Positions 1 through 64,000 of a DNA stretch of 64,000 nt are shown here, piece after piece. Position 1 is the stretch's first letter, and each line of letters opens with the position of its first letter. The position numbers and the translations under genes are program-made. The DNA lies in contig NZ_JAQMHX010000001.1 of assembly GCF_028331445.1 (NCBI RefSeq), forward strand, positions 310,001-374,000, given 5' to 3'. This DNA is from Candidatus Phyllobacterium onerii. GTDB lineage: Bacteria > Pseudomonadota > Alphaproteobacteria > Rhizobiales > Rhizobiaceae. Below the pieces are notes generated by a model. That model searched no databases. It had not been told where the DNA came from and saw only the letters and a program-made list of their open reading frames with translations.

Positions 1-1
1 G

Positions 2-1093
2 GAGCGCGCCGTCGCCATGGCCAAGGTTTCACCGGATGACGCATTCGAAGGGCTTGCTGCCCCCGAAAATCTCGTGCGCAACGTTCGTGACCTTGATCTT
101 TATGATTCGACGGTAGTCGACGCAGCACAGCTGACCGAGGCAGCGTTGGCCGCGGAAGAAGCTGCTCTTGCTGTCGAAGGCGTTACCAATTCCGGTGGCG
201 GATCTGCGTCGGCAGGAATGGGAGGGCTAGTGCTCGTTACCTCTGGCGGCTTTGCCGGGCAATATATGGGTTCGCGCTTTTCGCGCTCGGTCAGTGCCAT
301 TGCGGGAAGCGGCACTGCCATGGAACGCGACTATGATTTTTCGTCGCGTATCTATTTCGAGGCTTTGGAAGATGCTGAAGCCATTGGTCGCTCTGCCGGC
401 GAGCGGGCTGTCAAGCGTCTTGGTGCACGTCAGGCAAAGACCGGCCGCGTTAACGTCGTCTTCGATCCGCGCGTAGCCCGTGGCATTGCCAGCCATATCG
501 CCAGCGCGATCAATGGCGCATCAGTTGCGCGCAGGACCAGCTTTCTCAAGGATCGTATGGGAATGAAAATTCTTTCGGAGGCGATCAATGTTACCGACGA
601 TCCATTGCGGGTTCGCGGCCCTTCCTCACGTCCCTTCGATGGCGAAGGGATGGAGGGCGTGCCGCTCAACATGATTGAGAATGGTATACTCAGGCACTGG
701 TTCCTCTCGACCTCGACCGCCAAGGAATTGGGCTTGACGACAAATGGCCGGGGTGTGCGTTCTGGCTCGACAGTGGTCCCATCTTCGACCAACTTCGCTA
801 TAGAACCCGGAGACAAGACACCCGAAGAAATCATCCGTTCTGTCGGGACGGGCTTCTACGTTACAGAGCTGTTCGGCCATGGCGTGGATATGGTTACCGG
901 TGAGTACAGTCGAGGTGCTTCGGGATTCTGGATCGAGAACGGCGAACTTGCTTACCCGGTGAGCGAAGTCACCATCGCCTCCAACCTTAAAGAGATGTTT
1001 CTCAATCTCGTTGCCGCCAACGATATTGATCGCAATTTCGGTGTTGCCAGCCCGACTCTCCTGATCGAAGGCATGACTCTTGCCGGCAAATAA
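2..1093 (+). CDS. pmbA: TldD/PmbA family metalloprotease-related protein (PmbA/TldE type), 5' partial
   Basis: Belongs to the TldD/PmbA family, whose two paralogues form a cytoplasmic complex that degrades unfolded peptides and processes some modified peptides. The frame is open to the left edge (codons before the first ATG at 17 read ERAVA, continuing the family sequence). About 363 residues remain of the usual ~450, so the N-terminus lies outside the window. The part seen carries the family C-terminal region (LFGHGVDMVTGEYSRGASGFWIEN). No HExxxH motif is visible in this portion, which fits the PmbA/TldE subunit better than TldD. It overlaps the next gene by 14 bases, suggesting co-transcription. 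Confidence 0.9.
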   Translation, partial: ERAVAMAKVSPDDAFEGLAAPENLVRNVRDLDLYDSTVVDAAQLTEAALAAEEAALAVEGVTNSGGGSASAGMGGLVLVTSGGFAGQYMGSRFSRSVSAIAGSGTAMERDYDFSSRIYFEALEDAEAIGRSAGERAVKRLGARQAKTGRVNVVFDPRVARGIASHIASAINGASVARRTSFLKDRMGMKILSEAINVTDDPLRVRGPSSRPFDGEGMEGVPLNMIENGILRHWFLSTSTAKELGLTTNGRGVRSGSTVVPSSTNFAIEPGDKTPEEIIRSVGTGFYVTELFGHGVDMVTGEYSRGASGFWIENGELAYPVSEVTIASNLKEMFLNLVAANDIDRNFGVASPTLLIEGMTLAGK

Positions 1094-1889
1094 ACAAAAT
1101 CGCGAAGATCTCGAACTGATACGTGAGGCTGCAGAGGGAGCAGGTCGAATAGCGCTCTCGTATTTTAAGCAAGCGCCGCAAATCTGGATGAAGACAGGCA
1201 ATTCGCCGGTCACAGAGGCAGACCTTGCCGCAGACAAGTATCTGAAGGACATGTTGCTGACGGCCCGGCCCGACTATGGCTGGATATCGGAAGAGACCCT
1301 CGATGAACGGGTAGCCTCACCGAGACAACGGTTCTTTGTGGTCGATCCGATCGATGGAACTCGGGCGTTTATCGAAGGGCAGGATGTCTGGTGTGTCAGC
1401 GTTGCTGTCATTGAAAATGGGCGGCCTGTCGCGGGTGTACTCGACTGTCCTGCGCGCGAGGAAATATTCACGGCATTGCCGGGTTTCGGCGCGGAGCAAA
1501 ATGGCAGTGCTATTCGCGTTCAGGCCGAGAACCAGCCATTCAAGGTAGCGGGACCTGGTGCATTTTTGAAAAGACTGCCCGAGCGTTTCCTTGCCTCCAT
1601 CGAACATGCTCCTTATGTGGCCTCACTGGCTTACCGGATCGCCATGGTGGCGCGTGGCGATATTGCTGGAACTTTTGTGCGCCCCAACTCGCATGACTGG
1701 GATTTGGCTGCGGCGGACCTCATCCTTTCGGAGGCGGGCGGCAATGTCTTGACAGCCGATGGCAAGCCGCTCACTTACGGCTTACGCAATACCAGCACCG
1801 GCGATTACCGGCATGAGGCGCTCGTCGCCGCCAGCGGTCTACTATTGGATAACATGTTGGCCGTTGTCGCTGAAACCGCCTTCGGATAA
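1080..1889 (+). CDS. Inositol monophosphatase-family phosphatase, CysQ-like 3'(2'),5'-bisphosphate nucleotidase
   Basis: A Mg-dependent, Li-sensitive type sugar/nucleotide phosphatase of 269 aa. The metal-binding signatures are ISEET (about 70-74), DPIDGTRAF (about 88-96) and WDLAAADLILSEAGG (about 206-220), all in the family order. CysQ-type enzymes hydrolyse PAP/PAPS by-products of sulfate assimilation. An inositol-1-phosphatase role cannot be excluded from sequence alone. The best start is TTG at 1080, inside the end of the pmbA-like gene. No better ATG precedes the conserved first helix. It is followed by a short gap and then the DUF4170 gene. Confidence 0.85.
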   Translation: MPANKQNREDLELIREAAEGAGRIALSYFKQAPQIWMKTGNSPVTEADLAADKYLKDMLLTARPDYGWISEETLDERVASPRQRFFVVDPIDGTRAFIEGQDVWCVSVAVIENGRPVAGVLDCPAREEIFTALPGFGAEQNGSAIRVQAENQPFKVAGPGAFLKRLPERFLASIEHAPYVASLAYRIAMVARGDIAGTFVRPNSHDWDLAAADLILSEAGGNVLTADGKPLTYGLRNTSTGDYRHEALVAASGLLLDNMLAVVAETAFG

Positions 1890-1929
1890 ACAGGCAGTAA
1901 CTTCAATTCGATCATTTGGATGGGCAACC

Positions 1930-2178
1930 ATGAGCGAAAACGCATCAGATCAAAAGCAACTGCTTCATCTCGTCTTTGGCGGCGAGCTGAAGAAACTGGG
2001 CGGTGTGGAATTTCGCGATCTCGACAAGCTCGATATTGTCGGCATTTACCCAAATTTCGAAACCGCACAGCGTGCGTGGAAATCCAAAGCACAGCAGACG
2101 GTCGATAATGCGCACATGCGCTATTTCATCGTGCACATGCATAAGTTGCTGGATCCTGTCACAGGCAAGGCAGACTGA
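1930..2178 (+). CDS. DUF4170 domain protein
   Basis: An 82-residue protein of the DUF4170 family, common in alphaproteobacteria at this place in the lipid A gene neighbourhood; no function is established. ATG 1930 is chosen because upstream in-frame sequence belongs to the end of the phosphatase region in another frame, while MSENASDQKQLLHLVFGGEL is the family-like N-terminus. Mid-protein it carries GIYPNFETAQRAWKSKAQ and ends HKLLDPVTG. It lies 12 bases ahead of the acyltransferase gene and is probably co-transcribed with waaA and lpxK. No transmembrane segment or signal peptide is seen. Confidence 0.8.
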   Translation: MSENASDQKQLLHLVFGGELKKLGGVEFRDLDKLDIVGIYPNFETAQRAWKSKAQQTVDNAHMRYFIVHMHKLLDPVTGKAD

Positions 2179-2190
2179 TCTAATATCGGC

Positions 2191-2964
2191 ATGAGTGAAC
2201 ACATCCCAGTGGCAACCAAGTCTCCCCGGCGAAAAAGCGGGATGCTGAAACGTTTTTGGCGAAGGGTACGCGGCCCCTTGGCAAAATCGCCGATGGTCCG
2301 CTCGATGATCGCTTTCCTGATCACGCAGTTTTTCCGGCTGGTCAATGCTACCAACCCGAGGATTCCCGGTTCCTCCGACCTCGAGGAAATGAAGCGCGGC
2401 GGCGAACCTTTCATCGCGGTTGCTTGGCACGGCCAGCACCTGATGGCGCCGTTCCTGATGCCGCGCGGTGTTCGCTTTGTTGCCATGTTCTCGAAAAGCA
2501 AGGACGCTGAACTCAATGCACGTGTCGCTGAACGCTTTGGCGTCGAGATCGTGCGCGGTTCCGGCGGGAGAGATCGGGCCAGGGGGACGGTAAAAGGTGG
2601 TGCGCGCGCCTTGCTCGCCTTGAAAAAAGCACTCAAGGAAGGTAAGACCGCTGCCATGATTGCTGATATCCCGCACGGGACGCCGCGTGAATCCGGAATT
2701 GGCGTCGTCCTTCTTGCCAAGCTGTCTGGCCGTCCAATTCTCCCGATTTGCTACCTGACGTCTAAAAGAAAAGTCTTGGAGAAGAGCTGGGACAAGACCA
2801 CCATTCCCTTGCCCTTTGGCAGGTCGGGGCTGATTATTGGCGACCCTATTTTCGTGCCGGAGGATGCCGACGATGCAATGCTTGAAGCCAAACGTGTCGA
2901 ATTGACCAACAGTTTGAATGCGAACACCGTTCGGGTGCATGAGTTGGTGGATGGTAGGGTATGA
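2191..2964 (+). CDS. DUF374 lysophospholipid acyltransferase-family protein
   Basis: A 257-aa protein of the DUF374/LPLAT-like family, expected at the inner membrane and acting in lipid or lipid A acyl transfer; its exact substrate is unknown. A hydrophobic stretch near residues 38-50 (MIAFLITQFFRLV) follows a basic N-terminus. The acyltransferase-type motif is WHGQH (about 79-83), followed by the SKSKDAELNARVAERFGVE region and GGRDRARG. Its stop overlaps the waaA start as ATGA (2961-2964), so the two are translationally coupled. This supports a role in lipopolysaccharide lipid assembly. Confidence 0.85.
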   Translation: MSEHIPVATKSPRRKSGMLKRFWRRVRGPLAKSPMVRSMIAFLITQFFRLVNATNPRIPGSSDLEEMKRGGEPFIAVAWHGQHLMAPFLMPRGVRFVAMFSKSKDAELNARVAERFGVEIVRGSGGRDRARGTVKGGARALLALKKALKEGKTAAMIADIPHGTPRESGIGVVLLAKLSGRPILPICYLTSKRKVLEKSWDKTTIPLPFGRSGLIIGDPIFVPEDADDAMLEAKRVELTNSLNANTVRVHELVDGRV

Positions 2965-4283
2965 GTGAACGTTGGGCTCGATTTGTCCTGAGCACCTATC
3001 GATGGGTGGGTGCCGCAGCCTTTCCGGTCGTTGGCGCCTATGTGGCTTTCCGCGCGAGCAAAGGCAAGGAAGAGCGTGGTCGTCATGGCGAGCGCTACGG
3101 CAATGCGAGCGTTGCCCGCCCTTCGGGTCCACTCATTTGGGTTCATGCGGCCAGTGTCGGCGAGACGTCGGCTGTCACACCGCTTGTGGAAGCAATTATC
3201 GACACAGGCATCCATGTGGTTCTGACGACGGGCACCGTCACATCTGCGAAGATGGTGCAGGAACGCCTCGGCGACCGGGTCATTCATCAGTATGTCCCGC
3301 TCGACCTCAAGCCTGCAGTCGATCGTTTTCTAACCCACTGGCAGCCAGATCTGGCAGTCATCTGCGAATCCGAAATCTGGCCGATGACGATCCTCGAACT
3401 CGGGACGCGCCGGGTCCCGCAAGTTCTCGTCAACGGCCGTTTGTCGGATCGCTCTTTCGCATCGTGGCACAGGCGCGCGTCAATCGCCGAAGCCTTGTTC
3501 GAAAACCTCGCGCATGTCGTTGCCCAATCCGAAGTCGATGGCGAGCGGTTCCGTGCACTTGGCGCAAGACCGGTGACGGTTTCGGGCAATCTAAAGGTCG
3601 ACACGGCCGTGCCGCCGGTAAACAACGCAGAGCTTGCTTTGCTCCAGCGTATGATCGGAACGCGCAAGATTTGGGCGGCCATTTCAACTCACCAGGGCGA
3701 AGAGGCGGTCGTTGCGCAGGTCCACCATATGCTAAAGGCAAGGCATCGCGATTTGCTGACCATCATCGTTCCCCGCCATCCGGATCGTGCAGCGCAGATT
3801 GCAGCCGAGATTGAGAAGTTGGGCATGAAGGTCGCGCTGCGTAGCCGTGGCGATCAGATTGAGCCCGATACCGACATTTATCTTGGCGATACGATAGGCG
3901 ACATGGGACTTTATCTGCGACTGACAGAAATCGCCTTTGTCGGCCGCTCGTTGACAGCCCAGGGCGGGCAGAATCCCCTTGAACCTGCCATGCTGAAATC
4001 CGCTATTCTTTCCGGGCGAAATGTCCAGAATTTCCGCGACTCCTATCAGCGTCTGATCAAGAATGGCGGCGCCAAGCTTGTACGTGATAAGGACATGCTG
4101 GCTGGCGCGGTGAATTACCTTTTCAACAATCCCGCAGAACGCCAGATCATGATCGATGCCGGGTTGAAGACCGTCGAAGACATGCGGGGTTCGCTGACCC
4201 GCACCATGACAGCGCTTGAGCCTTTTATTCAGCCGCTGGTTCTTCAGGCACGTCTGAGCAATCGCGAAGGCGGCTGGAAATGA
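2961..4283 (+). CDS. waaA: 3-deoxy-D-manno-octulosonic acid (Kdo) transferase
   Basis: WaaA (KdtA) adds Kdo residues from CMP-Kdo to the lipid A precursor on the cytoplasmic face of the inner membrane. The protein has 440 aa, slightly over the usual 420-430. A membrane-associating hydrophobic segment lies near 17-30. The conserved acidic residue of the first motif is in GRHGERYG (Glu44), followed by WVHAASVGE (60-68), the UDP-sugar-transferase-like VVPRHPDR and the late GGQNPLEPA motif. The gene sits between the DUF374 acyltransferase and lpxK with 4-base overlaps on both sides, a tight Kdo/lipid A operon. Confidence 0.95.
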   Translation: MSERWARFVLSTYRWVGAAAFPVVGAYVAFRASKGKEERGRHGERYGNASVARPSGPLIWVHAASVGETSAVTPLVEAIIDTGIHVVLTTGTVTSAKMVQERLGDRVIHQYVPLDLKPAVDRFLTHWQPDLAVICESEIWPMTILELGTRRVPQVLVNGRLSDRSFASWHRRASIAEALFENLAHVVAQSEVDGERFRALGARPVTVSGNLKVDTAVPPVNNAELALLQRMIGTRKIWAAISTHQGEEAVVAQVHHMLKARHRDLLTIIVPRHPDRAAQIAAEIEKLGMKVALRSRGDQIEPDTDIYLGDTIGDMGLYLRLTEIAFVGRSLTAQGGQNPLEPAMLKSAILSGRNVQNFRDSYQRLIKNGGAKLVRDKDMLAGAVNYLFNNPAERQIMIDAGLKTVEDMRGSLTRTMTALEPFIQPLVLQARLSNREGGWK

Positions 4284-5311
4284 CGAGTGAGGCGCCTCCG
4301 TTCTGGTGGGAGAAACCGGACTGGCGCGCTCGGGCTCTGAGCCCTCTTTCAAAAATATATGGAATGGTTGCCGGACGGCGTCTTCGGCGGGCCAAACCGC
4401 CAGCCATACCCGTGCCTGTACTGTGCATAGGTAACTTTACTTTGGGCGGAGCAGGCAAAACGCCGACATCCATAGCGTTTGCGCAGGCAGCGACCACAGC
4501 GGGTCTCAAGCCAGGCATTGTTTCGCGTGGCTATGGCGGCGCGTTCTCCGGTCTGCACCGCGTTGATCTGGGCCACGACAGTGCCCGCCACGTCGGTGAC
4601 GAGCCGATGCTCCTCGCGCGGTATGCACCGGTCGTCGTCTGCACAGACCGTCTTGCCGGTGCAAAGTCCCTGCATGACGCGGGGTGTGACTTCATCATCA
4701 TGGATGATGGCTTCCAGAGTGCCCGTCTTCACTTCGATTATGCTCTGCTTGTCGTAGACGCCGGACGTGGTATCGGCAATGGCCATGTCTTCCCGGGTGG
4801 TCCCTTGCGCGCGCCCTTGACCGACCAGCTCGTCCGGGCCGACGCTCTCTTGAAGATCGGCACAGCGAACGGTGCTGACAAACTGGTTCGGAACGCTGCG
4901 CGTGCGGCGAAACCAGTTTACGAGGCCGTCCTCAAACCCAAAGCATTGGAAGGGATTGCAGATAGACCGTTACTCGCTTTTGCGGGCATTGGCGATCCAT
5001 CCAAATTCTTCAGGACGCTTGAAGAGGCGGGCGCCAAGGTCGAGCAAACAAGATCGTTCCCCGACCATCATCCCTATAAGGACGAAGACATTGCCGATCT
5101 TCTAAGGGACGCCGACAAGGACGGCCTTACCTTGATTACAACGACAAAGGACCAGGTCCGGTTGCTGGACGGTAGCCCGGCGGTGAAAGAGCTCGCGTCG
5201 CAGGTCCTGGTTCTGGAAGTGGAGCTCGTCTTCAGTCATCCGCAGACTGCGTTACGCATCATTCGGGAAACGCGAGATCGCGCCAGGATGCGTTCTCTCA
5301 AACGCTCATAA
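4280..5311 (+). CDS. lpxK: Tetraacyldisaccharide 4'-kinase (lipid A biosynthesis)
   Basis: LpxK phosphorylates the 4' position of the tetraacyldisaccharide precursor to make lipid IVA at the inner membrane. The protein has 343 aa. The P-loop GNFTLGGAGKTP lies at 51-62, GDEP at about 106-109, and the characteristic DDGFQ at 142-146. Its ATG overlaps the waaA stop by 4 bases. Its final 6 bases overlap the 3' end of the convergent lipoprotein gene at 5306, leaving no room for a separate terminator. Confidence 0.96.
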   Translation: MTSEAPPFWWEKPDWRARALSPLSKIYGMVAGRRLRRAKPPAIPVPVLCIGNFTLGGAGKTPTSIAFAQAATTAGLKPGIVSRGYGGAFSGLHRVDLGHDSARHVGDEPMLLARYAPVVVCTDRLAGAKSLHDAGCDFIIMDDGFQSARLHFDYALLVVDAGRGIGNGHVFPGGPLRAPLTDQLVRADALLKIGTANGADKLVRNAARAAKPVYEAVLKPKALEGIADRPLLAFAGIGDPSKFFRTLEEAGAKVEQTRSFPDHHPYKDEDIADLLRDADKDGLTLITTTKDQVRLLDGSPAVKELASQVLVLEVELVFSHPQTALRIIRETRDRARMRSLKRS

Positions 5312-5761
5312 CCGCCCGCGGAAACTCCGAATCCTTGGCGGTGCTTCGCGCATGGGTATATCGAGATTGCGTCCGGTCGTCTGGCTGAAGTTGCGGTCAT
5401 TCGAGAAAAGAATATTGCCTCCACGCCGAATTTCGACGGAAAGCGCAACGCGCGGCACCGAGCCGCTCGCTGGAATCTCGATCTCATATGCTACAGGGAA
5501 ATGGCCATTGCGGTTGAGAGTGAAGCTCATCCCGCCAATCTTGGGCATGTGGGAGGAATTCCCTCCTGTGGCGTCATAGGCGTTGATGTATACAACCGAA
5601 CTTGCCGTAAGCCACGTATAGGGTGGGCCTCGCAGATAGCCGCGTATGGTTTTGGTTGGTCCGCTATAGGGCGGCTCGCGGCTCGCGCTGTCTGTGGTGC
5701 AGCCGCTTGCCAGTGTAGCGGCAGCAAGAAGCGAAAGTAGTACCGCGCGCCTCGAGAGCAT
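5306..5761 (-). CDS. YbaY/YscW-like putative lipoprotein
   Basis: A 151-aa protein with a lipoprotein signal: basic MLSRR, a hydrophobic core, then LASGC with Cys21 as the lipidation site. The rest is a beta-rich domain resembling YbaY/YscW-type lipoproteins (VVYINAYDATGG, then FPVAYEIEIP and VALSVEIRRGGNILFSND), which are small periplasm-facing proteins of unknown or pilotin-like role. This is a fold-level guess from sequence feel. The start codon is one base past the DUF2093 stop, indicating translational coupling in the order mutL, DUF2093, lipoprotein. The 3' end overlaps lpxK by 6 bases on the opposite strand. Confidence 0.7.
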   Translation of the reverse strand: MLSRRAVLLSLLAAATLASGCTTDSASREPPYSGPTKTIRGYLRGPPYTWLTASSVVYINAYDATGGNSSHMPKIGGMSFTLNRNGHFPVAYEIEIPASGSVPRVALSVEIRRGGNILFSNDRNFSQTTGRNLDIPMREAPPRIRSFRGRL

Positions 5762-5762
5762 C

Positions 5763-5999
5763 TCAGGCCTTGCTGCGTTGACGCAGAGCGGGGTTCATCT
5801 CGATCTCGCGCTCCAATGAAATCCGTGCGTCGGCGTAGGCTTCCTGCCGCGCCACGCTCCAGTACTTCAATTCGTCAAGCGGGATCTTTTCGGAGGTAAC
5901 AGAACACAAGACGTAGGAGCCAGGCGACAGGACCTGGAAATCACCGTCGAGATAGCGGATTTTAGCTTCACGCGAGCCAGGGCCTTCAAATCTGTTCAT
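5763..5999 (-). CDS. DUF2093 domain protein
   Basis: A 78-aa alphaproteobacterial family protein of unknown function, recognised by AKIRYLDGDFQVLSPGSYV, then CSVTSEKIPLDELKYWSV and RQEAYADA. The single Cys of CSVTSEKIPL sits in a zinc-ribbon-like context, but no paired cysteines are present. It is soluble, with no signal peptide. It lies 64 bases downstream of mutL and directly ahead of the lipoprotein gene on the same strand, so it is probably in one transcript with both. Confidence 0.8.
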   Translation of the reverse strand: MNRFEGPGSREAKIRYLDGDFQVLSPGSYVLCSVTSEKIPLDELKYWSVARQEAYADARISLEREIEMNPALRQRSKA

Positions 6000-6063
6000 A
6001 AAATGTGTTCCGGTTTTATCAATTTCATTTCATTTAGGCGCCCGTAGCCATGCCGGTCAAGAC

Positions 6064-7923
6064 TCACCTGCGGCCAAACAAGCGCTCAATGTCTGTCAAC
6101 TTCAGTTCAATATAGGTGGGGCGGCCGTGATTACAGGTCCCGGAGCCTGGCGTTTCTTCCATCTGGCGCAGCAGGGCATTCATTTCGTCGGGTTTCAAGC
6201 GTCGTCCGGCGCGAACAGAGCCATGGCACGCCATGGTTGCAGCGACGTGATTGAGAATGGCTTTGAGACCGTCCGACGTATCGTGTTCGGCAATTTCATC
6301 AGCGAGATCGCGGATCAGTTTCTGCGTATCGATTTCTCCCAGCATGGAGGGTGTTTCACGAACAGCAATCGCACCTGGCCCGAAAGATTCGATACCGAGG
6401 CCGAAGCGCGCCAGTGTCTCCGCGTGGGCCACAAGCCGCCCGACGTCTTCTTCTGGCAAATCAACGATTTCGGGGATGAGCAGCATCTGCGCTGGCAGGG
6501 ACTTCGAATGAAGCGCGTTTTTCAGTGCCTCATAGACCAGCCGCTCGTGGGCCGCGTGCTGATCGACAATGACCAGACTGTCTTCGGTCTGTGAGACGAT
6601 ATAATTAGCATGAATCTGTGCTCTTGCGGCCCCAAGCGGCGCTGAAAGCAGCTCCTGTGGAGCCTCAGCCATCCCGGCCCGTGTGTCTGCGGCAAGCGCC
6701 GTTGCACCATCGTAAAGAAAGGCCTGAACCGTTTCCGCAAAACCCTCTCCACCATGCCGTGCGGCTGGCTCCATTGCGAATGGGCGATAGGGCGATTGCT
6801 GGACATTGTAGTTCTGATTGACCGCCGCTGCACCCTGCCAGCGCTGGGCTGCTGCTGGTCGGATTGGTTCTACGCCGCCAAGTCGGAATGAATTCAGCAT
6901 CGCCTCGGCACCGCTGGTCGCGGCGCGGATACCGGATTGACCGAGTGCTTCGCGAATGGCCCCCACGATCAAACCCCGCACCAGTCCGGGATCACGGAAG
7001 CGCACATCGGCTTTGGCTGGATGCACATTGACGTCGACAAGAGCCGGATCAAGGTTGAGGAAAAGCACGACTACCGGATGCCGGTCGCGCGAAATCACAT
7101 CGGCAAAGGCGCCGCGTATCGCGCCCCAGATTTGCTTGTCGCGGACGGGGCGTCCGTTCACATAGGCAAATTGCTGCAGGCTGTTGGCGCGGTTGAATGC
7201 AGGAATGCCGGCAAAGCCCGACAGGCGTACACCATCGCGCATTGCATCGATAGCAATGGCGTTTTCGGGAAATTCCTTGCCAAGCACCTGCGAAATGCGC
7301 TCCAGCATACCTGTCGATCCCGTGCCGGTTGCGGCGAGATCCAAAGGTGTGCGGTCGCTTCCGGCAATTGAAAAGCGGATATGCGGAAAAGCGATTGCGA
7401 CGCGCTTGACCACATCGCTTATGGCGGAAGCTTCGGCACGGTCGGTCTTCATGAACTTCAGTCGTGCCGGTGTCGCGAAAAAGAGATCACGCACTTCGGC
7501 AATCGTCCCGCCATTCATTGGCGTCGGGCGAGGTCCCTCCAGTCGTCCGCCGTGAACGTTGATCTCAAAACCGGAATCCGCCTCGGCTATCCGTGATTTC
7601 ACCGAAAGCCGCGATACCGATCCGATTGATGGCAGTGCTTCACCGCGAAAGCCGAGCGCGCGTATGTCATGAACATTGTCGGTGAGCTTTGAAGTACAGT
7701 GACGCGCAACGGCGAGAGTTAACTCGTCAGACGGAATCCCCGATCCATTGTCGCTGACGCGGATCAAATTCTTACCGCCGCCTGCAGTAACGATATCGAT
7801 GCGGGTTGCGCCGGCATCGATGGCGTTCTCGACGAGCTCCTTCACCACGCTCGCCGGGCGTTCGATGACTTCGCCCGCGGCGATCTGGTTTATGATTGTT
7901 TCGGTCAGCTGCTTGATAGCCAT
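6064..7923 (-). CDS. mutL: DNA mismatch repair protein MutL
   Basis: MutL couples MutS mismatch recognition to strand incision. The protein has 619 aa. The GHKL ATPase motifs are in place: [12 protein letters not shown] (29-40), DNGSGI (58-63) and GFRGEAL (91-97). The C-terminal domain has the metal-dependent nicking-endonuclease motif DQHA-x2-E-x4-E at 454-465, plus ACHGS (565-569) and CNHGRPT (597-603). This is therefore the self-nicking type expected in bacteria without MutH, not the E. coli type. The linker at about 340-430 is Ala/Pro-rich and variable. Confidence 0.96.
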
Positions 7924-8036
7924 CGAAAACCTATACTGGATTCGTCCTTCGACGGAAATCCGGCGGGTTGGCTGTCCTCAGGAAACATTTGGACATCCAT
8001 CTGGCTTTAGACACAAATTTGATGATAGGTCTCTTG

Positions 8037-8181
8037 AAAAGACTGTTTGAAAAGTCGCTGCGGCGGAACAGATGGCGTGGTTTTCGAGAACCGGAGCGCA
8101 GCGTACGTATAAGTACGTGAGCACCGGAAGAAGAGAAAATCGCGTCAGATGGCCGCTGCAGTGAGTTTCCGGCAGTCTTCG
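8037..8181. repeat. Long imperfect palindrome upstream of gcdH
   Basis: The gap between mutL and gcdH holds an inverted repeat with arms of about 55 bp. AGACTG (8040-8045) pairs with CAGTCT (8173-8178). Moving inward there are matching blocks GAAA, CTGC, GCGG and TTTTC, then CCGG at 8091-8094 against CCGG at 8124-8127. A perfect inner hairpin CGTAC/GTACG lies at 8102-8106 and 8113-8117. It ends about 8 bases before the gcdH ribosome-binding site. It looks like a rhizobial dispersed palindrome, but an mRNA leader structure is possible. Confidence 0.55.
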
Positions 8182-8203
8182 GAAAATCAAGGAGGAAACC
8201 CCA

Positions 8204-9394
8204 ATGGCCAATTCGAAGCCGTCCTTTGTCTGGACTGATCCCTTTCTCTTGGAAGATCAATTGACTGAAGACGAGCGGATGATCCGCGACAGCGCCCGTG
8301 CCTTCGCGCAAAACGAGCTGCTGCCGCGTATCGAAGAGGCCTATCTGGAGGAGAAGACCGATCCCGACCTCTTCAGACTGATGGGTGAATCCGGCCTTCT
8401 CGGTGTCACCTTGCCTGAGGAATACGGCACCGCCGGAGCATCTTATGTGGCATACGGCCTCGTGGCCCGCGAAGTCGAGCGTGTCGACAGCGGTTATCGC
8501 TCCATGATGAGCGTCCAGTCGTCGCTGGTCATGTATCCGATCTATGCCTACGGCTCCGAGGAACAGCGCAAGAAATACCTGCCAAAACTTGCTTCCGGAG
8601 AGTGGATTGGTTGCTTTGGCCTGACTGAGCCCGACGCCGGCTCGGATCCGGCGGGCATGAAGACCCGCGCGACAAAAGTCGCGGATGGCTACCGGTTGTC
8701 TGGTTCAAAGATGTGGATTTCCAATTCACCCATAGCCGACGTTTTTGTCGTCTGGGCTAAATCTGACGCGCATGATGGCCAGATCAGGGGATTCGTCCTG
8801 GAAAAGGGCATGCAGGGCCTTTCTGCGCCGAAGATCGGCGGGAAGCTCTCGCTGCGCGCGTCGATAACGGGCGAAATCGTCATGGATGGCGTGGTTGTCG
8901 GTGAAGAGCATTTGCTGCCGAATGTTTCCGGCCTGAAAGGGCCGTTCGGTTGCCTCAATCGCGCGCGCTACGGCATTTCTTGGGGTGTAATGGGCGCTGC
9001 GGAGGATTGCTGGCAGCGTACTGTGCAATACGGGCTTGATCGCAAGCAGTTCGGACGGCCACTCGCCGCTACACAGCTGTTTCAGAAGAAATTCGCTGAC
9101 ATGCAGACGGAAATCGCGCTTGGACTACAAGCCTCGTTGCGCGTTGGCCGTCTGATGGACGAAGACAAAGTTGCACCAGAGATGATCAGTCTGATCAAGC
9201 GCAACAATTGCGGCAAGGCGCTGGATATCGCCCGCGTCGCCCGTGACATGCATGGTGGCAATGGCATCCAGATCGGCTATCACGTCATGCGGCACGCGCA
9301 GAACCTTGAGACCGTCAATACCTATGAGGGCACGCATGACGTGCACGCCCTCATTCTAGGCCGCGCGCAGACGGGTATCCAGGCGTTCTTCTAG
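8204..9394 (+). CDS. gcdH: Glutaryl-CoA dehydrogenase (acyl-CoA dehydrogenase family)
   Basis: An FAD enzyme of 396 aa that oxidises and decarboxylates glutaryl-CoA to crotonyl-CoA in lysine, tryptophan or glutarate breakdown. The glutaryl subfamily is suggested by [18 protein letters not shown] at the start, [16 protein letters not shown], and [12 protein letters not shown] for flavin binding. The catalytic Glu375 is in [11 protein letters not shown] strong ribosome-binding site (AAGGAGGAAA) ends 6 bases before ATG 8204. It stands alone between the palindrome and a minus-strand gene. Another short-chain acyl-CoA dehydrogenase is the main alternative. Confidence 0.9.
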
Positions 9395-9396
9395 AG

Positions 9397-9735
9397 CTAG
9401 CCCTTCTGCTGTTGGACGATGCCATAAATATTGGTTGAGCGTGCGCCGGAGCGGCAATAGGCGAGGACAGGTCCTTCCGCTTCCTCCAGCGCTTTGGCCA
9501 TGGCATCGACGTCGTCCTGGGTCAGTTGACCGGAGATAACCGGAACATAATAAATCGGAATGCCTGCTTTTTCGGCAACCTGAGAAATTTCAGCGAAATC
9601 TGGCTGGTCCGGCGATTCGCCGTCCGGACGGTTGCAAATCAGCGCCTGATAGCCTGCGGCAACAATATCGCGCACATCATCGGGTGAAATCTGGCCGGTC
9701 ACGGCAAAATCTTCGTCAATCTGACGGATGTCCAT
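9397..9735 (-). CDS. TIGR01244-type sulfurtransferase/phosphatase-fold protein
   Basis: A 112-aa protein of the DUF442/TIGR01244 group, a dual-specificity-phosphatase-like fold found alone or fused to beta-lactamase-like hydrolases in sulfide metabolism. The Cys loop is YCRSGARST near the C-terminus, in the position of a CxxGxxR active site. The N-terminus reads MDIRQIDEDFAVTGQISPDD, typical of the family, so the start is placed at 9735 rather than the upstream in-frame ATG at 9771. Substrate unknown. It is convergent with gcdH, with 2 bases between them. Confidence 0.8.
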   Translation of the reverse strand: MDIRQIDEDFAVTGQISPDDVRDIVAAGYQALICNRPDGESPDQPDFAEISQVAEKAGIPIYYVPVISGQLTQDDVDAMAKALEEAEGPVLAYCRSGARSTNIYGIVQQQKG

Positions 9736-9985
9736 TTTATGTCCTTGGAAGCGTTGGTGTCGAAGTACCATACATCAAACGGAGGCCAATGCCATATCAA
9801 AGCATCTTTACTCTCTGTCCATGCCTATTAAATCAGCATATACAGCTATGTGACTAAAGTATGAGCTAAAGGGGGTTGCGAAAGCGTCCGAACCAAACAT
9901 CTTGCAAAAAATGCGTTGATTGTGAAAACCCATAATATGCTGATAATTTTGAATAATTCAGATGTCTTTAACCGACGAACACGAC

Positions 9986-10001
9986 TTGGCACGCTCGTTG
10001 C
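9986..10001 (+). promoter_or_regulatory. Sigma-54 (RpoN) promoter of urtA
   Basis: TTGGCACGCTCGTTGC matches the -24/-12 consensus YTGGCACG-N4-TTGC. The GG doublet is at 9988-9989 and GC at 10000-10001 with exactly 10 bases between. Transcription would begin near 10013, about 34 bases before the urtA ATG. RpoN promoters need an enhancer-binding activator. For a urea importer this is most likely NtrC under nitrogen limitation, although no clear NtrC site was identified upstream. Confidence 0.8.
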
Positions 10002-10046
10002 TTGGAACTCCTTCGGTACCAACAACCAAAAGAGGGGTTCACCTGA

Positions 10047-11345
10047 ATGTTCAATTTACCAGCCAGATTTATCGGGACTTTGGCGGCCGCCGCCATGGGT
10101 GCGTCCCTGGCCATGTCACCTGCGAGCGCCGCGGACGACACGATCAAGGTCGGCATTCTGCATTCGCTGTCCGGGACGATGGCTATTTCCGAAACGACCC
10201 TAAAGGACACGATGCTGTTCTTGATTGACGAACAGAACAAGAAGGGCGGCGTACTTGGCAAGAAGCTTGAGGCTGTGGTGGTTGATCCTGCATCGGACTG
10301 GCCGCTTTTCGCCGAAAAGGCACGCCAGCTGATCGAGCAGGATAAAGTCGCCGCCGTATTCGGCTGCTGGACATCCTCCTCGCGTAAATCGGTTCTGCCA
10401 GTTTTCGAAGAGCTGAACTCGATGTTGTTCTATCCTGTCCAGTACGAGGGTGAAGAAAGCTCGCGCAATGTGTTCTACACAGGCGCCGCTCCAAACCAGC
10501 AGGCTATTCCCGCTGTCGACTACCTGGCCAAGGAAGAAGGCGTCGAGCGTTGGGTTCTCGCCGGCACCGACTACGTCTACCCGCAGACGACCAACAAGAT
10601 CCTGAAAGCCTATCTCAACGCCAAAGGCGTCAAGGATGAGGATATCATGATCAACTACACGCCATTCGGCCAGTCCGATTGGCAGACGATCGTCTCCGAT
10701 ATCAAGAAGTTCGGTTCCACGGGCAAGAAGACGGCCGTGGTTTCGACAATCAACGGCGATGCGAACGTGCCTTTCTACAAGGAACTCGCCAACCAGGGCA
10801 TCAAGGCTGAAGACATTCCGGTCGTTGCCTTCTCGGTCGGCGAAGAAGAATTGGCCGGTCTCGACACAAAGCCGCTCGTCGGTCACCTCGCAGCCTGGAA
10901 CTATTTCCAGTCGGTTGATGCGGACGCCAACGCCGAGTTCATCAAGGAGTGGCACGCCTATACGAAGAACGACAAGCGCGTGACCAACGACCCGATGGAG
11001 GCAACCTATATTGGCTTCAACATGTGGGTTAAGGCTGTTGAGGCCGCAGGTACCACGGATTCCAACGCGGTTATCGATTCAATTGTCGGCACCTCCGTTC
11101 CAAACCTTTCCGGTGGTTACGCGACGATGATGCCCAACCATCACATCACCAAGCCTGTGCTGATCGGTGAAGTGCAGGACGATGGCCAGTTCGACATCGT
11201 CTATCAGACTCCCGGCCTCGTCGTCGGAGACGAATGGTCCGATTATCTACCGGGCTCCAAAGACCTGATCTCTGACTGGCGCAAGCCCATGTCGTGCGGC
11301 AATTTCAACATTGTCAGCGGCAAGTGCGGCGGCGTTACCAATTAG
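10047..11345 (+). CDS. urtA: Urea ABC transporter, substrate-binding protein
   Basis: UrtA binds urea (or short amides) in the periplasm and delivers it to UrtBC. The protein has 432 aa. The signal peptide covers residues 1-28 with a likely ASA|AD cleavage site. The mature part starts DDTIKVGILHSLSGTMAISE, the hallmark of the family. UrtA-specific features include AVFGCWTSSSRKSVLPVFEE and LFYPVQYEGEESS. The gene is preceded by GAGGGG and the sigma-54 promoter. It is separated from urtB by a strong hairpin, consistent with higher expression of the binding protein than of the permeases. Confidence 0.96.
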   Translation: MFNLPARFIGTLAAAAMGASLAMSPASAADDTIKVGILHSLSGTMAISETTLKDTMLFLIDEQNKKGGVLGKKLEAVVVDPASDWPLFAEKARQLIEQDKVAAVFGCWTSSSRKSVLPVFEELNSMLFYPVQYEGEESSRNVFYTGAAPNQQAIPAVDYLAKEEGVERWVLAGTDYVYPQTTNKILKAYLNAKGVKDEDIMINYTPFGQSDWQTIVSDIKKFGSTGKKTAVVSTINGDANVPFYKELANQGIKAEDIPVVAFSVGEEELAGLDTKPLVGHLAAWNYFQSVDADANAEFIKEWHAYTKNDKRVTNDPMEATYIGFNMWVKAVEAAGTTDSNAVIDSIVGTSVPNLSGGYATMMPNHHITKPVLIGEVQDDGQFDIVYQTPGLVVGDEWSDYLPGSKDLISDWRKPMSCGNFNIVSGKCGGVTN

Positions 11346-11396
11346 GGTTTTGAACCTCCACTCCCAGGCTTCGGGTCCGGGGCACATCCGAAGCTG

Positions 11397-11429
11397 ACTC
11401 CATCCCCGCCTTACGTGTGGGGATGGAGT
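11397..11429 (+). terminator. Intercistronic hairpin between urtA and urtB
   Basis: A perfect 11-bp stem (11397-11407 with 11419-11429, ACTCCATCCCC/GGGGATGGAGT) with an 11-base loop, followed by only two or three T. A smaller 6-bp stem CTTCGG/CCGAAG lies just before it. In binding-protein-dependent ABC operons such hairpins usually attenuate read-through or protect the upstream mRNA 3' end. Here it probably keeps urtA in excess over the permease genes. Confidence 0.65.
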
Positions 11430-11460
11430 TTCCGCCGAAATTTCAACACAGGATTGATTG

Positions 11461-13086
11461 ATGCGATTGAACCGCCTGTTGTCCGTATTCATTCTGATGC
11501 TTGGCGTCTGTTGTCACATTGCCCAGTCCAATGCGCAGACTGTTGATGACGCGAAGCTCCGGCCGCTTGTTCAGGCGCTTGCGGGCGACAATTTCGAGGA
11601 CACGACCAAGGCCATCTCGGATTTGGTCAAGACCGGCGATCCCCGCGTCTCCAAAATCCTCGATGCGCTGAGCGCTGGTGATCTTTACGTGGCAAAAGCC
11701 GACAAGACCGTCTTTTTCGGCAAGCGTGACGGTTCGGACTACGCCGCAACCGATCCGCTGACCGGAACGAAACTCGATCCCGTATCGCGGTCGGCTGCAG
11801 AAAAGATCAAGGTCAATAATCGGTTGCGCCGTGATATCGCAGCTGCCATCGGTGGCCTGACACTGATGAGCGATAATATCACCGAGCGCCGTTCAGCCGC
11901 GGAGGCTATCCTGAAGACCCGCGATCCGGAGTCAATCCCGCTGCTGGATCAAGCCATTGCTGTTGAGAAGGATACCGGCGTCAAAGCGCTCATGCAGCAG
12001 GCCAAAGCCGCTGCCGTGCTCAGTTCCGATGCGGCAGACGATGTGAAAATTGCCGCCATCACGGAAGTGAGTGCCGGCAACAGCCGCGATGCTCTGAGTT
12101 TGCTTACTCCACTTGAGAACGTGCAGGGACCGGTTGGCGAAGCGGCGAAGGCGGCTATCGACAGCATCAATACCAAGCTCGCATTCTGGAACGCCATCCA
12201 GAATGTCGTTTACGGCCTGTCATTGGGTTCGGTGTTGTTGCTCGCGGCCATCGGCCTTGCCATTACCTTCGGTGTCATGGGCGTCATCAACATGGCACAT
12301 GGCGAGATGGTCATGATCGGCGCCTATACGACGTTCGTAGTGCAGCAGATTATCCGAACGTCGGCACCTGGCATGTTCGACTACTCGCTGCTCATCGCGC
12401 TTCCTGCCGCATTTCTCGTTTCCGGCGGAATAGGCGTGGTCATCGAGCGCGGAATTATCCGCTTTCTCTACGGACGTCCTCTTGAAACGTTGCTTGCAAC
12501 CTGGGGCATCTCGCTCGTGCTGCAACAGGCAATTCGCTCCTGGTTCGGCGCGTCGAACGTGCAGGTCGGCAACCCATCCTGGATGGCCGGGTCTTTCGAC
12601 CTTGGCTTGCTCACACTCACATGGTCGCGCCTGTGGATCATCGTTTTCTCTTTATCCGTCTTTGCCATCGTGCAACTGGTCCTGAAGAAGACCATGCTCG
12701 GTTTGCGCATGCGGGCAGTCACCCAAAATCGCCGCATGGCCTCGTCTATGGGCATCAGGACGCCGTGGGTCGATGCACTCACCTTTGGCCTCGGTTCCGG
12801 CATCGCCGGAATTGCAGGCGTGGCGCTTAGCCAGATCGACAATGTCAGTCCCAATCTCGGCCAGGGCTATATCATCGACAGCTTCATGGTTGTTGTCTTT
12901 GGCGGTGTCGGCAATCTCTGGGGCACATTGGTTGGTGCCATGTCGCTTGGCATCGCCAACAAGTTCCTTGAGCCTTTCGCCGGCGCTGTCCTCGGCAAGA
13001 TCGTCGTGCTTGTGCTTATCATCATGTTCATTCAGAAGCGTCCGCGTGGTCTCTTCGCACTCAAGGGAAGGGCGATAGAGGCATGA
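11461..13086 (+). CDS. urtB: Urea ABC transporter, permease UrtB
   Basis: An inner-membrane permease of the LivH type, 541 aa from ATG 11461. A signal-like hydrophobic N-terminus is followed by the UrtB-specific periplasmic extension of about 220 residues. The multi-pass domain then begins near VVYGLSLGSVLLLAAIGL, with GVINMAHGEMVMIGAYTTF. The signature region GLGSGIAGIAGVALSQI and the C-terminal VLVLIIMFIQKRPRGLF are present. An in-frame TTG one codon upstream (11458) is an alternative start. The stop overlaps the urtC ATG by 4 bases. Confidence 0.94.
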   Translation: MRLNRLLSVFILMLGVCCHIAQSNAQTVDDAKLRPLVQALAGDNFEDTTKAISDLVKTGDPRVSKILDALSAGDLYVAKADKTVFFGKRDGSDYAATDPLTGTKLDPVSRSAAEKIKVNNRLRRDIAAAIGGLTLMSDNITERRSAAEAILKTRDPESIPLLDQAIAVEKDTGVKALMQQAKAAAVLSSDAADDVKIAAITEVSAGNSRDALSLLTPLENVQGPVGEAAKAAIDSINTKLAFWNAIQNVVYGLSLGSVLLLAAIGLAITFGVMGVINMAHGEMVMIGAYTTFVVQQIIRTSAPGMFDYSLLIALPAAFLVSGGIGVVIERGIIRFLYGRPLETLLATWGISLVLQQAIRSWFGASNVQVGNPSWMAGSFDLGLLTLTWSRLWIIVFSLSVFAIVQLVLKKTMLGLRMRAVTQNRRMASSMGIRTPWVDALTFGLGSGIAGIAGVALSQIDNVSPNLGQGYIIDSFMVVVFGGVGNLWGTLVGAMSLGIANKFLEPFAGAVLGKIVVLVLIIMFIQKRPRGLFALKGRAIEA

Positions 13087-14261
13087 TCACCCAATGGTTT
13101 TTCACCCATGTCGACCGGCGCGGCGGGATTGTAATTGCGCTGCTTGTCGCAATCGCCTTCCTCGTACCACTTTCAAATCTCCTGCTGCCGGAAACTTCGC
13201 CTCTGCACATCCCGACCTATCTGGTTTCCCTGATCGGCAAGTACCTGACTTATGCGCTGCTAGCAGTCGCGCTTGATCTGGTTTGGGGGTTTTGCGGGAT
13301 CCTTTCGCTCGGTCACGGCGCATTTTTTGCGTTGGGTGGCTATGCGATGGGCATGTATCTGATGCGCCAGATCGGCCCGCGCGGTGTCTATGCCGATCCG
13401 GTGCTCCCAGATTTCATGATCTTTCTGAACTGGAAGGAATTGCCCTGGTTCTGGTACGGCTTCGATAATTTCTGGTTCGCAGCTCTGATGGTCGTGCTGG
13501 TGCCGGGTGCTCTTGCCTTTGGCTTCGGCTGGCTTGCCTTTCGCTCCCGCGTTACCGGCGTTTACCTGTCGATCATTACCCAGGCGCTGACCTATGCGCT
13601 GCTGCTCGCATTCTTCCGCAACGACATGGGTTTTGGCGGCAATAATGGCCTGACGGATTTCAAGGATATCCTCGGCTTCAACATCCAGGCTGGAACCACC
13701 CGGTCCATGCTGTTCGCGGCGACCGCACTGTTTCTGGCGCTGGCCGTCTTCGTGTCGAGTTTCATCATTCGCTCCAAGCTCGGCAAGGTCCTGGTCGGCG
13801 TCCGCGATGCGGAAAGCCGCATGCGCTTTCTTGGCTATCGCGTCGATCGCTACAAGCTGTTCGTCTGGACAATTTCGGCAATGATGGCGGGCATAGCCGG
13901 TGCGCTCTACGTGCCGCAGGTCGGCATTATCAATCCGTCGGAGTTCGAACCGGCCAATTCCATCGAGGCCGTCATCTGGGTCGCCGTGGGCGGCCGTGGC
14001 ACGATTATCGGACCCATCATCGGCGCTGTACTGGTCAATTTTGGCAAGACCTATTTCACGGCTGCATTTCCGGAAATCTGGCTGTTCGCGCTGGGCGCGC
14101 TGTTCATCATAGTCACCCTGTTTTTGCCGAAAGGTATCCTTGGTCTCTACGGCTCATGGAGAACAAAATTGGCTGACCGCGCCGCGCGAAAGAAGGACAG
14201 CGCGCCTCCACCAGTTGCCGCCGAGAATGTGCACCTTCCCGAACCTCAGGCAGCGGAATAG
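13083..14261 (+). CDS. urtC: Urea ABC transporter, permease UrtC
   Basis: The LivM-type permease partner of UrtB, 392 aa. Multiple transmembrane helices start at about residues 15-35. Family segments include ALDLVWGFCGILSLGHGAFF, YLSIITQALTYALLLAFF and IAGALYVPQVGIINPSEF. EAVIWVAVGGRGTIIGPIIG and the C-terminal LPKGILGLYG match branched-chain/urea permeases. The tail (about 360-392) is charged and cytoplasmic. It is coupled to urtB by an ATGA overlap and followed 3 bases later by urtD. Confidence 0.94.
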   Translation: MITQWFFTHVDRRGGIVIALLVAIAFLVPLSNLLLPETSPLHIPTYLVSLIGKYLTYALLAVALDLVWGFCGILSLGHGAFFALGGYAMGMYLMRQIGPRGVYADPVLPDFMIFLNWKELPWFWYGFDNFWFAALMVVLVPGALAFGFGWLAFRSRVTGVYLSIITQALTYALLLAFFRNDMGFGGNNGLTDFKDILGFNIQAGTTRSMLFAATALFLALAVFVSSFIIRSKLGKVLVGVRDAESRMRFLGYRVDRYKLFVWTISAMMAGIAGALYVPQVGIINPSEFEPANSIEAVIWVAVGGRGTIIGPIIGAVLVNFGKTYFTAAFPEIWLFALGALFIIVTLFLPKGILGLYGSWRTKLADRAARKKDSAPPPVAAENVHLPEPQAAE

Positions 14262-14264
14262 ATC

Positions 14265-15011
14265 ATGAAAGCCCAGGATACCCTCCTCTATCTCGATGGC
14301 GTTTCGGTCTCGTTCGATGGTTTCCGTGCCATCAATAATCTGTCGCTTGTGCTGCAGACGGGGGAAATGCGCGCCATTATCGGTCCGAATGGTGCCGGCA
14401 AGACGACGATGATGGATATCATCACCGGGAAGACAAAGCCGGATGCTGGCGACGTTTATTTCAATGGTGAGGTGGATCTGACCAGGCACGACGAAGCGGA
14501 AATCGCTTTGCTCGGCATCGGCCGCAAATTCCAGAAACCGACGGTTTTCGAAAGCCACACGGTTGAAGACAATCTGGTGCTGGCCCTCTCCGGTCCGCGT
14601 TCGGCGTTTTCGGCACTTTTCCATAAACAGAGCGCGAACGAAGCCGAACGGATCGAGGATATTCTTTATACGATCCGCCTGAACGGCAAACGAGACTGGC
14701 TCGCAGCGAACCTTTCGCACGGTCAGAAACAATGGCTCGAGATCGGGATGCTGCTGGCACAAGACCCGAAGCTGTTGCTGGTCGATGAGCCAGTTGCGGG
14801 GATGACCGATGCCGAGACCGCCGAAACGGCCAAGCTGCTGCGCGAAATCGCCAAGACGCGATCGGTGCTCGTGGTCGAACACGACATGCATTTCGTCCGC
14901 GAACTCGATGTGAAGGTGACGTGCCTGCACGAAGGTTCGGTGTTGGCAGAAGGCTCGCTCGATTTCGTCAGTAATGATCAGCGTGTGATCGAGGTCTATC
15001 TTGGCCGATAA
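14265..15011 (+). CDS. urtD: Urea ABC transporter, ATPase UrtD
   Basis: A cytoplasmic LivG-type ATPase of 248 aa that powers urea import. Walker A is GPNGAGKTT (about 44-52). GRKFQKPTVFESHTVEDNL is typical of UrtD. The signature is LSHGQKQWLEIGMLLAQDP, Walker B is LLLVDEPVAGMTD, and the switch His is in VVEHDMHFV. ATG 14265 lies 3 bases after urtC. The following 62-base gap holds a fragment of a dispersed repeat, not a gene. Confidence 0.95.
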   Translation: MKAQDTLLYLDGVSVSFDGFRAINNLSLVLQTGEMRAIIGPNGAGKTTMMDIITGKTKPDAGDVYFNGEVDLTRHDEAEIALLGIGRKFQKPTVFESHTVEDNLVLALSGPRSAFSALFHKQSANEAERIEDILYTIRLNGKRDWLAANLSHGQKQWLEIGMLLAQDPKLLLVDEPVAGMTDAETAETAKLLREIAKTRSVLVVEHDMHFVRELDVKVTCLHEGSVLAEGSLDFVSNDQRVIEVYLGR

Positions 15012-15032
15012 AGACCTATTCCAAAGAGTGGC

Positions 15033-15055
15033 TCCGTCCGGAATTTGCGTCAAAA
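15033..15055. repeat. Fragment of a dispersed rhizobial repeat between urtD and urtE
   Basis: TCCGTCCGGAATTTGCGTCA followed by AAA matches the core of the longer repeat at 48271-48292 with one substitution and one inserted base. Only this core is recognisable here. The urtE ribosome-binding site (AGCAAGGA) follows directly. Confidence 0.55.
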
Positions 15056-15073
15056 AGAGCAAGGAATTCTCCC

Positions 15074-15769
15074 ATGCTGACAATTGAAAATGCGTCGCTG
15101 CACTATGGTGCCGCGCAGGCGCTGCGCGGTGTGTCGCTGCAAGTGAAACCGAAATCGATCACTTGTGTGCTCGGGCGTAATGGTGTCGGCAAGACCAGCA
15201 TGCTCAGAGCCATCGTCGGTCAGCACCCGCTTTCCTCCGGTTCGATCAGTTTTGAAGGATCGGCTCTGGGAAAGAAGCCGCCCTATGATCGTGCCCGCGC
15301 CGGCATCGCGTTTGTTCCGCAGGGGCGCGAGATTTTCCCGCTGCTGACTGTCCGCGAAAACCTTGCAACCGGCTTCGCTGCCGCCACGCGCGGCAATCGC
15401 AATGTCCCCCCGGAAGTTTTCGAACTGTTTCCGGTGTTGAAGACTATGCTCGGGCGCCGCGGCGGCGATCTTTCCGGTGGTCAGCAGCAACAGCTCGCCA
15501 TCGGCCGCGCGCTGGTGACACGGCCGAAACTGTTGGTTCTCGATGAACCGACCGAGGGTATCCAGCCTTCGATCATCAAGGACATCGGCCGGGCGATCCA
15601 GTTCCTGCGTGATCAGGCGGGCCTCGCAATCCTTCTTGTGGAACAGTATCTCGACTTCTGCCGCGAACTCGCCGATCACGTCTACATTATGGATCGGGGC
15701 GAGATCGTCCATTCCGGTGACGCTGCTAGCCTCGACAAGCCGGAAGTGCGCAAGTTCCTGACCGTTTGA
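15074..15769 (+). CDS. urtE: Urea ABC transporter, ATPase UrtE
   Basis: A LivF-type ATPase of 231 aa, the second ATP-binding subunit of the urea importer. Walker A is GRNGVGKTS (about 35-43), the Q-loop region is FVPQGREIFPLLTVRENL, the signature is LSGGQQQQLAIGRALV, and Walker B is LLVLDEPTEGIQPS. The C-terminus (YLDFCRELADHVYIMDRGEIVHSG) is typical of UrtE. It ends the urt operon. No urease genes follow in this window, so imported urea must be used by enzymes encoded elsewhere. Confidence 0.95.
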   Translation: MLTIENASLHYGAAQALRGVSLQVKPKSITCVLGRNGVGKTSMLRAIVGQHPLSSGSISFEGSALGKKPPYDRARAGIAFVPQGREIFPLLTVRENLATGFAAATRGNRNVPPEVFELFPVLKTMLGRRGGDLSGGQQQQLAIGRALVTRPKLLVLDEPTEGIQPSIIKDIGRAIQFLRDQAGLAILLVEQYLDFCRELADHVYIMDRGEIVHSGDAASLDKPEVRKFLTV

Positions 15770-15832
15770 AAAACTTGGCTTGCTGATTGTGCAAGATCAT
15801 CGCTAGGGTCGCTTCAAGAGGAGCAACCCCGC

Positions 15833-16729
15833 ATGATCGACAAGCTGGAATTTTTTATAGCTTTGGCGCACCACAAGCATTTCGGCCGGGCGGCAGAAGA
15901 GTGCGGCGTCACCCAGCCGACGCTTTCCGCAGCTATCCGCCAGCTTGAGGATACGCTCGGTGTTGTACTCGTGCAGCGTGCGTCACGCTTCAAGGGACTG
16001 ACGTCGGAAGGTCAGCGCGTGCTTGAATGGGCCCGCCGCATTGTCGGCGATACCCGCACGATGCGCGAGGAAATCCGCGCCGCCCGCTTCGGCCTTGCCG
16101 GGCACGTGAAGATCGCAGCCATTCCCACGGCACTTGCCATGGTCTCGCGGCTGACAACGCCTTTCCGCGAAAAGCACCGGGATGTTACATTCTCCGTGAC
16201 CTCGCGAACATCGCTTGAAGTGTTGACGCTGCTCAGCAATTTCGAGATCGATATCGGTATCAGCTACCTGGATAATGAGCCTCTCGGACGCGTAACGTCC
16301 GTGCCACTTTACACCGAGCGCTACCAGCTGATTACTTCGTCGGGCAATACCTATTCCGATCGAAAGTCGGTCACATGGGCGGAGGTGGGGCAATTGCCGC
16401 TTTGCCTTCTCACCATGGACATGCAGAATCGCCGCCTCATCAACAAGCATTTGCAGGAGGCGGGGGTTGAGGTCCACCCGACGCTCGAGTCTAATTCCAT
16501 GATTGTGCTATTCTCGCACATAAGAACCGGAAAATGGGCGAGCATTATGCCGCTCAACCTTGCGGAGACGCTGGGATTTGCCGAGCCGATCCGTGCGATA
16601 CCCATCGTCGAGCCTGATGCGCGCCACCTCGTCGGACTGGTCGCTGCGGATCGCGAACCTCATACGCCGTTGGTTTCTGCGCTGTTGCACGAGGCACGCG
16701 CATTGGCTGTAAGTATGAATATGGTTTGA
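15833..16729 (+). CDS. LysR-type regulator upstream of the formate dehydrogenase operon
   Basis: A 298-aa LysR-type transcriptional regulator. The N-terminal winged helix-turn-helix covers about 1-60 (FFIALAHHKHFGRAAEECGV, TQPTLSAAIRQLEDTLG) and the periplasmic-binding-like effector domain about 90-295. GAGGAG precedes ATG 15833. It is co-directional with fdsG and lies about 100 bases upstream of it, the usual arrangement for FdsR-like activators of formate dehydrogenase. The 17-bp palindrome overlapping its stop codon is the probable binding site. Effector unknown; formate or a related signal is an inference from position. Confidence 0.88.
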   Translation: MIDKLEFFIALAHHKHFGRAAEECGVTQPTLSAAIRQLEDTLGVVLVQRASRFKGLTSEGQRVLEWARRIVGDTRTMREEIRAARFGLAGHVKIAAIPTALAMVSRLTTPFREKHRDVTFSVTSRTSLEVLTLLSNFEIDIGISYLDNEPLGRVTSVPLYTERYQLITSSGNTYSDRKSVTWAEVGQLPLCLLTMDMQNRRLINKHLQEAGVEVHPTLESNSMIVLFSHIRTGKWASIMPLNLAETLGFAEPIRAIPIVEPDARHLVGLVAADREPHTPLVSALLHEARALAVSMNMV

Positions 16730-16744
16730 TAGAAAATTTCTATC
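16728..16744. promoter_or_regulatory. Palindromic LysR-type operator upstream of fdsG
   Basis: GATAGAAAATTTCTATC is a perfect odd-length palindrome containing ATAG-N7-CTAT, a T-N11-A type site typical of LysR regulators. It overlaps the last bases of the LysR gene and lies about 90 bases before the fdsG start. Another imperfect dyad, GGTATTGATAATGCC, follows at about 16759-16773. Together they resemble the recognition/activation site pair used by LysR proteins. Confidence 0.6.
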
Positions 16745-16831
16745 GCTCAACGAGACTGCGGTATTGATAATGCCACGCATCTTTGATCTATTTCGGGGTG
16801 TGGGGAGAAACAAGGGAGGGCGTTGCACGAT

Positions 16832-17305
16832 ATGCAAAGCGCAAGTACCGATATCGCCAGCAGAGCGATAGGCATTATCGATCAATTGAAGGGCAAAGAA
16901 GGCCCGCTTCTTCCAATTCTGCACGAGTTGCAAGACGAATTCGGCTATGTTCCACCAGAAACGCTTCCGTTGATTGCACAGGCCCTCAACATTTCCCGCG
17001 CCGAAGTCCATGGCGTTTTTACCTTTTATCATGATTACCGGGATCACCCTGCTGGCCGGCATGTTCTGAAGCTTTGCCGCGCTGAAGCGTGCCAGTCCAT
17101 GGGCGGCGATGCGCTCGCCGACCGGGCGCGCCAGCTTCTCGGCATCGATTGGCATGGCACGACCGCCGATGGTGCAGTGACGCTTGAGCCGGTCTATTGC
17201 CTCGGCCTTTGTGCCTGCGCCCCTGCCGCGATGCTCGACGATGAGGTGATTGGACGTCTCGACGCCGAGCAGCTCGAGGAAATCGCGGCGGAGGTGCGGC
17301 TATGA
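16832..17305 (+). CDS. fdsG: NAD-dependent formate dehydrogenase, gamma subunit
   Basis: A NuoE-like subunit carrying one [2Fe-2S] cluster that passes electrons between FdsA and FdsB in the cytoplasmic complex. It has 157 aa from ATG 16832. The cluster cysteines are in LCRAEACQSMGG and CLGLCACAPA, and the thioredoxin-like fold begins after LHELQDEFGYVPPETL. AGGGAGGG at 16813-16820 favours ATG 16832 (11-base spacing) over TTG 16823 (2 bases). The stop overlaps the fdsB ATG by 4 bases. Confidence 0.93.
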   Translation: MQSASTDIASRAIGIIDQLKGKEGPLLPILHELQDEFGYVPPETLPLIAQALNISRAEVHGVFTFYHDYRDHPAGRHVLKLCRAEACQSMGGDALADRARQLLGIDWHGTTADGAVTLEPVYCLGLCACAPAAMLDDEVIGRLDAEQLEEIAAEVRL

Positions 17306-18858
17306 CAGTCACTTTCTACGTTCCGCGCGATTCCGGCGCGTTGGCGCTTGGCGCCGAGAAGGTCGCCAGATCCCTGCAGGCTGAAATCGACACACGCAAC
17401 CTCGATGCGCGAATCGTCCGTAATGGCTCGCGCGGTATGTATTGGCTGGAGCCGATGGTCGAGGTCGAAACGCCAAACGGCCGCATCGCTTATGGCCCGG
17501 TCAAGGCCTCCGATGTGGCGGCACTGCTTGACAATGGCATGGCCGAGGGCGGGGTGCACCCTCTCTGGCTCGGCCTCATCGATCATCACCCCTTCCTCGC
17601 CAAACAAACACGTCTGACCTTTGCCCGTTGCGGCATTACAGATCCCGTCTCCCTCGAAGATTATCGTGCCAATGATGGTCTGAAGGGTCTGGAAAACGCC
17701 CTCAAGCTGACGCCTGCCGAAATCGTGGCCCAGGTGACGGAGTCCGGCTTGCGCGGTCGCGGCGGTGCGGGCTTCCCGACCGGTATCAAATGGAAGACGG
17801 TTCTCGAAACCACTGGTTCGCAGAAATACATCGTCTGCAACGCTGACGAAGGGGATAGCGGTACTTTTGCTGATCGTATGATCATGGAAGGCGATCCCTT
17901 CGTGTTGATCGAGGGCATGACAATCGCTGGCATCGCTGTTGGCGCAACCAAGGGTTACATCTACACGCGTTCAGAATATCCGCATGCCATCGCAGTCATG
18001 AACGAAGCGCTGGAGATCGCACGTAAGGGCGGGGTACTTGGTTCGTCCGTGCTTGGCTCATCGTACGCTTTCGACATTGAAGTCCGCGTCGGGGCAGGGG
18101 CCTATGTGTGCGGCGAAGAGACGGCATTGCTTGAAAGCCTCGAAGGCCGCCGCGGCATTGTTCGCGCCAAGCCACCCCTGCCAGCACATAAGGGCCTGTT
18201 CGGTAAGCCAACCGTCATCAACAATGTCATCTCTCTGGCTTCCGTTCCCGTCATCCTCGATAAAGGCGCTCCTTTCTACAAGGATTTCGGCATGGGCCGT
18301 TCTCGAGGCACCATCCCGCTGCAGATTGCCGGCAACGTCAAACATGGCGGGCTCTTCGAAGCTGCCTTCGGTCTTACGCTCGGCGAAATCGTCGACGATA
18401 TCGGTGGCGGCACGGCCACAGGACGTCCGGTCAAGGCTGTGCAGGTCGGTGGCCCTCTCGGCGCCTATTTCCCGCGCGAACTTTTCGATACGCCCTTTGA
18501 CTACGAAGCCTTCGCCGCAAAGGATGGCCTCATCGGTCATGCTGGTCTGGTGGTTTTCGATGACAGCGTGGACATGCTGAAGCAGGCGCGTTTCGCCATG
18601 GAATTCTGCGCAATCGAATCTTGCGGCAAATGTACTCCCTGTCGCATCGGTTCAACACGCGGTGTCGAAGTCGTCGATCGCCTCTCGGCCAACATCGAAC
18701 CTGAAAAGCAGATCGAGGTTTTGACGGACCTGTGCAACACGATGAAGTTTGGCTCGCTCTGTGCCTTGGGTGGCTTCACGCCCTATCCGGTCATGAGCGC
18801 TCTCACCCATTTTCCTGAAGATTTCCGCCCCGCGCCAATCGCCGTAGCGGCGGAATAG
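17302..18858 (+). CDS. fdsB: NAD-dependent formate dehydrogenase, beta subunit
   Basis: A NuoF-like subunit of 518 aa that binds FMN and NAD+ and a [4Fe-4S] cluster, where NAD+ is reduced. After an N-terminal thioredoxin-like region (about 1-110) come GRGGAGFPTGIKW, NADEGDSGTFADR, and CGEETALLESLEG for FMN/NAD binding. The cluster motif is ESCGKCTPCRIGSTRG. It is coupled to fdsG by an ATGA overlap and lies 10 bases before fdsA. Confidence 0.95.
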   Translation: MTVTFYVPRDSGALALGAEKVARSLQAEIDTRNLDARIVRNGSRGMYWLEPMVEVETPNGRIAYGPVKASDVAALLDNGMAEGGVHPLWLGLIDHHPFLAKQTRLTFARCGITDPVSLEDYRANDGLKGLENALKLTPAEIVAQVTESGLRGRGGAGFPTGIKWKTVLETTGSQKYIVCNADEGDSGTFADRMIMEGDPFVLIEGMTIAGIAVGATKGYIYTRSEYPHAIAVMNEALEIARKGGVLGSSVLGSSYAFDIEVRVGAGAYVCGEETALLESLEGRRGIVRAKPPLPAHKGLFGKPTVINNVISLASVPVILDKGAPFYKDFGMGRSRGTIPLQIAGNVKHGGLFEAAFGLTLGEIVDDIGGGTATGRPVKAVQVGGPLGAYFPRELFDTPFDYEAFAAKDGLIGHAGLVVFDDSVDMLKQARFAMEFCAIESCGKCTPCRIGSTRGVEVVDRLSANIEPEKQIEVLTDLCNTMKFGSLCALGGFTPYPVMSALTHFPEDFRPAPIAVAAE

Positions 18859-18868
18859 GAGCTGTTTC

Positions 18869-21748
18869 ATGTCTCTCATTGAAGAAATCGACTACGGTAC
18901 GCCGAAATCTCTTTCCGAAAAGATGATCACGCTGACCATCGACGGTAACGAGGTCACTGTGCCCGAAGGCACTTCGATCATGCGCGCCTCCATGGAAGCC
19001 GGTATCAAGGTTCCAAAGCTCTGCGCCACTGATATGGTGGATGCGTTCGGCTCTTGCCGCCTCTGCCTGATAGAGATCGAAGGCCGTAATGGCACGCCAG
19101 CCTCCTGCACGACGCCGGCAATGGAAGGGCTGGTCGTCCATACCCAAACGCAACGTCTGAAGAATATCCGCAAAGGCGTCATGGAGCTTTATATCTCCGA
19201 TCACCCGCTTGATTGCCTTACCTGCGCGGCCAATGGCGATTGCGAACTGCAGGACATGGCCGGCGCCGTGGGTCTTCGTGATGTTCGTTATGGCTATGAG
19301 GGCGATAACCACGTTTTCGCCAAGGCAAATGACGTTGCAAATGATCGCTGGATGCCGAAGGATGAGTCTAATCCCTATTTCACCTACGATCCGGCCAAAT
19401 GCATCGTCTGCTCGCGCTGCGTACGAGCCTGCGAGGAAGTGCAGGGAACCTTTGCACTGACCATCGAAGGCCGTGGTTTCTCCAGCCGCGTTTCGCCAGG
19501 CATGCATGAGAATTTCGTCGATAGCGAATGTGTTTCCTGTGGCGCCTGTGTCCAGGCTTGTCCGACAGCAACATTGACCGAAAAATCAGTCATCGAGATT
19601 GGTCAGCCGGAACATTCGAAAGTGACGACCTGCGCCTATTGCGGCGTCGGCTGCTCATTCAAGGCAGAGATGCGAGGCGAAGAACTGGTTCGCATGGTGC
19701 CCTGGAAGGACGGCAAGGCCAATCGCGGCCATTCCTGCGTCAAGGGCCGTTTTGCCTACGGCTATTCGACCCACAAGGACCGCATTCTCAACCCGATGAT
19801 CCGCGAGAAGATTTCGGACCCATGGCGCGAAGTCACGTGGGAGGAAGCTTACAAGCACGTCGCCAACGAATTCCGCCGCATTCAGTATCAGTACGGGCGT
19901 AATTCCATCGGCGGTATTACATCGTCCCGCTGCACCAATGAAGAGACGTATCTTGTCCAGAAGCTGGTGCGCGCCGGTTTTGGCAACAATAATGTCGATA
20001 CTTGTGCCCGCGTTTGCCATTCGCCAACTGGCTATGGCCTCAGAACTACATTTGGTACTTCTGCAGGTACACAGGACTTCGACAGTGTCGAGCACACTGA
20101 CGTCGTGATGATCATCGGTGCTAATCCGACCGATGGTCATCCTGTCTTTGCTTCCCGCTTGAAGAAGCGGCTGCGCAAGGGTGCAAAACTGATCGTCGTC
20201 GATCCACGCCGCATCGATCTGGTGCGTTCACCCCACGTTGAAGCTGCACAACACCTTCCGTTGCGTCCCGGTACCAACGTTGCCGTCGTCACCTCGATGG
20301 CCCATGTGATCGTCACCGAAGGGCTCTTCAATGAGAAGTTCATCCGCGAACGTTGCGATTGGGATGAGTTCCAGGATTGGGCAGCCTTCGTTTCTTCTCC
20401 GGAGCATAGCCCGGAAGCCATCGAACAGCTGTCGGGCGTTAATCCCCAGGCTTTGCGTGAGGCTGCACGGCTTTTCGCAACTGGCGGCAATGGCGCGATC
20501 TATTATGGTCTTGGTGTCACAGAGCATAGCCAGGGCTCGACAACCGTTATGGCTATTGCGAATCTCGCCATGGCGACCGGCAATATCGGCCGCAAGGGCG
20601 TCGGCGTGAATCCGCTCCGCGGTCAGAACAATGTGCAGGGGTCTTGTGATATGGGTTCCTTCCCGCACGAACTTCCCGGTTACCGGCATATCTCCGATGA
20701 ATCGACGCGCGACATCTTCGACAAGCTCTGGGGCGTGAAGCTGCAGGACGAGCCCGGCCTTCGCATTCCGAATATGCTCGACGCTGCCGTTGATGGCACC
20801 TTCAAGGGCATCTACATTCAGGGCGAGGACATCCTTCAGTCGGACCCCGATACCAAGCACGTCGCTGCCGGTCTTGCCGCCATGGAATGCGTCGTCGTGC
20901 ACGACCTCTTCCTCAATGAAACTGCTAATTACGCCCATGTTTTCCTGCCCGGCTCTACCTTCCTTGAAAAGGATGGAACATTCACCAATGCCGAGCGCCG
21001 GATCAATCGCGTGCGCAAGGTTATGAGCCCGCTCAACGGCTACGCCGATTGGGAAGTTACGCAGAACCTCGCAAATGCCATGGGACTTGGCTGGAGCTAC
21101 AGCCATCCTTCCGAAATCATGGACGAAGTCGCGCTGACGACTCCGAGTTTCGCCGGCGTTACTTACGACCTTCTGGACAAGGAAGGATCCGTTCAATGGC
21201 CATGCAACGAAAAGGCGCCATTGGGCACGCCGATAATGCATATCGACAGCTTTGCGCGCGGCAAGGGCAAGTTCATCCGCACCGAATATGTTGCGACGGA
21301 CGAGCGGACTGGACCGCGCTTCCCGCTGCTTCTCACGACGGGTCGCATCCTGTCGCAATATAATGTCGGGGCGCAGACACGCCGCACGCACAATGTCGTC
21401 TGGCATGAAGAGGATCGGCTGGAGATCCACGCCCATGACGCCGAGCAGCGCGGCATTCGCGATGGCGATTGGGTGAAGATCACCAGCCGCGCAGGCGAAA
21501 CCACTCTGCGGGCGCTGATCACCGATCGCGTATCGCCGGGTGTCGTCTATACGACCTTCCACCATCCGACGACGCAGGCCAATGTCATCACCACCGATTT
21601 CTCCGATTGGGCGACCAATTGTCCGGAATACAAGGTTACAGCGGTGCAGGTCGGCGCCTCGAACGGTCCGAGCGACTGGCAGGTCGAATATGACGAGCAG
21701 GCGCGCCAGAGCAGGCGTATTGCTCCGGTGCTGGACGCCGCGGAGTAA
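18869..21748 (+). CDS. fdsA: NAD-dependent formate dehydrogenase, catalytic alpha subunit
   Basis: The molybdenum (or tungsten) bis-pyranopterin subunit, 959 aa, oxidising formate to CO2. The N-terminus carries a [2Fe-2S] cluster (Cys52, 63, 66, 80) and a His-ligated [4Fe-4S] cluster (His112, Cys116, 119, 125). Two ferredoxin-type clusters follow (Cys178/181/184/188 and Cys221/224/227/231), then the cluster next to the cofactor (Cys255, 258, 262, 290). The metal ligand is Cys383 in RVCHSPTG, followed by the catalytic His384, so this is a cysteine and not a selenocysteine enzyme. All expected ligands are intact. Confidence 0.96.
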   Translation: MSLIEEIDYGTPKSLSEKMITLTIDGNEVTVPEGTSIMRASMEAGIKVPKLCATDMVDAFGSCRLCLIEIEGRNGTPASCTTPAMEGLVVHTQTQRLKNIRKGVMELYISDHPLDCLTCAANGDCELQDMAGAVGLRDVRYGYEGDNHVFAKANDVANDRWMPKDESNPYFTYDPAKCIVCSRCVRACEEVQGTFALTIEGRGFSSRVSPGMHENFVDSECVSCGACVQACPTATLTEKSVIEIGQPEHSKVTTCAYCGVGCSFKAEMRGEELVRMVPWKDGKANRGHSCVKGRFAYGYSTHKDRILNPMIREKISDPWREVTWEEAYKHVANEFRRIQYQYGRNSIGGITSSRCTNEETYLVQKLVRAGFGNNNVDTCARVCHSPTGYGLRTTFGTSAGTQDFDSVEHTDVVMIIGANPTDGHPVFASRLKKRLRKGAKLIVVDPRRIDLVRSPHVEAAQHLPLRPGTNVAVVTSMAHVIVTEGLFNEKFIRERCDWDEFQDWAAFVSSPEHSPEAIEQLSGVNPQALREAARLFATGGNGAIYYGLGVTEHSQGSTTVMAIANLAMATGNIGRKGVGVNPLRGQNNVQGSCDMGSFPHELPGYRHISDESTRDIFDKLWGVKLQDEPGLRIPNMLDAAVDGTFKGIYIQGEDILQSDPDTKHVAAGLAAMECVVVHDLFLNETANYAHVFLPGSTFLEKDGTFTNAERRINRVRKVMSPLNGYADWEVTQNLANAMGLGWSYSHPSEIMDEVALTTPSFAGVTYDLLDKEGSVQWPCNEKAPLGTPIMHIDSFARGKGKFIRTEYVATDERTGPRFPLLLTTGRILSQYNVGAQTRRTHNVVWHEEDRLEIHAHDAEQRGIRDGDWVKITSRAGETTLRALITDRVSPGVVYTTFHHPTTQANVITTDFSDWATNCPEYKVTAVQVGASNGPSDWQVEYDEQARQSRRIAPVLDAAE

Positions 21749-21750
21749 CC

Positions 21751-22683
21751 ATGCCCGAAAAGCGCCCCGCACTGCTTGTCGTTCCGCGCATCACCCGTCG
21801 CCGCAAGGGTGCGGGTGATGTTTACGCGACAGACAACAGGATGGTGCCTGAAGAAACCCCGGTCGCCTTCAGTTACAACGGCACGACCCATGCGGTCATG
21901 ATGGCGACACCAGCCGACATGGAGGATTTCGCTGTCGGCTTCAGCCTGTCAGAGGGCATCATTTCGCAGCTCGACGAAATCAGCGAAATCACCGTCGAGG
22001 AACATGACGAGGGCGTCGATATCCAGATCGTGCTTGCAGGTGAAGCGGGCCAGGAACTGACGGATCGCCGCCGCCGCATGGCCGGACCTGTCGGCTGTGG
22101 CCTTTGCGGCATCGAGTCGATCGAGCAGGCGTTGAAACCCGTTGCTTCGGTCGATAGGGCCAAACTCAAGCTAACCCCGGATGAAATCGCGGACGCGGTC
22201 AAGCTGCTCTCGCAGGTTCAGCCGCTGCATAGTGAAACCGGCGCAGTCCACGCCGCCGGGTTCTATGTTCCCGGAAAGGGCATCGTTGCAGCGCGCGAAG
22301 ATGTTGGCCGCCATAATGCGCTGGACAAGCTGGCCGGGGCTCTCTGCCGTTCTGGTGTGGAGGGCAAGACTGGCGCGGTCGTCGTTACCAGCCGCGTATC
22401 CATTGAGATGGTGCAAAAAGCGGCGATCATCGGCGCGCCGATCCTGATTGCCGTATCGGCGCCGACAGCGTTGGCGATCCGCACAGCGCATGCCGCGGGC
22501 ATGACGCTTGTAGCGCTTGTGCGCGGTGATGAATTCGATGTATTTACTCGCCCAGAGCGCGTCCCGGCCGCTTTGGCCCAGCTGGATACAAAAGCGGCGG
22601 ATGTGCTTCCCAAGCCGAATCCCGATCCGGCTGCATCGACTCTCGTTCAAAGTCCCACTGTAAGATTGGTGCAATATGGATAG
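21751..22683 (+). CDS. fdhD: Formate dehydrogenase accessory sulfurtransferase
   Basis: FdhD moves sulfur from IscS to the molybdenum cofactor before insertion into FdsA. The protein has 310 aa. The paired cysteines are in GPVGCGLCGIESI (about 116-128). TGAVHAAGF and VGRHNALDKLAGA are conserved cofactor-binding segments. It starts 2 bases after the fdsA stop and its own stop lies within fdsD (8-base overlap), so assembly and structural genes are translated together. A C-terminal extension past FTRPERV is Pro/Ala-rich. Confidence 0.94.
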   Translation: MPEKRPALLVVPRITRRRKGAGDVYATDNRMVPEETPVAFSYNGTTHAVMMATPADMEDFAVGFSLSEGIISQLDEISEITVEEHDEGVDIQIVLAGEAGQELTDRRRRMAGPVGCGLCGIESIEQALKPVASVDRAKLKLTPDEIADAVKLLSQVQPLHSETGAVHAAGFYVPGKGIVAAREDVGRHNALDKLAGALCRSGVEGKTGAVVVTSRVSIEMVQKAAIIGAPILIAVSAPTALAIRTAHAAGMTLVALVRGDEFDVFTRPERVPAALAQLDTKAADVLPKPNPDPAASTLVQSPTVRLVQYG

Positions 22684-22924
22684 TGAAAGCCACAAATCGA
22701 CGGCGACAAAGCTCGTCTATATGGCCAACCAGATAGCCACGTTCTTCCATACACAGCCGAAGGATGAGGCGGTGGCAGGTGTTGCTGACCACATCAACCA
22801 CTTCTGGGAGCCGCGCATGCGCGAGCAGTTTTTCGCGATCCTTGAACAAGAGGATAACGGCTTTGATCCGCTGGTAGTAGAAGCTGCGAAACACATCCGC
22901 AAGCCTGGGCCGGTTCCGGCCTGA
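22676..22924 (+). CDS. fdsD: Formate dehydrogenase delta subunit
   Basis: A small protein of 82 aa in the FdsD family, needed for assembly or stability of the cytoplasmic NAD-dependent formate dehydrogenase. Recognised by KLVYMANQIATFFHTQPKDEA and VADHINHFWEPRMREQFF, the family core. It overlaps fdhD by 8 bases and closes the operon. A weak stem (CCCCT/AGGGG near 22979-22993) follows, without a T-run. Confidence 0.92.
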   Translation: MDSESHKSTATKLVYMANQIATFFHTQPKDEAVAGVADHINHFWEPRMREQFFAILEQEDNGFDPLVVEAAKHIRKPGPVPA

Positions 22925-23010
22925 TCACCAAGCAGGCGACAGTCTAATTCATATAGCCGCAATATCTGAATTCGGTGCCCCTAACTAAGGGGTCCCTCTC
23001 TCGTTCTTGG

Positions 23011-23142
23011 TCATTGATTGCCGAATAGCCTGCCTACGACAAGAACAAACGGAAGCCACAAAAGCAGGAATACGACATAGGGTGCAGAGCGAGTAATATA
23101 AGGCTCGTAGTCGGCCTTCGTATTTTTGTCGTCCCTCAGCAT
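23011..23142 (-). CDS. Small single-pass membrane protein, 43 aa
   Basis: Reads from ATG 23142 with an excellent ribosome-binding site (AGGGGGGAAA directly before it). The N-terminal half is hydrophilic (MLRDDKNTKADYEPYITRS). A transmembrane helix APYVVFLLLWLPFVLVVGRLF follows and then a short tail. An upstream TTG at 23196 would lengthen it to 61 aa but lacks a comparable signal. Function unknown. It faces the fds operon and lies divergent to the EamA exporter. Confidence 0.6.
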   Translation of the reverse strand: MLRDDKNTKADYEPYITRSAPYVVFLLLWLPFVLVVGRLFGNQ

Positions 23143-23407
23143 TTTCCCCCCTGCAACGTTCGTGTCTTCGGGCCAAATGTTAATCCGGCCAAGCAACTAT
23201 GCAGCAAGCGGTGTTGGGCAACAATAGCTCCGCGGTCGTCAAAATTCATTATGAAGCAAGGTGTTACGTCCAATATGCTTTAGGGCCGCGCTGCTCAAAA
23301 TCATTAGAGTTTTACCAATAAAGTTAATGTTTTCCGAATGCAGTTGTAATCAGTTTGTCTTCTTGATAGGCGAAACAGCAGCACCGCCTACCCTCCGCAA
23401 GGTCCCC
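23143..23407. other. Intergenic region between a small membrane protein and the EamA exporter
   Basis: About 265 bases hold the divergent promoters of the 43-aa protein (minus) and the transporter (plus). The stretch is AT-richer than the flanks, and the plus frame is open upstream of ATG 23408 without a start as well placed. No RNA gene or repeat recognised. Confidence 0.4.
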
Positions 23408-24310
23408 ATGCTTCGTCGATTTATCGGGCAAGAACCCAGTCCGCTCACCGGCATTGCCTTGGCGGCGCTCGGCTATTCACTCTTTGCTATTCAGGATGCG
23501 CTGGTGAAGTGGCTGGTGGCAGACTATTCGGTGCCGCAGATATTGTTCATGCGCAGTGTTATCATCGTCATCTTTGCGGCAATCATGGTGCGGCATGAGC
23601 GGCATCCGTCGATCCTGAAGAGCCCGCACAAGCGATCGCTCGCTATTCGCGCGGCGCTGATGCTCGGCGCATGGCTCTCCTACTATTCCGCGGCGCGCCA
23701 CCTCGGGCTTGCCGAAATCACCACCATGTATTTCTCCGCCCCGGTGATGGTTGTCATCCTGTCGATCTTTGTTCTGAAGGAGAAGGTGGGACTGGTTCGC
23801 TGGATCGCTTCCATCGCGGGATTTGTGGGGGTGATCCTCGCAGCAAACCCGGCGGAAACGCCTGATCTCGTGCCTGCGGGAATGGTACTGTTCGCCGGGT
23901 TCTGCTGGGCCTGGAGCGTCATTCTCGTGCGCCTCGTCAGCCGTAGCGAAAGCACCTTCAACCAGATGATGGCCACCAGCTTTCTTTTCGCCGTTGTCTG
24001 TGGGGCAATGCTTCCATGGTTATGGAAAACACCGGACCTTGCCGGCTGGGTGTTGATGATCAGCCTTGGCCTGGTCGGCTCAGCCGGACAATATTTCCTC
24101 TATGAAGGGTTCCGCTACGCCCCGGCGTCGGCTCTTGCGCCCATCGAATATAGCGGTCTCATCTGGGCGTTTCTTTACGGTTATCTCATCTGGCATGAGG
24201 TGCCGCAATTAAACGTCTTTCTCGGCGCAATCCTCATCGTGGCCTCAAGCCTGTCTCTCGTGTGGTGGGAACGCCGCATGGCAATGGCGGCACGACGTTT
24301 GACTGTGTAG
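23408..24310 (+). CDS. EamA/DMT-family exporter
   Basis: A drug/metabolite transporter superfamily protein with about ten transmembrane helices, 300 aa from ATG 23408 (AAGG 6 bases upstream). The frame is open back to 23261, but that extension lacks a good start signal and family similarity. Two EamA repeats are visible (about 12-135 and 155-290), with NPAETPDLVPAGMVLFAGFCWA at the start of the second. Substrate unknown; relatives export amino acids, guanidinium or S-adenosylmethionine-type metabolites. The C-terminus WWERRMAMAARR is basic and cytoplasmic. Confidence 0.82.
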   Translation: MLRRFIGQEPSPLTGIALAALGYSLFAIQDALVKWLVADYSVPQILFMRSVIIVIFAAIMVRHERHPSILKSPHKRSLAIRAALMLGAWLSYYSAARHLGLAEITTMYFSAPVMVVILSIFVLKEKVGLVRWIASIAGFVGVILAANPAETPDLVPAGMVLFAGFCWAWSVILVRLVSRSESTFNQMMATSFLFAVVCGAMLPWLWKTPDLAGWVLMISLGLVGSAGQYFLYEGFRYAPASALAPIEYSGLIWAFLYGYLIWHEVPQLNVFLGAILIVASSLSLVWWERRMAMAARRLTV

Positions 24311-24315
24311 CTGCG

Positions 24316-24495
24316 CTATTGCCTGCATACGGCGCGTGGATCGAATGGCAGATCGGCCAGCTGATCGAGGTCCATGGCCTGTAACGTCGGGTGCGCAAGT
24401 GGATCGCTTTGCCAGCTGGACTCAGCATCTCCGGACTCGATTTGCCCGCCGCAGAACCGTGCTATCAGGGCTCGGAGCAGAAAGAAAATCTTCAT
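24316..24495 (-). CDS. DUF1127-like small protein, 59 aa
   Basis: The strong ribosome-binding site AAGGGAG (plus-strand 24503-24509) is 7 bases before ATG 24495; a tandem ATG at 24498 is closer. The sequence begins MKIFFLLRALIARFCGGQIE and ends with DPLAHPTLQAMDLDQLADLP, resembling the L-x-x-L/M-x-x-x-x-LADI/LP helix of DUF1127 proteins. It is divergent from the LysR gene at 24591 across 95 bases and converges with the EamA exporter 5 bases away. In Brucella and relatives, LysR protein VtlR controls several small DUF1127 genes, so a similar link is plausible here. Confidence 0.6.
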   Translation of the reverse strand: MKIFFLLRALIARFCGGQIESGDAESSWQSDPLAHPTLQAMDLDQLADLPFDPRAVCRQ

Positions 24496-24590
24496 CATCT
24501 GACTCCCTTATGTTCAAATATGCGCTATTCTGTTGAGGATACGTGATATTTGCAATCCAGATTGGCGAAACCTTCGTAAAGAAAATCTTC

Positions 24591-25514
24591 ATGAAGAATT
24601 TAAACAAAGTCCATCTCAACGGTTTGAAGGCAGTAGAGACGATCGGACGTTTGGGTTCACTGCCGAAGGCCGCGGAGGAACTCGGCGTATCGGTCAGCGC
24701 GGTCAGCCAGCAATTGATACGCACCGAGGGCCAGATTGGACATGCCATCTTCGAGCGAACCCGCAGCGGGTTGGTGGCGACGGCGTTCGGCAAAGGCTTT
24801 CTTGCCAAGCTGGAAGAAGGCTTTCAGTCACTGTCAAAGGCCGTGGCAATGGCCGATGGGACGGATCAGACACTCATGCTTTCCGTCGCCCCTACCTTCG
24901 CCTCAAAATGGCTTGTTCCACGTCTTGGCCGTTTGCGCAGTGCCCATCCGGATCTCAAAATCCGTATCGATCCGTCACCCGGCATCGTCGATCTGAAAAG
25001 TTCGGACATCGATCTCGCCATCCGGCTTGGAAAAGGCGATTGGCGGGATGGCGCTCCGGAACGGCTTCTGCCGCAAAGGATGTTTCCGGTTTGCACGCGG
25101 AATGTGGCTCTCAGGTTGCAACGACCTGCCGACATTTTCCGCCAACCGATCATCTGTTACGACAATCCGATGTTCAGCTGGGATGATTGGCAGGCCGCCG
25201 CTGGTCTTGAAGGGCCGTTGCCTTTCGACGGAACAACTTTTTCGGATCCGTGGCTTGGTCTTGAAGCAGCAATCAGCGGGCAGGGCATCATGCTCGCCTG
25301 GGACCTGTTTGTTGAAGATACCTTGGCGGACGGCAGGCTCGTTGCGCCTTTCCCAACACGCGTACCGTCTTCCGTGGGTTATTGGTTAATCACACCAAAT
25401 AACCGCAAACCAAGCCCCCAAACGCTGCACTTCCAGCGCTGGATTCGTAGCGAAATCGAGCGAGAGAATGGAACCGGATCGCATGATCTGTTGACAAGTT
25501 ATACCGAAGTTTGA
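24591..25514 (+). CDS. GcvA-type LysR transcriptional regulator
   Basis: A 307-aa LysR regulator of the GcvA/VtlR/LsrB-like subgroup. The helix-turn-helix spans about 5-60 (HLNGLKAVETIGRLGSLPKA, AEELGVSVSAVSQQLIRTEG). The effector domain has the GcvA-like SDIDLAIRLGKGDW and LGLEAAISGQGIMLAWDLF. ATG 24591 is taken. GTG 24543 would add 16 residues that do not match the family start. It is divergent from the small DUF1127-like gene, with an inverted pair CAAATAT (24515-24521) and ATATTTG (24546-24552) between them. Confidence 0.85.
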   Translation: MKNLNKVHLNGLKAVETIGRLGSLPKAAEELGVSVSAVSQQLIRTEGQIGHAIFERTRSGLVATAFGKGFLAKLEEGFQSLSKAVAMADGTDQTLMLSVAPTFASKWLVPRLGRLRSAHPDLKIRIDPSPGIVDLKSSDIDLAIRLGKGDWRDGAPERLLPQRMFPVCTRNVALRLQRPADIFRQPIICYDNPMFSWDDWQAAAGLEGPLPFDGTTFSDPWLGLEAAISGQGIMLAWDLFVEDTLADGRLVAPFPTRVPSSVGYWLITPNNRKPSPQTLHFQRWIRSEIERENGTGSHDLLTSYTEV

Positions 25515-25555
25515 ACAGTGCCCCCACACCAAAATAGTGGCAGTGGGAGGACTTT

Positions 25556-28500
25556 ATGTCTCTGCGTTCGGTCATCGGCTTTTCGGCCTTCCTTCTCACT
25601 CTTTTCACTCTTTCCGCGCCGGTTGGCGCGGCGGAAATGAACCGCGATGTCATTACGACGAAGGACGGCGATTATTTCGGTTTTGACCTGCGTACGGAAC
25701 AGGATGTCACACAGGATCAGTGCGAGCTGGTCTGTCTCGCCGACCAGTCCTGCAAGGCATTCACCTACAACCCCAAGGTGAAATGGTGCTTTCTCAAATC
25801 CGATTTCAATCAGCTGAAAACGGCGCCGGGTTCCGTTGCCGGCAAGGTTGTGGAGACCGCCGATGAGCCCGATATCGGCGCCCCGCCAAAGTTACAATTC
25901 GTGTCCGATCAACTCGCGCAGGATGCACGGCAGGTCAAGGCAAGCCTGAACCTCACCGACGATCAGAAGGCGTTAGGTGCCGATGGTCTCGTCGCGGCCG
26001 GACGGGCCGAGGTTGCCAAGGGTAATATCGAGAACGCTCTCAAAGCATTCAGAGGCGCATTGGCGGTTACACCCGATAATGGCCCACTCTGGATCGAGAC
26101 GGCACGTGCAGCCAATCGCGCCGAGAAAAATACCTATATCGCCGGACAGGCAGCGCTAGCCGCGCTCAACGGCTACCAGTTGACGCGAACAACGCAAAGC
26201 CGCGCAGATGCGCTGGCAGTGCTCGGCGATGCGTTGCAGAACTCCGAGAACTATCGCGCCTCGCTTGACGCGTACAAAGCCAGCCTTGCCCTCGTCAACG
26301 CCAAGCCGGTTGAGGCTGCCTATCTCGACCTCAGGTCGCGGCAGGGCTTCCGCGTCACCAATCATACGATCGACGCGGATAGCGTTAACCCTCGCGCATG
26401 TGTCCAGTTCTCGGATCCTCTGGTGAAAATGGGCACCGACTATACGCCGTTCGTGACATTGAACGGAACTGCGCCGAAAGCGCTGGAGGCCAAGGGCAGC
26501 GAGATCTGTGTCGAGGGCCTTGAACATGGCCAGCGCTACAAGCTCGCCCTGCGTCCTGGACTGCCATCGGCGGTGGGCGAATCCCTTGAAGCGCCCGTCG
26601 ATCTTGATATCTACATCAAGGACCGCTCCGCCATGGTGCGCTTTACCGGCGATAGCTTCGTGCTGCCGAGCACAGCGCGTCGCGGCATTCCCATCGTTTC
26701 GGTCAATACGACCAGCGCCAATCTCAAGCTCTATCGCATCGGTGATCGAGGGCTGGCCCCGCTTCTGACCAGTTCGCAATTCCTGACGCAGATGGATGGC
26801 TATAGCGCTCAGCGTCTGCAGGATGAATCGGGTGAACTTGTCTGGCAGGGCACGATCGATCTTCAGTCCGACCTCAACAAGGATGTCGTCACTAGTTTCC
26901 CAGTCGATGAGGCCCTGCCGCAACGCAAGCCCGGCATCTATGTCCTGACTGCCGTTTCACCCGACGCAAAAAGCGATGAGTGGGACGCCCAGGCTACACA
27001 GTGGTTCGTCGTCTCCGATATCGGCCTCACCACCTATGCGGGTAATGACGGCCTCAATGTTTTTGCTCGCTCGCTTGCGTCGGCCCAGCCACTCATCGGT
27101 GTCGAGCTTCAGCTTCTTGCCAAGAACAACGAGATCCTTGGCACTGCCGTCACCGATACCGAGGGCCGCGCTACATTTACCGCCGGGCTGATGCGTGGCA
27201 CTGCAGCCACCGCTCCTGCAGTTATCACCGCCAAGAACGGCGATGCGGACTATGTTTTCCTCGACATGACACGGGCAGGCTTCGACCTTTCGGACCGCGG
27301 TGTCACCGGCCGTCCCGCGCCGGGCGCAATCGATATTCTGGCATGGACCGAACGCGGTATCTATCGCGCCGGCGAAACGGTGCACGCGTCCGCGCTCGCT
27401 CGGGATAACGCCGCCAATGCCGTCGAAAAACTGCCGCTGACATTTGTGTTCAAGCGGCCGGACGGCGTGGAGGATCGCCGGATGGTCAGTGACGGCGCAA
27501 ATCTCGGCGGGCATACGCTCGATCTGGAGTTGCAAGCCAACTCCATGCGCGGCACCTGGACGATGCAGATATTCACCGATCCGAAAGGATCGCCAATTGC
27601 AGAAAAGCAATTCCTGGTTGAGGATTTCGTGCCCGACCGGGTTGAGTTCGATCTGACCAGCGACGCCAAATTCATCGAAATCGGCAAGCCGACGCCGGTC
27701 AAGGTCGACGGCCGCTTTCTCTATGGCGCTCCCGCGGCGGGCCTGGAACTTGAAGGCGAACTCGCGCTGAAGCCGACACATGAAAGCGCAGATTTCAAGG
27801 GTTATCTCTTTGGGCTCGCCGATGAAGAGGCGAGTGAAAATGCGAGCGTACCGCTCGAAGACTTGCAGCCACTCGACGAGAATGGCAAGGCGACTTTCGA
27901 TGTATCGGTGGCAGATGCTCCGTCCACCACGCAGCTCCTCAACGCAAATGTCGTCGTGCGCATGCAGGAAGCAGGCGGCCGCGCCGTAGAGCGTACGTTG
28001 ACGCTGCCGGTCAAGCAGCTGGGCTCGATGATCGGCATCAAGCCGGAGTTCTCCGGTGCTCTCGCCGAAAACTCCGTTGGCAAATTTCATGTCATTGCTG
28101 TCGATGAGAATGGCCAGAGACAGGCCCTGCAGGGGCTTCAATGGAAACTCATCAGCGTTGAGCGCAACTACCAGTGGTATCGTGACGGCAACTCATGGAA
28201 ATACGAGCCCATCCTTTCGACCAAGCAAGTTGCGAATGGGGTAATCGATACGACGGCGGATGGCGCTGATATTTCAGTCCCGGTTACCTGGGGTCAGTTC
28301 CGTCTCGAGGTGGAAACCGCCGCCGCTGATGGCCCCGCCTCAAGCGTTGAATTCGATGCCGGCTACTATGTGGCAACTACTTCCACCGAAACGCCTGATG
28401 GTCTTCAGATCGCTCTCGACAAGGAAAACTATGCCCCCGGCGAGACGGCGAAATTGAAGGTTTCGCCGCGTTTCGCCGGCGAACTGCTGGTGACTGTCGG

Positions 28501-31009
28501 GGCCGAGAATTTGCTGGTGACAAAGCGCGCCAGCATTCCGGCCGAGGGTGGCGAAGTCGATATTCCTGTCACCGCTGACTGGGGTGCGGGGGCATACGTC
28601 ACCGCCACGTTGTTCCGTCCGGGTGACGCGCAGGAAACCCATATGCCGATGCGTGCCATCGGTGTCAAATGGCTCAACGTCAATCCGGGCGATCGCAAGC
28701 TTGCCGTAAAGCTGGATACGCCGCCGAAGACCGAACCGCGCAAGCCGTTGAACATCGCCCTCCAGGTCACTGGTGCCGGTGCGAACGAGGGCGCTTTCGT
28801 CACCGTGGCTGCAGTGGACGTCGGTATTCTCAATCTTACCCGTTATGAAGCACCGAATCCGGATGGCTGGTACTTCGGCCAACGGCAACTCGGTCTCGAG
28901 ATTCGCGACCTCTACGGCCGCCTGATCGATGGCTCGCAGGGTGCAACGGGCAAGCTGCGCACTGGCGGTGACGGCGCACAGATGCCGATGCAAGGCAGCC
29001 CACCCACCGAAAAGCTGATCGCCTTCTTCTCCGGGCCGGTCAAGCTGGACGCACAGGGTAAGGCCAATGTCAATTTCGACATTCCGCAATTCAACGGCAC
29101 CGCCCGTATTATGGCCGTCGCCTGGTCGAAATCGGGTGTTGGCCACGCCACGTCCGACGTGGTCATTCGCGATCCCGTAGTCGTCACCGCGAGCTTGCCG
29201 AAATTCCTTGCTCCCGGCGACAAAGCGGCATTGCGGCTCGATATCGCCAATACCGACGCGCCGGCAGGCGACTATCAGGTGCAGGTCACGAGCAATCCCG
29301 CGGTGAAGGTCGATCAACCGGCCGCGTCACAAACCGTCAATCTGGCTGCAGGTGGTAAGGCAAACCTTACGCTGCCACTAACCGGCAATCGGCCGGGCGA
29401 CGGGATCGTGTCGGTCAAATTGTCCAATGCCGCTGGTCTCTCGCTCGAGCAGACCTTGAATGTCCCGGTTCGACCGGCAACCTTGCCGATGACCGTGCGC
29501 AGGCCGATCAAGCTTGGACCCAACAGCAGCCTCAAGGTGGATAGCGAGTTGCTGGCTGGCAGTGTCCTGCAGGGGGCTTCCGTCAGTCTCAATGTCACCC
29601 GCTCGGCCGCCTTCGATATTCCAGCCTTGCTGATGACGCTCGATCGCTACCCCTATGGTTGCGCCGAACAGACGACCAGCCGCGCCCTGCCGTTGCTCTA
29701 TATGAGCGATCTCGCGAGGCAGTCTGGAATTGCCGATGATGGCGAAGTACAGAAACGCGTGCAGGAAGCGATCTACCGTGTCCTGTCGTATCAATCCTCT
29801 GCAGGCAGCTTCGGTCTTTGGTCTCCGGGGTCCGGTGACCTCTGGCTGGATGCCTATGTCACGGATTTCCTCACCCGTGCCCGCGAACAGAAATACAATG
29901 TGCCGGAACAGGCCCTCGTACAGGCGCTTGAAAACTTGCAGAACTCGCTGAGCTACGACGTGAATGTCAAGGATCAGGGCAATGAAATTGCCTATGCGCT
30001 CTACGTTCTGGCGCGTAACCGCAAGGCGGCCATTAGTGATCTGCGTTATTACGCAGACACGAAACTCGGCGAGTTCCCGACGCCGCTGTCACGCGCGCAT
30101 CTTGCCGCCGCCTTGTCGCTTTATGGCGATGCGCAACGTTCACAAAGCATCTTCACCAATGCCCTGCAACAGGCGACGACCGTCACCAATGTCAGCTTGG
30201 TTCGTTCCGACTACGGCTCGTCGCTGCGCGATGATGCTGCCGTTTTGGCGCTTGCTGCGGAGAGCCGGCCGGTCCCGCCCATTATCCCGCAACTGTCGAA
30301 GATCGTTGCCAACGAATGGGAACACAAGACCTATACGAGCACGCAGGAGCAAACATGGATGCTGCTTGCGGCGCGGGCTGTTCAGGACGGCGACAGGGAT
30401 CTGCAGCTCGACATCAATGGCGCTGCCCATAGCGGAGGCTATGCGGCACGATTGACCGGCGATGAACTGCTTGCCCAACCGGTGACCATCACCAATGCCA
30501 CTGCCGAACCTGTGTCGGCAGTGGTGACGACGGTGGCATCCCCGTCGCAGCCGCTGCCCGCCGGCGGCGATGGTTTCAACATCGAGCGCACCTACTACAC
30601 GCTCGATGGCAAGGAGGCCAATGTCAGCCAGGCCAAGCAGAACGAGCGCTATGTGGTTGTTTTGAAAGTGACCGAGAACAACAACTGGTCGTCGCGGGTG
30701 CTCATCACCGATCTTTTGCCGGCCGGTTTCGAAATCGATAATCCTGGCCTTGTAAATAGCGCCAGCCTGTCGAATTTCGACTGGGTCGGTGAAGTGGAGG
30801 CGGCGCACACGGAGTTTCGCAGCGATCGCTTTGTCGCCGCCTTTGACCGAGCGACGGGGGACAACGGCGAAATCACGCTGGCCTATGTGGTCCGTGCGGT
30901 AACACCCGGCACCTACGACCATCCGGCAGCCAGCGTCGAGGACATGTATCGTCCTCAGTTCTCCGCGCGCACGGCAACCGGTCGCATGGAGGTCGTCGCA
31001 GCACAATAA
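25556..31009 (+). CDS. Bacterial alpha-2-macroglobulin (YfhM-like)
   Basis: A large envelope protein of 1817 aa that traps attacking proteases, thought to guard the periplasm together with PBP1C. A signal peptide (about 1-26, ending VGAAE) is followed by a PAN/apple-like domain (about 30-105) with paired cysteines (CELVCLADQSCKAF). Macroglobulin domains follow. The thioester motif is GCAEQ with Cys1369 and Gln1372, inside the expected YPYGCAEQTTSR. No lipobox is evident, so it may be soluble in the periplasm or anchored only by the signal segment. GGGAGG precedes ATG. Its TAA shares one base with the pbpC start. Confidence 0.93.
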   Translation: MSLRSVIGFSAFLLTLFTLSAPVGAAEMNRDVITTKDGDYFGFDLRTEQDVTQDQCELVCLADQSCKAFTYNPKVKWCFLKSDFNQLKTAPGSVAGKVVETADEPDIGAPPKLQFVSDQLAQDARQVKASLNLTDDQKALGADGLVAAGRAEVAKGNIENALKAFRGALAVTPDNGPLWIETARAANRAEKNTYIAGQAALAALNGYQLTRTTQSRADALAVLGDALQNSENYRASLDAYKASLALVNAKPVEAAYLDLRSRQGFRVTNHTIDADSVNPRACVQFSDPLVKMGTDYTPFVTLNGTAPKALEAKGSEICVEGLEHGQRYKLALRPGLPSAVGESLEAPVDLDIYIKDRSAMVRFTGDSFVLPSTARRGIPIVSVNTTSANLKLYRIGDRGLAPLLTSSQFLTQMDGYSAQRLQDESGELVWQGTIDLQSDLNKDVVTSFPVDEALPQRKPGIYVLTAVSPDAKSDEWDAQATQWFVVSDIGLTTYAGNDGLNVFARSLASAQPLIGVELQLLAKNNEILGTAVTDTEGRATFTAGLMRGTAATAPAVITAKNGDADYVFLDMTRAGFDLSDRGVTGRPAPGAIDILAWTERGIYRAGETVHASALARDNAANAVEKLPLTFVFKRPDGVEDRRMVSDGANLGGHTLDLELQANSMRGTWTMQIFTDPKGSPIAEKQFLVEDFVPDRVEFDLTSDAKFIEIGKPTPVKVDGRFLYGAPAAGLELEGELALKPTHESADFKGYLFGLADEEASENASVPLEDLQPLDENGKATFDVSVADAPSTTQLLNANVVVRMQEAGGRAVERTLTLPVKQLGSMIGIKPEFSGALAENSVGKFHVIAVDENGQRQALQGLQWKLISVERNYQWYRDGNSWKYEPILSTKQVANGVIDTTADGADISVPVTWGQFRLEVETAAADGPASSVEFDAGYYVATTSTETPDGLQIALDKENYAPGETAKLKVSPRFAGELLVTVGAENLLVTKRASIPAEGGEVDIPVTADWGAGAYVTATLFRPGDAQETHMPMRAIGVKWLNVNPGDRKLAVKLDTPPKTEPRKPLNIALQVTGAGANEGAFVTVAAVDVGILNLTRYEAPNPDGWYFGQRQLGLEIRDLYGRLIDGSQGATGKLRTGGDGAQMPMQGSPPTEKLIAFFSGPVKLDAQGKANVNFDIPQFNGTARIMAVAWSKSGVGHATSDVVIRDPVVVTASLPKFLAPGDKAALRLDIANTDAPAGDYQVQVTSNPAVKVDQPAASQTVNLAAGGKANLTLPLTGNRPGDGIVSVKLSNAAGLSLEQTLNVPVRPATLPMTVRRPIKLGPNSSLKVDSELLAGSVLQGASVSLNVTRSAAFDIPALLMTLDRYPYGCAEQTTSRALPLLYMSDLARQSGIADDGEVQKRVQEAIYRVLSYQSSAGSFGLWSPGSGDLWLDAYVTDFLTRAREQKYNVPEQALVQALENLQNSLSYDVNVKDQGNEIAYALYVLARNRKAAISDLRYYADTKLGEFPTPLSRAHLAAALSLYGDAQRSQSIFTNALQQATTVTNVSLVRSDYGSSLRDDAAVLALAAESRPVPPIIPQLSKIVANEWEHKTYTSTQEQTWMLLAARAVQDGDRDLQLDINGAAHSGGYAARLTGDELLAQPVTITNATAEPVSAVVTTVASPSQPLPAGGDGFNIERTYYTLDGKEANVSQAKQNERYVVVLKVTENNNWSSRVLITDLLPAGFEIDNPGLVNSASLSNFDWVGEVEAAHTEFRSDRFVAAFDRATGDNGEITLAYVVRAVTPGTYDHPAASVEDMYRPQFSARTATGRMEVVAAQ

Positions 31010-33093
31010 TGTGGTCCACACGCAAACTCTGCATCGGCATTTCGGGCAATCTGGTGCTGGCTACGGTGCTTGCGTTTGGCCTCGACCTGGCCGACCGCGC
31101 TTTTCCACCGCCTCTGGAAAAGGCGCGGGAAGTCTCAACCGAGGTGCTGGATGCGGACGGGCAGTTGTTGCGCGCCTTTGCGACCTCCGAAGGCCGGTGG
31201 CGGCTCGGCACGACAGCAAAGGATGTCGATCCGCAATTCGTGCGGATGCTCATCGCCTATGAAGATCAGCGCTTCTGGCAGCACCGGGGCATCGACCCCG
31301 TCGCGCTTGCACGCGCCGCCGTGCAGCTAGTCAGCAATGGCCGTATTGTTTCCGGCGCCTCGACGCTGTCCATGCAGCTTGCCCGGCTGATCGAGCCGCG
31401 CGAGGGCAGATCACTCACGGCGAAGCTTCAGCAGCTTGCCCGCGCCCTGCAGATCGAGCGACGTTTGAGCAAGGCCGAAATCCTCGACCTCTATCTGTCA
31501 CTCGCGCCCTATGGCGGCAATCTCGAAGGGGTGCGCGCCGCAAGTCTTGCGTATTTTGGCAAGGAGCCGCGTCGCTTGACTGTCGCGCAGTCAGCGTTGC
31601 TCGTCGCTCTGCCGCAATTGCCAGAAAGACGCAGACCCGACCGCAATCTCACCTTGGCGGAAGCAGCGCGTGGCCGCGTTCTACACCGAATGGCAGTCGA
31701 GAAAGTTGTGGGTGAGGGCGAGGCCGAACGGGCGGGTCCTGCACCAATTCCGTCGCGGCGTTTGCAATTGCCAGCCTATGCAGCACATTTGGCGGAGGCC
31801 GCCCAGCGCAAGGAGCCGTCCGTCAGACGGCATCTGACAACACTGCACCGGCAGGTCCAGCAGGGATTGGAAGCAGTCGCGAGGGACGCAGCGGGCAAGC
31901 TCGGTCCCAAGGTGTCGGTTGCGATGATCATGGCGGACGTGCGCACCGGGGAGATCGTCGGCGAGGTTGGATCCGCTGATTACTTCGATGCAAGCCGCTC
32001 GGGCTGGATCGACATGACCCGGATCAATCGCTCGCCGGGCTCGACGCTCAAGCCCTTTATCTATGGCCTCGCCTTCGAGGATGGCCTGGTCAGCCAGGAA
32101 ACCATCATCGAGGATCGGCCCGCCGACTTCTTCGGCTACCGGCCGCGCAATTTCGATATGAGCTATCAGGGTGATGTCAGTATCCGGCAGGCGCTGCAGC
32201 TGTCGCTGAACGTTCCGGCTGTCCGCTTGCTCGATGCAGTCGGTCCTGCACGGCTGATGATGCGATTCCGCCGCTCGGAAGTTCGGCCGGTATTACCGCC
32301 AAATGAAACACCGGGCCTTGCCATTGGTCTCGGCGGTGTCGGCATCACCCTGAAGGACCTCGTCCAGCTCTATGCCGGCCTTGCTAATCGCGGCAGGCCA
32401 ATGCAACTCGGCGATGGAATTCAGGACAAGCCCGGCTCGATCGCGGGCGAGCCGCTGCTTGAACCGGTGGCGGCATGGAACGTTGCCGATATTCTCTCCG
32501 GTGTCATGCCGCCCCTCGGTTCCGGTCAACGCGGCATCGCTTATAAGACAGGCACGAGCTATGGGTACCGTGATGCGTGGTCGGTTGGTTTCGATGGCAA
32601 TTACGTGCTCGGTGTTTGGGTTGGCCGGCCTGACAATGGCGCAGTGCCGGGGCTGACTGGCTTCGGGTCAGCCGCGCCGATCTTGTTCGAAGGTTTCGCA
32701 AAATCCGGCGTCGCCATCACGCCTTTGCAGCCCGCTCCAGCGGGAGCTACCCGCATAGCGCAGGCGCAACTGCCAATCAGTCAGCGGCGGTTTTCGATGA
32801 ATTCGAGTGGCTTGCTTGCTTCCTCGACGCGAGAGCCGGCACCGCAGATCGTCTATCCGCCTGAAGGCGCACGCATCGAGCTTGGTGCAACAACAGGCGG
32901 TGAAATCATGCCGCTGGCGCTGAAACTGCAAGGCGGCCGCGCGCCCTTCCGTTGGCTGGCCAATGGCAAGCCCTTGCCGGAAACATCGCGCCGCCGCGTC
33001 AACCAATGGGTTCCTGACGGCGGTGGATATTCGACGCTCACAGTCATCGATTCAGTCGGCCGCGCGGCTAGCGTTCGGGTGTTTGTCGATTGA
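31009..33093 (+). CDS. pbpC: Penicillin-binding protein 1C
   Basis: An inner-membrane bifunctional peptidoglycan synthase, 694 aa. One N-terminal membrane anchor (about 8-25) precedes the GT51 glycosyltransferase domain, with EDQRFWQHRGIDPVALARA and the later SLAPYGGNLEGVRAASLAYF. In the transpeptidase domain the catalytic motif is SPGSTLKP (Ser-Thr-Leu-Lys), then SLN in LQLSLNVPA and KTG in AYKTGTSYGY. A PBP1C-specific C-terminal domain (about 610-694) ends the protein. The 1-base overlap with alpha-2-macroglobulin matches the pairing known in many proteobacteria. Confidence 0.95.
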   Translation: MWSTRKLCIGISGNLVLATVLAFGLDLADRAFPPPLEKAREVSTEVLDADGQLLRAFATSEGRWRLGTTAKDVDPQFVRMLIAYEDQRFWQHRGIDPVALARAAVQLVSNGRIVSGASTLSMQLARLIEPREGRSLTAKLQQLARALQIERRLSKAEILDLYLSLAPYGGNLEGVRAASLAYFGKEPRRLTVAQSALLVALPQLPERRRPDRNLTLAEAARGRVLHRMAVEKVVGEGEAERAGPAPIPSRRLQLPAYAAHLAEAAQRKEPSVRRHLTTLHRQVQQGLEAVARDAAGKLGPKVSVAMIMADVRTGEIVGEVGSADYFDASRSGWIDMTRINRSPGSTLKPFIYGLAFEDGLVSQETIIEDRPADFFGYRPRNFDMSYQGDVSIRQALQLSLNVPAVRLLDAVGPARLMMRFRRSEVRPVLPPNETPGLAIGLGGVGITLKDLVQLYAGLANRGRPMQLGDGIQDKPGSIAGEPLLEPVAAWNVADILSGVMPPLGSGQRGIAYKTGTSYGYRDAWSVGFDGNYVLGVWVGRPDNGAVPGLTGFGSAAPILFEGFAKSGVAITPLQPAPAGATRIAQAQLPISQRRFSMNSSGLLASSTREPAPQIVYPPEGARIELGATTGGEIMPLALKLQGGRAPFRWLANGKPLPETSRRRVNQWVPDGGGYSTLTVIDSVGRAASVRVFVD

Positions 33094-33102
33094 ATATGAA
33101 AG

Positions 33103-33122
33103 GGCGGCGCCATGGCGCCGCC
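33103..33122. terminator. Perfect palindrome, probable bidirectional terminator
   Basis: GGCGGCGCCATGGCGCCGCC is a perfect 20-bp palindrome placed 10 bases past the pbpC stop and before the 3' end of the convergent RcnB-like gene. The stem is very GC-rich. A poor T-run (TTGTC) follows on the plus strand, and TTTC on the minus strand. Confidence 0.6.
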
Positions 33123-33141
33123 TTGTCAAAATAGTTTCCCA

Positions 33142-33477
33142 TCAGCGTGCCTGAACGAGTGCTGAAATGATACCCGAAGTGATGCTGATCAAAGCATAAT
33201 CATTGTCGGCCTTGACCCACTGGTAACCGCGCGGTGGCGTCTTCAGATGATAGCGGTGATAATCGCGGACGACATTGCGGCGGTAGTTCGAGGGGAGTGC
33301 GTGGCCACGCGACCAGCGGGTCTTCTTCACCACCACGGTTTTCGTAACGACCCGCTTCTTTACCACGCGGTCCTGCTGATGACCGTAATGGCCACCCTTG
33401 TAATTCTGCTGTTGGGCGAACGCGGCAGGGGTCGCGATCAGGGAGATGGCAAGTGCTGCCAGAGCGATCTTTTTCAT
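33142..33477 (-). CDS. RcnB-family periplasmic protein
   Basis: A 111-aa protein with a clean signal peptide (MKKIALAALAISLIATPAAFA, cleaved near residue 21). A His/Lys/Arg-rich stretch follows (YKGGHYGHQQDRVVKKRVVT), then the RcnB-like core LPSNYRRNVVRDYHRYHLKT, PPRGYQWVKADNDYALI. RcnB proteins are small periplasmic proteins tied to nickel/cobalt homeostasis in E. coli, but most relatives are uncharacterised. GAGGAAACGAA precedes ATG. Confidence 0.8.
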   Translation of the reverse strand: MKKIALAALAISLIATPAAFAQQQNYKGGHYGHQQDRVVKKRVVTKTVVVKKTRWSRGHALPSNYRRNVVRDYHRYHLKTPPRGYQWVKADNDYALISITSGIISALVQAR

Positions 33478-33632
33478 TTCGTTTCCTCGTCAGTTACGCG
33501 GCTTGATTTAAACCACGGGTTGTCTTGGGACACTCCGGTTTTAGGCCCGACGAGATGAACGAAAACTGAATATCAATCTAAACAATTTGTAATGTTTTAA
33601 ATGGTTTATCGGGGATAGTTGAAGCCGGCGAA

Positions 33633-33661
33633 TGAATATCAGCCGTAGCGGCTGATATTCA
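33633..33661. terminator. dadA 3' hairpin overlapping the stop codon
   Basis: A perfect 13-bp inverted repeat, TGAATATCAGCCG and CGGCTGATATTCA around a TAG loop, includes the dadA stop codon (33639-33641). No T-run follows on the minus strand. It may stabilise the mRNA end as much as terminate it. Confidence 0.5.
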
Positions 33662-34895
33662 GCGGAGATGCGTCCACATCCGGCGATTTACCGGAAATTA
33701 TATCGGCGAGCACGCGGCCAGAGCCGCAGGACATGGTCCAGCCAAGTGTGCCGTGGCCGGTGTTGAGATAGAGATTCGAATACCTCGTACCGCCACCGAT
33801 TATGGGTGGACCATCCGGCGTCATCGGTCGCAAGCCCGCCCAAAAACTTGCCTTGCTCAAATCGCCGCCTTTCGGAAACAGATCACCAACCGAATGTTTC
33901 AGCGTCGCCTGTCGCGCATCGCGCAAAGCGAGATCATAGCCCGAAATCTCAGCAGTGCCGCCGGCGCGAATCCGGTCGCCGAGCCGCGTAATGGCAACCT
34001 TGTAAGTTTCATCCATGATGGTTGAAACGGGAGCCGCGTCAGCATCGGTGATCGGAACTGTGATGGAATATCCCTTTACCGGATAGACCGGAATATGCAC
34101 ACCAATGCGCCGCAACAGGAATGGCGAATAGCTGCCGAATGCAACGACATAGGCGTCTGCCGTCAGCTCCTCCGTCTCGGTCGAGACGCTGGCAATATGG
34201 TTCGTGCTGGTGTTGATCGAGGTGATCGTAGTGTTGAATCGGAATTTCACTCCGGCGTCGGCACAGAGAGCCGCGAGCTTCTCGGTAAACATCTGGCAGT
34301 CGCCGGTTTCATCGCCGGGCAGGCGCAAACCTCCCACAAATTTGCCGTTGACATGGGCCAATGCCGGTTCGGCCGCAACACATCCCGCAGGATCCAGAAG
34401 CTCGTAAGGTACGCCAAATCCCTTCAATATTTCGATGTCGCTGGCACTTCCGTCATATTGCTTCTGCGTGCGGAACAGCTGCAAAGTTCCCTGGGTGCGT
34501 TCATCATAGGGAATGGAGACTTCCGAACGCAGCGCCTTGAGGCAATCGCGGCTATATTCAGCGATTGGGACCATGCGTGACTTGTTGCGAGCATAACGCA
34601 CAGACGTACAGTTCCGCAGCATCTTGACCAGCCATAGCGCCATGTATGGATCGAATTTTGGCCGCACGACGAGTGGGCCGAAATGCATCAGCATCCATTT
34701 GATTGCCTTGACCGGGACACCGGGTCCGGCCCATGGCGAGGAATATCCCGGCGATATTTCTCCGGCATTGGCAAAGCTCGTCTCGCGCGCCGGGCCAGGC
34801 TGCCGGTCGATGACAGTGACCTCATGGCCCGCCTGCGCCAGATACCAGGCCGATGTGACGCCGACGACGCCACTGCCAAGGACGAGAACTTTCAT
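33639..34895 (-). CDS. dadA: D-amino acid dehydrogenase, small subunit
   Basis: An FAD-dependent membrane-associated oxidoreductase of 418 aa that converts D-amino acids (classically D-alanine) to keto acids and ammonia. The N-terminal FAD fold is [20 protein letters not shown], and DadA-type segments include [19 protein letters not shown] and the C-terminal [26 protein letters not shown] stands upstream of ATG 34895. No alanine racemase gene is adjacent in this window, unlike in some other bacteria. Confidence 0.92.
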
Positions 34896-35052
34896 GACCG
34901 GGCTACTCCTTCAAGCAATGCGATACCCTTGGAAGAAAGGGCATGATGAGTCGCACTGTGTGTTGGCGAATTGGTTCTTTCCAGAGATTTCTTTCCTCAC
35001 GCGCGGAAATGTCCTGGTTTCTCGCGCCAGCACCAGAATCTGGACAAAATAA

Positions 35053-35074
35053 AAGGCCGGGAAAACCCGACCTT
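35053..35074 (-). terminator. Rho-independent terminator of cspA
   Basis: On the minus strand AAGGTCGGG and CCCGGCCTT form a 9-bp stem with one G-U pair and a four-base loop, followed by TTATTTT. It lies about 68 bases past the cspA stop. Confidence 0.75.
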
Positions 35075-35141
35075 CTCAAATTCGTCTCTGCTATCAGTGC
35101 CAGTACATCCGTGGTCAAAGACCGCGAAGACGAATTATTTA

Positions 35142-35351
35142 TCAGCCAGCCTGAAGCTGATCAGCAGTCATCTTGCCGGACTTGTTGTCACGGACCAATT
35201 CGAAGCTGATCTTCTGACCGTCATTGAGGCTGCGCATACCAGCGCGCTCAACGGCAGAGATGTGTACGAATACATCTGCTGAACCATCATCTGGTTGAAT
35301 GAAGCCGAAGCCTTTTGTGGAATTGAACCACTTTACTGTTCCAGTGCTCAT
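35142..35351 (-). CDS. cspA: Cold-shock domain protein
   Basis: A 69-aa single cold-shock domain protein that binds RNA and single-stranded DNA. RNP1 is KGFGFI and RNP2 is VFVHIS, in the canonical order after [23 protein letters not shown] 35351 is taken; the in-frame ATG 39 bases upstream adds non-family residues. The region upstream is A/T-rich and could give a leader of more than 100 bases, as is usual for cold-shock mRNAs. Confidence 0.93.
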
Positions 35352-35697
35352 GATGAACCCTTTCAATGGAAATATTTTAATACAGGGCACGACGCGCCAT
35401 GCAGTTTTTAGCTCGATTTTTGAAGAAGGATCTTTCAGAGCGCCTGTGGCGCAATAAAACTAATTACAAACTACCAAATACCGATGGTGGATACATAGGG
35501 CTAAGCGCTTGTTTCGTCAATGCCAATGCCTGAGAAATAATCTCGAAAGACTGAACTAAAGTCTATTCCCCAGTCTTTTCGGGGCTTTTCTATTTCGAAA
35601 TATTTTCGCCAGCCGGCATTGGTACGCGAATATAAGACGGCAACCGATTCGTCATTGCACAGCAATCGAGTGACGCCCAGAGCCCGGATAGTAACTA
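35352..35697. other. Intergenic region upstream of cspA
   Basis: About 345 AT-rich bases. They hold the likely cspA leader with a small stem GCGCC/GGCGC (about 35440-35453). A second structure lies near 35557-35590: an 8-bp stem AAAGACTG/CAGTCTTT whose right arm is followed by CGGGG and then CTTTTCT. The last part could be a weak terminator for an unannotated plus-strand small RNA. No ORF of good quality seen. Confidence 0.35.
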
Positions 35698-35961
35698 CTA
35701 CTTGGCTTTGGCAGCTGTCCGGGTGGTCTTCTTTGCTTTTGGAGCAGCCGGCGGCCGGGCAGCGATTTCTGCCTGTTCTTCAGCTTCCTTTGCAAGCCGC
35801 AAAGCCTTGAGACGTGCCGTCTTGCTTTCCCACTTATGTGTTTCATCATTGATGATTGCAGAAGCAGCAGCGGTTGTTGCCAGACTTTTCTGTTCCGAAG
35901 GGCTCAGGACCCGTTTCGGGTGGACGCCAACTTCAGGCATCTGTTTTGGACTATGTTTCAT
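35698..35961 (-). CDS. Conserved hypothetical protein, Lys/Ala-rich
   Basis: An 87-residue cytoplasmic protein if started at ATG 35961 (alternatives: 35973, 35991). It begins MKHSPKQMPEVGVHPKRVLS and has a central helix with HKWESKTARLKALRLAKEAE. It ends in a Pro/Ala/Lys-rich tail that resembles DNA-binding or disordered basic tails. No domain recognised. It is one of a cluster of short stress-type genes between cspA and 38.5 kb. Confidence 0.55.
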   Translation of the reverse strand: MKHSPKQMPEVGVHPKRVLSPSEQKSLATTAAASAIINDETHKWESKTARLKALRLAKEAEEQAEIAARPPAAPKAKKTTRTAAKAK

Positions 35962-36012
35962 TGCATCTCGCATTATTGGATATACAACCATCGCACGCGA
36001 AACCTTCCAAGT

Positions 36013-36222
36013 CTATCGTGCTGTCGTTTGACGCGTCGAACCCGTTCCGGGTTTCCAGCCCCGGGCAAAACCATAGGACATGGCGAGGGAAGCATACTCG
36101 ATTTCCCGCAAAAGGAATTCCCGCTCCGCCAAAAGAGCAGCGATTGTCGCTCTCACGTCACCCTGATGATAGGCCAGTGCTTCGTCTATTTCGTCTTCCG
36201 GTTGTTGGGATATAGCGTTCAT
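36013..36222 (-). CDS. Conserved hypothetical small protein, 69 aa
   Basis: The clear ribosome-binding site AAGGAGATTCTG just before ATG 36222 sets the start. The body is acidic and helical (EDEIDEALAYHQGDVRATIA, ALLAEREFLLREIEYASLAM), ending SYGFARGWKP and a basic tail. Similar short proteins are sometimes labelled dehydrogenase in rhizobia without evidence; no catalytic motif is visible here. Function unknown. Confidence 0.65.
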   Translation of the reverse strand: MNAISQQPEDEIDEALAYHQGDVRATIAALLAEREFLLREIEYASLAMSYGFARGWKPGTGSTRQTTAR

Positions 36223-36417
36223 CAGAATCTCCTTTTCCAGGAAGATTGCCACAACCTTGCATATATGAAAAGGAATTTGTTCCTGTTTCGTTCGCATTTA
36301 TGCCAAGCCCGCGTGAACGCGAATTCCAGGGCTACCTTGACTGTTGCCAACCTGGACTCCGTTGATAAGGACGACATGCTAAGTTAGCCTCTATTCGCTT
36401 TTTCTGGAGGGAATTGC

Positions 36418-36993
36418 ATGGGAAAAGTAATTGCATCGTTTACGATGTCACTCGATGGCTTCATCGCCGGACCGAATATCAGCCCCGAAGATGCCATGGG
36501 CGAGGGCGGCGAACGGTTGCATGATTGGTTGTTTGACGGAAGCTCTGAAATCGACCGCGACATGGCACGGGAGATGTCTGCCAACATCGGTGCGGTGATC
36601 CTCGGGAAGCGAACTTTCGATCTCGGGCTGCCCCATTGGGAAGACACGCCGTTTCCCGCCCCGAGCTTCGTGCTCACCCATGAAAAACGTGAGCCGCTCA
36701 AGATGAAAAGCGCGGCATTCACGTTCATCAACAACGGTGTCGAAAGCTCTGTACAGCAGGCGAAAGCAGCTGCAGGTGAAAAGGATATCATTGTCATGGG
36801 AGCGAATGCTGCCCAGCAGCTGTTGCGAGCGAAGCTGGTGGATGAAATCGTTCTCCAACTCGCACCGGTTTTGCTCGGGCGGGGGACACGCCTGTTCGAC
36901 GAGATGGGCAATGAAACGATCGAGCTGAAAAATACAAGAACTATCCAGTCGCCGCTGGTCACCCACTTGCGTTATCAGATCCTGGCAAAATAG
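36418..36993 (+). CDS. Dihydrofolate reductase-fold (RibD C-terminal) protein
   Basis: A 191-aa protein of the YyaP/YwjB-like RibD C-terminal domain family, NADPH-binding but without a known substrate. Family marks are MGKVIASFTMSLDGFIAGP at the start, GAVILGKRTFD (about 59-69), KDIIVMGANAAQQLL and DEIVLQLAPVLLGRGTRLFD. GGAGGGAATTGC precedes ATG 36418. A strong stem follows the stop. Probably a monocistronic gene of accessory metabolism. Confidence 0.85.
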   Translation: MGKVIASFTMSLDGFIAGPNISPEDAMGEGGERLHDWLFDGSSEIDRDMAREMSANIGAVILGKRTFDLGLPHWEDTPFPAPSFVLTHEKREPLKMKSAAFTFINNGVESSVQQAKAAAGEKDIIVMGANAAQQLLRAKLVDEIVLQLAPVLLGRGTRLFDEMGNETIELKNTRTIQSPLVTHLRYQILAK

Positions 36994-37015
36994 AGCCCCG
37001 GCTATCGCCGGGGCT
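36994..37015. terminator. Bidirectional terminator hairpin
   Basis: AGCCCCGGC and GCCGGGGCT form a perfect 9-bp stem with loop TATC, one base after the TAG of the upstream gene and 8 bases before the stop of the convergent 46-aa gene. The T-run is short (TTGCTT), so efficiency is uncertain. Confidence 0.7.
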
Positions 37016-37023
37016 TGCTTGGC

Positions 37024-37164
37024 TTAGCCCTTTGACTTGGCCTTGGGCGCAGTGCTTTCGGCTTTTTTGATCATGGAGCTGAAAGGAACGTCGGCCTTGG
37101 GAGCGACCTTCTCTTTCTTGGGTTTTCGCACTTCGCGATTGCTTTTCTGTTGACCTTTGGCCAT
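37024..37164 (-). CDS. Small Lys-rich conserved protein, 46 aa
   Basis: Translated from ATG 37164 after a good ribosome-binding site (GTAGGAG, 7-base spacing). It begins MAKGQQKSNREVRKPKKEK and ends in AESTAPKAKSKG. The pattern matches short basic proteins found in many rhizobia (MAKGQQ-type). Likely unstructured and nucleic-acid-associated, but function is unknown. Confidence 0.7.
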   Translation of the reverse strand: MAKGQQKSNREVRKPKKEKVAPKADVPFSSMIKKAESTAPKAKSKG

Positions 37165-37503
37165 GGCGGCTCTCCTACAAAGTTACAAACTGGACTGCTG
37201 GACGAGGCTTTTTCGATTGCGGGCCGCTTGCATTACAAGAACCAAAAACCGAGTGCGTACAGAATCGGTCATTTGGAATGAGATTGGCGGGTCGAGAACC
37301 TCTGACGCCGCGAAGAGCCAAGCTTTGGCCAAAAGACGATTCGCGATTGTAGGTCGTCATTTGCGGCTTAATTGCGGCTCCTGATAGTTCTGGCGCCCCC
37401 GTTTGAATGGTGCTAAAACTCGTTCAGTTGCCTCAAAAGTCGAAGTTTTTCCGCTGGATTCCTGGTCCACTGCGGCTTTATGGGCGTTTGGAGGATATTC
37501 ACC
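37165..37503. other. Intergenic region, no gene recognised
   Basis: About 340 bases between a minus-strand 46-aa gene and a plus-strand 58-aa gene, holding their promoters. Short overlapping ORFs on both strands lack ribosome-binding sites and protein-like composition. No tRNA-like or repeat structure was seen. Confidence 0.4.
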
Positions 37504-37680
37504 ATGTTGAATCGCACGATTACCTTCCTGAAAAGGCTGAAAACCCCTGTTACCGCATCGCTTGACACCGTCGTGCGGACCGCAAAACCGGCAGCTAAGA
37601 AGCCCCGCCGCGTAAACCCCGACAGCGATGGAAGGCTGCGCCGCCTGCGGCAGCTCGTCGAGCACAATCGGCTTATCTGA
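37504..37680 (+). CDS. Small basic hypothetical protein, 58 aa
   Basis: Starts at ATG 37504 with GGAGG 9 bases upstream. It reads MLNRTITFLKRLKTPVTASL, continues with a Lys/Pro/Arg-rich middle (KPAAKKPRRVNP) and ends DGRLRRLRQLVEHNRLI. No known domain. A Rho-independent terminator 12 bases past the stop supports a real, short transcript. Confidence 0.6.
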   Translation: MLNRTITFLKRLKTPVTASLDTVVRTAKPAAKKPRRVNPDSDGRLRRLRQLVEHNRLI

Positions 37681-37692
37681 TTGCATCCGTTA

Positions 37693-37724
37693 AGCCGGTG
37701 CTGAGAGAACTGCACCGGCTTTTT
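37693..37724 (+). terminator. Rho-independent terminator
   Basis: A perfect 9-bp stem AGCCGGTGC/GCACCGGCT with a 10-base loop, followed by TTTT. It ends the 58-aa gene transcript. Confidence 0.85.
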
Positions 37725-37905
37725 CATGTCGCCTAACCAAGACTTCCTGCAAAACGCTCCGGCAACCGATCGCGCTTGACAGCGTGAGCCTGGTAAAAGC
37801 GGCTGGCCGCCGTTGGGTCACGGCTTGTCCAGTTTCCCGGCGGTCCTTTGCCGGTCCATAATCTCGTCAAGTTCGATTGATTGGCAAACGCTTAGCGGGG
37901 CAGGT

Positions 37906-37960
37906 GAGGCTTGGCACCGCCCCGGGGAGGGCATAATAGGCTAAGTCGGCGCCAAGCCTC
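37906..37960. repeat. Hairpin-forming inverted repeat, role unknown
   Basis: GAGGCTTGGC (37906-37915) and GCCAAGCCTC (37951-37960) are perfect 10-bp arms. One mismatch and three more pairs follow inward (CCG/CGG). The loop is GC-rich. It lies in a 250-base non-coding stretch that starts after the terminator at 37724. It could be part of a structured RNA or a palindromic repeat. It does not match tmRNA, SRP RNA or a riboswitch I can recall. Confidence 0.45.
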
Positions 37961-37977
37961 CGCTGACGGAAATAGGG

Positions 37978-38157
37978 TCAGCGTGATACAACGCTGACAT
38001 GGGTCATTCGTTCCGTTGCTGTGCTCCCATCGTAGACAATTGTTGTTCGCGCGAATGTGGTTCCTATCAGCCAGATGACAGCGAGAAATACCAGCGCAAC
38101 AGCAGCGAGTAGCAAGACGCCGGTCAACTTCACCGGTTGATGATCGTTCTCAGACAT
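37978..38157 (-). CDS. Small single-pass membrane protein, 59 aa
   Basis: Reads MSENDHQPVKLTG, then a transmembrane helix VLLLAAVALVFLAVIWLIG, then a polar outer part ending THVSVVSR. Composition is strongly protein-like for so short a frame. The ribosome-binding site before ATG 38157 is weak (CCCCTCC instead of a purine run), which lowers confidence. It is on the same strand as a second small membrane protein 153 bases upstream. Function unknown. Confidence 0.5.
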   Translation of the reverse strand: MSENDHQPVKLTGVLLLAAVALVFLAVIWLIGTTFARTTIVYDGSTATERMTHVSVVSR

Positions 38158-38310
38158 GGAGGGGACATCTCAAAATTGTGCTCGCGCACTAATACAACTT
38201 ATGCGAGAATTTTCAACGGGAACATGTGTGAATGTGAGAGATCAAAAGATCGGAAACCTACGTGTCAGACCTGGTCTGCGTCCAACGATCCGGACGTGGA
38301 AAGGCCCCGA

Positions 38311-38478
38311 TCAGGCGTTCAGGTGATCCTGGATGATGCCGGACTGATGGCCACTTGGATTGCTTGAGTTGGCCAGTATCGTTCCAGCTTCCCAACATCC
38401 CCAAAGAATGGCCACCATGATCGCGGCCAATATCAGGAAGTCTTTTGTCTCAAGCGGCTGAAAATCGGGCTGACGCAT
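38311..38478 (-). CDS. Small single-pass membrane protein, 55 aa
   Basis: ATG 38478 follows GGAG with an 8-base gap. The protein begins MRQPDFQPLETKD, has a membrane helix FLILAAIMVAILWGCWEAG and a hydrophilic tail GIIQDHLNA. No family recognised. It precedes the other small membrane protein gene on the minus strand and is divergent from the epimerase gene at 38650, so the two may share regulation. Confidence 0.55.
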   Translation of the reverse strand: MRQPDFQPLETKDFLILAAIMVAILWGCWEAGTILANSSNPSGHQSGIIQDHLNA

Positions 38479-38649
38479 AGGCGTTACTCCATAACGATAG
38501 TGATCGCGGTCCCTGTTCCATCGCTTATCATAGGTATGCTACGAGCCCTATTGCTCCCGATTAGTCCTTTCGATTTAGTCCCCGAAGCCGCATTGATGTG
38601 GAAACGTCTCTGTTGATATGAGTGATAACTGTTGGAAGGATTCAATCAT

Positions 38650-39564
38650 ATGGTAGCGGGCGTTGTTCTCGTGACGGGAGCCTCGGGTTTCATCGGTGTG
38701 GAATTGGTCAGGCAACTGGAAGCGTCCGGCTATCGAGTGATCAGTGCTACGCGAAACGCCCACGGTTCGAACACGGAAATTGTACGGCTGCCTGCACCGG
38801 ACGAGCCTGTCGAAGCATTCGAGCGCATCCTCGAGAATGTCGCTCATGTCGTGCATCTGGCGGCTATCGCTCACACCCAGTTGGTCAACGCCGCGCACAC
38901 CTATCACGCAGTAAACTGCGTTCTGGCGGCAAAGCTTGCCCAGGCTGCGCATAAAACCATCTCGGGCAAGTTTGTCTTTGTCTCCTCGATCCGTGCGCAA
39001 TGTGCGAGCGTTCACGAGGGTGTCGCGTTGGAAAGCGATCTGCCGCAACCAACCGATGACTACGGTCGGGCCAAGCTTGCAGCCGAGGCCGAAATCGCCT
39101 CGGCGATGAAACGGGGAAACTATACGGTCCTGCGTCCCGTGCTCGTTTATGGCGCGGGTGTGAAGGGTAATATGGCGATGCTCGTGAAACTAGCGGCATT
39201 GCCTTTCCCGTTACCGCTGAAGTCTTTGGCCGGTCAACGATCCTTGCTCGATCGCGCTGCTCTTTGCCGCGCCATCATCCACAGTCTGAACGAACCGAAA
39301 ACCGATCATGGCACATTCATTGTATCGGACAGAAATCCAGTAACGGTACCGCAGATACTGGCCGCCATACGACGCCGGCGTGGCCGCAATCCTGGGTTGT
39401 TTTCATGCCCTCCGTGGATATTAAACATTGCGGCACAAATAACAGGCCAGGGCGATCGCTGGAAAACGCTGAACGGTGACTTGATTGCAAGTTCGGCCAA
39501 GCTCCAATCGACTGGCTGGAAGGCTGTCGACAATCCTGCGGGGCACATTGCGGAACTATCCTGA
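38650..39564 (+). CDS. NAD-dependent epimerase/dehydratase-family protein (extended SDR)
   Basis: A 304-aa extended short-chain dehydrogenase-type protein related to UDP-glucose 4-epimerase-like enzymes, probably acting on a nucleotide sugar. The NAD motif is VTGASGFIG (about 7-15). VVHLAAIAH is present, the Ser is in FVSSIRA, and the Tyr/Lys pair is in DDYGRAKLAAE. AAGGA lies 9 bases before ATG 38650; TTG 38632 is less likely. No glycosyltransferases are adjacent, so the pathway is not set by context. A strong hairpin follows the stop. Confidence 0.8.
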   Translation: MVAGVVLVTGASGFIGVELVRQLEASGYRVISATRNAHGSNTEIVRLPAPDEPVEAFERILENVAHVVHLAAIAHTQLVNAAHTYHAVNCVLAAKLAQAAHKTISGKFVFVSSIRAQCASVHEGVALESDLPQPTDDYGRAKLAAEAEIASAMKRGNYTVLRPVLVYGAGVKGNMAMLVKLAALPFPLPLKSLAGQRSLLDRAALCRAIIHSLNEPKTDHGTFIVSDRNPVTVPQILAAIRRRRGRNPGLFSCPPWILNIAAQITGQGDRWKTLNGDLIASSAKLQSTGWKAVDNPAGHIAELS

Positions 39565-39596
39565 CCCCTGGAGCCTCGTGCACAAGGCTCCAGGGG
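39565..39596 (+). terminator. Hairpin after the epimerase gene
   Basis: A 12-bp perfect stem CCCCTGGAGCCT/AGGCTCCAGGGG with an 8-base loop begins immediately after the TGA. No T-run follows (CCCATGAG), so it may act as an mRNA-stabilising structure. Confidence 0.6.
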
Positions 39597-39743
39597 CCCA
39601 TGAGCGCGCCAAGCCCGTCGCGACAGAGATATCAAATGGTCTCTTGGATATTCGGCAAATGATGTTACATTGTATCCAACGTTAATTGAAAAGCGTCCTG
39701 CTTGCGTCCTTATGGGTTCGCGCGGCGCTCGAAGGATAAGACT

Positions 39744-41186
39744 TTGAAAGACCCCGAGAGAGGCGCGCCAATCGCGCCGAATGGAGGGGCGTCTGGTGGT
39801 GACATGGTGCTCAACGGCACTAAAGGTCCCACCAAGAATGGGCCCGGACCGCATGGGGATCCTGCACATCACAGGCAGGAAAGCCAATCCGATTCCCTGG
39901 AAGGACGCTTCGATAAGAACCACAAGAAACGTGCGCGCCGCAGAAAGCGCGGCAAGTCGAAACAGGCGCCTGCTTCGACCGAGCCAGTCGTTGTCTCGAG
40001 CGTTTCGATTCCGCCTGCCAATATTCCGGCCAAAGCCGCCAAGAAGCGGCGGCCCAATCGCTTTCGTCGTCGAGGCCGCGCCGGGATCAAACCTGTCGAT
40101 GCGATACCGCCCGTAGTGACAGTAAAGCCGTCTCCGGCAGCCCCGGTTCAAGCCACGCAGCGGCTCCCATCCAGGCATTTCGGAGGACCGCTCTATGCCG
40201 CACTCGATCTTGGCACCAACAATTGCCGATTGCTTGTGGCGTCGCCCACGCGTCCGGGCCAGTTTCGCGTCGTCGATGCCTTCTCCCGTATCGTCCGCCT
40301 CGGCGAAGGCCTCGGCGCGACGGGGCGCCTGAACGACAACGCCATGGATCGCGCTATCGAGGCGCTGAAGATCTGTCGCGACAAACTTGAGAGCCATGAT
40401 GTGCGCCGCGCCCGGCTTATCGCCACCGAAGCCTGCCGTCAGGCGTCAAACGGCGAGGAGTTCTTGGCGCGGGTGAAAAGCGAAACCGGCCTCGAGCTCG
40501 AGATTATCAATCGCCAGACCGAAGCTCGTCTTGCCGTATCCGGCTGTGGCACGCTGGTCGAGCGTGAAACCGACGCTGTCGTGCTGTTCGATATCGGCGG
40601 TGGTTCCTCGGAGATTGCACTGATCGATGTTTCCGAGCGTCGCTCGCCGCGGCTTGCAGAACATATCATTGCCTGGACATCGCTTCCCGTCGGCGTGGTC
40701 ACTTTGGCCGAACGCTTTGGCGGGCGTGATGTGACCACCGACAATTTCGCGGTCATGGTCGATCATGTTGCCGAATTGATCAACGATTTCTCCGAGCGTC
40801 ACAAGCTCGGCGATCTCGTCAAGAGCCAGAACTTTCATCTGCTCGGCACGTCCGGCACGGTCACGACGCTCGCCGGTATTCATCTCGGTCTCGAGCGCTA
40901 TGATCGCCGCCGTATCGATGGTATCTGGATGCAGAACGATGACGTCACCGAAATGACCAGCAAGCTCCTGTCGTGGAGCTTCGATGAACGGGTTGCCAAT
41001 CCGTGCATTGGCGCTGATCGCGCCGATCTCGTTCTTGCCGGTTGTGCCATCCTCGATGCTATCCGCAACGTCTGGCCCAGCCAGAAACTGCGCGTGGCCG
41101 ATCGCGGGCTGCGCGAAGGTATTTTGACTGAACTCATGTCGCGTGATGGCGCGTGGCGCAATCGCTGGTTGCGTGCAACCGCATGA
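39744..41186 (+). CDS. Ppx/GppA exopolyphosphatase-family protein with basic N-terminal extension
   Basis: Hydrolyses polyphosphate or pppGpp in the family sense; which one cannot be told. An ASKHA fold is shown by [16 protein letters not shown] near the domain start, [15 protein letters not shown] and [13 protein letters not shown]. It has 480 aa from TTG 39744, chosen because AAGGA stands 8 bases upstream; TTG 39702 and ATG 39804 are alternatives. About 145 residues before the domain are low-complexity and very basic ([28 protein letters not shown]), which hints at RNA or polyphosphate binding. It lies 19 bases upstream of rlmE. Confidence 0.85.
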
Positions 41187-41205
41187 CCCAGGAATAGGGG
41201 CCCTT

Positions 41206-41934
41206 ATGGCTAAGACGACGACAGGGGGACGCGGCGGCACAGGCACGCGCGGTCTTCATACCAAGATCAAGAAGAAGGCCGGCACGATCAAGGAATCGTC
41301 GCGCCGTTGGCTCGAGCGTCATATCAACGATCCTTATGTGCAGCGCTCCAAGGCGGACGGCTATCGTTCGCGTGCCGCCTATAAACTGATCGAGATCAAT
41401 GACCGCTACAAAATCCTCAAGAAAGGTCAGCGCATTATCGATCTTGGCGCCGCACCCGGTGGCTGGAGCCAGATCGCGGCTTCGATCGTGGGCTCCCCGG
41501 ATGACGTTCCAACTGTCGTTGGCATCGACTACCTGCATATCGATCCATTGCCGGGCGTCACCTTGCTTGAGATGGATTTTCTCGATGACGCAGCGCCGGA
41601 CAGGCTCATGGAAGCACTGGGCGGCCAACCGGATATCGTCCTGTCGGACATGGCTGCGCCGACCACCGGCCACCGCCGTACCGATCACATACGCACAACC
41701 CACCTTTGCGAAGTCGCCGCGGACTTTGCCGTCTCTGTTCTGCGACCCGGCGGGCACTTTCTCACCAAGACGTTTCAGGGCGGGACTGAAAATGAAGTGC
41801 TCACATTGCTGAAAAAGCATTTCAAGTCCGTCCACCACGTGAAGCCCCCAGCGTCACGTGCGGAATCCGTCGAGCTTTATTTGCTGGCGAGGGACTTCAA
41901 GGGGTTACCTGATGACCGGGAGCAACTCGATTAG
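41206..41934 (+). CDS. rlmE: 23S rRNA 2'-O-ribose U2552 methyltransferase
   Basis: RlmE (FtsJ/RrmJ) methylates the A-loop of 23S rRNA in the large subunit. It has 242 aa from ATG 41206 with AGGAATAGGGG upstream. The SAM site is [13 protein letters not shown]. The K-D-K-E catalytic set is read as Lys in SRAAYKL, Asp in VLSDMAAP, Lys in LTKTFQG, and Glu in AESVELYL. The N-terminal extension (about 1-35) is basic and Gly-rich. It is co-directional with Ppx/GppA, a common alphaproteobacterial pair. Confidence 0.95.
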
Positions 41935-41960
41935 CTCGTTCTTACAACGACTGCCTGCAC

Positions 41961-41989
41961 TTGAAACCATTCTGGCTCTCTGTCATATT
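41961..41989 (+). promoter_or_regulatory. Promoter of the RHH/RelE toxin-antitoxin operon
   Basis: TTGAAA (41961-41966) and CATATT (41984-41989) are separated by exactly 17 bases, a sigma-70-like fit. The -10 element runs into the 20-bp palindrome, as expected for autorepression. Confidence 0.55.
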
Positions 41990-42007
41990 GAGATACATGT
42001 ATCTCAA
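41988..42007. promoter_or_regulatory. Perfect 20-bp palindromic operator of the toxin-antitoxin operon
   Basis: TTGAGATACATGTATCTCAA is a perfect palindrome overlapping the -10 region, 11 bases before the antitoxin ATG. Ribbon-helix-helix antitoxins bind such symmetric sites as dimers of dimers, so it is the probable autoregulatory operator. Confidence 0.75.
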
Positions 42008-42018
42008 CGGAGTTCACT

Positions 42019-42246
42019 ATGCCAACCTCGATACGTCTACCCGCTGAAATCGAGGATAGGCTCGATGCGCTTGCTGCCCGAACGGGACGGACCAAAGCAT
42101 ACTATATTCGCGAGGCAATCGAAGAACATCTGGATGATCTGGAAGACCTCTACCAGGCTGAACAGGCTGTGCGTCGGCTGAGAAATGGCGAAAGCCGCAC
42201 TTACACGCTCGAAGAGGTGGGGCGTGAACTTGGTCTGGACGATTGA
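42019..42246 (+). CDS. Ribbon-helix-helix antitoxin
   Basis: A 75-aa protein. The N-terminal beta strand and two helices (MPTSIRLPAEIEDRLDALAA, RTGRTKAYYIREAIEEHLDD) form a classic RHH DNA-binding fold of the CopG/RelB kind. The C-terminal tail is acidic (NGESRTYTLEEVGRELGLDD) and probably wraps the toxin. It is preceded by its palindromic operator and overlaps the RelE-like toxin start by 23 bases, so the pair is translated together. Confidence 0.88.
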   Translation: MPTSIRLPAEIEDRLDALAARTGRTKAYYIREAIEEHLDDLEDLYQAEQAVRRLRNGESRTYTLEEVGRELGLDD

Positions 42247-42499
42247 ATTCGATGAAGCGGCTTTAACGCAACTACGAAAACTTGGGCGACCGGAAGCCAA
42301 GCGAATTCGCAACTATTTGCGAGACCGAATTGCCATCCTCGACAATCCAAGACAGAGCGGCAAGGCCCTGCAGGGCTCGACCCTTGGAGATTTTTGGCGG
42401 TATCGAGTTGGAAATTATAGAATAATTTGTGAGCTGCAGGACCATAAGTTGATTGTTCTGGTGGTAGGGATCGGCCATCGTAGCGAGATCTACGACTGA
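42224..42499 (+). CDS. RelE/ParE-family toxin
   Basis: A 91-aa toxin of the RelE fold, likely an mRNA interferase on the ribosome, although ParE-like gyrase targeting is not excluded. Start GTG 42224 gives MNLVWTIEFDEAALTQLRKL, typical of the family. The in-frame ATG 42185 would add a non-family N-terminus. Conserved basic and aromatic positions are present: GDFWRYRVGNYRIICELQDH and HRSEIYD at the end. It lies 5 bases from the convergent MFS gene. Confidence 0.88.
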   Translation: MNLVWTIEFDEAALTQLRKLGRPEAKRIRNYLRDRIAILDNPRQSGKALQGSTLGDFWRYRVGNYRIICELQDHKLIVLVVGIGHRSEIYD

Positions 42500-42504
42500 C
42501 AAGG

Positions 42505-43908
42505 CTATTCTGCCGGCGCAGCAACCTTGATCAGCGGCCGGTGACCTGAAACCTCTGAACCCGCGTCAGGCTGCAGACCCCTGAACGACAGGCACGCCAG
42601 ACCCGAAATTGCCGCCACGATAAAGAAGGCGATATGGAAATCGGAGAGCTGCAGCGGCCCGCCGTGTATCTTGGTTGTAATCTCGAGAATGCCGCCAGCA
42701 ACGGCCACACCAAGCGCGATCGAAATCTGCTGGGCGACTGAACTGATCGGCGTTGCCTGGCTCGTCTGCTCGTTGGGGATATCCGCATAGGCGAGAGCGT
42801 TTGTACCTGTAAAGAACAGCGAACGGAAAAATCCACCCACGAGAAGCAGCAGGATCATCAGCCAATAGGGCGTTTCCGGCGTGAAGAACCCGTTGACCGC
42901 GACGAATATCGCGGCGACGAACGAGCCATACATCAGCGAATTGCGGAAGCCGGTTTTGCGGTAGAACCATTTTGTAACAAGCTTCATGCTCATGGCGCCG
43001 AGTGCCGATACGAAGGTGATCATTCCGGATTGAAATGGCGTCAGGCCGAAGCCGATCTGAAGCATCAACGGCAGCAGGAACGGGATTGCCCCGACGCCAA
43101 TGCGGAACAGGCTGCCGCCGACGATTGCTGCTCTGAATATCGGATTGTCCAGAAGATTGAGAGAAAGCAACGGCTCCGCGGTTCGGCGCGCATGGACAAG
43201 ATAAAGAACAGCGGAAACGATGCCGGTCAGAAGCGTCGCTATGCCCACCCATGTCGGTAGCGCTGGAAGACTGACGACGGAGAGGCCGAAGACTATGCCC
43301 GAGGCGGCGATGCCGCTTAAAAAGAAACCTGGAATGTCCAGCGGCCGCTGCACCAGAGTTTCGATCGACGGCAGATAGCGGGTGGCGATGATGATTCCGA
43401 GGACGCCGATCGGAACGTTGATCAGGAAAATCCAGTGCCAGCTGAAATAGGTCGTCAGGAAACCGCCAACGGGTGGCCCGATCAGCGGGCCGACGAGCGC
43501 CGGCATCGTCAGCCATGCCATGGCGCTGACGAGTTCATTGCGCGGCGTCGAACGCACCAGCACGAGACGGCCGACAGGTGTCATCATCGCGCCGCCTACA
43601 CCTTGCAGGAAGCGCGATAGAACGAATTCGAGGAGCGAGCCCGAGGCGGCGCAGGCGATGGATCCGACGACGAATACAATGATCGCGGCGCGGAAAACGT
43701 TCTTGGCACCGAACCTGTCGGCCATCCAGCCACTGACTGGAATGAAGACCGCGAGCGAGACGAGGTATGCGGTCAGTGCCAGTTTTAAAGCGATCGGACT
43801 GGTGCCGATATCAGCGGCGATCGCTGGCAGCGACGTCGCGATAACGGTGGAGTCCATGTTCTCCATGAAAAGGGCGACGGCGAGGACGAGCGGAACGATA
43901 CGGTTCAA
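42505..43908 (-). CDS. MFS multidrug exporter, DHA2/EmrB-QacA type
   Basis: A drug:H+ antiporter of 467 aa with roughly 14 predicted membrane segments. MENMDSTVIATSLPAIAADI and VSGWMADRFGAKNVFRAAI (motif A) are in the expected order. Motif C is present in the fifth helix region (MPALVGPLIGPPVGGFL). The substrate cannot be told. No regulator or membrane-fusion partner is adjacent. The 219-base region between it and the MBL gene holds two divergent promoters. Confidence 0.85.
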   Translation of the reverse strand: MNRIVPLVLAVALFMENMDSTVIATSLPAIAADIGTSPIALKLALTAYLVSLAVFIPVSGWMADRFGAKNVFRAAIIVFVVGSIACAASGSLLEFVLSRFLQGVGGAMMTPVGRLVLVRSTPRNELVSAMAWLTMPALVGPLIGPPVGGFLTTYFSWHWIFLINVPIGVLGIIIATRYLPSIETLVQRPLDIPGFFLSGIAASGIVFGLSVVSLPALPTWVGIATLLTGIVSAVLYLVHARRTAEPLLSLNLLDNPIFRAAIVGGSLFRIGVGAIPFLLPLMLQIGFGLTPFQSGMITFVSALGAMSMKLVTKWFYRKTGFRNSLMYGSFVAAIFVAVNGFFTPETPYWLMILLLLVGGFFRSLFFTGTNALAYADIPNEQTSQATPISSVAQQISIALGVAVAGGILEITTKIHGGPLQLSDFHIAFFIVAAISGLACLSFRGLQPDAGSEVSGHRPLIKVAAPAE

Positions 43909-44127
43909 GTTGAATTCCAGTTCTCAGGAGGTGAGAAAGCAGGCGGTGAATCTCGTTTTATGAGACTCGGGGGCCTTGCGAGTTCCGATAGCACTCGCGA
44001 TGCCGGGGCTCAAGCGGCGATCAATCAGAAGTGATCCAGACGCGACGATTTTTGGTCTATTCAGCAGGAACGGAGCGGCGACGCCGACGTTGCCGCGTTT
44101 ATATTGTTGCCTCAAGGAGATAGTCCT

Positions 44128-45111
44128 ATGTCTGCATTCGAGATTTCCCGCCGCAACCTTTTTCTCGCATCAAGCGCCATGGCCGGCGGATTGGCAATGT
44201 CGCAGATGGTTTCTGACATTGCGGAGGCGGCTGTTCCACAATCGGACATCAAGTCACCCGGCTTCAAACGTTTCAAGCTGGGCGATTTCGAGATTACCAC
44301 CTTGCTTGACGGGCTTCGCCCCGGCGATGGTCCATTTCCAACCTTCGGCGCCAATCAGAGCCAGGAGGCAGTCGCCGAGCTGATGCGCGCCAATTTCCTG
44401 CCCGAAACGAAATTCGTCAACGGCTTCACGCCGGTTCTCATAAATACCGGATCTGAACTGGTGCTCGTCGACACAGGATTTGGTGCCGGCGGCCGCGAAA
44501 ACGGTCTTGGTCAACTGGAAGCGAATATGAAAGGCGCGGGTTACACACCTGATCAGGTGACGCTTGTCGTCATCACCCACATGCACGGCGACCACATCGG
44601 CGGCCTGATGAATGGTGAAACACCCGGCTTTCCCAACGCGCGTTACGTGGGCGGGCAGATTGAGTATGACTTCTGGACGGACGCGGCGCGCACCGGCACT
44701 CCGGCGGAAGGCAATGCCAAGGCTGTCAATGCCAAGGTCAAGCCGCTCGCCGAAAAGTTCACCTTCATCAAGGCGGGCGATGCGGTAGTCCCTGGCATCA
44801 CCAGCGAAGCGGCGTATGGCCATACGCCTGGCCACATGATTTTCCACGTCGAATCAGCCGGCAAGCATCTTGTCCTGACCGCTGACACAGCCAATCATTA
44901 CGTCGCCTCGTTGCAGCGGCCCGATTGGGAAGTTGCCTTCGACACCGACAAGGCCATGGGCGCGGCAACACGCAAGAAGGTGTTCGACATGATAGCGGCC
45001 GACAAGGTACCGTTCATTGGCTACCACATGCCATTCCCTGGTGTGGGTTTTGTCGAAAAGCAGGAAACGGGTTATCGATTCGTGCCGGCAACCTATCAAT
45101 TCGACGTCTGA
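44128..45111 (+). CDS. Tat-exported metallo-beta-lactamase-fold hydrolase
   Basis: A 327-aa protein from ATG 44128 (AAGGAGA upstream). The N-terminus has a twin-arginine signal (SRRNLFLASSAMAGGLA), so it is folded before export. The metal site HxHxDH is THMHGDHIGGL, with further ligands in YGHTPGHM, the Asp of TADTANHY and YHMPF. Lactonase-type MBL proteins have this form, but the substrate is unknown. Its last 16 bases overlap the end of the convergent ClC gene. Confidence 0.87.
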   Translation: MSAFEISRRNLFLASSAMAGGLAMSQMVSDIAEAAVPQSDIKSPGFKRFKLGDFEITTLLDGLRPGDGPFPTFGANQSQEAVAELMRANFLPETKFVNGFTPVLINTGSELVLVDTGFGAGGRENGLGQLEANMKGAGYTPDQVTLVVITHMHGDHIGGLMNGETPGFPNARYVGGQIEYDFWTDAARTGTPAEGNAKAVNAKVKPLAEKFTFIKAGDAVVPGITSEAAYGHTPGHMIFHVESAGKHLVLTADTANHYVASLQRPDWEVAFDTDKAMGAATRKKVFDMIAADKVPFIGYHMPFPGVGFVEKQETGYRFVPATYQFDV

Positions 45112-46451
45112 CCAGCGGCTTGCGCACCCTCGGCGCGCCGGCGCCGTATCGCGTCGGCGATGAACACACGCGACAGCGCGTGATATAACGGCTCGTGCGA
45201 GATGATGCGCGCGGTACCATAGCCGAGCATTGCCGTGCACATGAGCGCAATGATGCTGTCGTGGCTGCCCGTCATTTCGAGAATGATGACGAAGGCCGTC
45301 ATCGGGGCTTGGACCACGCCAGCGAAATACCCTGCCATGCCGAGAATAGCCGCCAGCCCGATACTGCTGCCGAGCAATTGGCCGACTGCGCTGCCAAAGC
45401 CTGCGCCCACCGAAAGCGATGGAGCAAATATGCCTCCCGGAATGCCCGATATCATAGACAGGAGGCCGGCGATGAGCTTCGCGAGAAAGTAGTACCACGG
45501 CAGGGCATTGCCTTCGACGGCGTATCGCGCCTGTTCATAACCTGTGCCGAAAGTCATCCCGCCGGAGAGGATACCAACCACGGCAACTGCCAGACCGCAT
45601 CCCGTCGCGAGAAGCAATAATCGGCGCATCGGTTGGGTTCCCGCCCAACGTCTTACCCGGCGCGACGCTTGGAGTGCTGCTGCACTGAAGATCGCTCCGA
45701 ATGCGCCACCACCGATTCCGCATAGAATGACGAGAAGCCAGTCGGAAAATGCGGCACTCGCCGTCGTCTCGCCAAAATAGGTGTATTTGCCGGCAAGGGC
45801 GCTCGCTGCGAGACCGGACAGGATCACCGTCGTCAGCACCAGCCCGTTGGCGCGGGATTGATAGGACCGGCCCATTTCTTCGATTGCAAAGACTATGCCT
45901 GCAAGCGGTGTGTTGAAGGCTGCGGCAACGCCTGCGGCCGAGCCCGCGAGGATAAGTCCGCGCGCATGAGCCATGCCGCCGACGCGTGCTGCCTGCAACA
46001 TGAGTGAAGCCCCCACCTGCACGGTCGGGCCCTCGCGTCCGATGGAGGCTCCGGACAACAGACCGAGCACCGTCAATAGTATCTTCCCGGCGGCCATCTT
46101 GAGCGAGAGAAGCCGTTCGCGGTCATCGTCATCGGTCAGGTGCCGGGCGGCGATGGCCTGCGGGATTCCGCTGCCTTGGGAATTCGGAAATAAGGTTATC
46201 GCCAGATAGGCGCTCAGCGCGAAGCCCGCGGGAGTGATGACCAGCGGAAGATAGGCGGTCCAGCCCGCTATCCCGGTCACCTGCTTGAACATATGCTGTG
46301 CGATGTCGGCAAGCTCGGCAAAGCCGACACTCACGACGCCTATGGCGAGCGCGCCTGCCCAGAATACCAACCGTGGGCGCCAGACGCGCGCATTGCCCCA
46401 CATCGCTTGCGAACGCCGGAGCATGGAGTTTCGACGATAGTTCGGACGCAC
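45096..46451 (-). CDS. ClC-family chloride channel/antiporter
   Basis: An inner-membrane ClC protein of 451 aa. Selectivity motifs are in order: GSGIPQ, GREGPTVQ (gating Glu) and GGIFAPSLSVGAGFG. AGIVFAIEEM carries the inner Glu typical of Cl-/H+ exchangers rather than channels. There are no CBS domains, as usual for bacterial forms. The protein may support acid resistance or anion balance. No partner gene is seen. It overlaps the convergent MBL gene by 16 bases. Confidence 0.92.
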   Translation of the reverse strand: MRPNYRRNSMLRRSQAMWGNARVWRPRLVFWAGALAIGVVSVGFAELADIAQHMFKQVTGIAGWTAYLPLVITPAGFALSAYLAITLFPNSQGSGIPQAIAARHLTDDDDRERLLSLKMAAGKILLTVLGLLSGASIGREGPTVQVGASLMLQAARVGGMAHARGLILAGSAAGVAAAFNTPLAGIVFAIEEMGRSYQSRANGLVLTTVILSGLAASALAGKYTYFGETTASAAFSDWLLVILCGIGGGAFGAIFSAAALQASRRVRRWAGTQPMRRLLLLATGCGLAVAVVGILSGGMTFGTGYEQARYAVEGNALPWYYFLAKLIAGLLSMISGIPGGIFAPSLSVGAGFGSAVGQLLGSSIGLAAILGMAGYFAGVVQAPMTAFVIILEMTGSHDSIIALMCTAMLGYGTARIISHEPLYHALSRVFIADAIRRRRAEGAQAAGQTSN

Positions 46452-46671
46452 AACCAGTCCTGCATGACCATTCTCGGAGATCTTTGCCTAGCATGTGATG
46501 GCGTGGTTCGCCAGACAAATGGAGATTTGCGGTAATCGGCCTCGGAGCTACAATATTATGCGCTGTAGTGCTCCCGAAGCGCCAGAGATTGTGGCACGCG
46601 ACAATTTTCGCCTTTTCAAACCGACATATCCATGTTACCAGCCCGTGCCAATTCACTTGAACAGAACTTGA

Positions 46672-48240
<1,569 letters not shown>

Positions 48241-48341
48241 AGCAATTCCAGGAAAAGTGGGAACCGGTTTTCCGTCCGGAGTTGCGTCAAAACAAAAGGA
48301 CAGAGCATTTCCGTATTTCGAAGAAAAACAGAAATGCTCTG
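48241..48341. repeat. Dispersed rhizobial repeat with two inverted-repeat arms
   Basis: Begins at the guaB stop. GGAAAA (48251-48256) pairs with TTTTCC (48268-48273). The core TCCGTCCGGAGTTGCGTCA follows, then an 11-bp perfect inverted repeat, CAGAGCATTTC (48301-48311) and GAAATGCTCTG (48331-48341). The core recurs, shortened, at 15033. This form is familiar from many rhizobial genomes, from memory only. Confidence 0.65.
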
Positions 48342-48359
48342 ATCCAAAAGGGAAGGGCA

Positions 48360-48899
48360 ATGTCTGATATAGCCCTTCGCAATCACTTCTCGGCCATGGC
48401 GCGCAACAGCGCCTGGTCGAATTTCCGGCTGCTCACTGCATGTGAGCAACTTACCGACGCCGAGTTTGCTCAAGAGCGTACCAGCTTCTTCCCGTCCATC
48501 CAGTTGACGCTGAACCATAATCTTATCGTCGATCACATTTACATGGCCGATATGATCGGCAAAGGACGCAGGAATATCGGCCTCGTCGGCGATATACCCT
48601 ATCCCAAAGCGTCCGACCTGAAGCAGGCGCAGACGGAGTTCGATAGCAGCCTCATCGGCTTCTGTGACGATATCGAGCCCGAAGACCTCGACAAGATCGT
48701 ATCGATCACATGGGGGACTGGGGACACTTCGCAAGAGCCGATCTACCTCTTGCTATCGCACCTTTTTGTGCACCAGATCCATCACCGCGGGCAGGCGCAT
48801 GCCATGCTGGCAGGCACCAATGTTCCGCCGCCGCAACTCGACGAATTCTTTCTGAACTACGACAGACAACGACGCCAGGGCGAGCCTTACACCGCTTAG
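48360..48899 (+). CDS. DinB-family protein
   Basis: A 179-aa four-helix DinB/YfiT-fold protein with probable metal-dependent activity; relatives use thiol cofactors. Histidines near the metal site are in LNHNLIVDHIYMAD and HLFVHQIHHRGQAHAM, the family's His triad pattern. AGGGAAGGGC precedes ATG 48360. Substrate unknown. A repeat lies between it and guaB, so co-transcription is possible but not clear. Confidence 0.85.
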   Translation: MSDIALRNHFSAMARNSAWSNFRLLTACEQLTDAEFAQERTSFFPSIQLTLNHNLIVDHIYMADMIGKGRRNIGLVGDIPYPKASDLKQAQTEFDSSLIGFCDDIEPEDLDKIVSITWGTGDTSQEPIYLLLSHLFVHQIHHRGQAHAMLAGTNVPPPQLDEFFLNYDRQRRQGEPYTA

Positions 48900-48926
48900 C
48901 GCCGGTCTAGCCTATTGATGTCGAGT

Positions 48927-48973
48927 GGTATATCCTCTACATTATATCGAGAATATAATTATTGGGATATACC
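48927..48973. promoter_or_regulatory. Nested (concentric) inverted-repeat operator of vapBC
   Basis: The outer arms GGTATATCC (48927-48935) and GGATATACC (48965-48973) and the inner arms ATTATAT (48941-48947) and ATATAAT (48953-48959) share one centre at 48950. The right outer arm abuts the antitoxin ATG. The inner arm contains TATAAT, a possible -10. The layout fits cooperative repression by VapB/VapC complexes. Confidence 0.7.
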
Positions 48974-49216
48974 ATGCCGCTTTATATTAAAGACGACAGG
49001 ATCGATGAGCTGGCTCGCCGCTATCAAGCTGCGATTAAGGCCACCTCCAAGACCGAAGCAGTGAAGAAAGCTTTGCAGCGTGCTTTGGATGAGCAGAACG
49101 CGCAACTCAGCTTGGCTGATATTGTGTCCGATTTCGCCCGGGAGTTGAGACGCAAAGGAAATGTGGAAAAAGGGCTCCCGGCAGACAAGCAATTTCGGGA
49201 CAGTTTGTATGACTAA
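48974..49216 (+). CDS. vapB: VapB-type antitoxin (Rv0623-like)
   Basis: An 80-aa antitoxin. The N-terminal part (MPLYIKDDRIDELARRYQAA, TSKTEAVKKALQRALDEQ) is the short DNA-binding domain of the Rv0623/VapB group. The C-terminal arm (ADIVSDFARELRRKG to RDSLYD) likely blocks the toxin active site. The start at 48974 directly follows the operator; an upstream TTG adds four residues. It lies 32 bases before the PIN toxin. Confidence 0.85.
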   Translation: MPLYIKDDRIDELARRYQAAIKATSKTEAVKKALQRALDEQNAQLSLADIVSDFARELRRKGNVEKGLPADKQFRDSLYD

Positions 49217-49248
49217 CTTCTTGTATACTTGCCTGCTCGGTTGACGTC

Positions 49249-49644
49249 ATGTTCATAGATGCTTCGGCGATGGTATCGATGATGACCGGCGAGAGCGATG
49301 CTCGTTCCCTCGCTACAAAAATGGAGACGTCACCCCAGCGTGTAACCTCTCCAGCTGCCGTGTGGGAGACCGCAGTCAATATAGCTCGAATCCTGAACCT
49401 TCCGATTGAGACAGCCACGCCCGCCGTTCAGGATTTTTTGGAGTTGGCAGCGATCGAGTTGGTGGGAATACCACCGCAGGGGGCTTTTCTCGCGCTTGAA
49501 GCTTTTGATCGCTACGGCAAGGGCCGTCATCCAGCAAATCTCAACTTTGGCGACTGTTTCGCCTATGCCTGCGCCCGCTTTTACGGAATGCCCTTGCTCT
49601 ACAACGGCAATGATTTTCCGCAGACTGACATTGATCCCGCCTGA
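49249..49644 (+). CDS. vapC: PIN-domain ribonuclease toxin VapC
   Basis: A 131-aa PIN-domain toxin that cuts specific RNAs, usually tRNA or rRNA loops. The acidic catalytic residues are in place: Asp4 in MFIDASAM, Glu40 in AAVWETAV, Asp101 in NFGDCFAYA and Asp near the C-terminus (NGNDFPQTD). The ribosome-binding signal before ATG 49249 is weak, favouring translation coupled to vapB. The active site looks intact, so the pair may be functional. Confidence 0.88.
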   Translation: MFIDASAMVSMMTGESDARSLATKMETSPQRVTSPAAVWETAVNIARILNLPIETATPAVQDFLELAAIELVGIPPQGAFLALEAFDRYGKGRHPANLNFGDCFAYACARFYGMPLLYNGNDFPQTDIDPA

Positions 49645-49658
49645 TTAACGTTGACCTG

Positions 49659-50708
49659 TCATGGAATGATCTTCCGTTCCCGAAGGTCGCGGAAGACACG
49701 CATGAACATCTCCTCCGTATCGACATATTCATGGAACCCGGCCCGCCGCAGCCGGGAGCCATCGGCAAAGAAATCATAATCCCAGCCAAAGACCGCATCG
49801 CCGAAGCCCCAGGACGACACATCTTTGTAGGGTGTCCTGGCAAGACCATGCTTCTCGATCATGCGATTCCATAAATCTTCCTTGTCCGCCATGACGACGT
49901 TCAGCGACATCGGTAGCGGCGGCGCGACCTCCAGATTGAAAAACCGCGCAATCTTCGGCCACATCTCGCTCCAGCGGAAAAGATCGCCGTTGTTGATGTT
50001 GAACGCTTGATTGCCACAGTGCGGGTTCGTTGCGATAAACACCGTTGCCCGCGCCAAAAGCCCGGCATCCGTCATTTCCAGCAAACTGTCATAGGCGCCG
50101 GGTTTACCGGGAAAGCGCAGCGGAATGCCGAGTTCTTTCGACATCGAGGCATAGACGGCGATCACCGAAGCAAGGTTCATGGGATTGCCGAGCGCAAAGC
50201 CCACGACGACCGACGGCCGTAATGCCGACCACGTCCAGCTCTTTCCCTTCTGTAATGCCTCCAAAAAATCCTGCTGATCGATGTTGAATTCCGGCGGCAT
50301 GTGGTTGGCATCGGTCTCGCGCGCCGGTGTCTTGAATGGGCCAAGATGCGCGCCATAGACCTTGTAACCCTGCATCAGGCTGATGTGTTCGAGCTCGGGC
50401 GCGATTGGCTCGATTGCGTTGACCGCATTCATCAGCATGGCGAGGTTTGGCGGCACAAGCTCGCCCCAACTCGGCCGGTCTTGATAGGCCGCGTAAAAGA
50501 CATGGGTCACGTCGGTGAGATGTGCGAGTTTCGCTTTGGCCTCCGCTATGTCGAGCAGGTCGACCGCAATGTGGCTGACTTTCCCGGTTCGGGCACCGCC
50601 GCGGCGCGACAGGCCAATAATTTCCCAGTCGCCCAATTCGACAAGGTGCGAAATCAGATTGCCACCGATGATGCCATTGGCACCAACAACAACCGCTTTT
50701 TTGGTCAT
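49659..50708 (-). CDS. PRISE-like SDR family oxidoreductase
   Basis: A 349-aa extended SDR like the progesterone 5-beta-reductase/iridoid synthase group, which reduce activated C=C bonds with NADPH. The N-terminus AVVVGANGIIGGNLISHLVE is the dinucleotide fold. The region THVFYAAYQDRPSW and the Lys/Tyr pair in LMQGYKVYGAHLGPF follow the PRISE pattern. Substrate unknown. GGAGATTTT precedes ATG 50708. It is divergent from a LysR gene across 105 bases containing a perfect palindrome. Confidence 0.75.
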   Translation of the reverse strand: MTKKAVVVGANGIIGGNLISHLVELGDWEIIGLSRRGGARTGKVSHIAVDLLDIAEAKAKLAHLTDVTHVFYAAYQDRPSWGELVPPNLAMLMNAVNAIEPIAPELEHISLMQGYKVYGAHLGPFKTPARETDANHMPPEFNIDQQDFLEALQKGKSWTWSALRPSVVVGFALGNPMNLASVIAVYASMSKELGIPLRFPGKPGAYDSLLEMTDAGLLARATVFIATNPHCGNQAFNINNGDLFRWSEMWPKIARFFNLEVAPPLPMSLNVVMADKEDLWNRMIEKHGLARTPYKDVSSWGFGDAVFGWDYDFFADGSRLRRAGFHEYVDTEEMFMRVFRDLRERKIIP

Positions 50709-50720
50709 TTCAAAATCTCC

Positions 50721-50737
50721 GTTTCAGATTCTGAAAC
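50721..50737. promoter_or_regulatory. Palindromic operator between the SDR and LysR genes
   Basis: GTTTCAGATTCTGAAAC is a perfect 17-bp palindrome containing a T-N11-A LysR-type box, 13 bases before the SDR ATG and 76 bases before the LysR ATG. Probably the LysR binding site that controls the SDR. Confidence 0.65.
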
Positions 50738-50813
50738 AGATATGATTCATTCATGCAACTTTGCGTAGTAGTCAAAAAATGATAACATTCATAAGCAATC
50801 CTTTGAGGTAATA

Positions 50814-51740
50814 ATGGATAGATTCGCTGCGATGAAGACGTTTGTCCGTGTTGCGGAGCTTGGCACTTTATCCGCGGCGGCGCGCGAACTTGGCCTGACT
50901 CAGCCGGCGGTCAGCCAGCAGGTGGCAGCTTTGGAGCGGCATCTGGACGTGCGTCTGTTTCACAGATCTACGCGCCAGCTCGCGCTTACCGAAGCTGGCG
51001 AAACCTATTATCAGCATGCACGGCAAATCCTGCAGGCGGTGGACGAGGCGGAAGAGAGCGCTGGCGAATTATCCACGACGCTGCGCGGAAACCTTCGTAT
51101 TCATGGTCCTGTCGGTTTTGGCCAGATGCATCTTTCACCCATAATCATCGAGTTTCAGCGCCTGCATCCTGACCTTACGATTGAACTTGTCCTCGATGAC
51201 CGCTTTGCAGATCTGATTGCAGAAGGCGTTGATGTTGCGATCCGCTTCGGCGATCTGAAATCCTCCGATCTTATTGCCAGAAAACTTGCCACATTCGAAC
51301 GCATACTCGTGGCTTCGCCGGATTATATCGCTGCCCACGGCAAGCCCCGGACACCGGACGAACTTATCCAGCATCGCTACATCCGGTTCGCATGGTCACC
51401 ACAGGGCGAATCGATTCCCCTGATCGGCCCTGGTGGCGCTCTCGTAGCGCCAATCCGCTCTACGTTCCTTGCCAACAATGCCTTTGTCCTGAATGAAGCA
51501 CTGTGCGCTGGTCTCGGCATTGGCGGGGCGCAAGTCCCGCTGATCCAGCCACTGCTTGATTCGGGCAAGCTCGTTCGGATTCTTCGCGATTATGCCTATG
51601 CGTCGATGGATGTGCACGTGGTCTATGCGACTGCTCGCTTCCTGCCGCGCAAGGTTCGCGCCTTTATCGACCATCTGGCAACCAGTCTGCAGGCAATACC
51701 GGGCTTGCGCACAAATCGCATCCCTGAAAAGAACGTATAA
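50814..51740 (+). CDS. LysR-type regulator next to the PRISE-like SDR
   Basis: A 308-aa LysR regulator. The DNA-binding part has ARELGLTQPAVSQQVAALER (helix-turn-helix at about 19-45). The effector domain shows LILVLD-type strands and EGVDVAIRFGDLKSSDLIAR. GAGG precedes ATG 50814. By divergent placement it likely regulates the SDR, and possibly the MAPEG gene that follows 20 bases after. Effector unknown. Confidence 0.87.
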   Translation: MDRFAAMKTFVRVAELGTLSAAARELGLTQPAVSQQVAALERHLDVRLFHRSTRQLALTEAGETYYQHARQILQAVDEAEESAGELSTTLRGNLRIHGPVGFGQMHLSPIIIEFQRLHPDLTIELVLDDRFADLIAEGVDVAIRFGDLKSSDLIARKLATFERILVASPDYIAAHGKPRTPDELIQHRYIRFAWSPQGESIPLIGPGGALVAPIRSTFLANNAFVLNEALCAGLGIGGAQVPLIQPLLDSGKLVRILRDYAYASMDVHVVYATARFLPRKVRAFIDHLATSLQAIPGLRTNRIPEKNV

Positions 51741-51759
51741 ACGAACAGCAGGAGGGACC

Positions 51760-52185
51760 ATGTCACAAACCGCAATTTTCTGGCCAATGATCGCGCTGAC
51801 TTTTCTTATTTATTGTGTCTATGCCGTCCTTATGCTTCGCCGTCGGCAAGCAGTTCTCAGCGGCCAGGCCAGCGCAAGGGATTTCAAGCTGCCGTTGAAA
51901 GAGCCGGAGGCCAGCGTTGCGACGGTTCGCAACTTGATCAATCTCTACGAATTGCCGATGCTGTTCTATGTCGTCTGCCTGGCGCTCTATGCCGTCAACG
52001 GCGCCACATTGCTTGCCGTAATCATCGCCTGGTGTTTTGTCGCAATGCGAGCGGTCCACACCTGTGTGCACATAACATCCAACCGGCTTGCCCTTCGCCA
52101 GCCGATCTTCGTCCTCGGCTTTATCCTCAATGGGGCGTTGTGGGTCATGCTGGCGTTGCATCTCGCTGTCCCACCTGTGGTTTAA
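51760..52185 (+). CDS. MAPEG-family membrane protein
   Basis: A 141-aa four-helix integral membrane protein of the MAPEG type (glutathione-linked eicosanoid metabolism superfamily in eukaryotes; unknown in bacteria). Visible features are the hydrophobic start IFWPMIALTFLIYCVYAVLM and the family segment NLYELPMLFYVVCLALYA. RAVHTCVHITSNRLALRQPI carries the conserved Arg/His. AGGAGGGACC sets ATG 51760. It follows the LysR gene by 20 bases and overlaps the convergent oxyR end by 4 bases. Confidence 0.83.
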   Translation: MSQTAIFWPMIALTFLIYCVYAVLMLRRRQAVLSGQASARDFKLPLKEPEASVATVRNLINLYELPMLFYVVCLALYAVNGATLLAVIIAWCFVAMRAVHTCVHITSNRLALRQPIFVLGFILNGALWVMLALHLAVPPVV

Positions 52186-53111
52186 GCGGCAAGATCGTCC
52201 AGTTCATCCGCCGAAATCATCAACCGGCGGCTGCAATCGACGATTGTAATCGCCAGCGCTTCGAAGTCCTCGCGCCGCTCGCTCTGCTTGCGCCAGATCA
52301 AGCCGATTTCGCGTGAAGGTTCCGGATCGGCAAAAGCGACGATGCGGACGTTATTGCGGCCGGCTTCGGTGCGCACGGCAATCTCGGGGATCAGCGTCAG
52401 TCCCATGCCATGGCCGACCATCTGCAGCAACGTCGCCATGCTGGTCGCGCCATAGTTGACCAATTGGCGTTGCTTCACATTGCTGCACACGGCCAGCGCC
52501 TGATCGCGCAGGCAATGACCCTCCTCCAGCAGAAGCAACCGCTCAAGCGCGACGTCTTCCTGAGTCATGGGCGAGGTGAGAACGTCGATGTCATTGTTCG
52601 ATGTTGCGATGAGGAAGCGATCGCGAAACAGCGGTTTGGCGACCGTACCTTCGCCTTCTATCGGTAGGGCAGCGATGATGGCGTCCAGATCGCCAAGGCG
52701 CAGATCCTCGACGAGCTTCGAGGTAACGGCTTCACGCAGTTCGATCGCAAGTTCTGGATAGGTCTCGCGGAGATCCGGGATCAGCAGCGGCAGCAGATAA
52801 GGTGCAATCGTCGGAATAATGCCAAGCCGCAGCCGCCCCCTCAAGGTGCCACGCCTTTGTCCCGCAAGTTCCTCAAGCGAGCGAATTTCATCGAGAATGC
52901 CGCGTATGCGCGGCAGCAGACGCCTACCCATCTCGGTGAGCACGACCGTCCGCCGCGTCCGCTCAAACAGCGTGGCTCCGAGGAGCAGTTCCATTTCCGC
53001 GATCTGCGCCGAGAGGGCAGGCTGAGATATGCGTGCCATCTCCGCAGCTTTGCGGAAATGCAGCGTGTTGGCGAGAATGTCGAAATAGCGCATTTGGCGA
53101 ACTGAAAACAT
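52182..53111 (-). CDS. oxyR: Hydrogen peroxide-inducible LysR regulator OxyR
   Basis: A peroxide sensor of 309 aa. The helix-turn-helix is at about 18-45. The two redox cysteines, Cys200 and Cys209 in EEGHCLRDQALAVCSN, match E. coli Cys199/Cys208 with the same spacing, so disulfide sensing is expected. It is divergent from katA, and an OxyR-like box directly abuts its ATG, which suggests autoregulation. Confidence 0.93.
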   Translation of the reverse strand: MFSVRQMRYFDILANTLHFRKAAEMARISQPALSAQIAEMELLLGATLFERTRRTVVLTEMGRRLLPRIRGILDEIRSLEELAGQRRGTLRGRLRLGIIPTIAPYLLPLLIPDLRETYPELAIELREAVTSKLVEDLRLGDLDAIIAALPIEGEGTVAKPLFRDRFLIATSNNDIDVLTSPMTQEDVALERLLLLEEGHCLRDQALAVCSNVKQRQLVNYGATSMATLLQMVGHGMGLTLIPEIAVRTEAGRNNVRIVAFADPEPSREIGLIWRKQSERREDFEALAITIVDCSRRLMISADELDDLAA

Positions 53112-53128
53112 GATAAGTAAATCCTATC
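53112..53128. promoter_or_regulatory. OxyR-like binding site
   Basis: GATAAGTAAATCCTATC matches most positions of the OxyR half-motif GATAGGTTnAACCTATC. It starts one base before the oxyR coding sequence and lies about 125 bases upstream of katA. A weaker second half may extend to about 53150. Likely controls both genes. Confidence 0.6.
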
Positions 53129-53252
53129 AATAATCATTCTAAAATCAATTGGAAACTATGATTAGAAAGGTTCTATGGTGCGGTTGAGAACGCGGCAGCG
53201 CTAGCGCGCCTGCGGTTCCTATTGTCAAAACGCGAGATTCGAGGAGAAGCCA

Positions 53253-54749
53253 ATGGCTGACCGTCCAACATTGACGACAACCGCCGGTGCACCGGTATCC
53301 GACAACCAGAATTCCAGAACCGCCGGCGAGCGCGGTCCGGTTCTGCTGGACGACTATCAGCTCCTGGAAAAGCTCGCGCATCAGAATCGCGAGCGCATCC
53401 CTGAGCGTGTTGTTCACGCCAAGGGCTGGGGCGCGTTCGGCACACTGAAAATCACCGGCGACATTTCCAAATACACCAAGGCCAAGGCTTTGCAGCCGGG
53501 TACCGAAACGCCGCTGCTTCTGCGTTTTTCCACGGTTGCCGGTGAACTTGGCGCAGCCGATGCCGAGCGTGACGTTCGCGGCTTTGCGCTGAAGTTCTAC
53601 ACCAGCGAAGGCAATTGGGATCTCGTCGGCAACAACACGCCGGTCTTCTTCGTCCGCGATCCGCTGAAGTTCCCCGATTTCATCCACACGCAGAAGCGTC
53701 ATCCGCGCACCAATATGCGTTCCACCACTGCCATGTGGGATTTCTGGTCGCTGTCGCCGGAAAGCCTGCATCAAGTCACGATCCTCATGTCGGACCGCGG
53801 CCTGCCCGTCGCGCCGATGTACATGAACGGCTACGGCTCGCATACGTATTCGTTTTGGAACGATGCCGGCGAGCGCGTCTGGGTGAAGTTCCACTTCAAG
53901 ACGCAGCAGGGTCACAAGTTCTACACCAATGCCGAGGCCGAAACGCTCATCGGCAAGTCGCGCGAAACCTATCAGGAAGAGCTGTTCGGCGGCATCGAGC
54001 GCGGCGAGTTCCCGAAATGGACTGTCCAGGTCCAGATCATGACCGAGACGCAGGCGGAACAAACCTCATACAATCCGTTCGACCTGACCAAGGTCTGGCC
54101 GCATGGTGAATTCCCGCCACTCGAAATCGGTGTCATGGAACTCAACCGCAATGCCGACAACTATTTCGCCGAAATCGAGCAGGCCGCGTTCTCGCCCTCG
54201 AATGTCGTGCCCGGCATCGGTCATTCGCCGGACAAGATGTTGCAAGCCCGCGTCTTCTCCTATGCAGATGCGCATCGCTATCGCCTCGGCACGCATTATG
54301 AAGCGCTCCCCGTCAACCAGCCGAAATGCCCGGTCCACAATTACCACAAGGATGGCCAGATGAATTTCTTCGGCCAGAAGTCCGGCAATGTCGACGCCTA
54401 TTACGAGCCGAACAGCTTCTCCGGTGCTGTCGAACAGCCTTCGGCAAAAGAGCCGCCGTTGAAGCTTTCGGGTGATGCGGACCGCTACAACCACCGTATC
54501 GGCAATGACGATTACGGCCAGGTGACGGCCTTGTTCAACCTGTTCGACGCCGGTCAGCGCTCGCGCCTGTTCTCCAACATCGCTGCGGCGATGGATGGCG
54601 TGCCGGGGGCAATCATCGAACGGCAGCTTGTGCATTTCCAGCGTGTCCATCCGGAATACGAGGCCGGTGTTCGCGCGGCATTGAAGGAAGCGCACGGTTA
54701 CGAGGCGAGCACTATCTCGCAGGAAGAAAAAGGCGTCGCTGCCGAGTAA
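53253..54749 (+). CDS. katA: Monofunctional heme catalase
   Basis: Breaks hydrogen peroxide into water and oxygen in the cytoplasm. A 498-aa clade 3 (small-subunit) catalase. The active-site His55 is in [10 protein letters not shown], Asn lies in the [15 protein letters not shown] region, and the heme-ligand Tyr337 is in [19 protein letters not shown]-binding residues typical of the clade appear in the following segment. GAGGAGAAGCC precedes ATG 53253. Divergent from oxyR, which very likely activates it. Confidence 0.96.
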
Positions 54750-54762
54750 ATACTCGACGTTC

Positions 54763-54882
54763 CTTACACTCCCCTTGTGGGGAGGGGCGGAGCAAAGCGA
54801 CGGGGAGGGGTCTTTCTTTTTTTGACCAATAACCCCTACCTGCTGCTAACGCAGCCTCCCTCCCCACAAGGGGGAGGGTAAG
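54763..54882. repeat. Palindromic element downstream of katA
   Basis: The arms CTTACACTCCCCTTGTGGGG (from 54763) and the reverse-matching CCCCACAAGGGGGAGGGTAAG (ending 54882) enclose a region that itself folds (AGGGGT/ACCCCT around a T-rich loop; GCTGC-TAAC-GCAGC). The GC-rich core CTCCCC-TTG-GGGGAG resembles the outer hairpins of the DUF559 element at 57.7-58.2 kb. It may also act as the katA terminator. Confidence 0.7.
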
Positions 54883-54996
54883 AAGCGGCACCGTTAGCGC
54901 TATTCCCAACGATCAGAAAGCCGGAGTTCACGCTCCGGCTTTCTTTTCTTGCCGGGCCCATGTATGCGACACTCTTGATAAGATGAAGGAATGCAT

Positions 54997-56286
54997 ATGC
55001 GACTTGGTGGACGCCTGCAGGCGGCAATCGAAGTTCTGGACGATATTGAAAATCGCAAGCGGCCGGCTTCCGACGCCCTGAAGGATTGGGGATTATCGCA
55101 CCGCTTTGCCGGTGCGGGCGATCGCGCGGTCATCGGCAATATCGTCTATGATGCCCTCAGGCGGAAACTGTCGCTTGCCTGGCGCATGGATAGCGACGCA
55201 GCGCGTCATATCGCCTTTGGTGTCCTGCTTTCCGATGCGGAACTCGACATCGAGGATATCAATGTCGCTCTCGAAGGCGATAAATTCGCGCCGGAACCGC
55301 TGGAAGCCGAACGCCTGGCGGTCTGGGCTGACCGCGATCTCAACTCCGCACCGGATCATGTTCGCGCCGATGTTCCGGCATGGTGCATTCCGCATTTCCA
55401 GGCAATCTTCGGCGACAAATGGGTCGAGGAAGCGGCAGCCCTCAGCGACCGCCCGCCGGTCGACCTGCGGGTCAATACGCTCAAAGCCGATCGCGACAAG
55501 GTCTTGAAGGAACTCGCGCGTGCCCGCGCCAATCCCGCGCCCTTGCTGGAAACTGCAGTGCGCGTCCCGCCGCTGCGCGCCATGGGCCGCCACCCGAATG
55601 TGCAGGCGGAACCCGCCTTTCAGCGGGGTCTGTTCGAAGTGCAGGATCTGGGCTCGCAGCTCGCGGCGAAACTCTCAAACGCCAAGGCTGGCGAACAGGT
55701 GCTCGATTACTGCGCCGGGGCGGGTGGCAAGACCCTGGCGCTCGCGGCAGAGATGGGCAACAAGGGGCAGATCCATGCGTATGATGCCGAGCGCGCCCGC
55801 CTTGCACCCATTTTCGACCGGCTGAAGCGGGCAGGGGTGCGCAATGCGCAGGCCCATGCCAATGTCGGTGATCTTTCCCCGCTCGAAGGCCAGATGGATA
55901 TGGTTCTGGTCGATGCGCCTTGCACGGGTTCAGGCACGTGGCGGCGCAGGCCCGACGCGAAGTGGCGCCTCAGCGAGCAGCAGCTCGAGCGCCGCGAAGT
56001 GGAGCAGCGCGAGGTTTTGGATGCGGCGAAGGCTTACGTGAAACCGGGCGGCCGGCTGGTCTACATAACCTGTTCGCTGTTCGCGCCAGAAAACGGCGAC
56101 CAGGTCGCAGCCTTTCTTGATGCCAACCGCGAATACAGTGCCGTCGATACGCAGCCTTTATGGGAGCAGGCGGTCTCCGCTCAGTCCCAATTGAAACCGC
56201 TTTTCAAGGATGCAACAGCAATCCTTTCTCCGCTATCCACATCAACCGATGGCTTCTTCATTTCAGTTCTCAGGCGGGAAAAATAA
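54997..56286 (+). CDS. RsmB/NOL1-type RNA (cytosine-5-) methyltransferase
   Basis: A 429-aa SAM-dependent m5C methyltransferase of the NOL1/NOP2/sun family, probably acting on 16S rRNA (RsmB-like). The SAM site is VLDYCAGAGGKTLALAAE. The catalytic cysteines are in VDAPCTGSGTWRRRPD and ITCSLFAPENGDQ. An N-terminal NusB-like helical region covers about 1-125. The second ATG (54997) is 6 bases from AAGGA and preferred to 54991. Other family members (RsmF-like) cannot be excluded. Confidence 0.88.
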   Translation: MRLGGRLQAAIEVLDDIENRKRPASDALKDWGLSHRFAGAGDRAVIGNIVYDALRRKLSLAWRMDSDAARHIAFGVLLSDAELDIEDINVALEGDKFAPEPLEAERLAVWADRDLNSAPDHVRADVPAWCIPHFQAIFGDKWVEEAAALSDRPPVDLRVNTLKADRDKVLKELARARANPAPLLETAVRVPPLRAMGRHPNVQAEPAFQRGLFEVQDLGSQLAAKLSNAKAGEQVLDYCAGAGGKTLALAAEMGNKGQIHAYDAERARLAPIFDRLKRAGVRNAQAHANVGDLSPLEGQMDMVLVDAPCTGSGTWRRRPDAKWRLSEQQLERREVEQREVLDAAKAYVKPGGRLVYITCSLFAPENGDQVAAFLDANREYSAVDTQPLWEQAVSAQSQLKPLFKDATAILSPLSTSTDGFFISVLRREK

Positions 56287-56328
56287 AGCTACAAACGGGC
56301 TGCGACCTTCGTTGAAGAGAGGATATGC

Positions 56329-56784
56329 ATGTCCCGTTCTCAAGCGCTTCTGTTGTTTCTCGTATTGGTTATCGGCGGCGGTCTCGCCATTGGCTACATC
56401 ACTCTTCCCGGCGAATGGTACGCCGGTCTCGTCAAACCTTCCTTCAATCCACCGAACTGGATTTTTGCTCCGGTATGGACAATCCTCTACATCCTCATAG
56501 CCATCGCCGGGTGGCGGGTGTGGGATCGTGGATTGAGCGTACCCCAGGAGTTCTGGTGGGCGCAACTGGCGCTGAACTTTCTCTGGTCGCCGGCATTTTT
56601 CGGCTTCCAGCAGATGGGTCTTGCGCTCATCGTCATCGTACTACTACTGATAACCATCATCGGCTTCATCAAGTTGACGTGGAGTTCTGAACCGGTATCG
56701 GCGCTTTTGTTCGTGCCTTACCTGTTGTGGGTGGCCTTCGCGTCGCTTCTCAATGTGTCGCTTTGGAGGCTCAATGCAGGCTGA
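56329..56784 (+). CDS. tspO: TspO/MBR family protein
   Basis: A 151-aa protein with five membrane helices that binds tetrapyrroles/cholesterol-like ligands and modulates pigment or stress responses in alphaproteobacteria. The key aromatic stretch is KPSFNPPNWIFAPVWTILY, and FWWAQLALNFLWSPAFFGFQ and PYLLWVAFASLLNVSLW follow. GAGAGGAT precedes ATG 56329. It overlaps the N-terminal reading options of the next gene. Confidence 0.9.
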   Translation: MSRSQALLLFLVLVIGGGLAIGYITLPGEWYAGLVKPSFNPPNWIFAPVWTILYILIAIAGWRVWDRGLSVPQEFWWAQLALNFLWSPAFFGFQQMGLALIVIVLLLITIIGFIKLTWSSEPVSALLFVPYLLWVAFASLLNVSLWRLNAG

Positions 56785-56803
56785 TGTGTTCGAGGATGTA
56801 ACA

Positions 56804-57424
56804 ATGATCGGCGGAAAAAATGTCCTCTTTGTCATGGCCGTCGACGCGGAATACGGGCTGCATCTGCAGCGGCTTTTTACACCGCTGATTACCGGCGTGG
56901 GTCCGGTGGAGGCAGCGGTAAGCGTGTCGGCAACGCTGGCGAGCCTTGCGGTAAATGGTGCGCTGCCAGACCTCGTCGTGTCGTTAGGTTCAGCCGGTTC
57001 GCGCACGCTCGAACAGACAGAAGTTTACCAGGTCACCAGCGTTTCGTACCGCGACATGGATGCTTCCGCGCTTGGGTTCAAAAAAGGCGCAACTCCCTTT
57101 CTGAATTTGCCGATTGTGGTCCCGCTTGGCTATCGCATACCCGGTGTGAAGGAAGCTTCCCTGTCGACCGGAGCCAACATCGTCTCCGGCAGCGCCTACG
57201 ATCAGATCGATGCGGATATGGTGGAGATGGAAACCTTCGCCGTGTTGCGCGCGTGCCAGCGCTTCGAGCTGCCGCTCATCGGCTTGCGCGGCATTTCAGA
57301 TGGTTCGGCGGACCTTCGCCATGTGGATGACTGGAAGGAATATCTGCACGTCATCGATGAAAAACTGGCAGTCGCGGTCGAAGCGATGACTGCAGCGATT
57401 GAGGCTGGCAGTATCTCTATTTGA
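56804..57424 (+). CDS. MTA/SAH nucleosidase-like protein
   Basis: A 206-aa protein of the purine nucleoside phosphorylase/MTAN superfamily. The general-acid Asp is in LRGISDGSADL, and the ribose-site Glu is in ADMVEMETFAVLRACQRFEL. The start MIGGKNVLFVMAVDAEYGLH at 56804 (GAGG upstream) is preferred; 56774 and 56753 would overlap tspO further. It is slightly shorter than E. coli MtnN (232 aa). Salvages methylthioadenosine or S-adenosylhomocysteine in the family sense; substrate not proven. Confidence 0.8.
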   Translation: MIGGKNVLFVMAVDAEYGLHLQRLFTPLITGVGPVEAAVSVSATLASLAVNGALPDLVVSLGSAGSRTLEQTEVYQVTSVSYRDMDASALGFKKGATPFLNLPIVVPLGYRIPGVKEASLSTGANIVSGSAYDQIDADMVEMETFAVLRACQRFELPLIGLRGISDGSADLRHVDDWKEYLHVIDEKLAVAVEAMTAAIEAGSISI

Positions 57425-57469
57425 TACTTTGGACCTATTTCTCGACGTATGATATTGCTGCATAATCGA

Positions 57470-57673
57470 ATGATGACGAGGATGCATTGCGACGGCCACG
57501 ATGCCATTATCGAGTTCGACGAACGCGCCAATGTTTTTCATGGCGAGACTATCGATTTACGTGACGTGATCACGTTTCAGGCATCGTCAGCGTCTGACCT
57601 GAGGCAAGCTTTTGCTGAATCCCTTGAAGATTATTTTGCATTTTGTGCCAAGCTCGCGGAAAGCGCGGATTAG
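57470..57673 (+). CDS. HicB-like antitoxin remnant (N-terminal domain only)
   Basis: Matches the partial RNase H-like domain of HicB antitoxins (HDAIIEFDERANVFHGETID, then TFQASSASDLRQAFAESLED). It stops at YFAFCAKLAESAD, just where the C-terminal DNA-binding RHH region usually begins. There is no HicA gene nearby and no clear ribosome-binding site at ATG 57470, 57473 or 57449. The stop is 17 bases before the left inverted repeat of the DUF559 element. It could be a truncated orphan or a relict. Confidence 0.5.
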   Translation: MMTRMHCDGHDAIIEFDERANVFHGETIDLRDVITFQASSASDLRQAFAESLEDYFAFCAKLAESAD

Positions 57674-57689
57674 TGCAAAAGCCGATGCG

Positions 57690-57770
57690 ATTATCTCCCC
57701 CCCTTGCGGGGGAGAAAGCGATTTCAGCATCTTAGCTCTTTCTAAGTGCTAGACATCGCAAGAGAGGGGA
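57690..57770. repeat. Left inverted repeat of the DUF559 element
   Basis: 81 bp. The outer hairpin is TCTCCCCC/GGGGGAGA; the inner dyad contains CTTAG/CTAAG. The three differences from the right arm fall in the inner hairpin, and two of them break a pair, so this copy is the more decayed. Confidence 0.8.
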
Positions 57771-57786
57771 TTTTCAGGAGGCAAAC

Positions 57787-58137
57787 ATACGTCGTGAGGT
57801 AACACCAAGGATCCGCACGTTTGCGCGCCATATGCGCCAGGATGCGACACAGGGCGAGAATACGTTGTGGCAGGCAATCCGCAACAAGCAATTGGGCGGT
57901 TTGAAGTTCAAGCGCCAGTTTCCCCTTGAAAATTGTATCCTCGATTTTGTCTGTCTGGAAGCCAGGCTCATCATTGAGCTCGATGGTTGCCAGCACTCGT
58001 CTTCCAACGCAGATATCAAGCGCGATCTGCATTTCGCACGTCTGAGATTCAGGACCCTGCGTTTTTGGAACGATGAGGTGACAAACAATCTAGACGGTGT
58101 CTGTTCACACATTTTGCGTGAAGCATTGAACGAATAG
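57787..58137 (+). CDS. DUF559 (Vsr-like endonuclease-fold) protein with apparent ATA start
   Basis: A 116-aa DUF559 protein whose fold is related to very-short-patch repair and restriction endonucleases. Family marks are TQGENTLWQAIRNKQLGGLK, FKRQFPLENCILDFVCLEAR, and the ExD/H-like LIIELDGCQH. It ends in FWNDEVTNNLDGVCSHIL. The family N-terminus (RREVTPRIRTFARHMR) is encoded upstream of the first ATG at 57832. An ideal AGGAGG (57776-57781) stands 5 bases before ATA 57787, so either ATA is used or ATG has mutated. Confidence 0.8.
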   Translation: MRREVTPRIRTFARHMRQDATQGENTLWQAIRNKQLGGLKFKRQFPLENCILDFVCLEARLIIELDGCQHSSSNADIKRDLHFARLRFRTLRFWNDEVTNNLDGVCSHILREALNE

Positions 58138-58152
58138 AGAGAATAAATCATA

Positions 58153-58232
58153 TCCCCTCTCTTGCGATTTCTAGCACTTAGCATGAGCTAAGATGCTGAA
58201 ATCGCTTTCTCCCCCGCAAGGGGGGAGATAAT
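58153..58232. repeat. Right inverted repeat of the DUF559 element
   Basis: 80 bp. The inner hairpin is intact: GCGATTTC (58164-58171) with GAAATCGC (58198-58205), AGCA with TGCT, and CTTAGC (58177-58182) with GCTAAG (58187-58192), with an ATGA loop and two single-base bulges. The outer hairpin is the GC-rich TCTCCCCC-type stem. Confidence 0.8.
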
Positions 58233-58348
58233 CCTCATTGACGTTGAGGACAACCCTCTTCATCCATCCTGTGAACGATCGGAATCACTTTCGTCGTAGG
58301 CGCCAGTAACCCATTGCGCCGACTCGACATTTGCTTTAAAGGCCCGCC

Positions 58349-59911
58349 ATGAACACACCCACTCATCCAGATACAGTCCTCATCGTCGATTTCGGCAGTC
58401 AGGTGACGCAGCTGATTGCACGGCGCGTGCGTGAAGCTGGCGTCTATTCCGAGATCGTTCCGTTCCAGTCCGCAGGCGAAGCCTTCCACCGCATCAACCC
58501 GAAAGCAGTCATCCTCTCGGGTAGTCCGCACTCCACTGTTGATATCGGCAGTCCGCGCGCACCGCAGGAAGTCTTCGACGCAAATATCCCGGTTCTCGGT
58601 ATATGCTACGGTGAACAGACCATGTGCGCCCAGCTCGGCGGTAAGGTCGAAGCCGGGCATCACCGCGAATTCGGCCGCGCCTTTCTCGACATTCAGGAAG
58701 AATGCGCGCTGTTCGATGACGTTTGGGCCAAGGGCACACGCCATCAGGTGTGGATGAGCCATGGCGACAAGGTTATGGAGATACCCGATGGCTTCAAGGT
58801 CGTCGGCACTTCCACGGGTGCGCCCTTCGCGGCGATCGCCAACGAGGCCAAAAAATATTACGCCGTCCAGTTCCACCCGGAAGTGGTGCACACACCGGAC
58901 GGGGCTAAGCTTCTGGAAAACTTCGTCCATCGCATTGCCGGAATTGAAGGCGACTGGTCGATGTCGGCCTACCGTGAAAAGGCGGTCGATCTCATCCGCA
59001 AGCAGGTTGGCGACAAGAAAGTCATCTGTGCTTTGTCCGGCGGTGTCGACTCTTCTGTTGCGGCCCTGCTGATCCATGAAGCGGTTGGCGACCAGCTGAC
59101 CTGCATCCTCGTCGACCACGGCCTGATGCGCAAGAACGAAGCCGCCGATGTCGTCCAGATGTTCCGCGAGCATTATAATCTGCCATTGATTCTCGTGAAT
59201 GCGCAGGATCGTTTCATCAACGCACTCGAGGGCGAATCCGACCCCGAGAAGAAGCGCAAGACGATTGGCAGGCTTTTCATCGAAGTCTTTGAAGAGGAAG
59301 CCAAAAAGCTTGGCGGTGCTGATTTCCTTGCACAGGGCACGCTCTACCCCGACGTGATCGAAAGCGTGTCGTTCACCGGCGGACCGTCGGTGACGATCAA
59401 ATCGCACCACAATGTCGGCGGCCTTCCCGAACGCATGAACATGAAGCTGGTCGAGCCGCTGCGCGAACTCTTCAAGGATGAAGTGCGGGTGCTCGGCAAG
59501 GAGCTTGGCTTGCCGGACCATTTCATCGGTCGGCATCCCTTCCCGGGACCGGGTCTCGCGATACGCTGCCCGGGCGGCATCACGCGTGAGAAGCTGGAAA
59601 TCCTGCGCGAGGCCGACGCGGTTTATCTCGACGAGATCCGCAAGGCCGGTCTCTACGATGTCATCTGGCAGGCCTTCGCCGTGCTGCTCCCGGTGCAGAC
59701 CGTAGGCGTCATGGGCGATGGCCGTACCTACGAGTTCGTCTGCGCCCTGCGTGCTGTGACCTCGGTCGATGGCATGACCGCCGATTTTTACCACTATGAC
59801 ATGAGTTTTCTTGGTCAGGCCGCAACGCGCATCATCAATGAAGTCAAGGGCATCAATCGCGTTGTCTACGACGTCACTTCAAAGCCGCCCGGTACGATCG
59901 AGTGGGAGTGA
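58349..59911 (+). CDS. guaA: GMP synthase (glutamine-hydrolysing)
   Basis: Converts XMP to GMP with glutamine and ATP. A 520-aa fusion of a class I glutamine amidotransferase (Cys86 in LGICYGEQT, His/Glu in QFHPEVVHT) and an ATP pyrophosphatase ([12 protein letters not shown]) with the dimerisation tail ending PPGTIEWE. All motifs are intact. It stands about 115 bases past the DUF559 element, whose right arm could affect its promoter region. Confidence 0.97.
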
Positions 59912-59922
59912 AGGGAGTATTC

Positions 59923-59949
59923 GGTCGCGCGCTGCTCTAGCGCGCGACC
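59923..59949 (+). terminator. guaA downstream hairpin
   Basis: GGTCGCGCGC and GCGCGCGACC form a perfect 10-bp stem with loop TGCTCTA, 11 bases after the stop. No clear T-run follows on the plus strand. Confidence 0.65.
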
Positions 59950-59983
59950 AGTTCTCGGCGTCGATCACACGATCGTAGATCGA

Positions 59984-60583
59984 TTACTGCTCCTTCTTGA
60001 ACAAATCCTGGAAGATGAGCTGGCCCCAGGTGCGGCCGCGTGCGTGCACCAGCGCGCCACCCTCGTTGAGCTTTCCCAGCTTGACGGGTGCGAACCCGAG
60101 TTGTTTGGCCAAATCCGCCACGGGAGCGATCGCGTCTTCATCGTCGCTCGACAGAAAGACGACCCGGTGCCCGCCCTCGACGATCGGATCGGCAGCCAGG
60201 GTGGCCGCAATCAAGTGATTGAAACCTTTGACGAGCTTGGCGCCGGTGAACGCCTTCGCAACGAAGGCGGAGGACGGGAGGCCGTTCAGCTCTTCAGGGA
60301 CTGGAAACGCGTTCGTCGCGTCGATGACTGTCTTGCCTTCCCAACTCGGCAGGGCCTTCGCAACCTCGCGATGCTCCCCGAACGGGACCGCCAAGATGAT
60401 TGTGTCGGCCTCGAGTGCATCCCGCAGCGACTTGGCGACGACCGTGGGCCCAATGGCCCGAGCCTGCGGCGCCACCGCCTCGGGTGGCCGGCGGCTCGCG
60501 ACGGCCACCTTGATATTTTTACGGGCGAAGGCGTGGGCGAGAGCCTGGCCTATCTTACCGAATCCTACAATCGCATAGCTCAT
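59984..60583 (-). CDS. F420-dependent NADP reductase-like dinucleotide-binding protein
   Basis: A 199-aa protein of the NADP_F420/NPD-type oxidoreductase family. The N-terminal fold is YAIVGFGKIGQALAHAFARK. VKGFNHLIAATLAADPIVEG and VFLSSDDEDAIAPVADLAKQ are typical. In bacteria without coenzyme F420 such proteins have unknown roles. It is on the same strand as the SDR gene 138 bases upstream and may be co-transcribed with it. Confidence 0.8.
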   Translation of the reverse strand: MSYAIVGFGKIGQALAHAFARKNIKVAVASRRPPEAVAPQARAIGPTVVAKSLRDALEADTIILAVPFGEHREVAKALPSWEGKTVIDATNAFPVPEELNGLPSSAFVAKAFTGAKLVKGFNHLIAATLAADPIVEGGHRVVFLSSDDEDAIAPVADLAKQLGFAPVKLGKLNEGGALVHARGRTWGQLIFQDLFKKEQ

Positions 60584-60721
60584 GATACTTCTCCGATTTG
60601 TGTTGATATTGATTCCCCGGCCTTCAACGGCGCTGGGTTATCCGTGTGGCGACCTTTGGGTAGACGTCCTGCCGTGAACGACTTCCGCGCGGCCGGACGG
60701 TCAGCTACTTCCGACGCGATT

Positions 60722-61456
60722 TCAGATGGCCGAGAAGCCGCCGTCGACAGACAATTCCACTCCATTCACGAAGCTTGAATCGTCCGAAGCAAGAAACAGC
60801 GCGGCCGCTGCAATTTCCTCAGGACGCCCCATCGTTCCCCGCGGGATCAGGGATTCGAACATCTGCTTCGCCTCCTCGGTGAGGACTTGGTCCTGCATCG
60901 GTGTGGCGATTGGCCCCGGGTGCAGCACGTTCACCCGGATATTCCTGCCCTTCAGCTCATTGAGCCAACCGCGCGCGAATGCGTGCAACGTCGCCTTGCT
61001 CGCCGCATAAACGCTGTAACCAGGAAAACCTTTGAGCGAAGCAACTGACCCGGTCATGAAGATGGATCCGCCATCGTTGAACAGCGGCAACGCCTTCTGA
61101 ACCGTAAACAGCGTGCCGCGCGCATTCAGGTTGAAGGCCGCATCGAAGTGCTGCTCGGTGATCTCGCCCAGTGGGACGGCTTCGCCCATGCCGGCGCTTG
61201 CGTACAGGACGTCGATCCTGCCCTTTTCCCGCTTGACCGTGTCGAACAGATGGTCGAGGTCGTCGAGATTGGCCGCGTCGCCGCGCACGCCGGTCACGTT
61301 CCGGCCAATCAACCTGACGGCCTCGTCGAGCGCTTCCTGCCGACGGCCCGTGATGAAAACATAGGCGCCTTCTTCAACGAACCGCTTGGCGCTCGCCAGC
61401 GCCATGCCGCTCGATCCGCCCGTGATGACTGCAACCTTACCTTCAAGCTTTCCCAT
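60722..61456 (-). CDS. SDR family oxidoreductase with unusual glycine motif
   Basis: A classical short-chain dehydrogenase of 244 aa from ATG 61456 (AAAGGAGAAGTC upstream; the upstream frame to 61702 is unlikely). The catalytic triad region is MTGSVASLKGFPGYSVYAAS, with Lys in YAASK. The usual TGxxxGxG reads TGGSSGMALAS, so the last glycine is Ala. Substrate unknown. Divergent from the LysR gene at 61724, probably its regulator. Confidence 0.82.
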   Translation of the reverse strand: MGKLEGKVAVITGGSSGMALASAKRFVEEGAYVFITGRRQEALDEAVRLIGRNVTGVRGDAANLDDLDHLFDTVKREKGRIDVLYASAGMGEAVPLGEITEQHFDAAFNLNARGTLFTVQKALPLFNDGGSIFMTGSVASLKGFPGYSVYAASKATLHAFARGWLNELKGRNIRVNVLHPGPIATPMQDQVLTEEAKQMFESLIPRGTMGRPEEIAAAALFLASDDSSFVNGVELSVDGGFSAI

Positions 61457-61723
61457 GACTTCTCCTTTCGTCGTATCGGACAGCGTCTGCCTCCGAGAAC
61501 CTCGAAATGGGTCCGCCGGCGTCAGTTGTGGAGTGCGGAAACGCGCACATCGGTGGTGCAAAATCGATCCGGCTGGACGATTGACGCCAGCCGCGACGAT
61601 CGGCGTTCGCCGTTCGGAATTGAGCCGCGTTCGTCGACATAAGCTATGATGGCGGCTCGCACTGCTGTACGATGCGTTAGATACGGGCTTTGGAAGGCGC
61701 ACCGCGCGGTGCAGGATTGCACC
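61457..61723. other. Divergent promoter region between SDR and LysR genes
   Basis: A 267-base intergenic region holding two outward promoters. No perfect palindrome was found. GC content looks higher than in the operators elsewhere in the window. No ORF, RNA or repeat supported. Confidence 0.4.
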
Positions 61724-62620
61724 ATGATCGACTGGGATGACATTCGCTATTTTCTTGCCGTGGCGCGCGGAGGCTCAGTCCGGGCCGCCGCCGAGGGCCT
61801 TGGTGTGAACCACACCACAGTGCTGCGGCGCATCGCACAGCTCGAGGAACGCCTCGGGTCGCAGATGTTCGAAAAGCTGCCTTCGGGCTACCGCCTGACG
61901 GCTGCGGGTGAGGAGGTCCTCGAGCTCGCGAACCAGATGGAAGCGTCGTCGCACCAGCTCGAGACGCGCGTCTTCGGTCGCGACCAGAGCGTTCGCGGGC
62001 TTCTGCGGGTGACGTTGGCTCCGCCCCTCGCGACACACCTCCTCATGCCGGATTTCGCCGATTTCGCCCGTCTGCATCCGGACATCGAGATGGAAATCTT
62101 GTCGTCTGGCGATCTGGCAAATCTGACCAACCGGGAGGCTGACGTGGCGATCCGCGTCGTCTACGACCGCAAAACCCTGCCGCTCAACCTTCACGGCCTG
62201 AAGGGACCGGAGCTGTTCGGCGGCGTCTACATGTCCCGCGACCGACTAGCCGCATGGCGTGCGGGCGCGCCTGATCCCATCCGGTGGATCGTCATAAGCA
62301 TTCATGGAATTCCGGATTGGGCCAGCGAGGGTGAGGTTCGCACCACGGGGGTTCCATTCAGGACCACGGACGCCGGGGCGCAGATCGTTGCTGTACGGCA
62401 AGGGCTCGGGATCACGACACTGCCGTGCTTCGTCGGAGATGCCGACCCCCTACTCGTGAGGGTGCCGGGCACCGAGCTGCACATGTACGGAACGCTCTGG
62501 CTTCTCACACAGGGGGAGACACGCAAGACGAAGCGCGTGCGGCTCTTTACGGAGTTCGTATCCCGCAGGCTCGTCGCGTATGCTCCGCTTCTCGCGGGGC
62601 TGTCCATATCGCGCGACTGA
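61724..62620 (+). CDS. LysR-type transcriptional regulator
   Basis: A 298-aa LysR protein. Its start is MIDWDDIRYFLAVARGGSVR with the helix-turn-helix in AEGLGVNHTTVLRRIAQLEE, close to the group that includes many aromatic or redox-linked regulators with WDDLRFFLAVAR-type starts. The effector domain covers about 90-290. Divergent from the SDR gene, which it likely controls. It converges with the orphan gene 6 bases away. Confidence 0.87.
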   Translation: MIDWDDIRYFLAVARGGSVRAAAEGLGVNHTTVLRRIAQLEERLGSQMFEKLPSGYRLTAAGEEVLELANQMEASSHQLETRVFGRDQSVRGLLRVTLAPPLATHLLMPDFADFARLHPDIEMEILSSGDLANLTNREADVAIRVVYDRKTLPLNLHGLKGPELFGGVYMSRDRLAAWRAGAPDPIRWIVISIHGIPDWASEGEVRTTGVPFRTTDAGAQIVAVRQGLGITTLPCFVGDADPLLVRVPGTELHMYGTLWLLTQGETRKTKRVRLFTEFVSRRLVAYAPLLAGLSISRD

Positions 62621-62626
62621 CGCCGC

Positions 62627-63310
62627 TCAGCGCATAGGACCACGCAGCATGTGATCCGCCAGGCTGTAGCAGTGGCTCGCCTGATAGGCGTTCCGGCCCC
62701 GGTTCATGTGCGTCAGGTTGAACGCCCGGATCGCCTGCAACGCACGGGGCGCCGCGAGGAATTTGCCGATCGAGGAGTGACCGCGGACCTTGATGCCGAA
62801 AATATCCTCGCCGCGGGGGAAGAAATAGCTGACGTCTTCCGGCGTCATGACACAGCGCTCGAGGAACGCTTCGTCCACCCGGCCCTGATCGAGTGAATGG
62901 TCGGTGGTGAAATCGGAAAGGTGCACCAGGAATAGCGCGCGGATGTCCCCGTCGTCGGCATAGAGCGAGAAGAGCTCCATCCAGCTCGCATTGACGCGAA
63001 CGAGCGCCTTGCCCGGAGTCGACGGCAGACAGGAAACCGACCAGTAATACCGCTCGGTCCGGCGCGGGATCGGGATGCAGTCGCGGCCGTAGCGCCCGAG
63101 AATCTCCAGGACCTCTTGCGCCTGCGGTCGGGTTAGCAGCTTCTCAAATCGCGCAACGTATCTGAGACGCAGTTCCAGGGACTCCGAGCGCTCGTCGGCA
63201 TCGCGCAGGATCGTCTTGCCGTGCATCCAATCGCGCTGCTGCTGGAGATCCAGGAATCGCCGCAGACCAGTGGTGTTTGGGCGGCGAGTCGTGCTCGCTT
63301 CGGATATCAT
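62627..63310 (-). CDS. Hypothetical protein, 227 aa, no recognised family
   Basis: Cytoplasmic, no membrane segment or signal. The start at 63310 has a weak ribosome-binding site; ATG 63226 (MHGKTILRD) is possible. Features: LELRLRYVARFEKLLTRPQA, IPIPRRTERYYWSVSCLPS, then WMELFSLYADDGDIRALFLV and FFPRGEDIFGIKVRGHSS. Composition is protein-like and not a shadow of the other strand. I do not recognise a domain. Confidence 0.6.
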   Translation of the reverse strand: MISEASTTRRPNTTGLRRFLDLQQQRDWMHGKTILRDADERSESLELRLRYVARFEKLLTRPQAQEVLEILGRYGRDCIPIPRRTERYYWSVSCLPSTPGKALVRVNASWMELFSLYADDGDIRALFLVHLSDFTTDHSLDQGRVDEAFLERCVMTPEDVSYFFPRGEDIFGIKVRGHSSIGKFLAAPRALQAIRAFNLTHMNRGRNAYQASHCYSLADHMLRGPMR

Positions 63311-63558
63311 GTCTGTTGATTACCCACCGAGAACTGCCCCGGCATTTCCGCCGAGAATTGACCCGCCTTTATGTATGTTCCGGTCTGGGGTGGTGGTCAA
63401 GCTCCTGTTTCTGTCCAAATGCGCGTTGGGCGGCGGGCGGCCCCTGGACCGGCGAGAAAGCGTGTTGGGCTGCCGTCCTCCATGGCGCGGCGGGATGGCG
63501 GCGCTGCTGGCACAGGTGTATGATGGTTGTTTGATATTTCGAGATCAGGGAGGACAGC

Positions 63559-64000
63559 ATGACTTCTTGGGAGATCAAGGGACGCGAACTCGTCAATTGC
63601 ACCTGCGAGTATGGCTGCAACTGTCAATTCAATGCACTGCCCGACAAGGGCCATTGCCATGCCGTTGCGGGCATCCAGATCGATGAAGGTCACCATGGCG
63701 AGACGGTTCTCGACGGCCTGCGGCTTGCTGCAATCTTCAAGTGGCCCGGCGCCATCCACGAAGGCAACGGCGAAGCCATCGCTTTCGTCGATGAGCGCGC
63801 AACCGACCGGCAGCGGGAAGCGCTGCTGCGCATCATGACTGGCCAGGACACCGACCCGTTCGCGACGATGTTCGCCGTCTACGCCTCAACCGTGACAAAA
63901 ATGAATGATCCGGTTTTCACGAAGATCGACCTCGAACTCGACATCGACGGCCGCAGGGGCCGCATTTTCGTCAAGGACTACATCGAAACGGCAGGCGAAC
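63559..64000 (+). CDS. DUF1326 domain protein, 3' partial
   Basis: Starts at ATG 63559 after AGGGAGGACAGC and runs off the right edge with 147 codons and no stop. Family mark: the Cys-rich N-terminus SWEIKGRELVNCTCEYGCNC, then HCHAVAGIQIDEGHH and LDGLRLAAIFKWPGAIHEG. Relatives have about 200 residues and are of unknown function; the cysteines could bind metal. The 248 bases before it hold no other gene. Confidence 0.8.
   Translation, partial: MTSWEIKGRELVNCTCEYGCNCQFNALPDKGHCHAVAGIQIDEGHHGETVLDGLRLAAIFKWPGAIHEGNGEAIAFVDERATDRQREALLRIMTGQDTDPFATMFAVYASTVTKMNDPVFTKIDLELDIDGRRGRIFVKDYIETAGE

Follow-up and report, generated by a model that had tools for sequence, protein, structure and literature searches.

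Repeats mobilised by a transposase have precedents in the REP/RAYT systems and in insertion sequences with their MITE derivatives. Insertion sequences and MITEs are recognised by terminal inverted repeats, by the occurrence of gene-carrying and gene-less forms, and by empty sites. In REP/RAYT units (REPtron, REPIN; TIRYT/TIRtron of PMC3733652), a single gene is located between inverted palindromes. The enzyme of these units is an HUH tyrosine transposase, and their hairpins are accompanied by the tag GTAG. In the stem-loop-replacing transposition of IS1272 (PMC5678879), an inverted repeat gives way to an element that has inverted repeats itself; this is the nearest published parallel for such a replacement that we met. 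On the protein side, the homing endonuclease I-Bth0305I and Vsr-like nucleases have the fold that is predicted for DUF559 proteins. Proteins of the DUF559 type have themselves been treated as a repair enzyme or as a structure, the former in the case of VsrA from Caulobacter, which the accessible text of PMC12907096 links to a cytosine methyltransferase and the SOS response, the latter in the case of PDB 3hrl. That text mentions neither palindromes nor inverted repeats in connection with VsrA, and a link between DUF559 and palindromes was not found in the open-access papers searched, a scope that largely leaves aside subscription papers and preprints.

With REP/RAYT, the DUF559 units have in common the single gene between inverted palindromes, the dispersed palindromes, the inverted doublets, a hairpin with an adjacent tag, and insertion without a target duplication that could be seen. 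However, their arms are longer, about 83 bp with two hairpins, the tag is polar and purine-rich (GTGAGGG or AGAGGGG), and the gene product is a predicted Vsr-fold nuclease. Because the HUH enzyme is absent, the DUF559 unit is not a member of REP/RAYT. It resembles insertion sequences and MITEs in the properties named above, but differs from them by the absence of a known transposase class and of a visible target duplication. Replacement of one inverted repeat by another is the likeness to IS1272, which encodes a large transposase, whereas the predicted nuclease has about 116 aa. Unlike I-Bth0305I, DUF559 is flanked by its own repeated palindromes, and it may not be bound to one fixed target; units of the type studied here are found at several sites, though in slots that often hold palindromes.

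The unit is located in a window of 64,000 nucleotides, the whole stretch of DNA that was analysed, from Candidatus Phyllobacterium onerii. It extends from 57689 to 58233 on the plus strand and belongs to type 1, with homology to units L034 and L036 from about arm end to arm end. The left arm (57689 to 57772, plus strand) contains an outer GC hairpin (57694-57715), a second hairpin (57718-57759), and the purine tag AGAGAGGGGATT (57761-57772), which faces the gene. The right arm (58152 to 58233, minus strand) is inverted. The arms, about 83 bp each, were re-aligned over 83 columns at 95% identity, and the counts of the preliminary description, three substitutions and one indel (of 1 base), were obtained again. 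Self-comparison of the locus yielded 129 bits for the pair; given this score and the rate of 2/415 among control genes (see below), a chance origin of the arms was ruled out. As single-stranded DNA, the left arm is predicted to fold with -18.4 kcal/mol (z -3.45), and 1 of 200 shuffled sequences folded as well. Both arms of the window are of type A, whereas in most other type-1 gene units the two arms differ in type, one being A and one B; together with the 95% identity this suggests conversion between the two arms. The single small DUF559 gene reported between the arms (57787 to 58137, plus strand) was recognised by Pfam as well, its frame matching PF04480 (DUF559) with E=1.6e-35 and the domain extending from 57811 to 58122 (plus strand). 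The other Pfam match of the frame, MTES_1575, is below the cut-off of that family, and no known transposase class is among the Pfam matches of the unit.

A structure model of the window protein (pLDDT 88.9) was compared with solved structures using Foldseek. The nearest one was PDB 3hrl, a DUF559 protein from Neisseria (NGO0050; E 9e-7), followed by the homing endonuclease I-Bth0305I (PDB 3r3p; E 7.5e-4, probability 1.00), and Vsr itself was matched weakly (E 0.13). The Vsr-like endonuclease fold surmised earlier for DUF559 is in agreement with the predicted model. Toxoplasma mitoribosomal proteins were also among the structural matches (E 0.0026). The Vsr family PF03852 was not among the Pfam matches up to E=1. 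All 57 DUF559 proteins that were compared share 17 invariant positions. Among 21 type-1 pairs, 10 gave a dN/dS value, between 0.09 and 0.25, which lends weak support as dS exceeds 1.5 in nine of those pairs. Two other identities of the gene were rejected, that of a defence gene with no PADLOC match up to E=1, and that of a phage gene with matches in 2 of 50,697 phage records and weak PHROG matches (best E 0.007).

The translation start of the gene may be unusual. In the window, neither ATG nor GTG nor TTG occurs in the DUF559 frame before 57832. In all seven Phyllobacterium type-1 genes (57787-57789 in the window, L034, L036, L037, L044, L049, and L050), ATA, ATC or ATT is found where the ATG of relatives (for example L232, L239, and L241) is aligned by eye, and in five of the seven no in-frame ATG, GTG or TTG occurs within 90 bases upstream of the domain. 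For the window gene, ATA at 57787 is proposed as the start (116 aa), with ATG at 57832 as the alternative (101 aa). In several type-1 genes the non-ATG position adjoins a possible ribosome-binding site, either the purine tag of the arm or, in the window, AGGAGG at 57776 to 57781 (plus strand), a putative site read from the sequence. On one reading the codon is a rare start that keeps expression low; alternatively, translation may begin at an internal ATG.

To characterise the association of gene and palindromes, 450 bases on each side of DUF559 genes were scanned for inverted repeats. The genus set consisted of 26 loci from 20 genomes. The order set, drawn by the family HMM from 81 genomes, contained 63 usable loci from 72 rows; the nine rows left out comprised two from the window's own genome that the genus set already contained, one half (the second) of a split gene, and six incomplete matches (22-44 bits). 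For the named set, the best 80 of a longer list were taken according to similarity to the window's protein. Removal of six duplicates of named-record loci with identical domain DNA (five Phyllobacterium loci of the genus set and one Hyphomicrobiales MAG of the order set) left 163 distinct loci, and loci clipped by contig ends still counted towards the totals. As controls, 415 computed open frames, not curated genes, were taken from the window and from 20 further regions of 20 kb each. Inverted arms of at least 40 bits were detected on both sides of 84 of the 163 DUF559 loci compared with 2 of 415 control genes, and any adjacent inverted repeat at 133 compared with 43. By set, both-side arms are present at 7/26 loci of the genus, 35/63 of the order, and 46/80 among the best 80 named ones. 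Inverted arms around other DUF559 genes, which the preliminary description had left to a search of related genomes, are thus frequent. At 30/163 loci a strong adjacent inverted repeat is missing, and ycjD of E. coli is accompanied by a palindrome on a single side. Within 60 bp of the domain, GTGAGGG points towards the gene at 26 of the 163 loci and away from it at one; the bias is weaker within 200 bases. Outside the 163 loci, seven plasmid loci of 44 matching records were tested. Flanking arms were detected at all four from Deinococcus (103, 89, 57, and 38 bits) and at one of three from cyanobacteria (113 bits), the other two being without strong ones. The association between gene and palindromes is general across bacteria.

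With flanks of 600 bases, true Vsr genes had no adjacent repeats of at least 40 bits, neither flanking (0/29) nor of any kind (0/29), while the RAYT-type Y1_Tnp genes used as a positive control had flanking ones in 5/24 and any in 10/24 cases; one of 30 Vsr loci and six of 30 Y1_Tnp loci had been dropped as clipped. The Vsr result speaks against DUF559 being a chromosomal Vsr-like repair enzyme next to palindromes that are regulatory, as terminators or ribosome-binding leader, or that have accumulated by chance. Such an enzyme would be in line with the reported connections of VsrA, and a regulatory role with the tag at the expected position of a ribosome-binding site in some type-1 units. However, DUF559 is patchy, being present in 35 of 81 genomes of the order, and type-1 units reside at several unrelated sites, so that we regard this explanation as quite improbable.

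Searching the 6.0-Mb draft genome (G000) with the arm revealed 32 matches, grouped into 22 places, mostly gene-less doublets of about 184 bp; the arms therefore occur more than once. All 12 gene-less plus-strand copies that were inspected consist of arm A and, beyond a short spacer and in inverted orientation, a variant arm B, with arm A shortened in the L024 doublet. One doublet as single-stranded DNA has a predicted fold of -56.5 kcal/mol (z = -10). Arms are likewise repeated in five of six genomes whose own arm was part of the query, with 41-81 matches to the six-arm query. In Helicobacter sp. 15-1451, arm matches at E<=0.001 are only the two beside its gene, and shorter related C-rich palindromes are found near the unit. 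The DUF559 locus of Pseudomonas rhizoryzae has no adjacent repeat of at least 28 bits, yet its genome gave 77 matches to the arms of other genomes.

Comparison of genes and palindromes within Phyllobacterium revealed a close correspondence. Five palindrome families, assigned by DNA alone, coincide with five DUF559 protein clades at all 26 loci, four of which supplied the reference palindromes. Mapped on the protein tree, the palindrome family changes four times, which is the minimum and a value as low in 0/200 shuffles. The type-2 clade is weakly supported (51/44), and the match of L051 to its family reaches no more than 30 bits. Genes of types 2-5 are accompanied by their palindrome on just one side, and many of their loci represent one inherited slot, so that the correspondence there is partly co-inheritance. 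Across 20 genomes, repeat matches of types 1-3 were more numerous in genomes that carry a gene of the same type (p=0.002, 0.0002, and 0.003), while the six non-matching pairings showed no association (all p>0.12); these figures are match counts, not element counts, as palindromes can match on both strands, and the p values overstate independence, the genomes and loci being related. Three of 14 genomes without a type-1 gene contain 78, 41, and 35 type-1 matches, for which gene loss or another mover is needed.

Another transposase, RAYT/HUH or a DDE insertion sequence, could be such a mover if it mobilised both the doublets and the DUF559 unit via the arms. The precedents of REP/RAYT and of insertion sequences with MITEs make this conceivable, and doublets are indeed abundant in some genomes lacking the gene. 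However, a search with the PF01797 profile (Y1_Tnp) alone gave no match to a RAYT-type transposase in this genome or in three others of the family, no target duplication was seen at seven unit sites, and the match between gene type and repeat type would be left unexplained. We consider this explanation very improbable. The preliminary description had proposed a REP/RAYT-like unit with a different enzyme, and this proposal passed the three checks set for it: the arms are present in many copies, inverted arms surround other DUF559 genes, and the unit is missing from the interval in 19 of 19 relatives. It is strengthened further by the match of gene and repeat types and by the genome without PF01797.

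Ten type-1 pairs among L031, L034, L036, L037, L044, and L049 were compared, pairs with L050 being set aside. In seven, for example L034 with L031, L036 or L037, homology ends close to the arm ends; in three (L034-L044, L034-L049, and L037-L049) it extends about 60-95 bases beyond one arm, so that some sites are possibly related. L036 and L050 occupy a common site with the unit in opposite orientation relative to it, and other type-1 units lie at several unrelated sites. No target duplication was visible by eye at the window site, as noted before, or at six other type-1 sites. On three Deinococcus plasmids, the DUF559 gene is found at different places among hpa genes. Considering the Deinococcus plasmid loci L331, L334, L335, and L337 together, the unit position varies among hpa genes and in one case lies among paa genes.

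The site in the window is flanked on the left by a frame of 74 codons (57449 to 57673, plus strand, read by eye), apparently a remnant of what we take to be hicB. Its sole Pfam match, to UPF0150-like, is weak (E=0.12). A longer related frame was read by eye in several sister species, and the gene in this genome appears to have lost its 3' part. The right-hand neighbour (58349 to 59911, plus strand), presumably guaA by our own recognition and the name given earlier, served as a marker for empty sites. Arm, gene, and doublet are missing at guaA in all 19 relatives, so the empty site sought in the hicB-guaA interval does exist. In four relatives some other palindrome was seen by eye at this place. 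A doublet that was present at guaA before the gene arrived was ruled out, as 0/19 relatives have one.

Fifteen doublet sites were compared with four sister genomes, and both flanks were found in 57 of the 60 comparisons. The element is present in 18/60, and at every site it is missing from at least one sister. No clean insertion junctions were obtained in Phyllobacterium from these 15 sites, because the slots hold other palindromes or changed sequence. A different palindrome family was seen by eye in the same slot of a sister at at least eight of the 15 sites (L004, L010, L011, L012, L014, L015, L016, and L019 of G000). The intergenic slots look as if palindromes replace one another. At L054 (G016), a type-3 palindrome and gene are located between flanks that enclose their type-2 counterparts in five other genomes; by sequence comparison this is a cassette replacement. 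Overall, mobility of the unit is well supported.

The exchange at L054, the slots with different palindromes in sister species, and the many doublets without a gene could also be obtained if DUF559 were a selfish nuclease of the homing type and its gene inserted into palindromes that something else spreads, the palindromes being landing pads, not cargo. That its fold neighbour I-Bth0305I is a homing endonuclease, and that C-rich palindromes occur near the Helicobacter unit, would agree with this. However, repeat counts track the matching gene type only, and landing pads would explain the slots but not the match in copy number. Also against it are the agreement of gene clade and palindrome family in 26/26 loci, guaA, where 0/19 relatives offer an arm or doublet as a pad, and Helicobacter, where arm matches at E<=0.001 are confined to the two copies beside the gene. 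Landing of the gene in foreign palindromes is therefore judged unlikely.

From these comparisons it appears fairly likely that the unit represents a family of mobile palindromic repeats in its gene-carrying form, with DUF559 as the dedicated Vsr-fold (PD-(D/E)XK-type) nuclease of these repeats, a REP/RAYT-like partnership that perhaps moves by palindrome replacement. Its architecture, the association, the mostly sharp borders, site polymorphism, one cassette replacement, and the match of gene type and repeat type are directly supported. We infer that DUF559 catalyses the movement, that doublets are mobilised in trans, and that DNA is broken and repaired in the process, not transposed with target duplication. 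DUF559 would probably recognise the arm, consisting of the hairpin and the purine-rich tag facing the gene, and would nick or break DNA at the arm or at another palindrome. Repair could then copy the arm-gene-arm unit, or in trans a gene-less doublet, into the cut place, and the resident palindrome would often be replaced in the process.

The results suggest that units of gene and palindromes form a kind of mobile DNA that has gone unrecognised. The pairing of DUF559, with its putative activity, and palindromes would be a new type of partnership between enzyme and repeat; neither the enzyme that defines REP/RAYT nor the target duplication of insertion sequences was found. Whether DUF559 nucleases even constitute a new class of bacterial mobile DNA, alongside DDE, HUH, tyrosine, and serine enzymes, is nearly evenly balanced, and we lean slightly towards it; a lone Vsr-fold nuclease would then cut palindromes that are replaced during repair, and in this way spread its own palindromic arms, either together with the gene or alone. 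If true, many orphan GC-rich palindromes of the CCCTCTCCC...GGGTGAGGG type in Alphaproteobacteria and other bacteria would be accounted for. For several families of palindromes, in Proteobacteria, Deinococcus, a cyanobacterium, Helicobacter, and others, DUF559 proteins are now candidate enzymes, and the question can be tested with one gene and one 184-bp substrate. A function would be given to a domain of unknown function, and a second look is suggested at DUF559 proteins currently treated as repair enzymes.

Some further observations concern the palindromes. Both window arms gave matches to the Rfam whalefall-1 RNA, at 58154-58231 (minus strand, 20.4 bits) and 57691-57769 (plus strand, 15.2 bits). 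A known RNA was rejected as the identity of the arms, since both matches are below the cut-off of 37, but the whalefall-1 family may include such palindromes among its members. A second DUF559 gene of the genome, L032 (G000:C9:208537), is broken by a TGA and adjoins a type-3 palindrome. At L181, L184, L186, and L219 the slots are occupied by a further palindrome, which reads CGTGGTTCGACAAGCTCACCATGAGGGA or nearly so. In L204 and L224, a doublet seems to have shrunk to its two ends, fused into a short hairpin.
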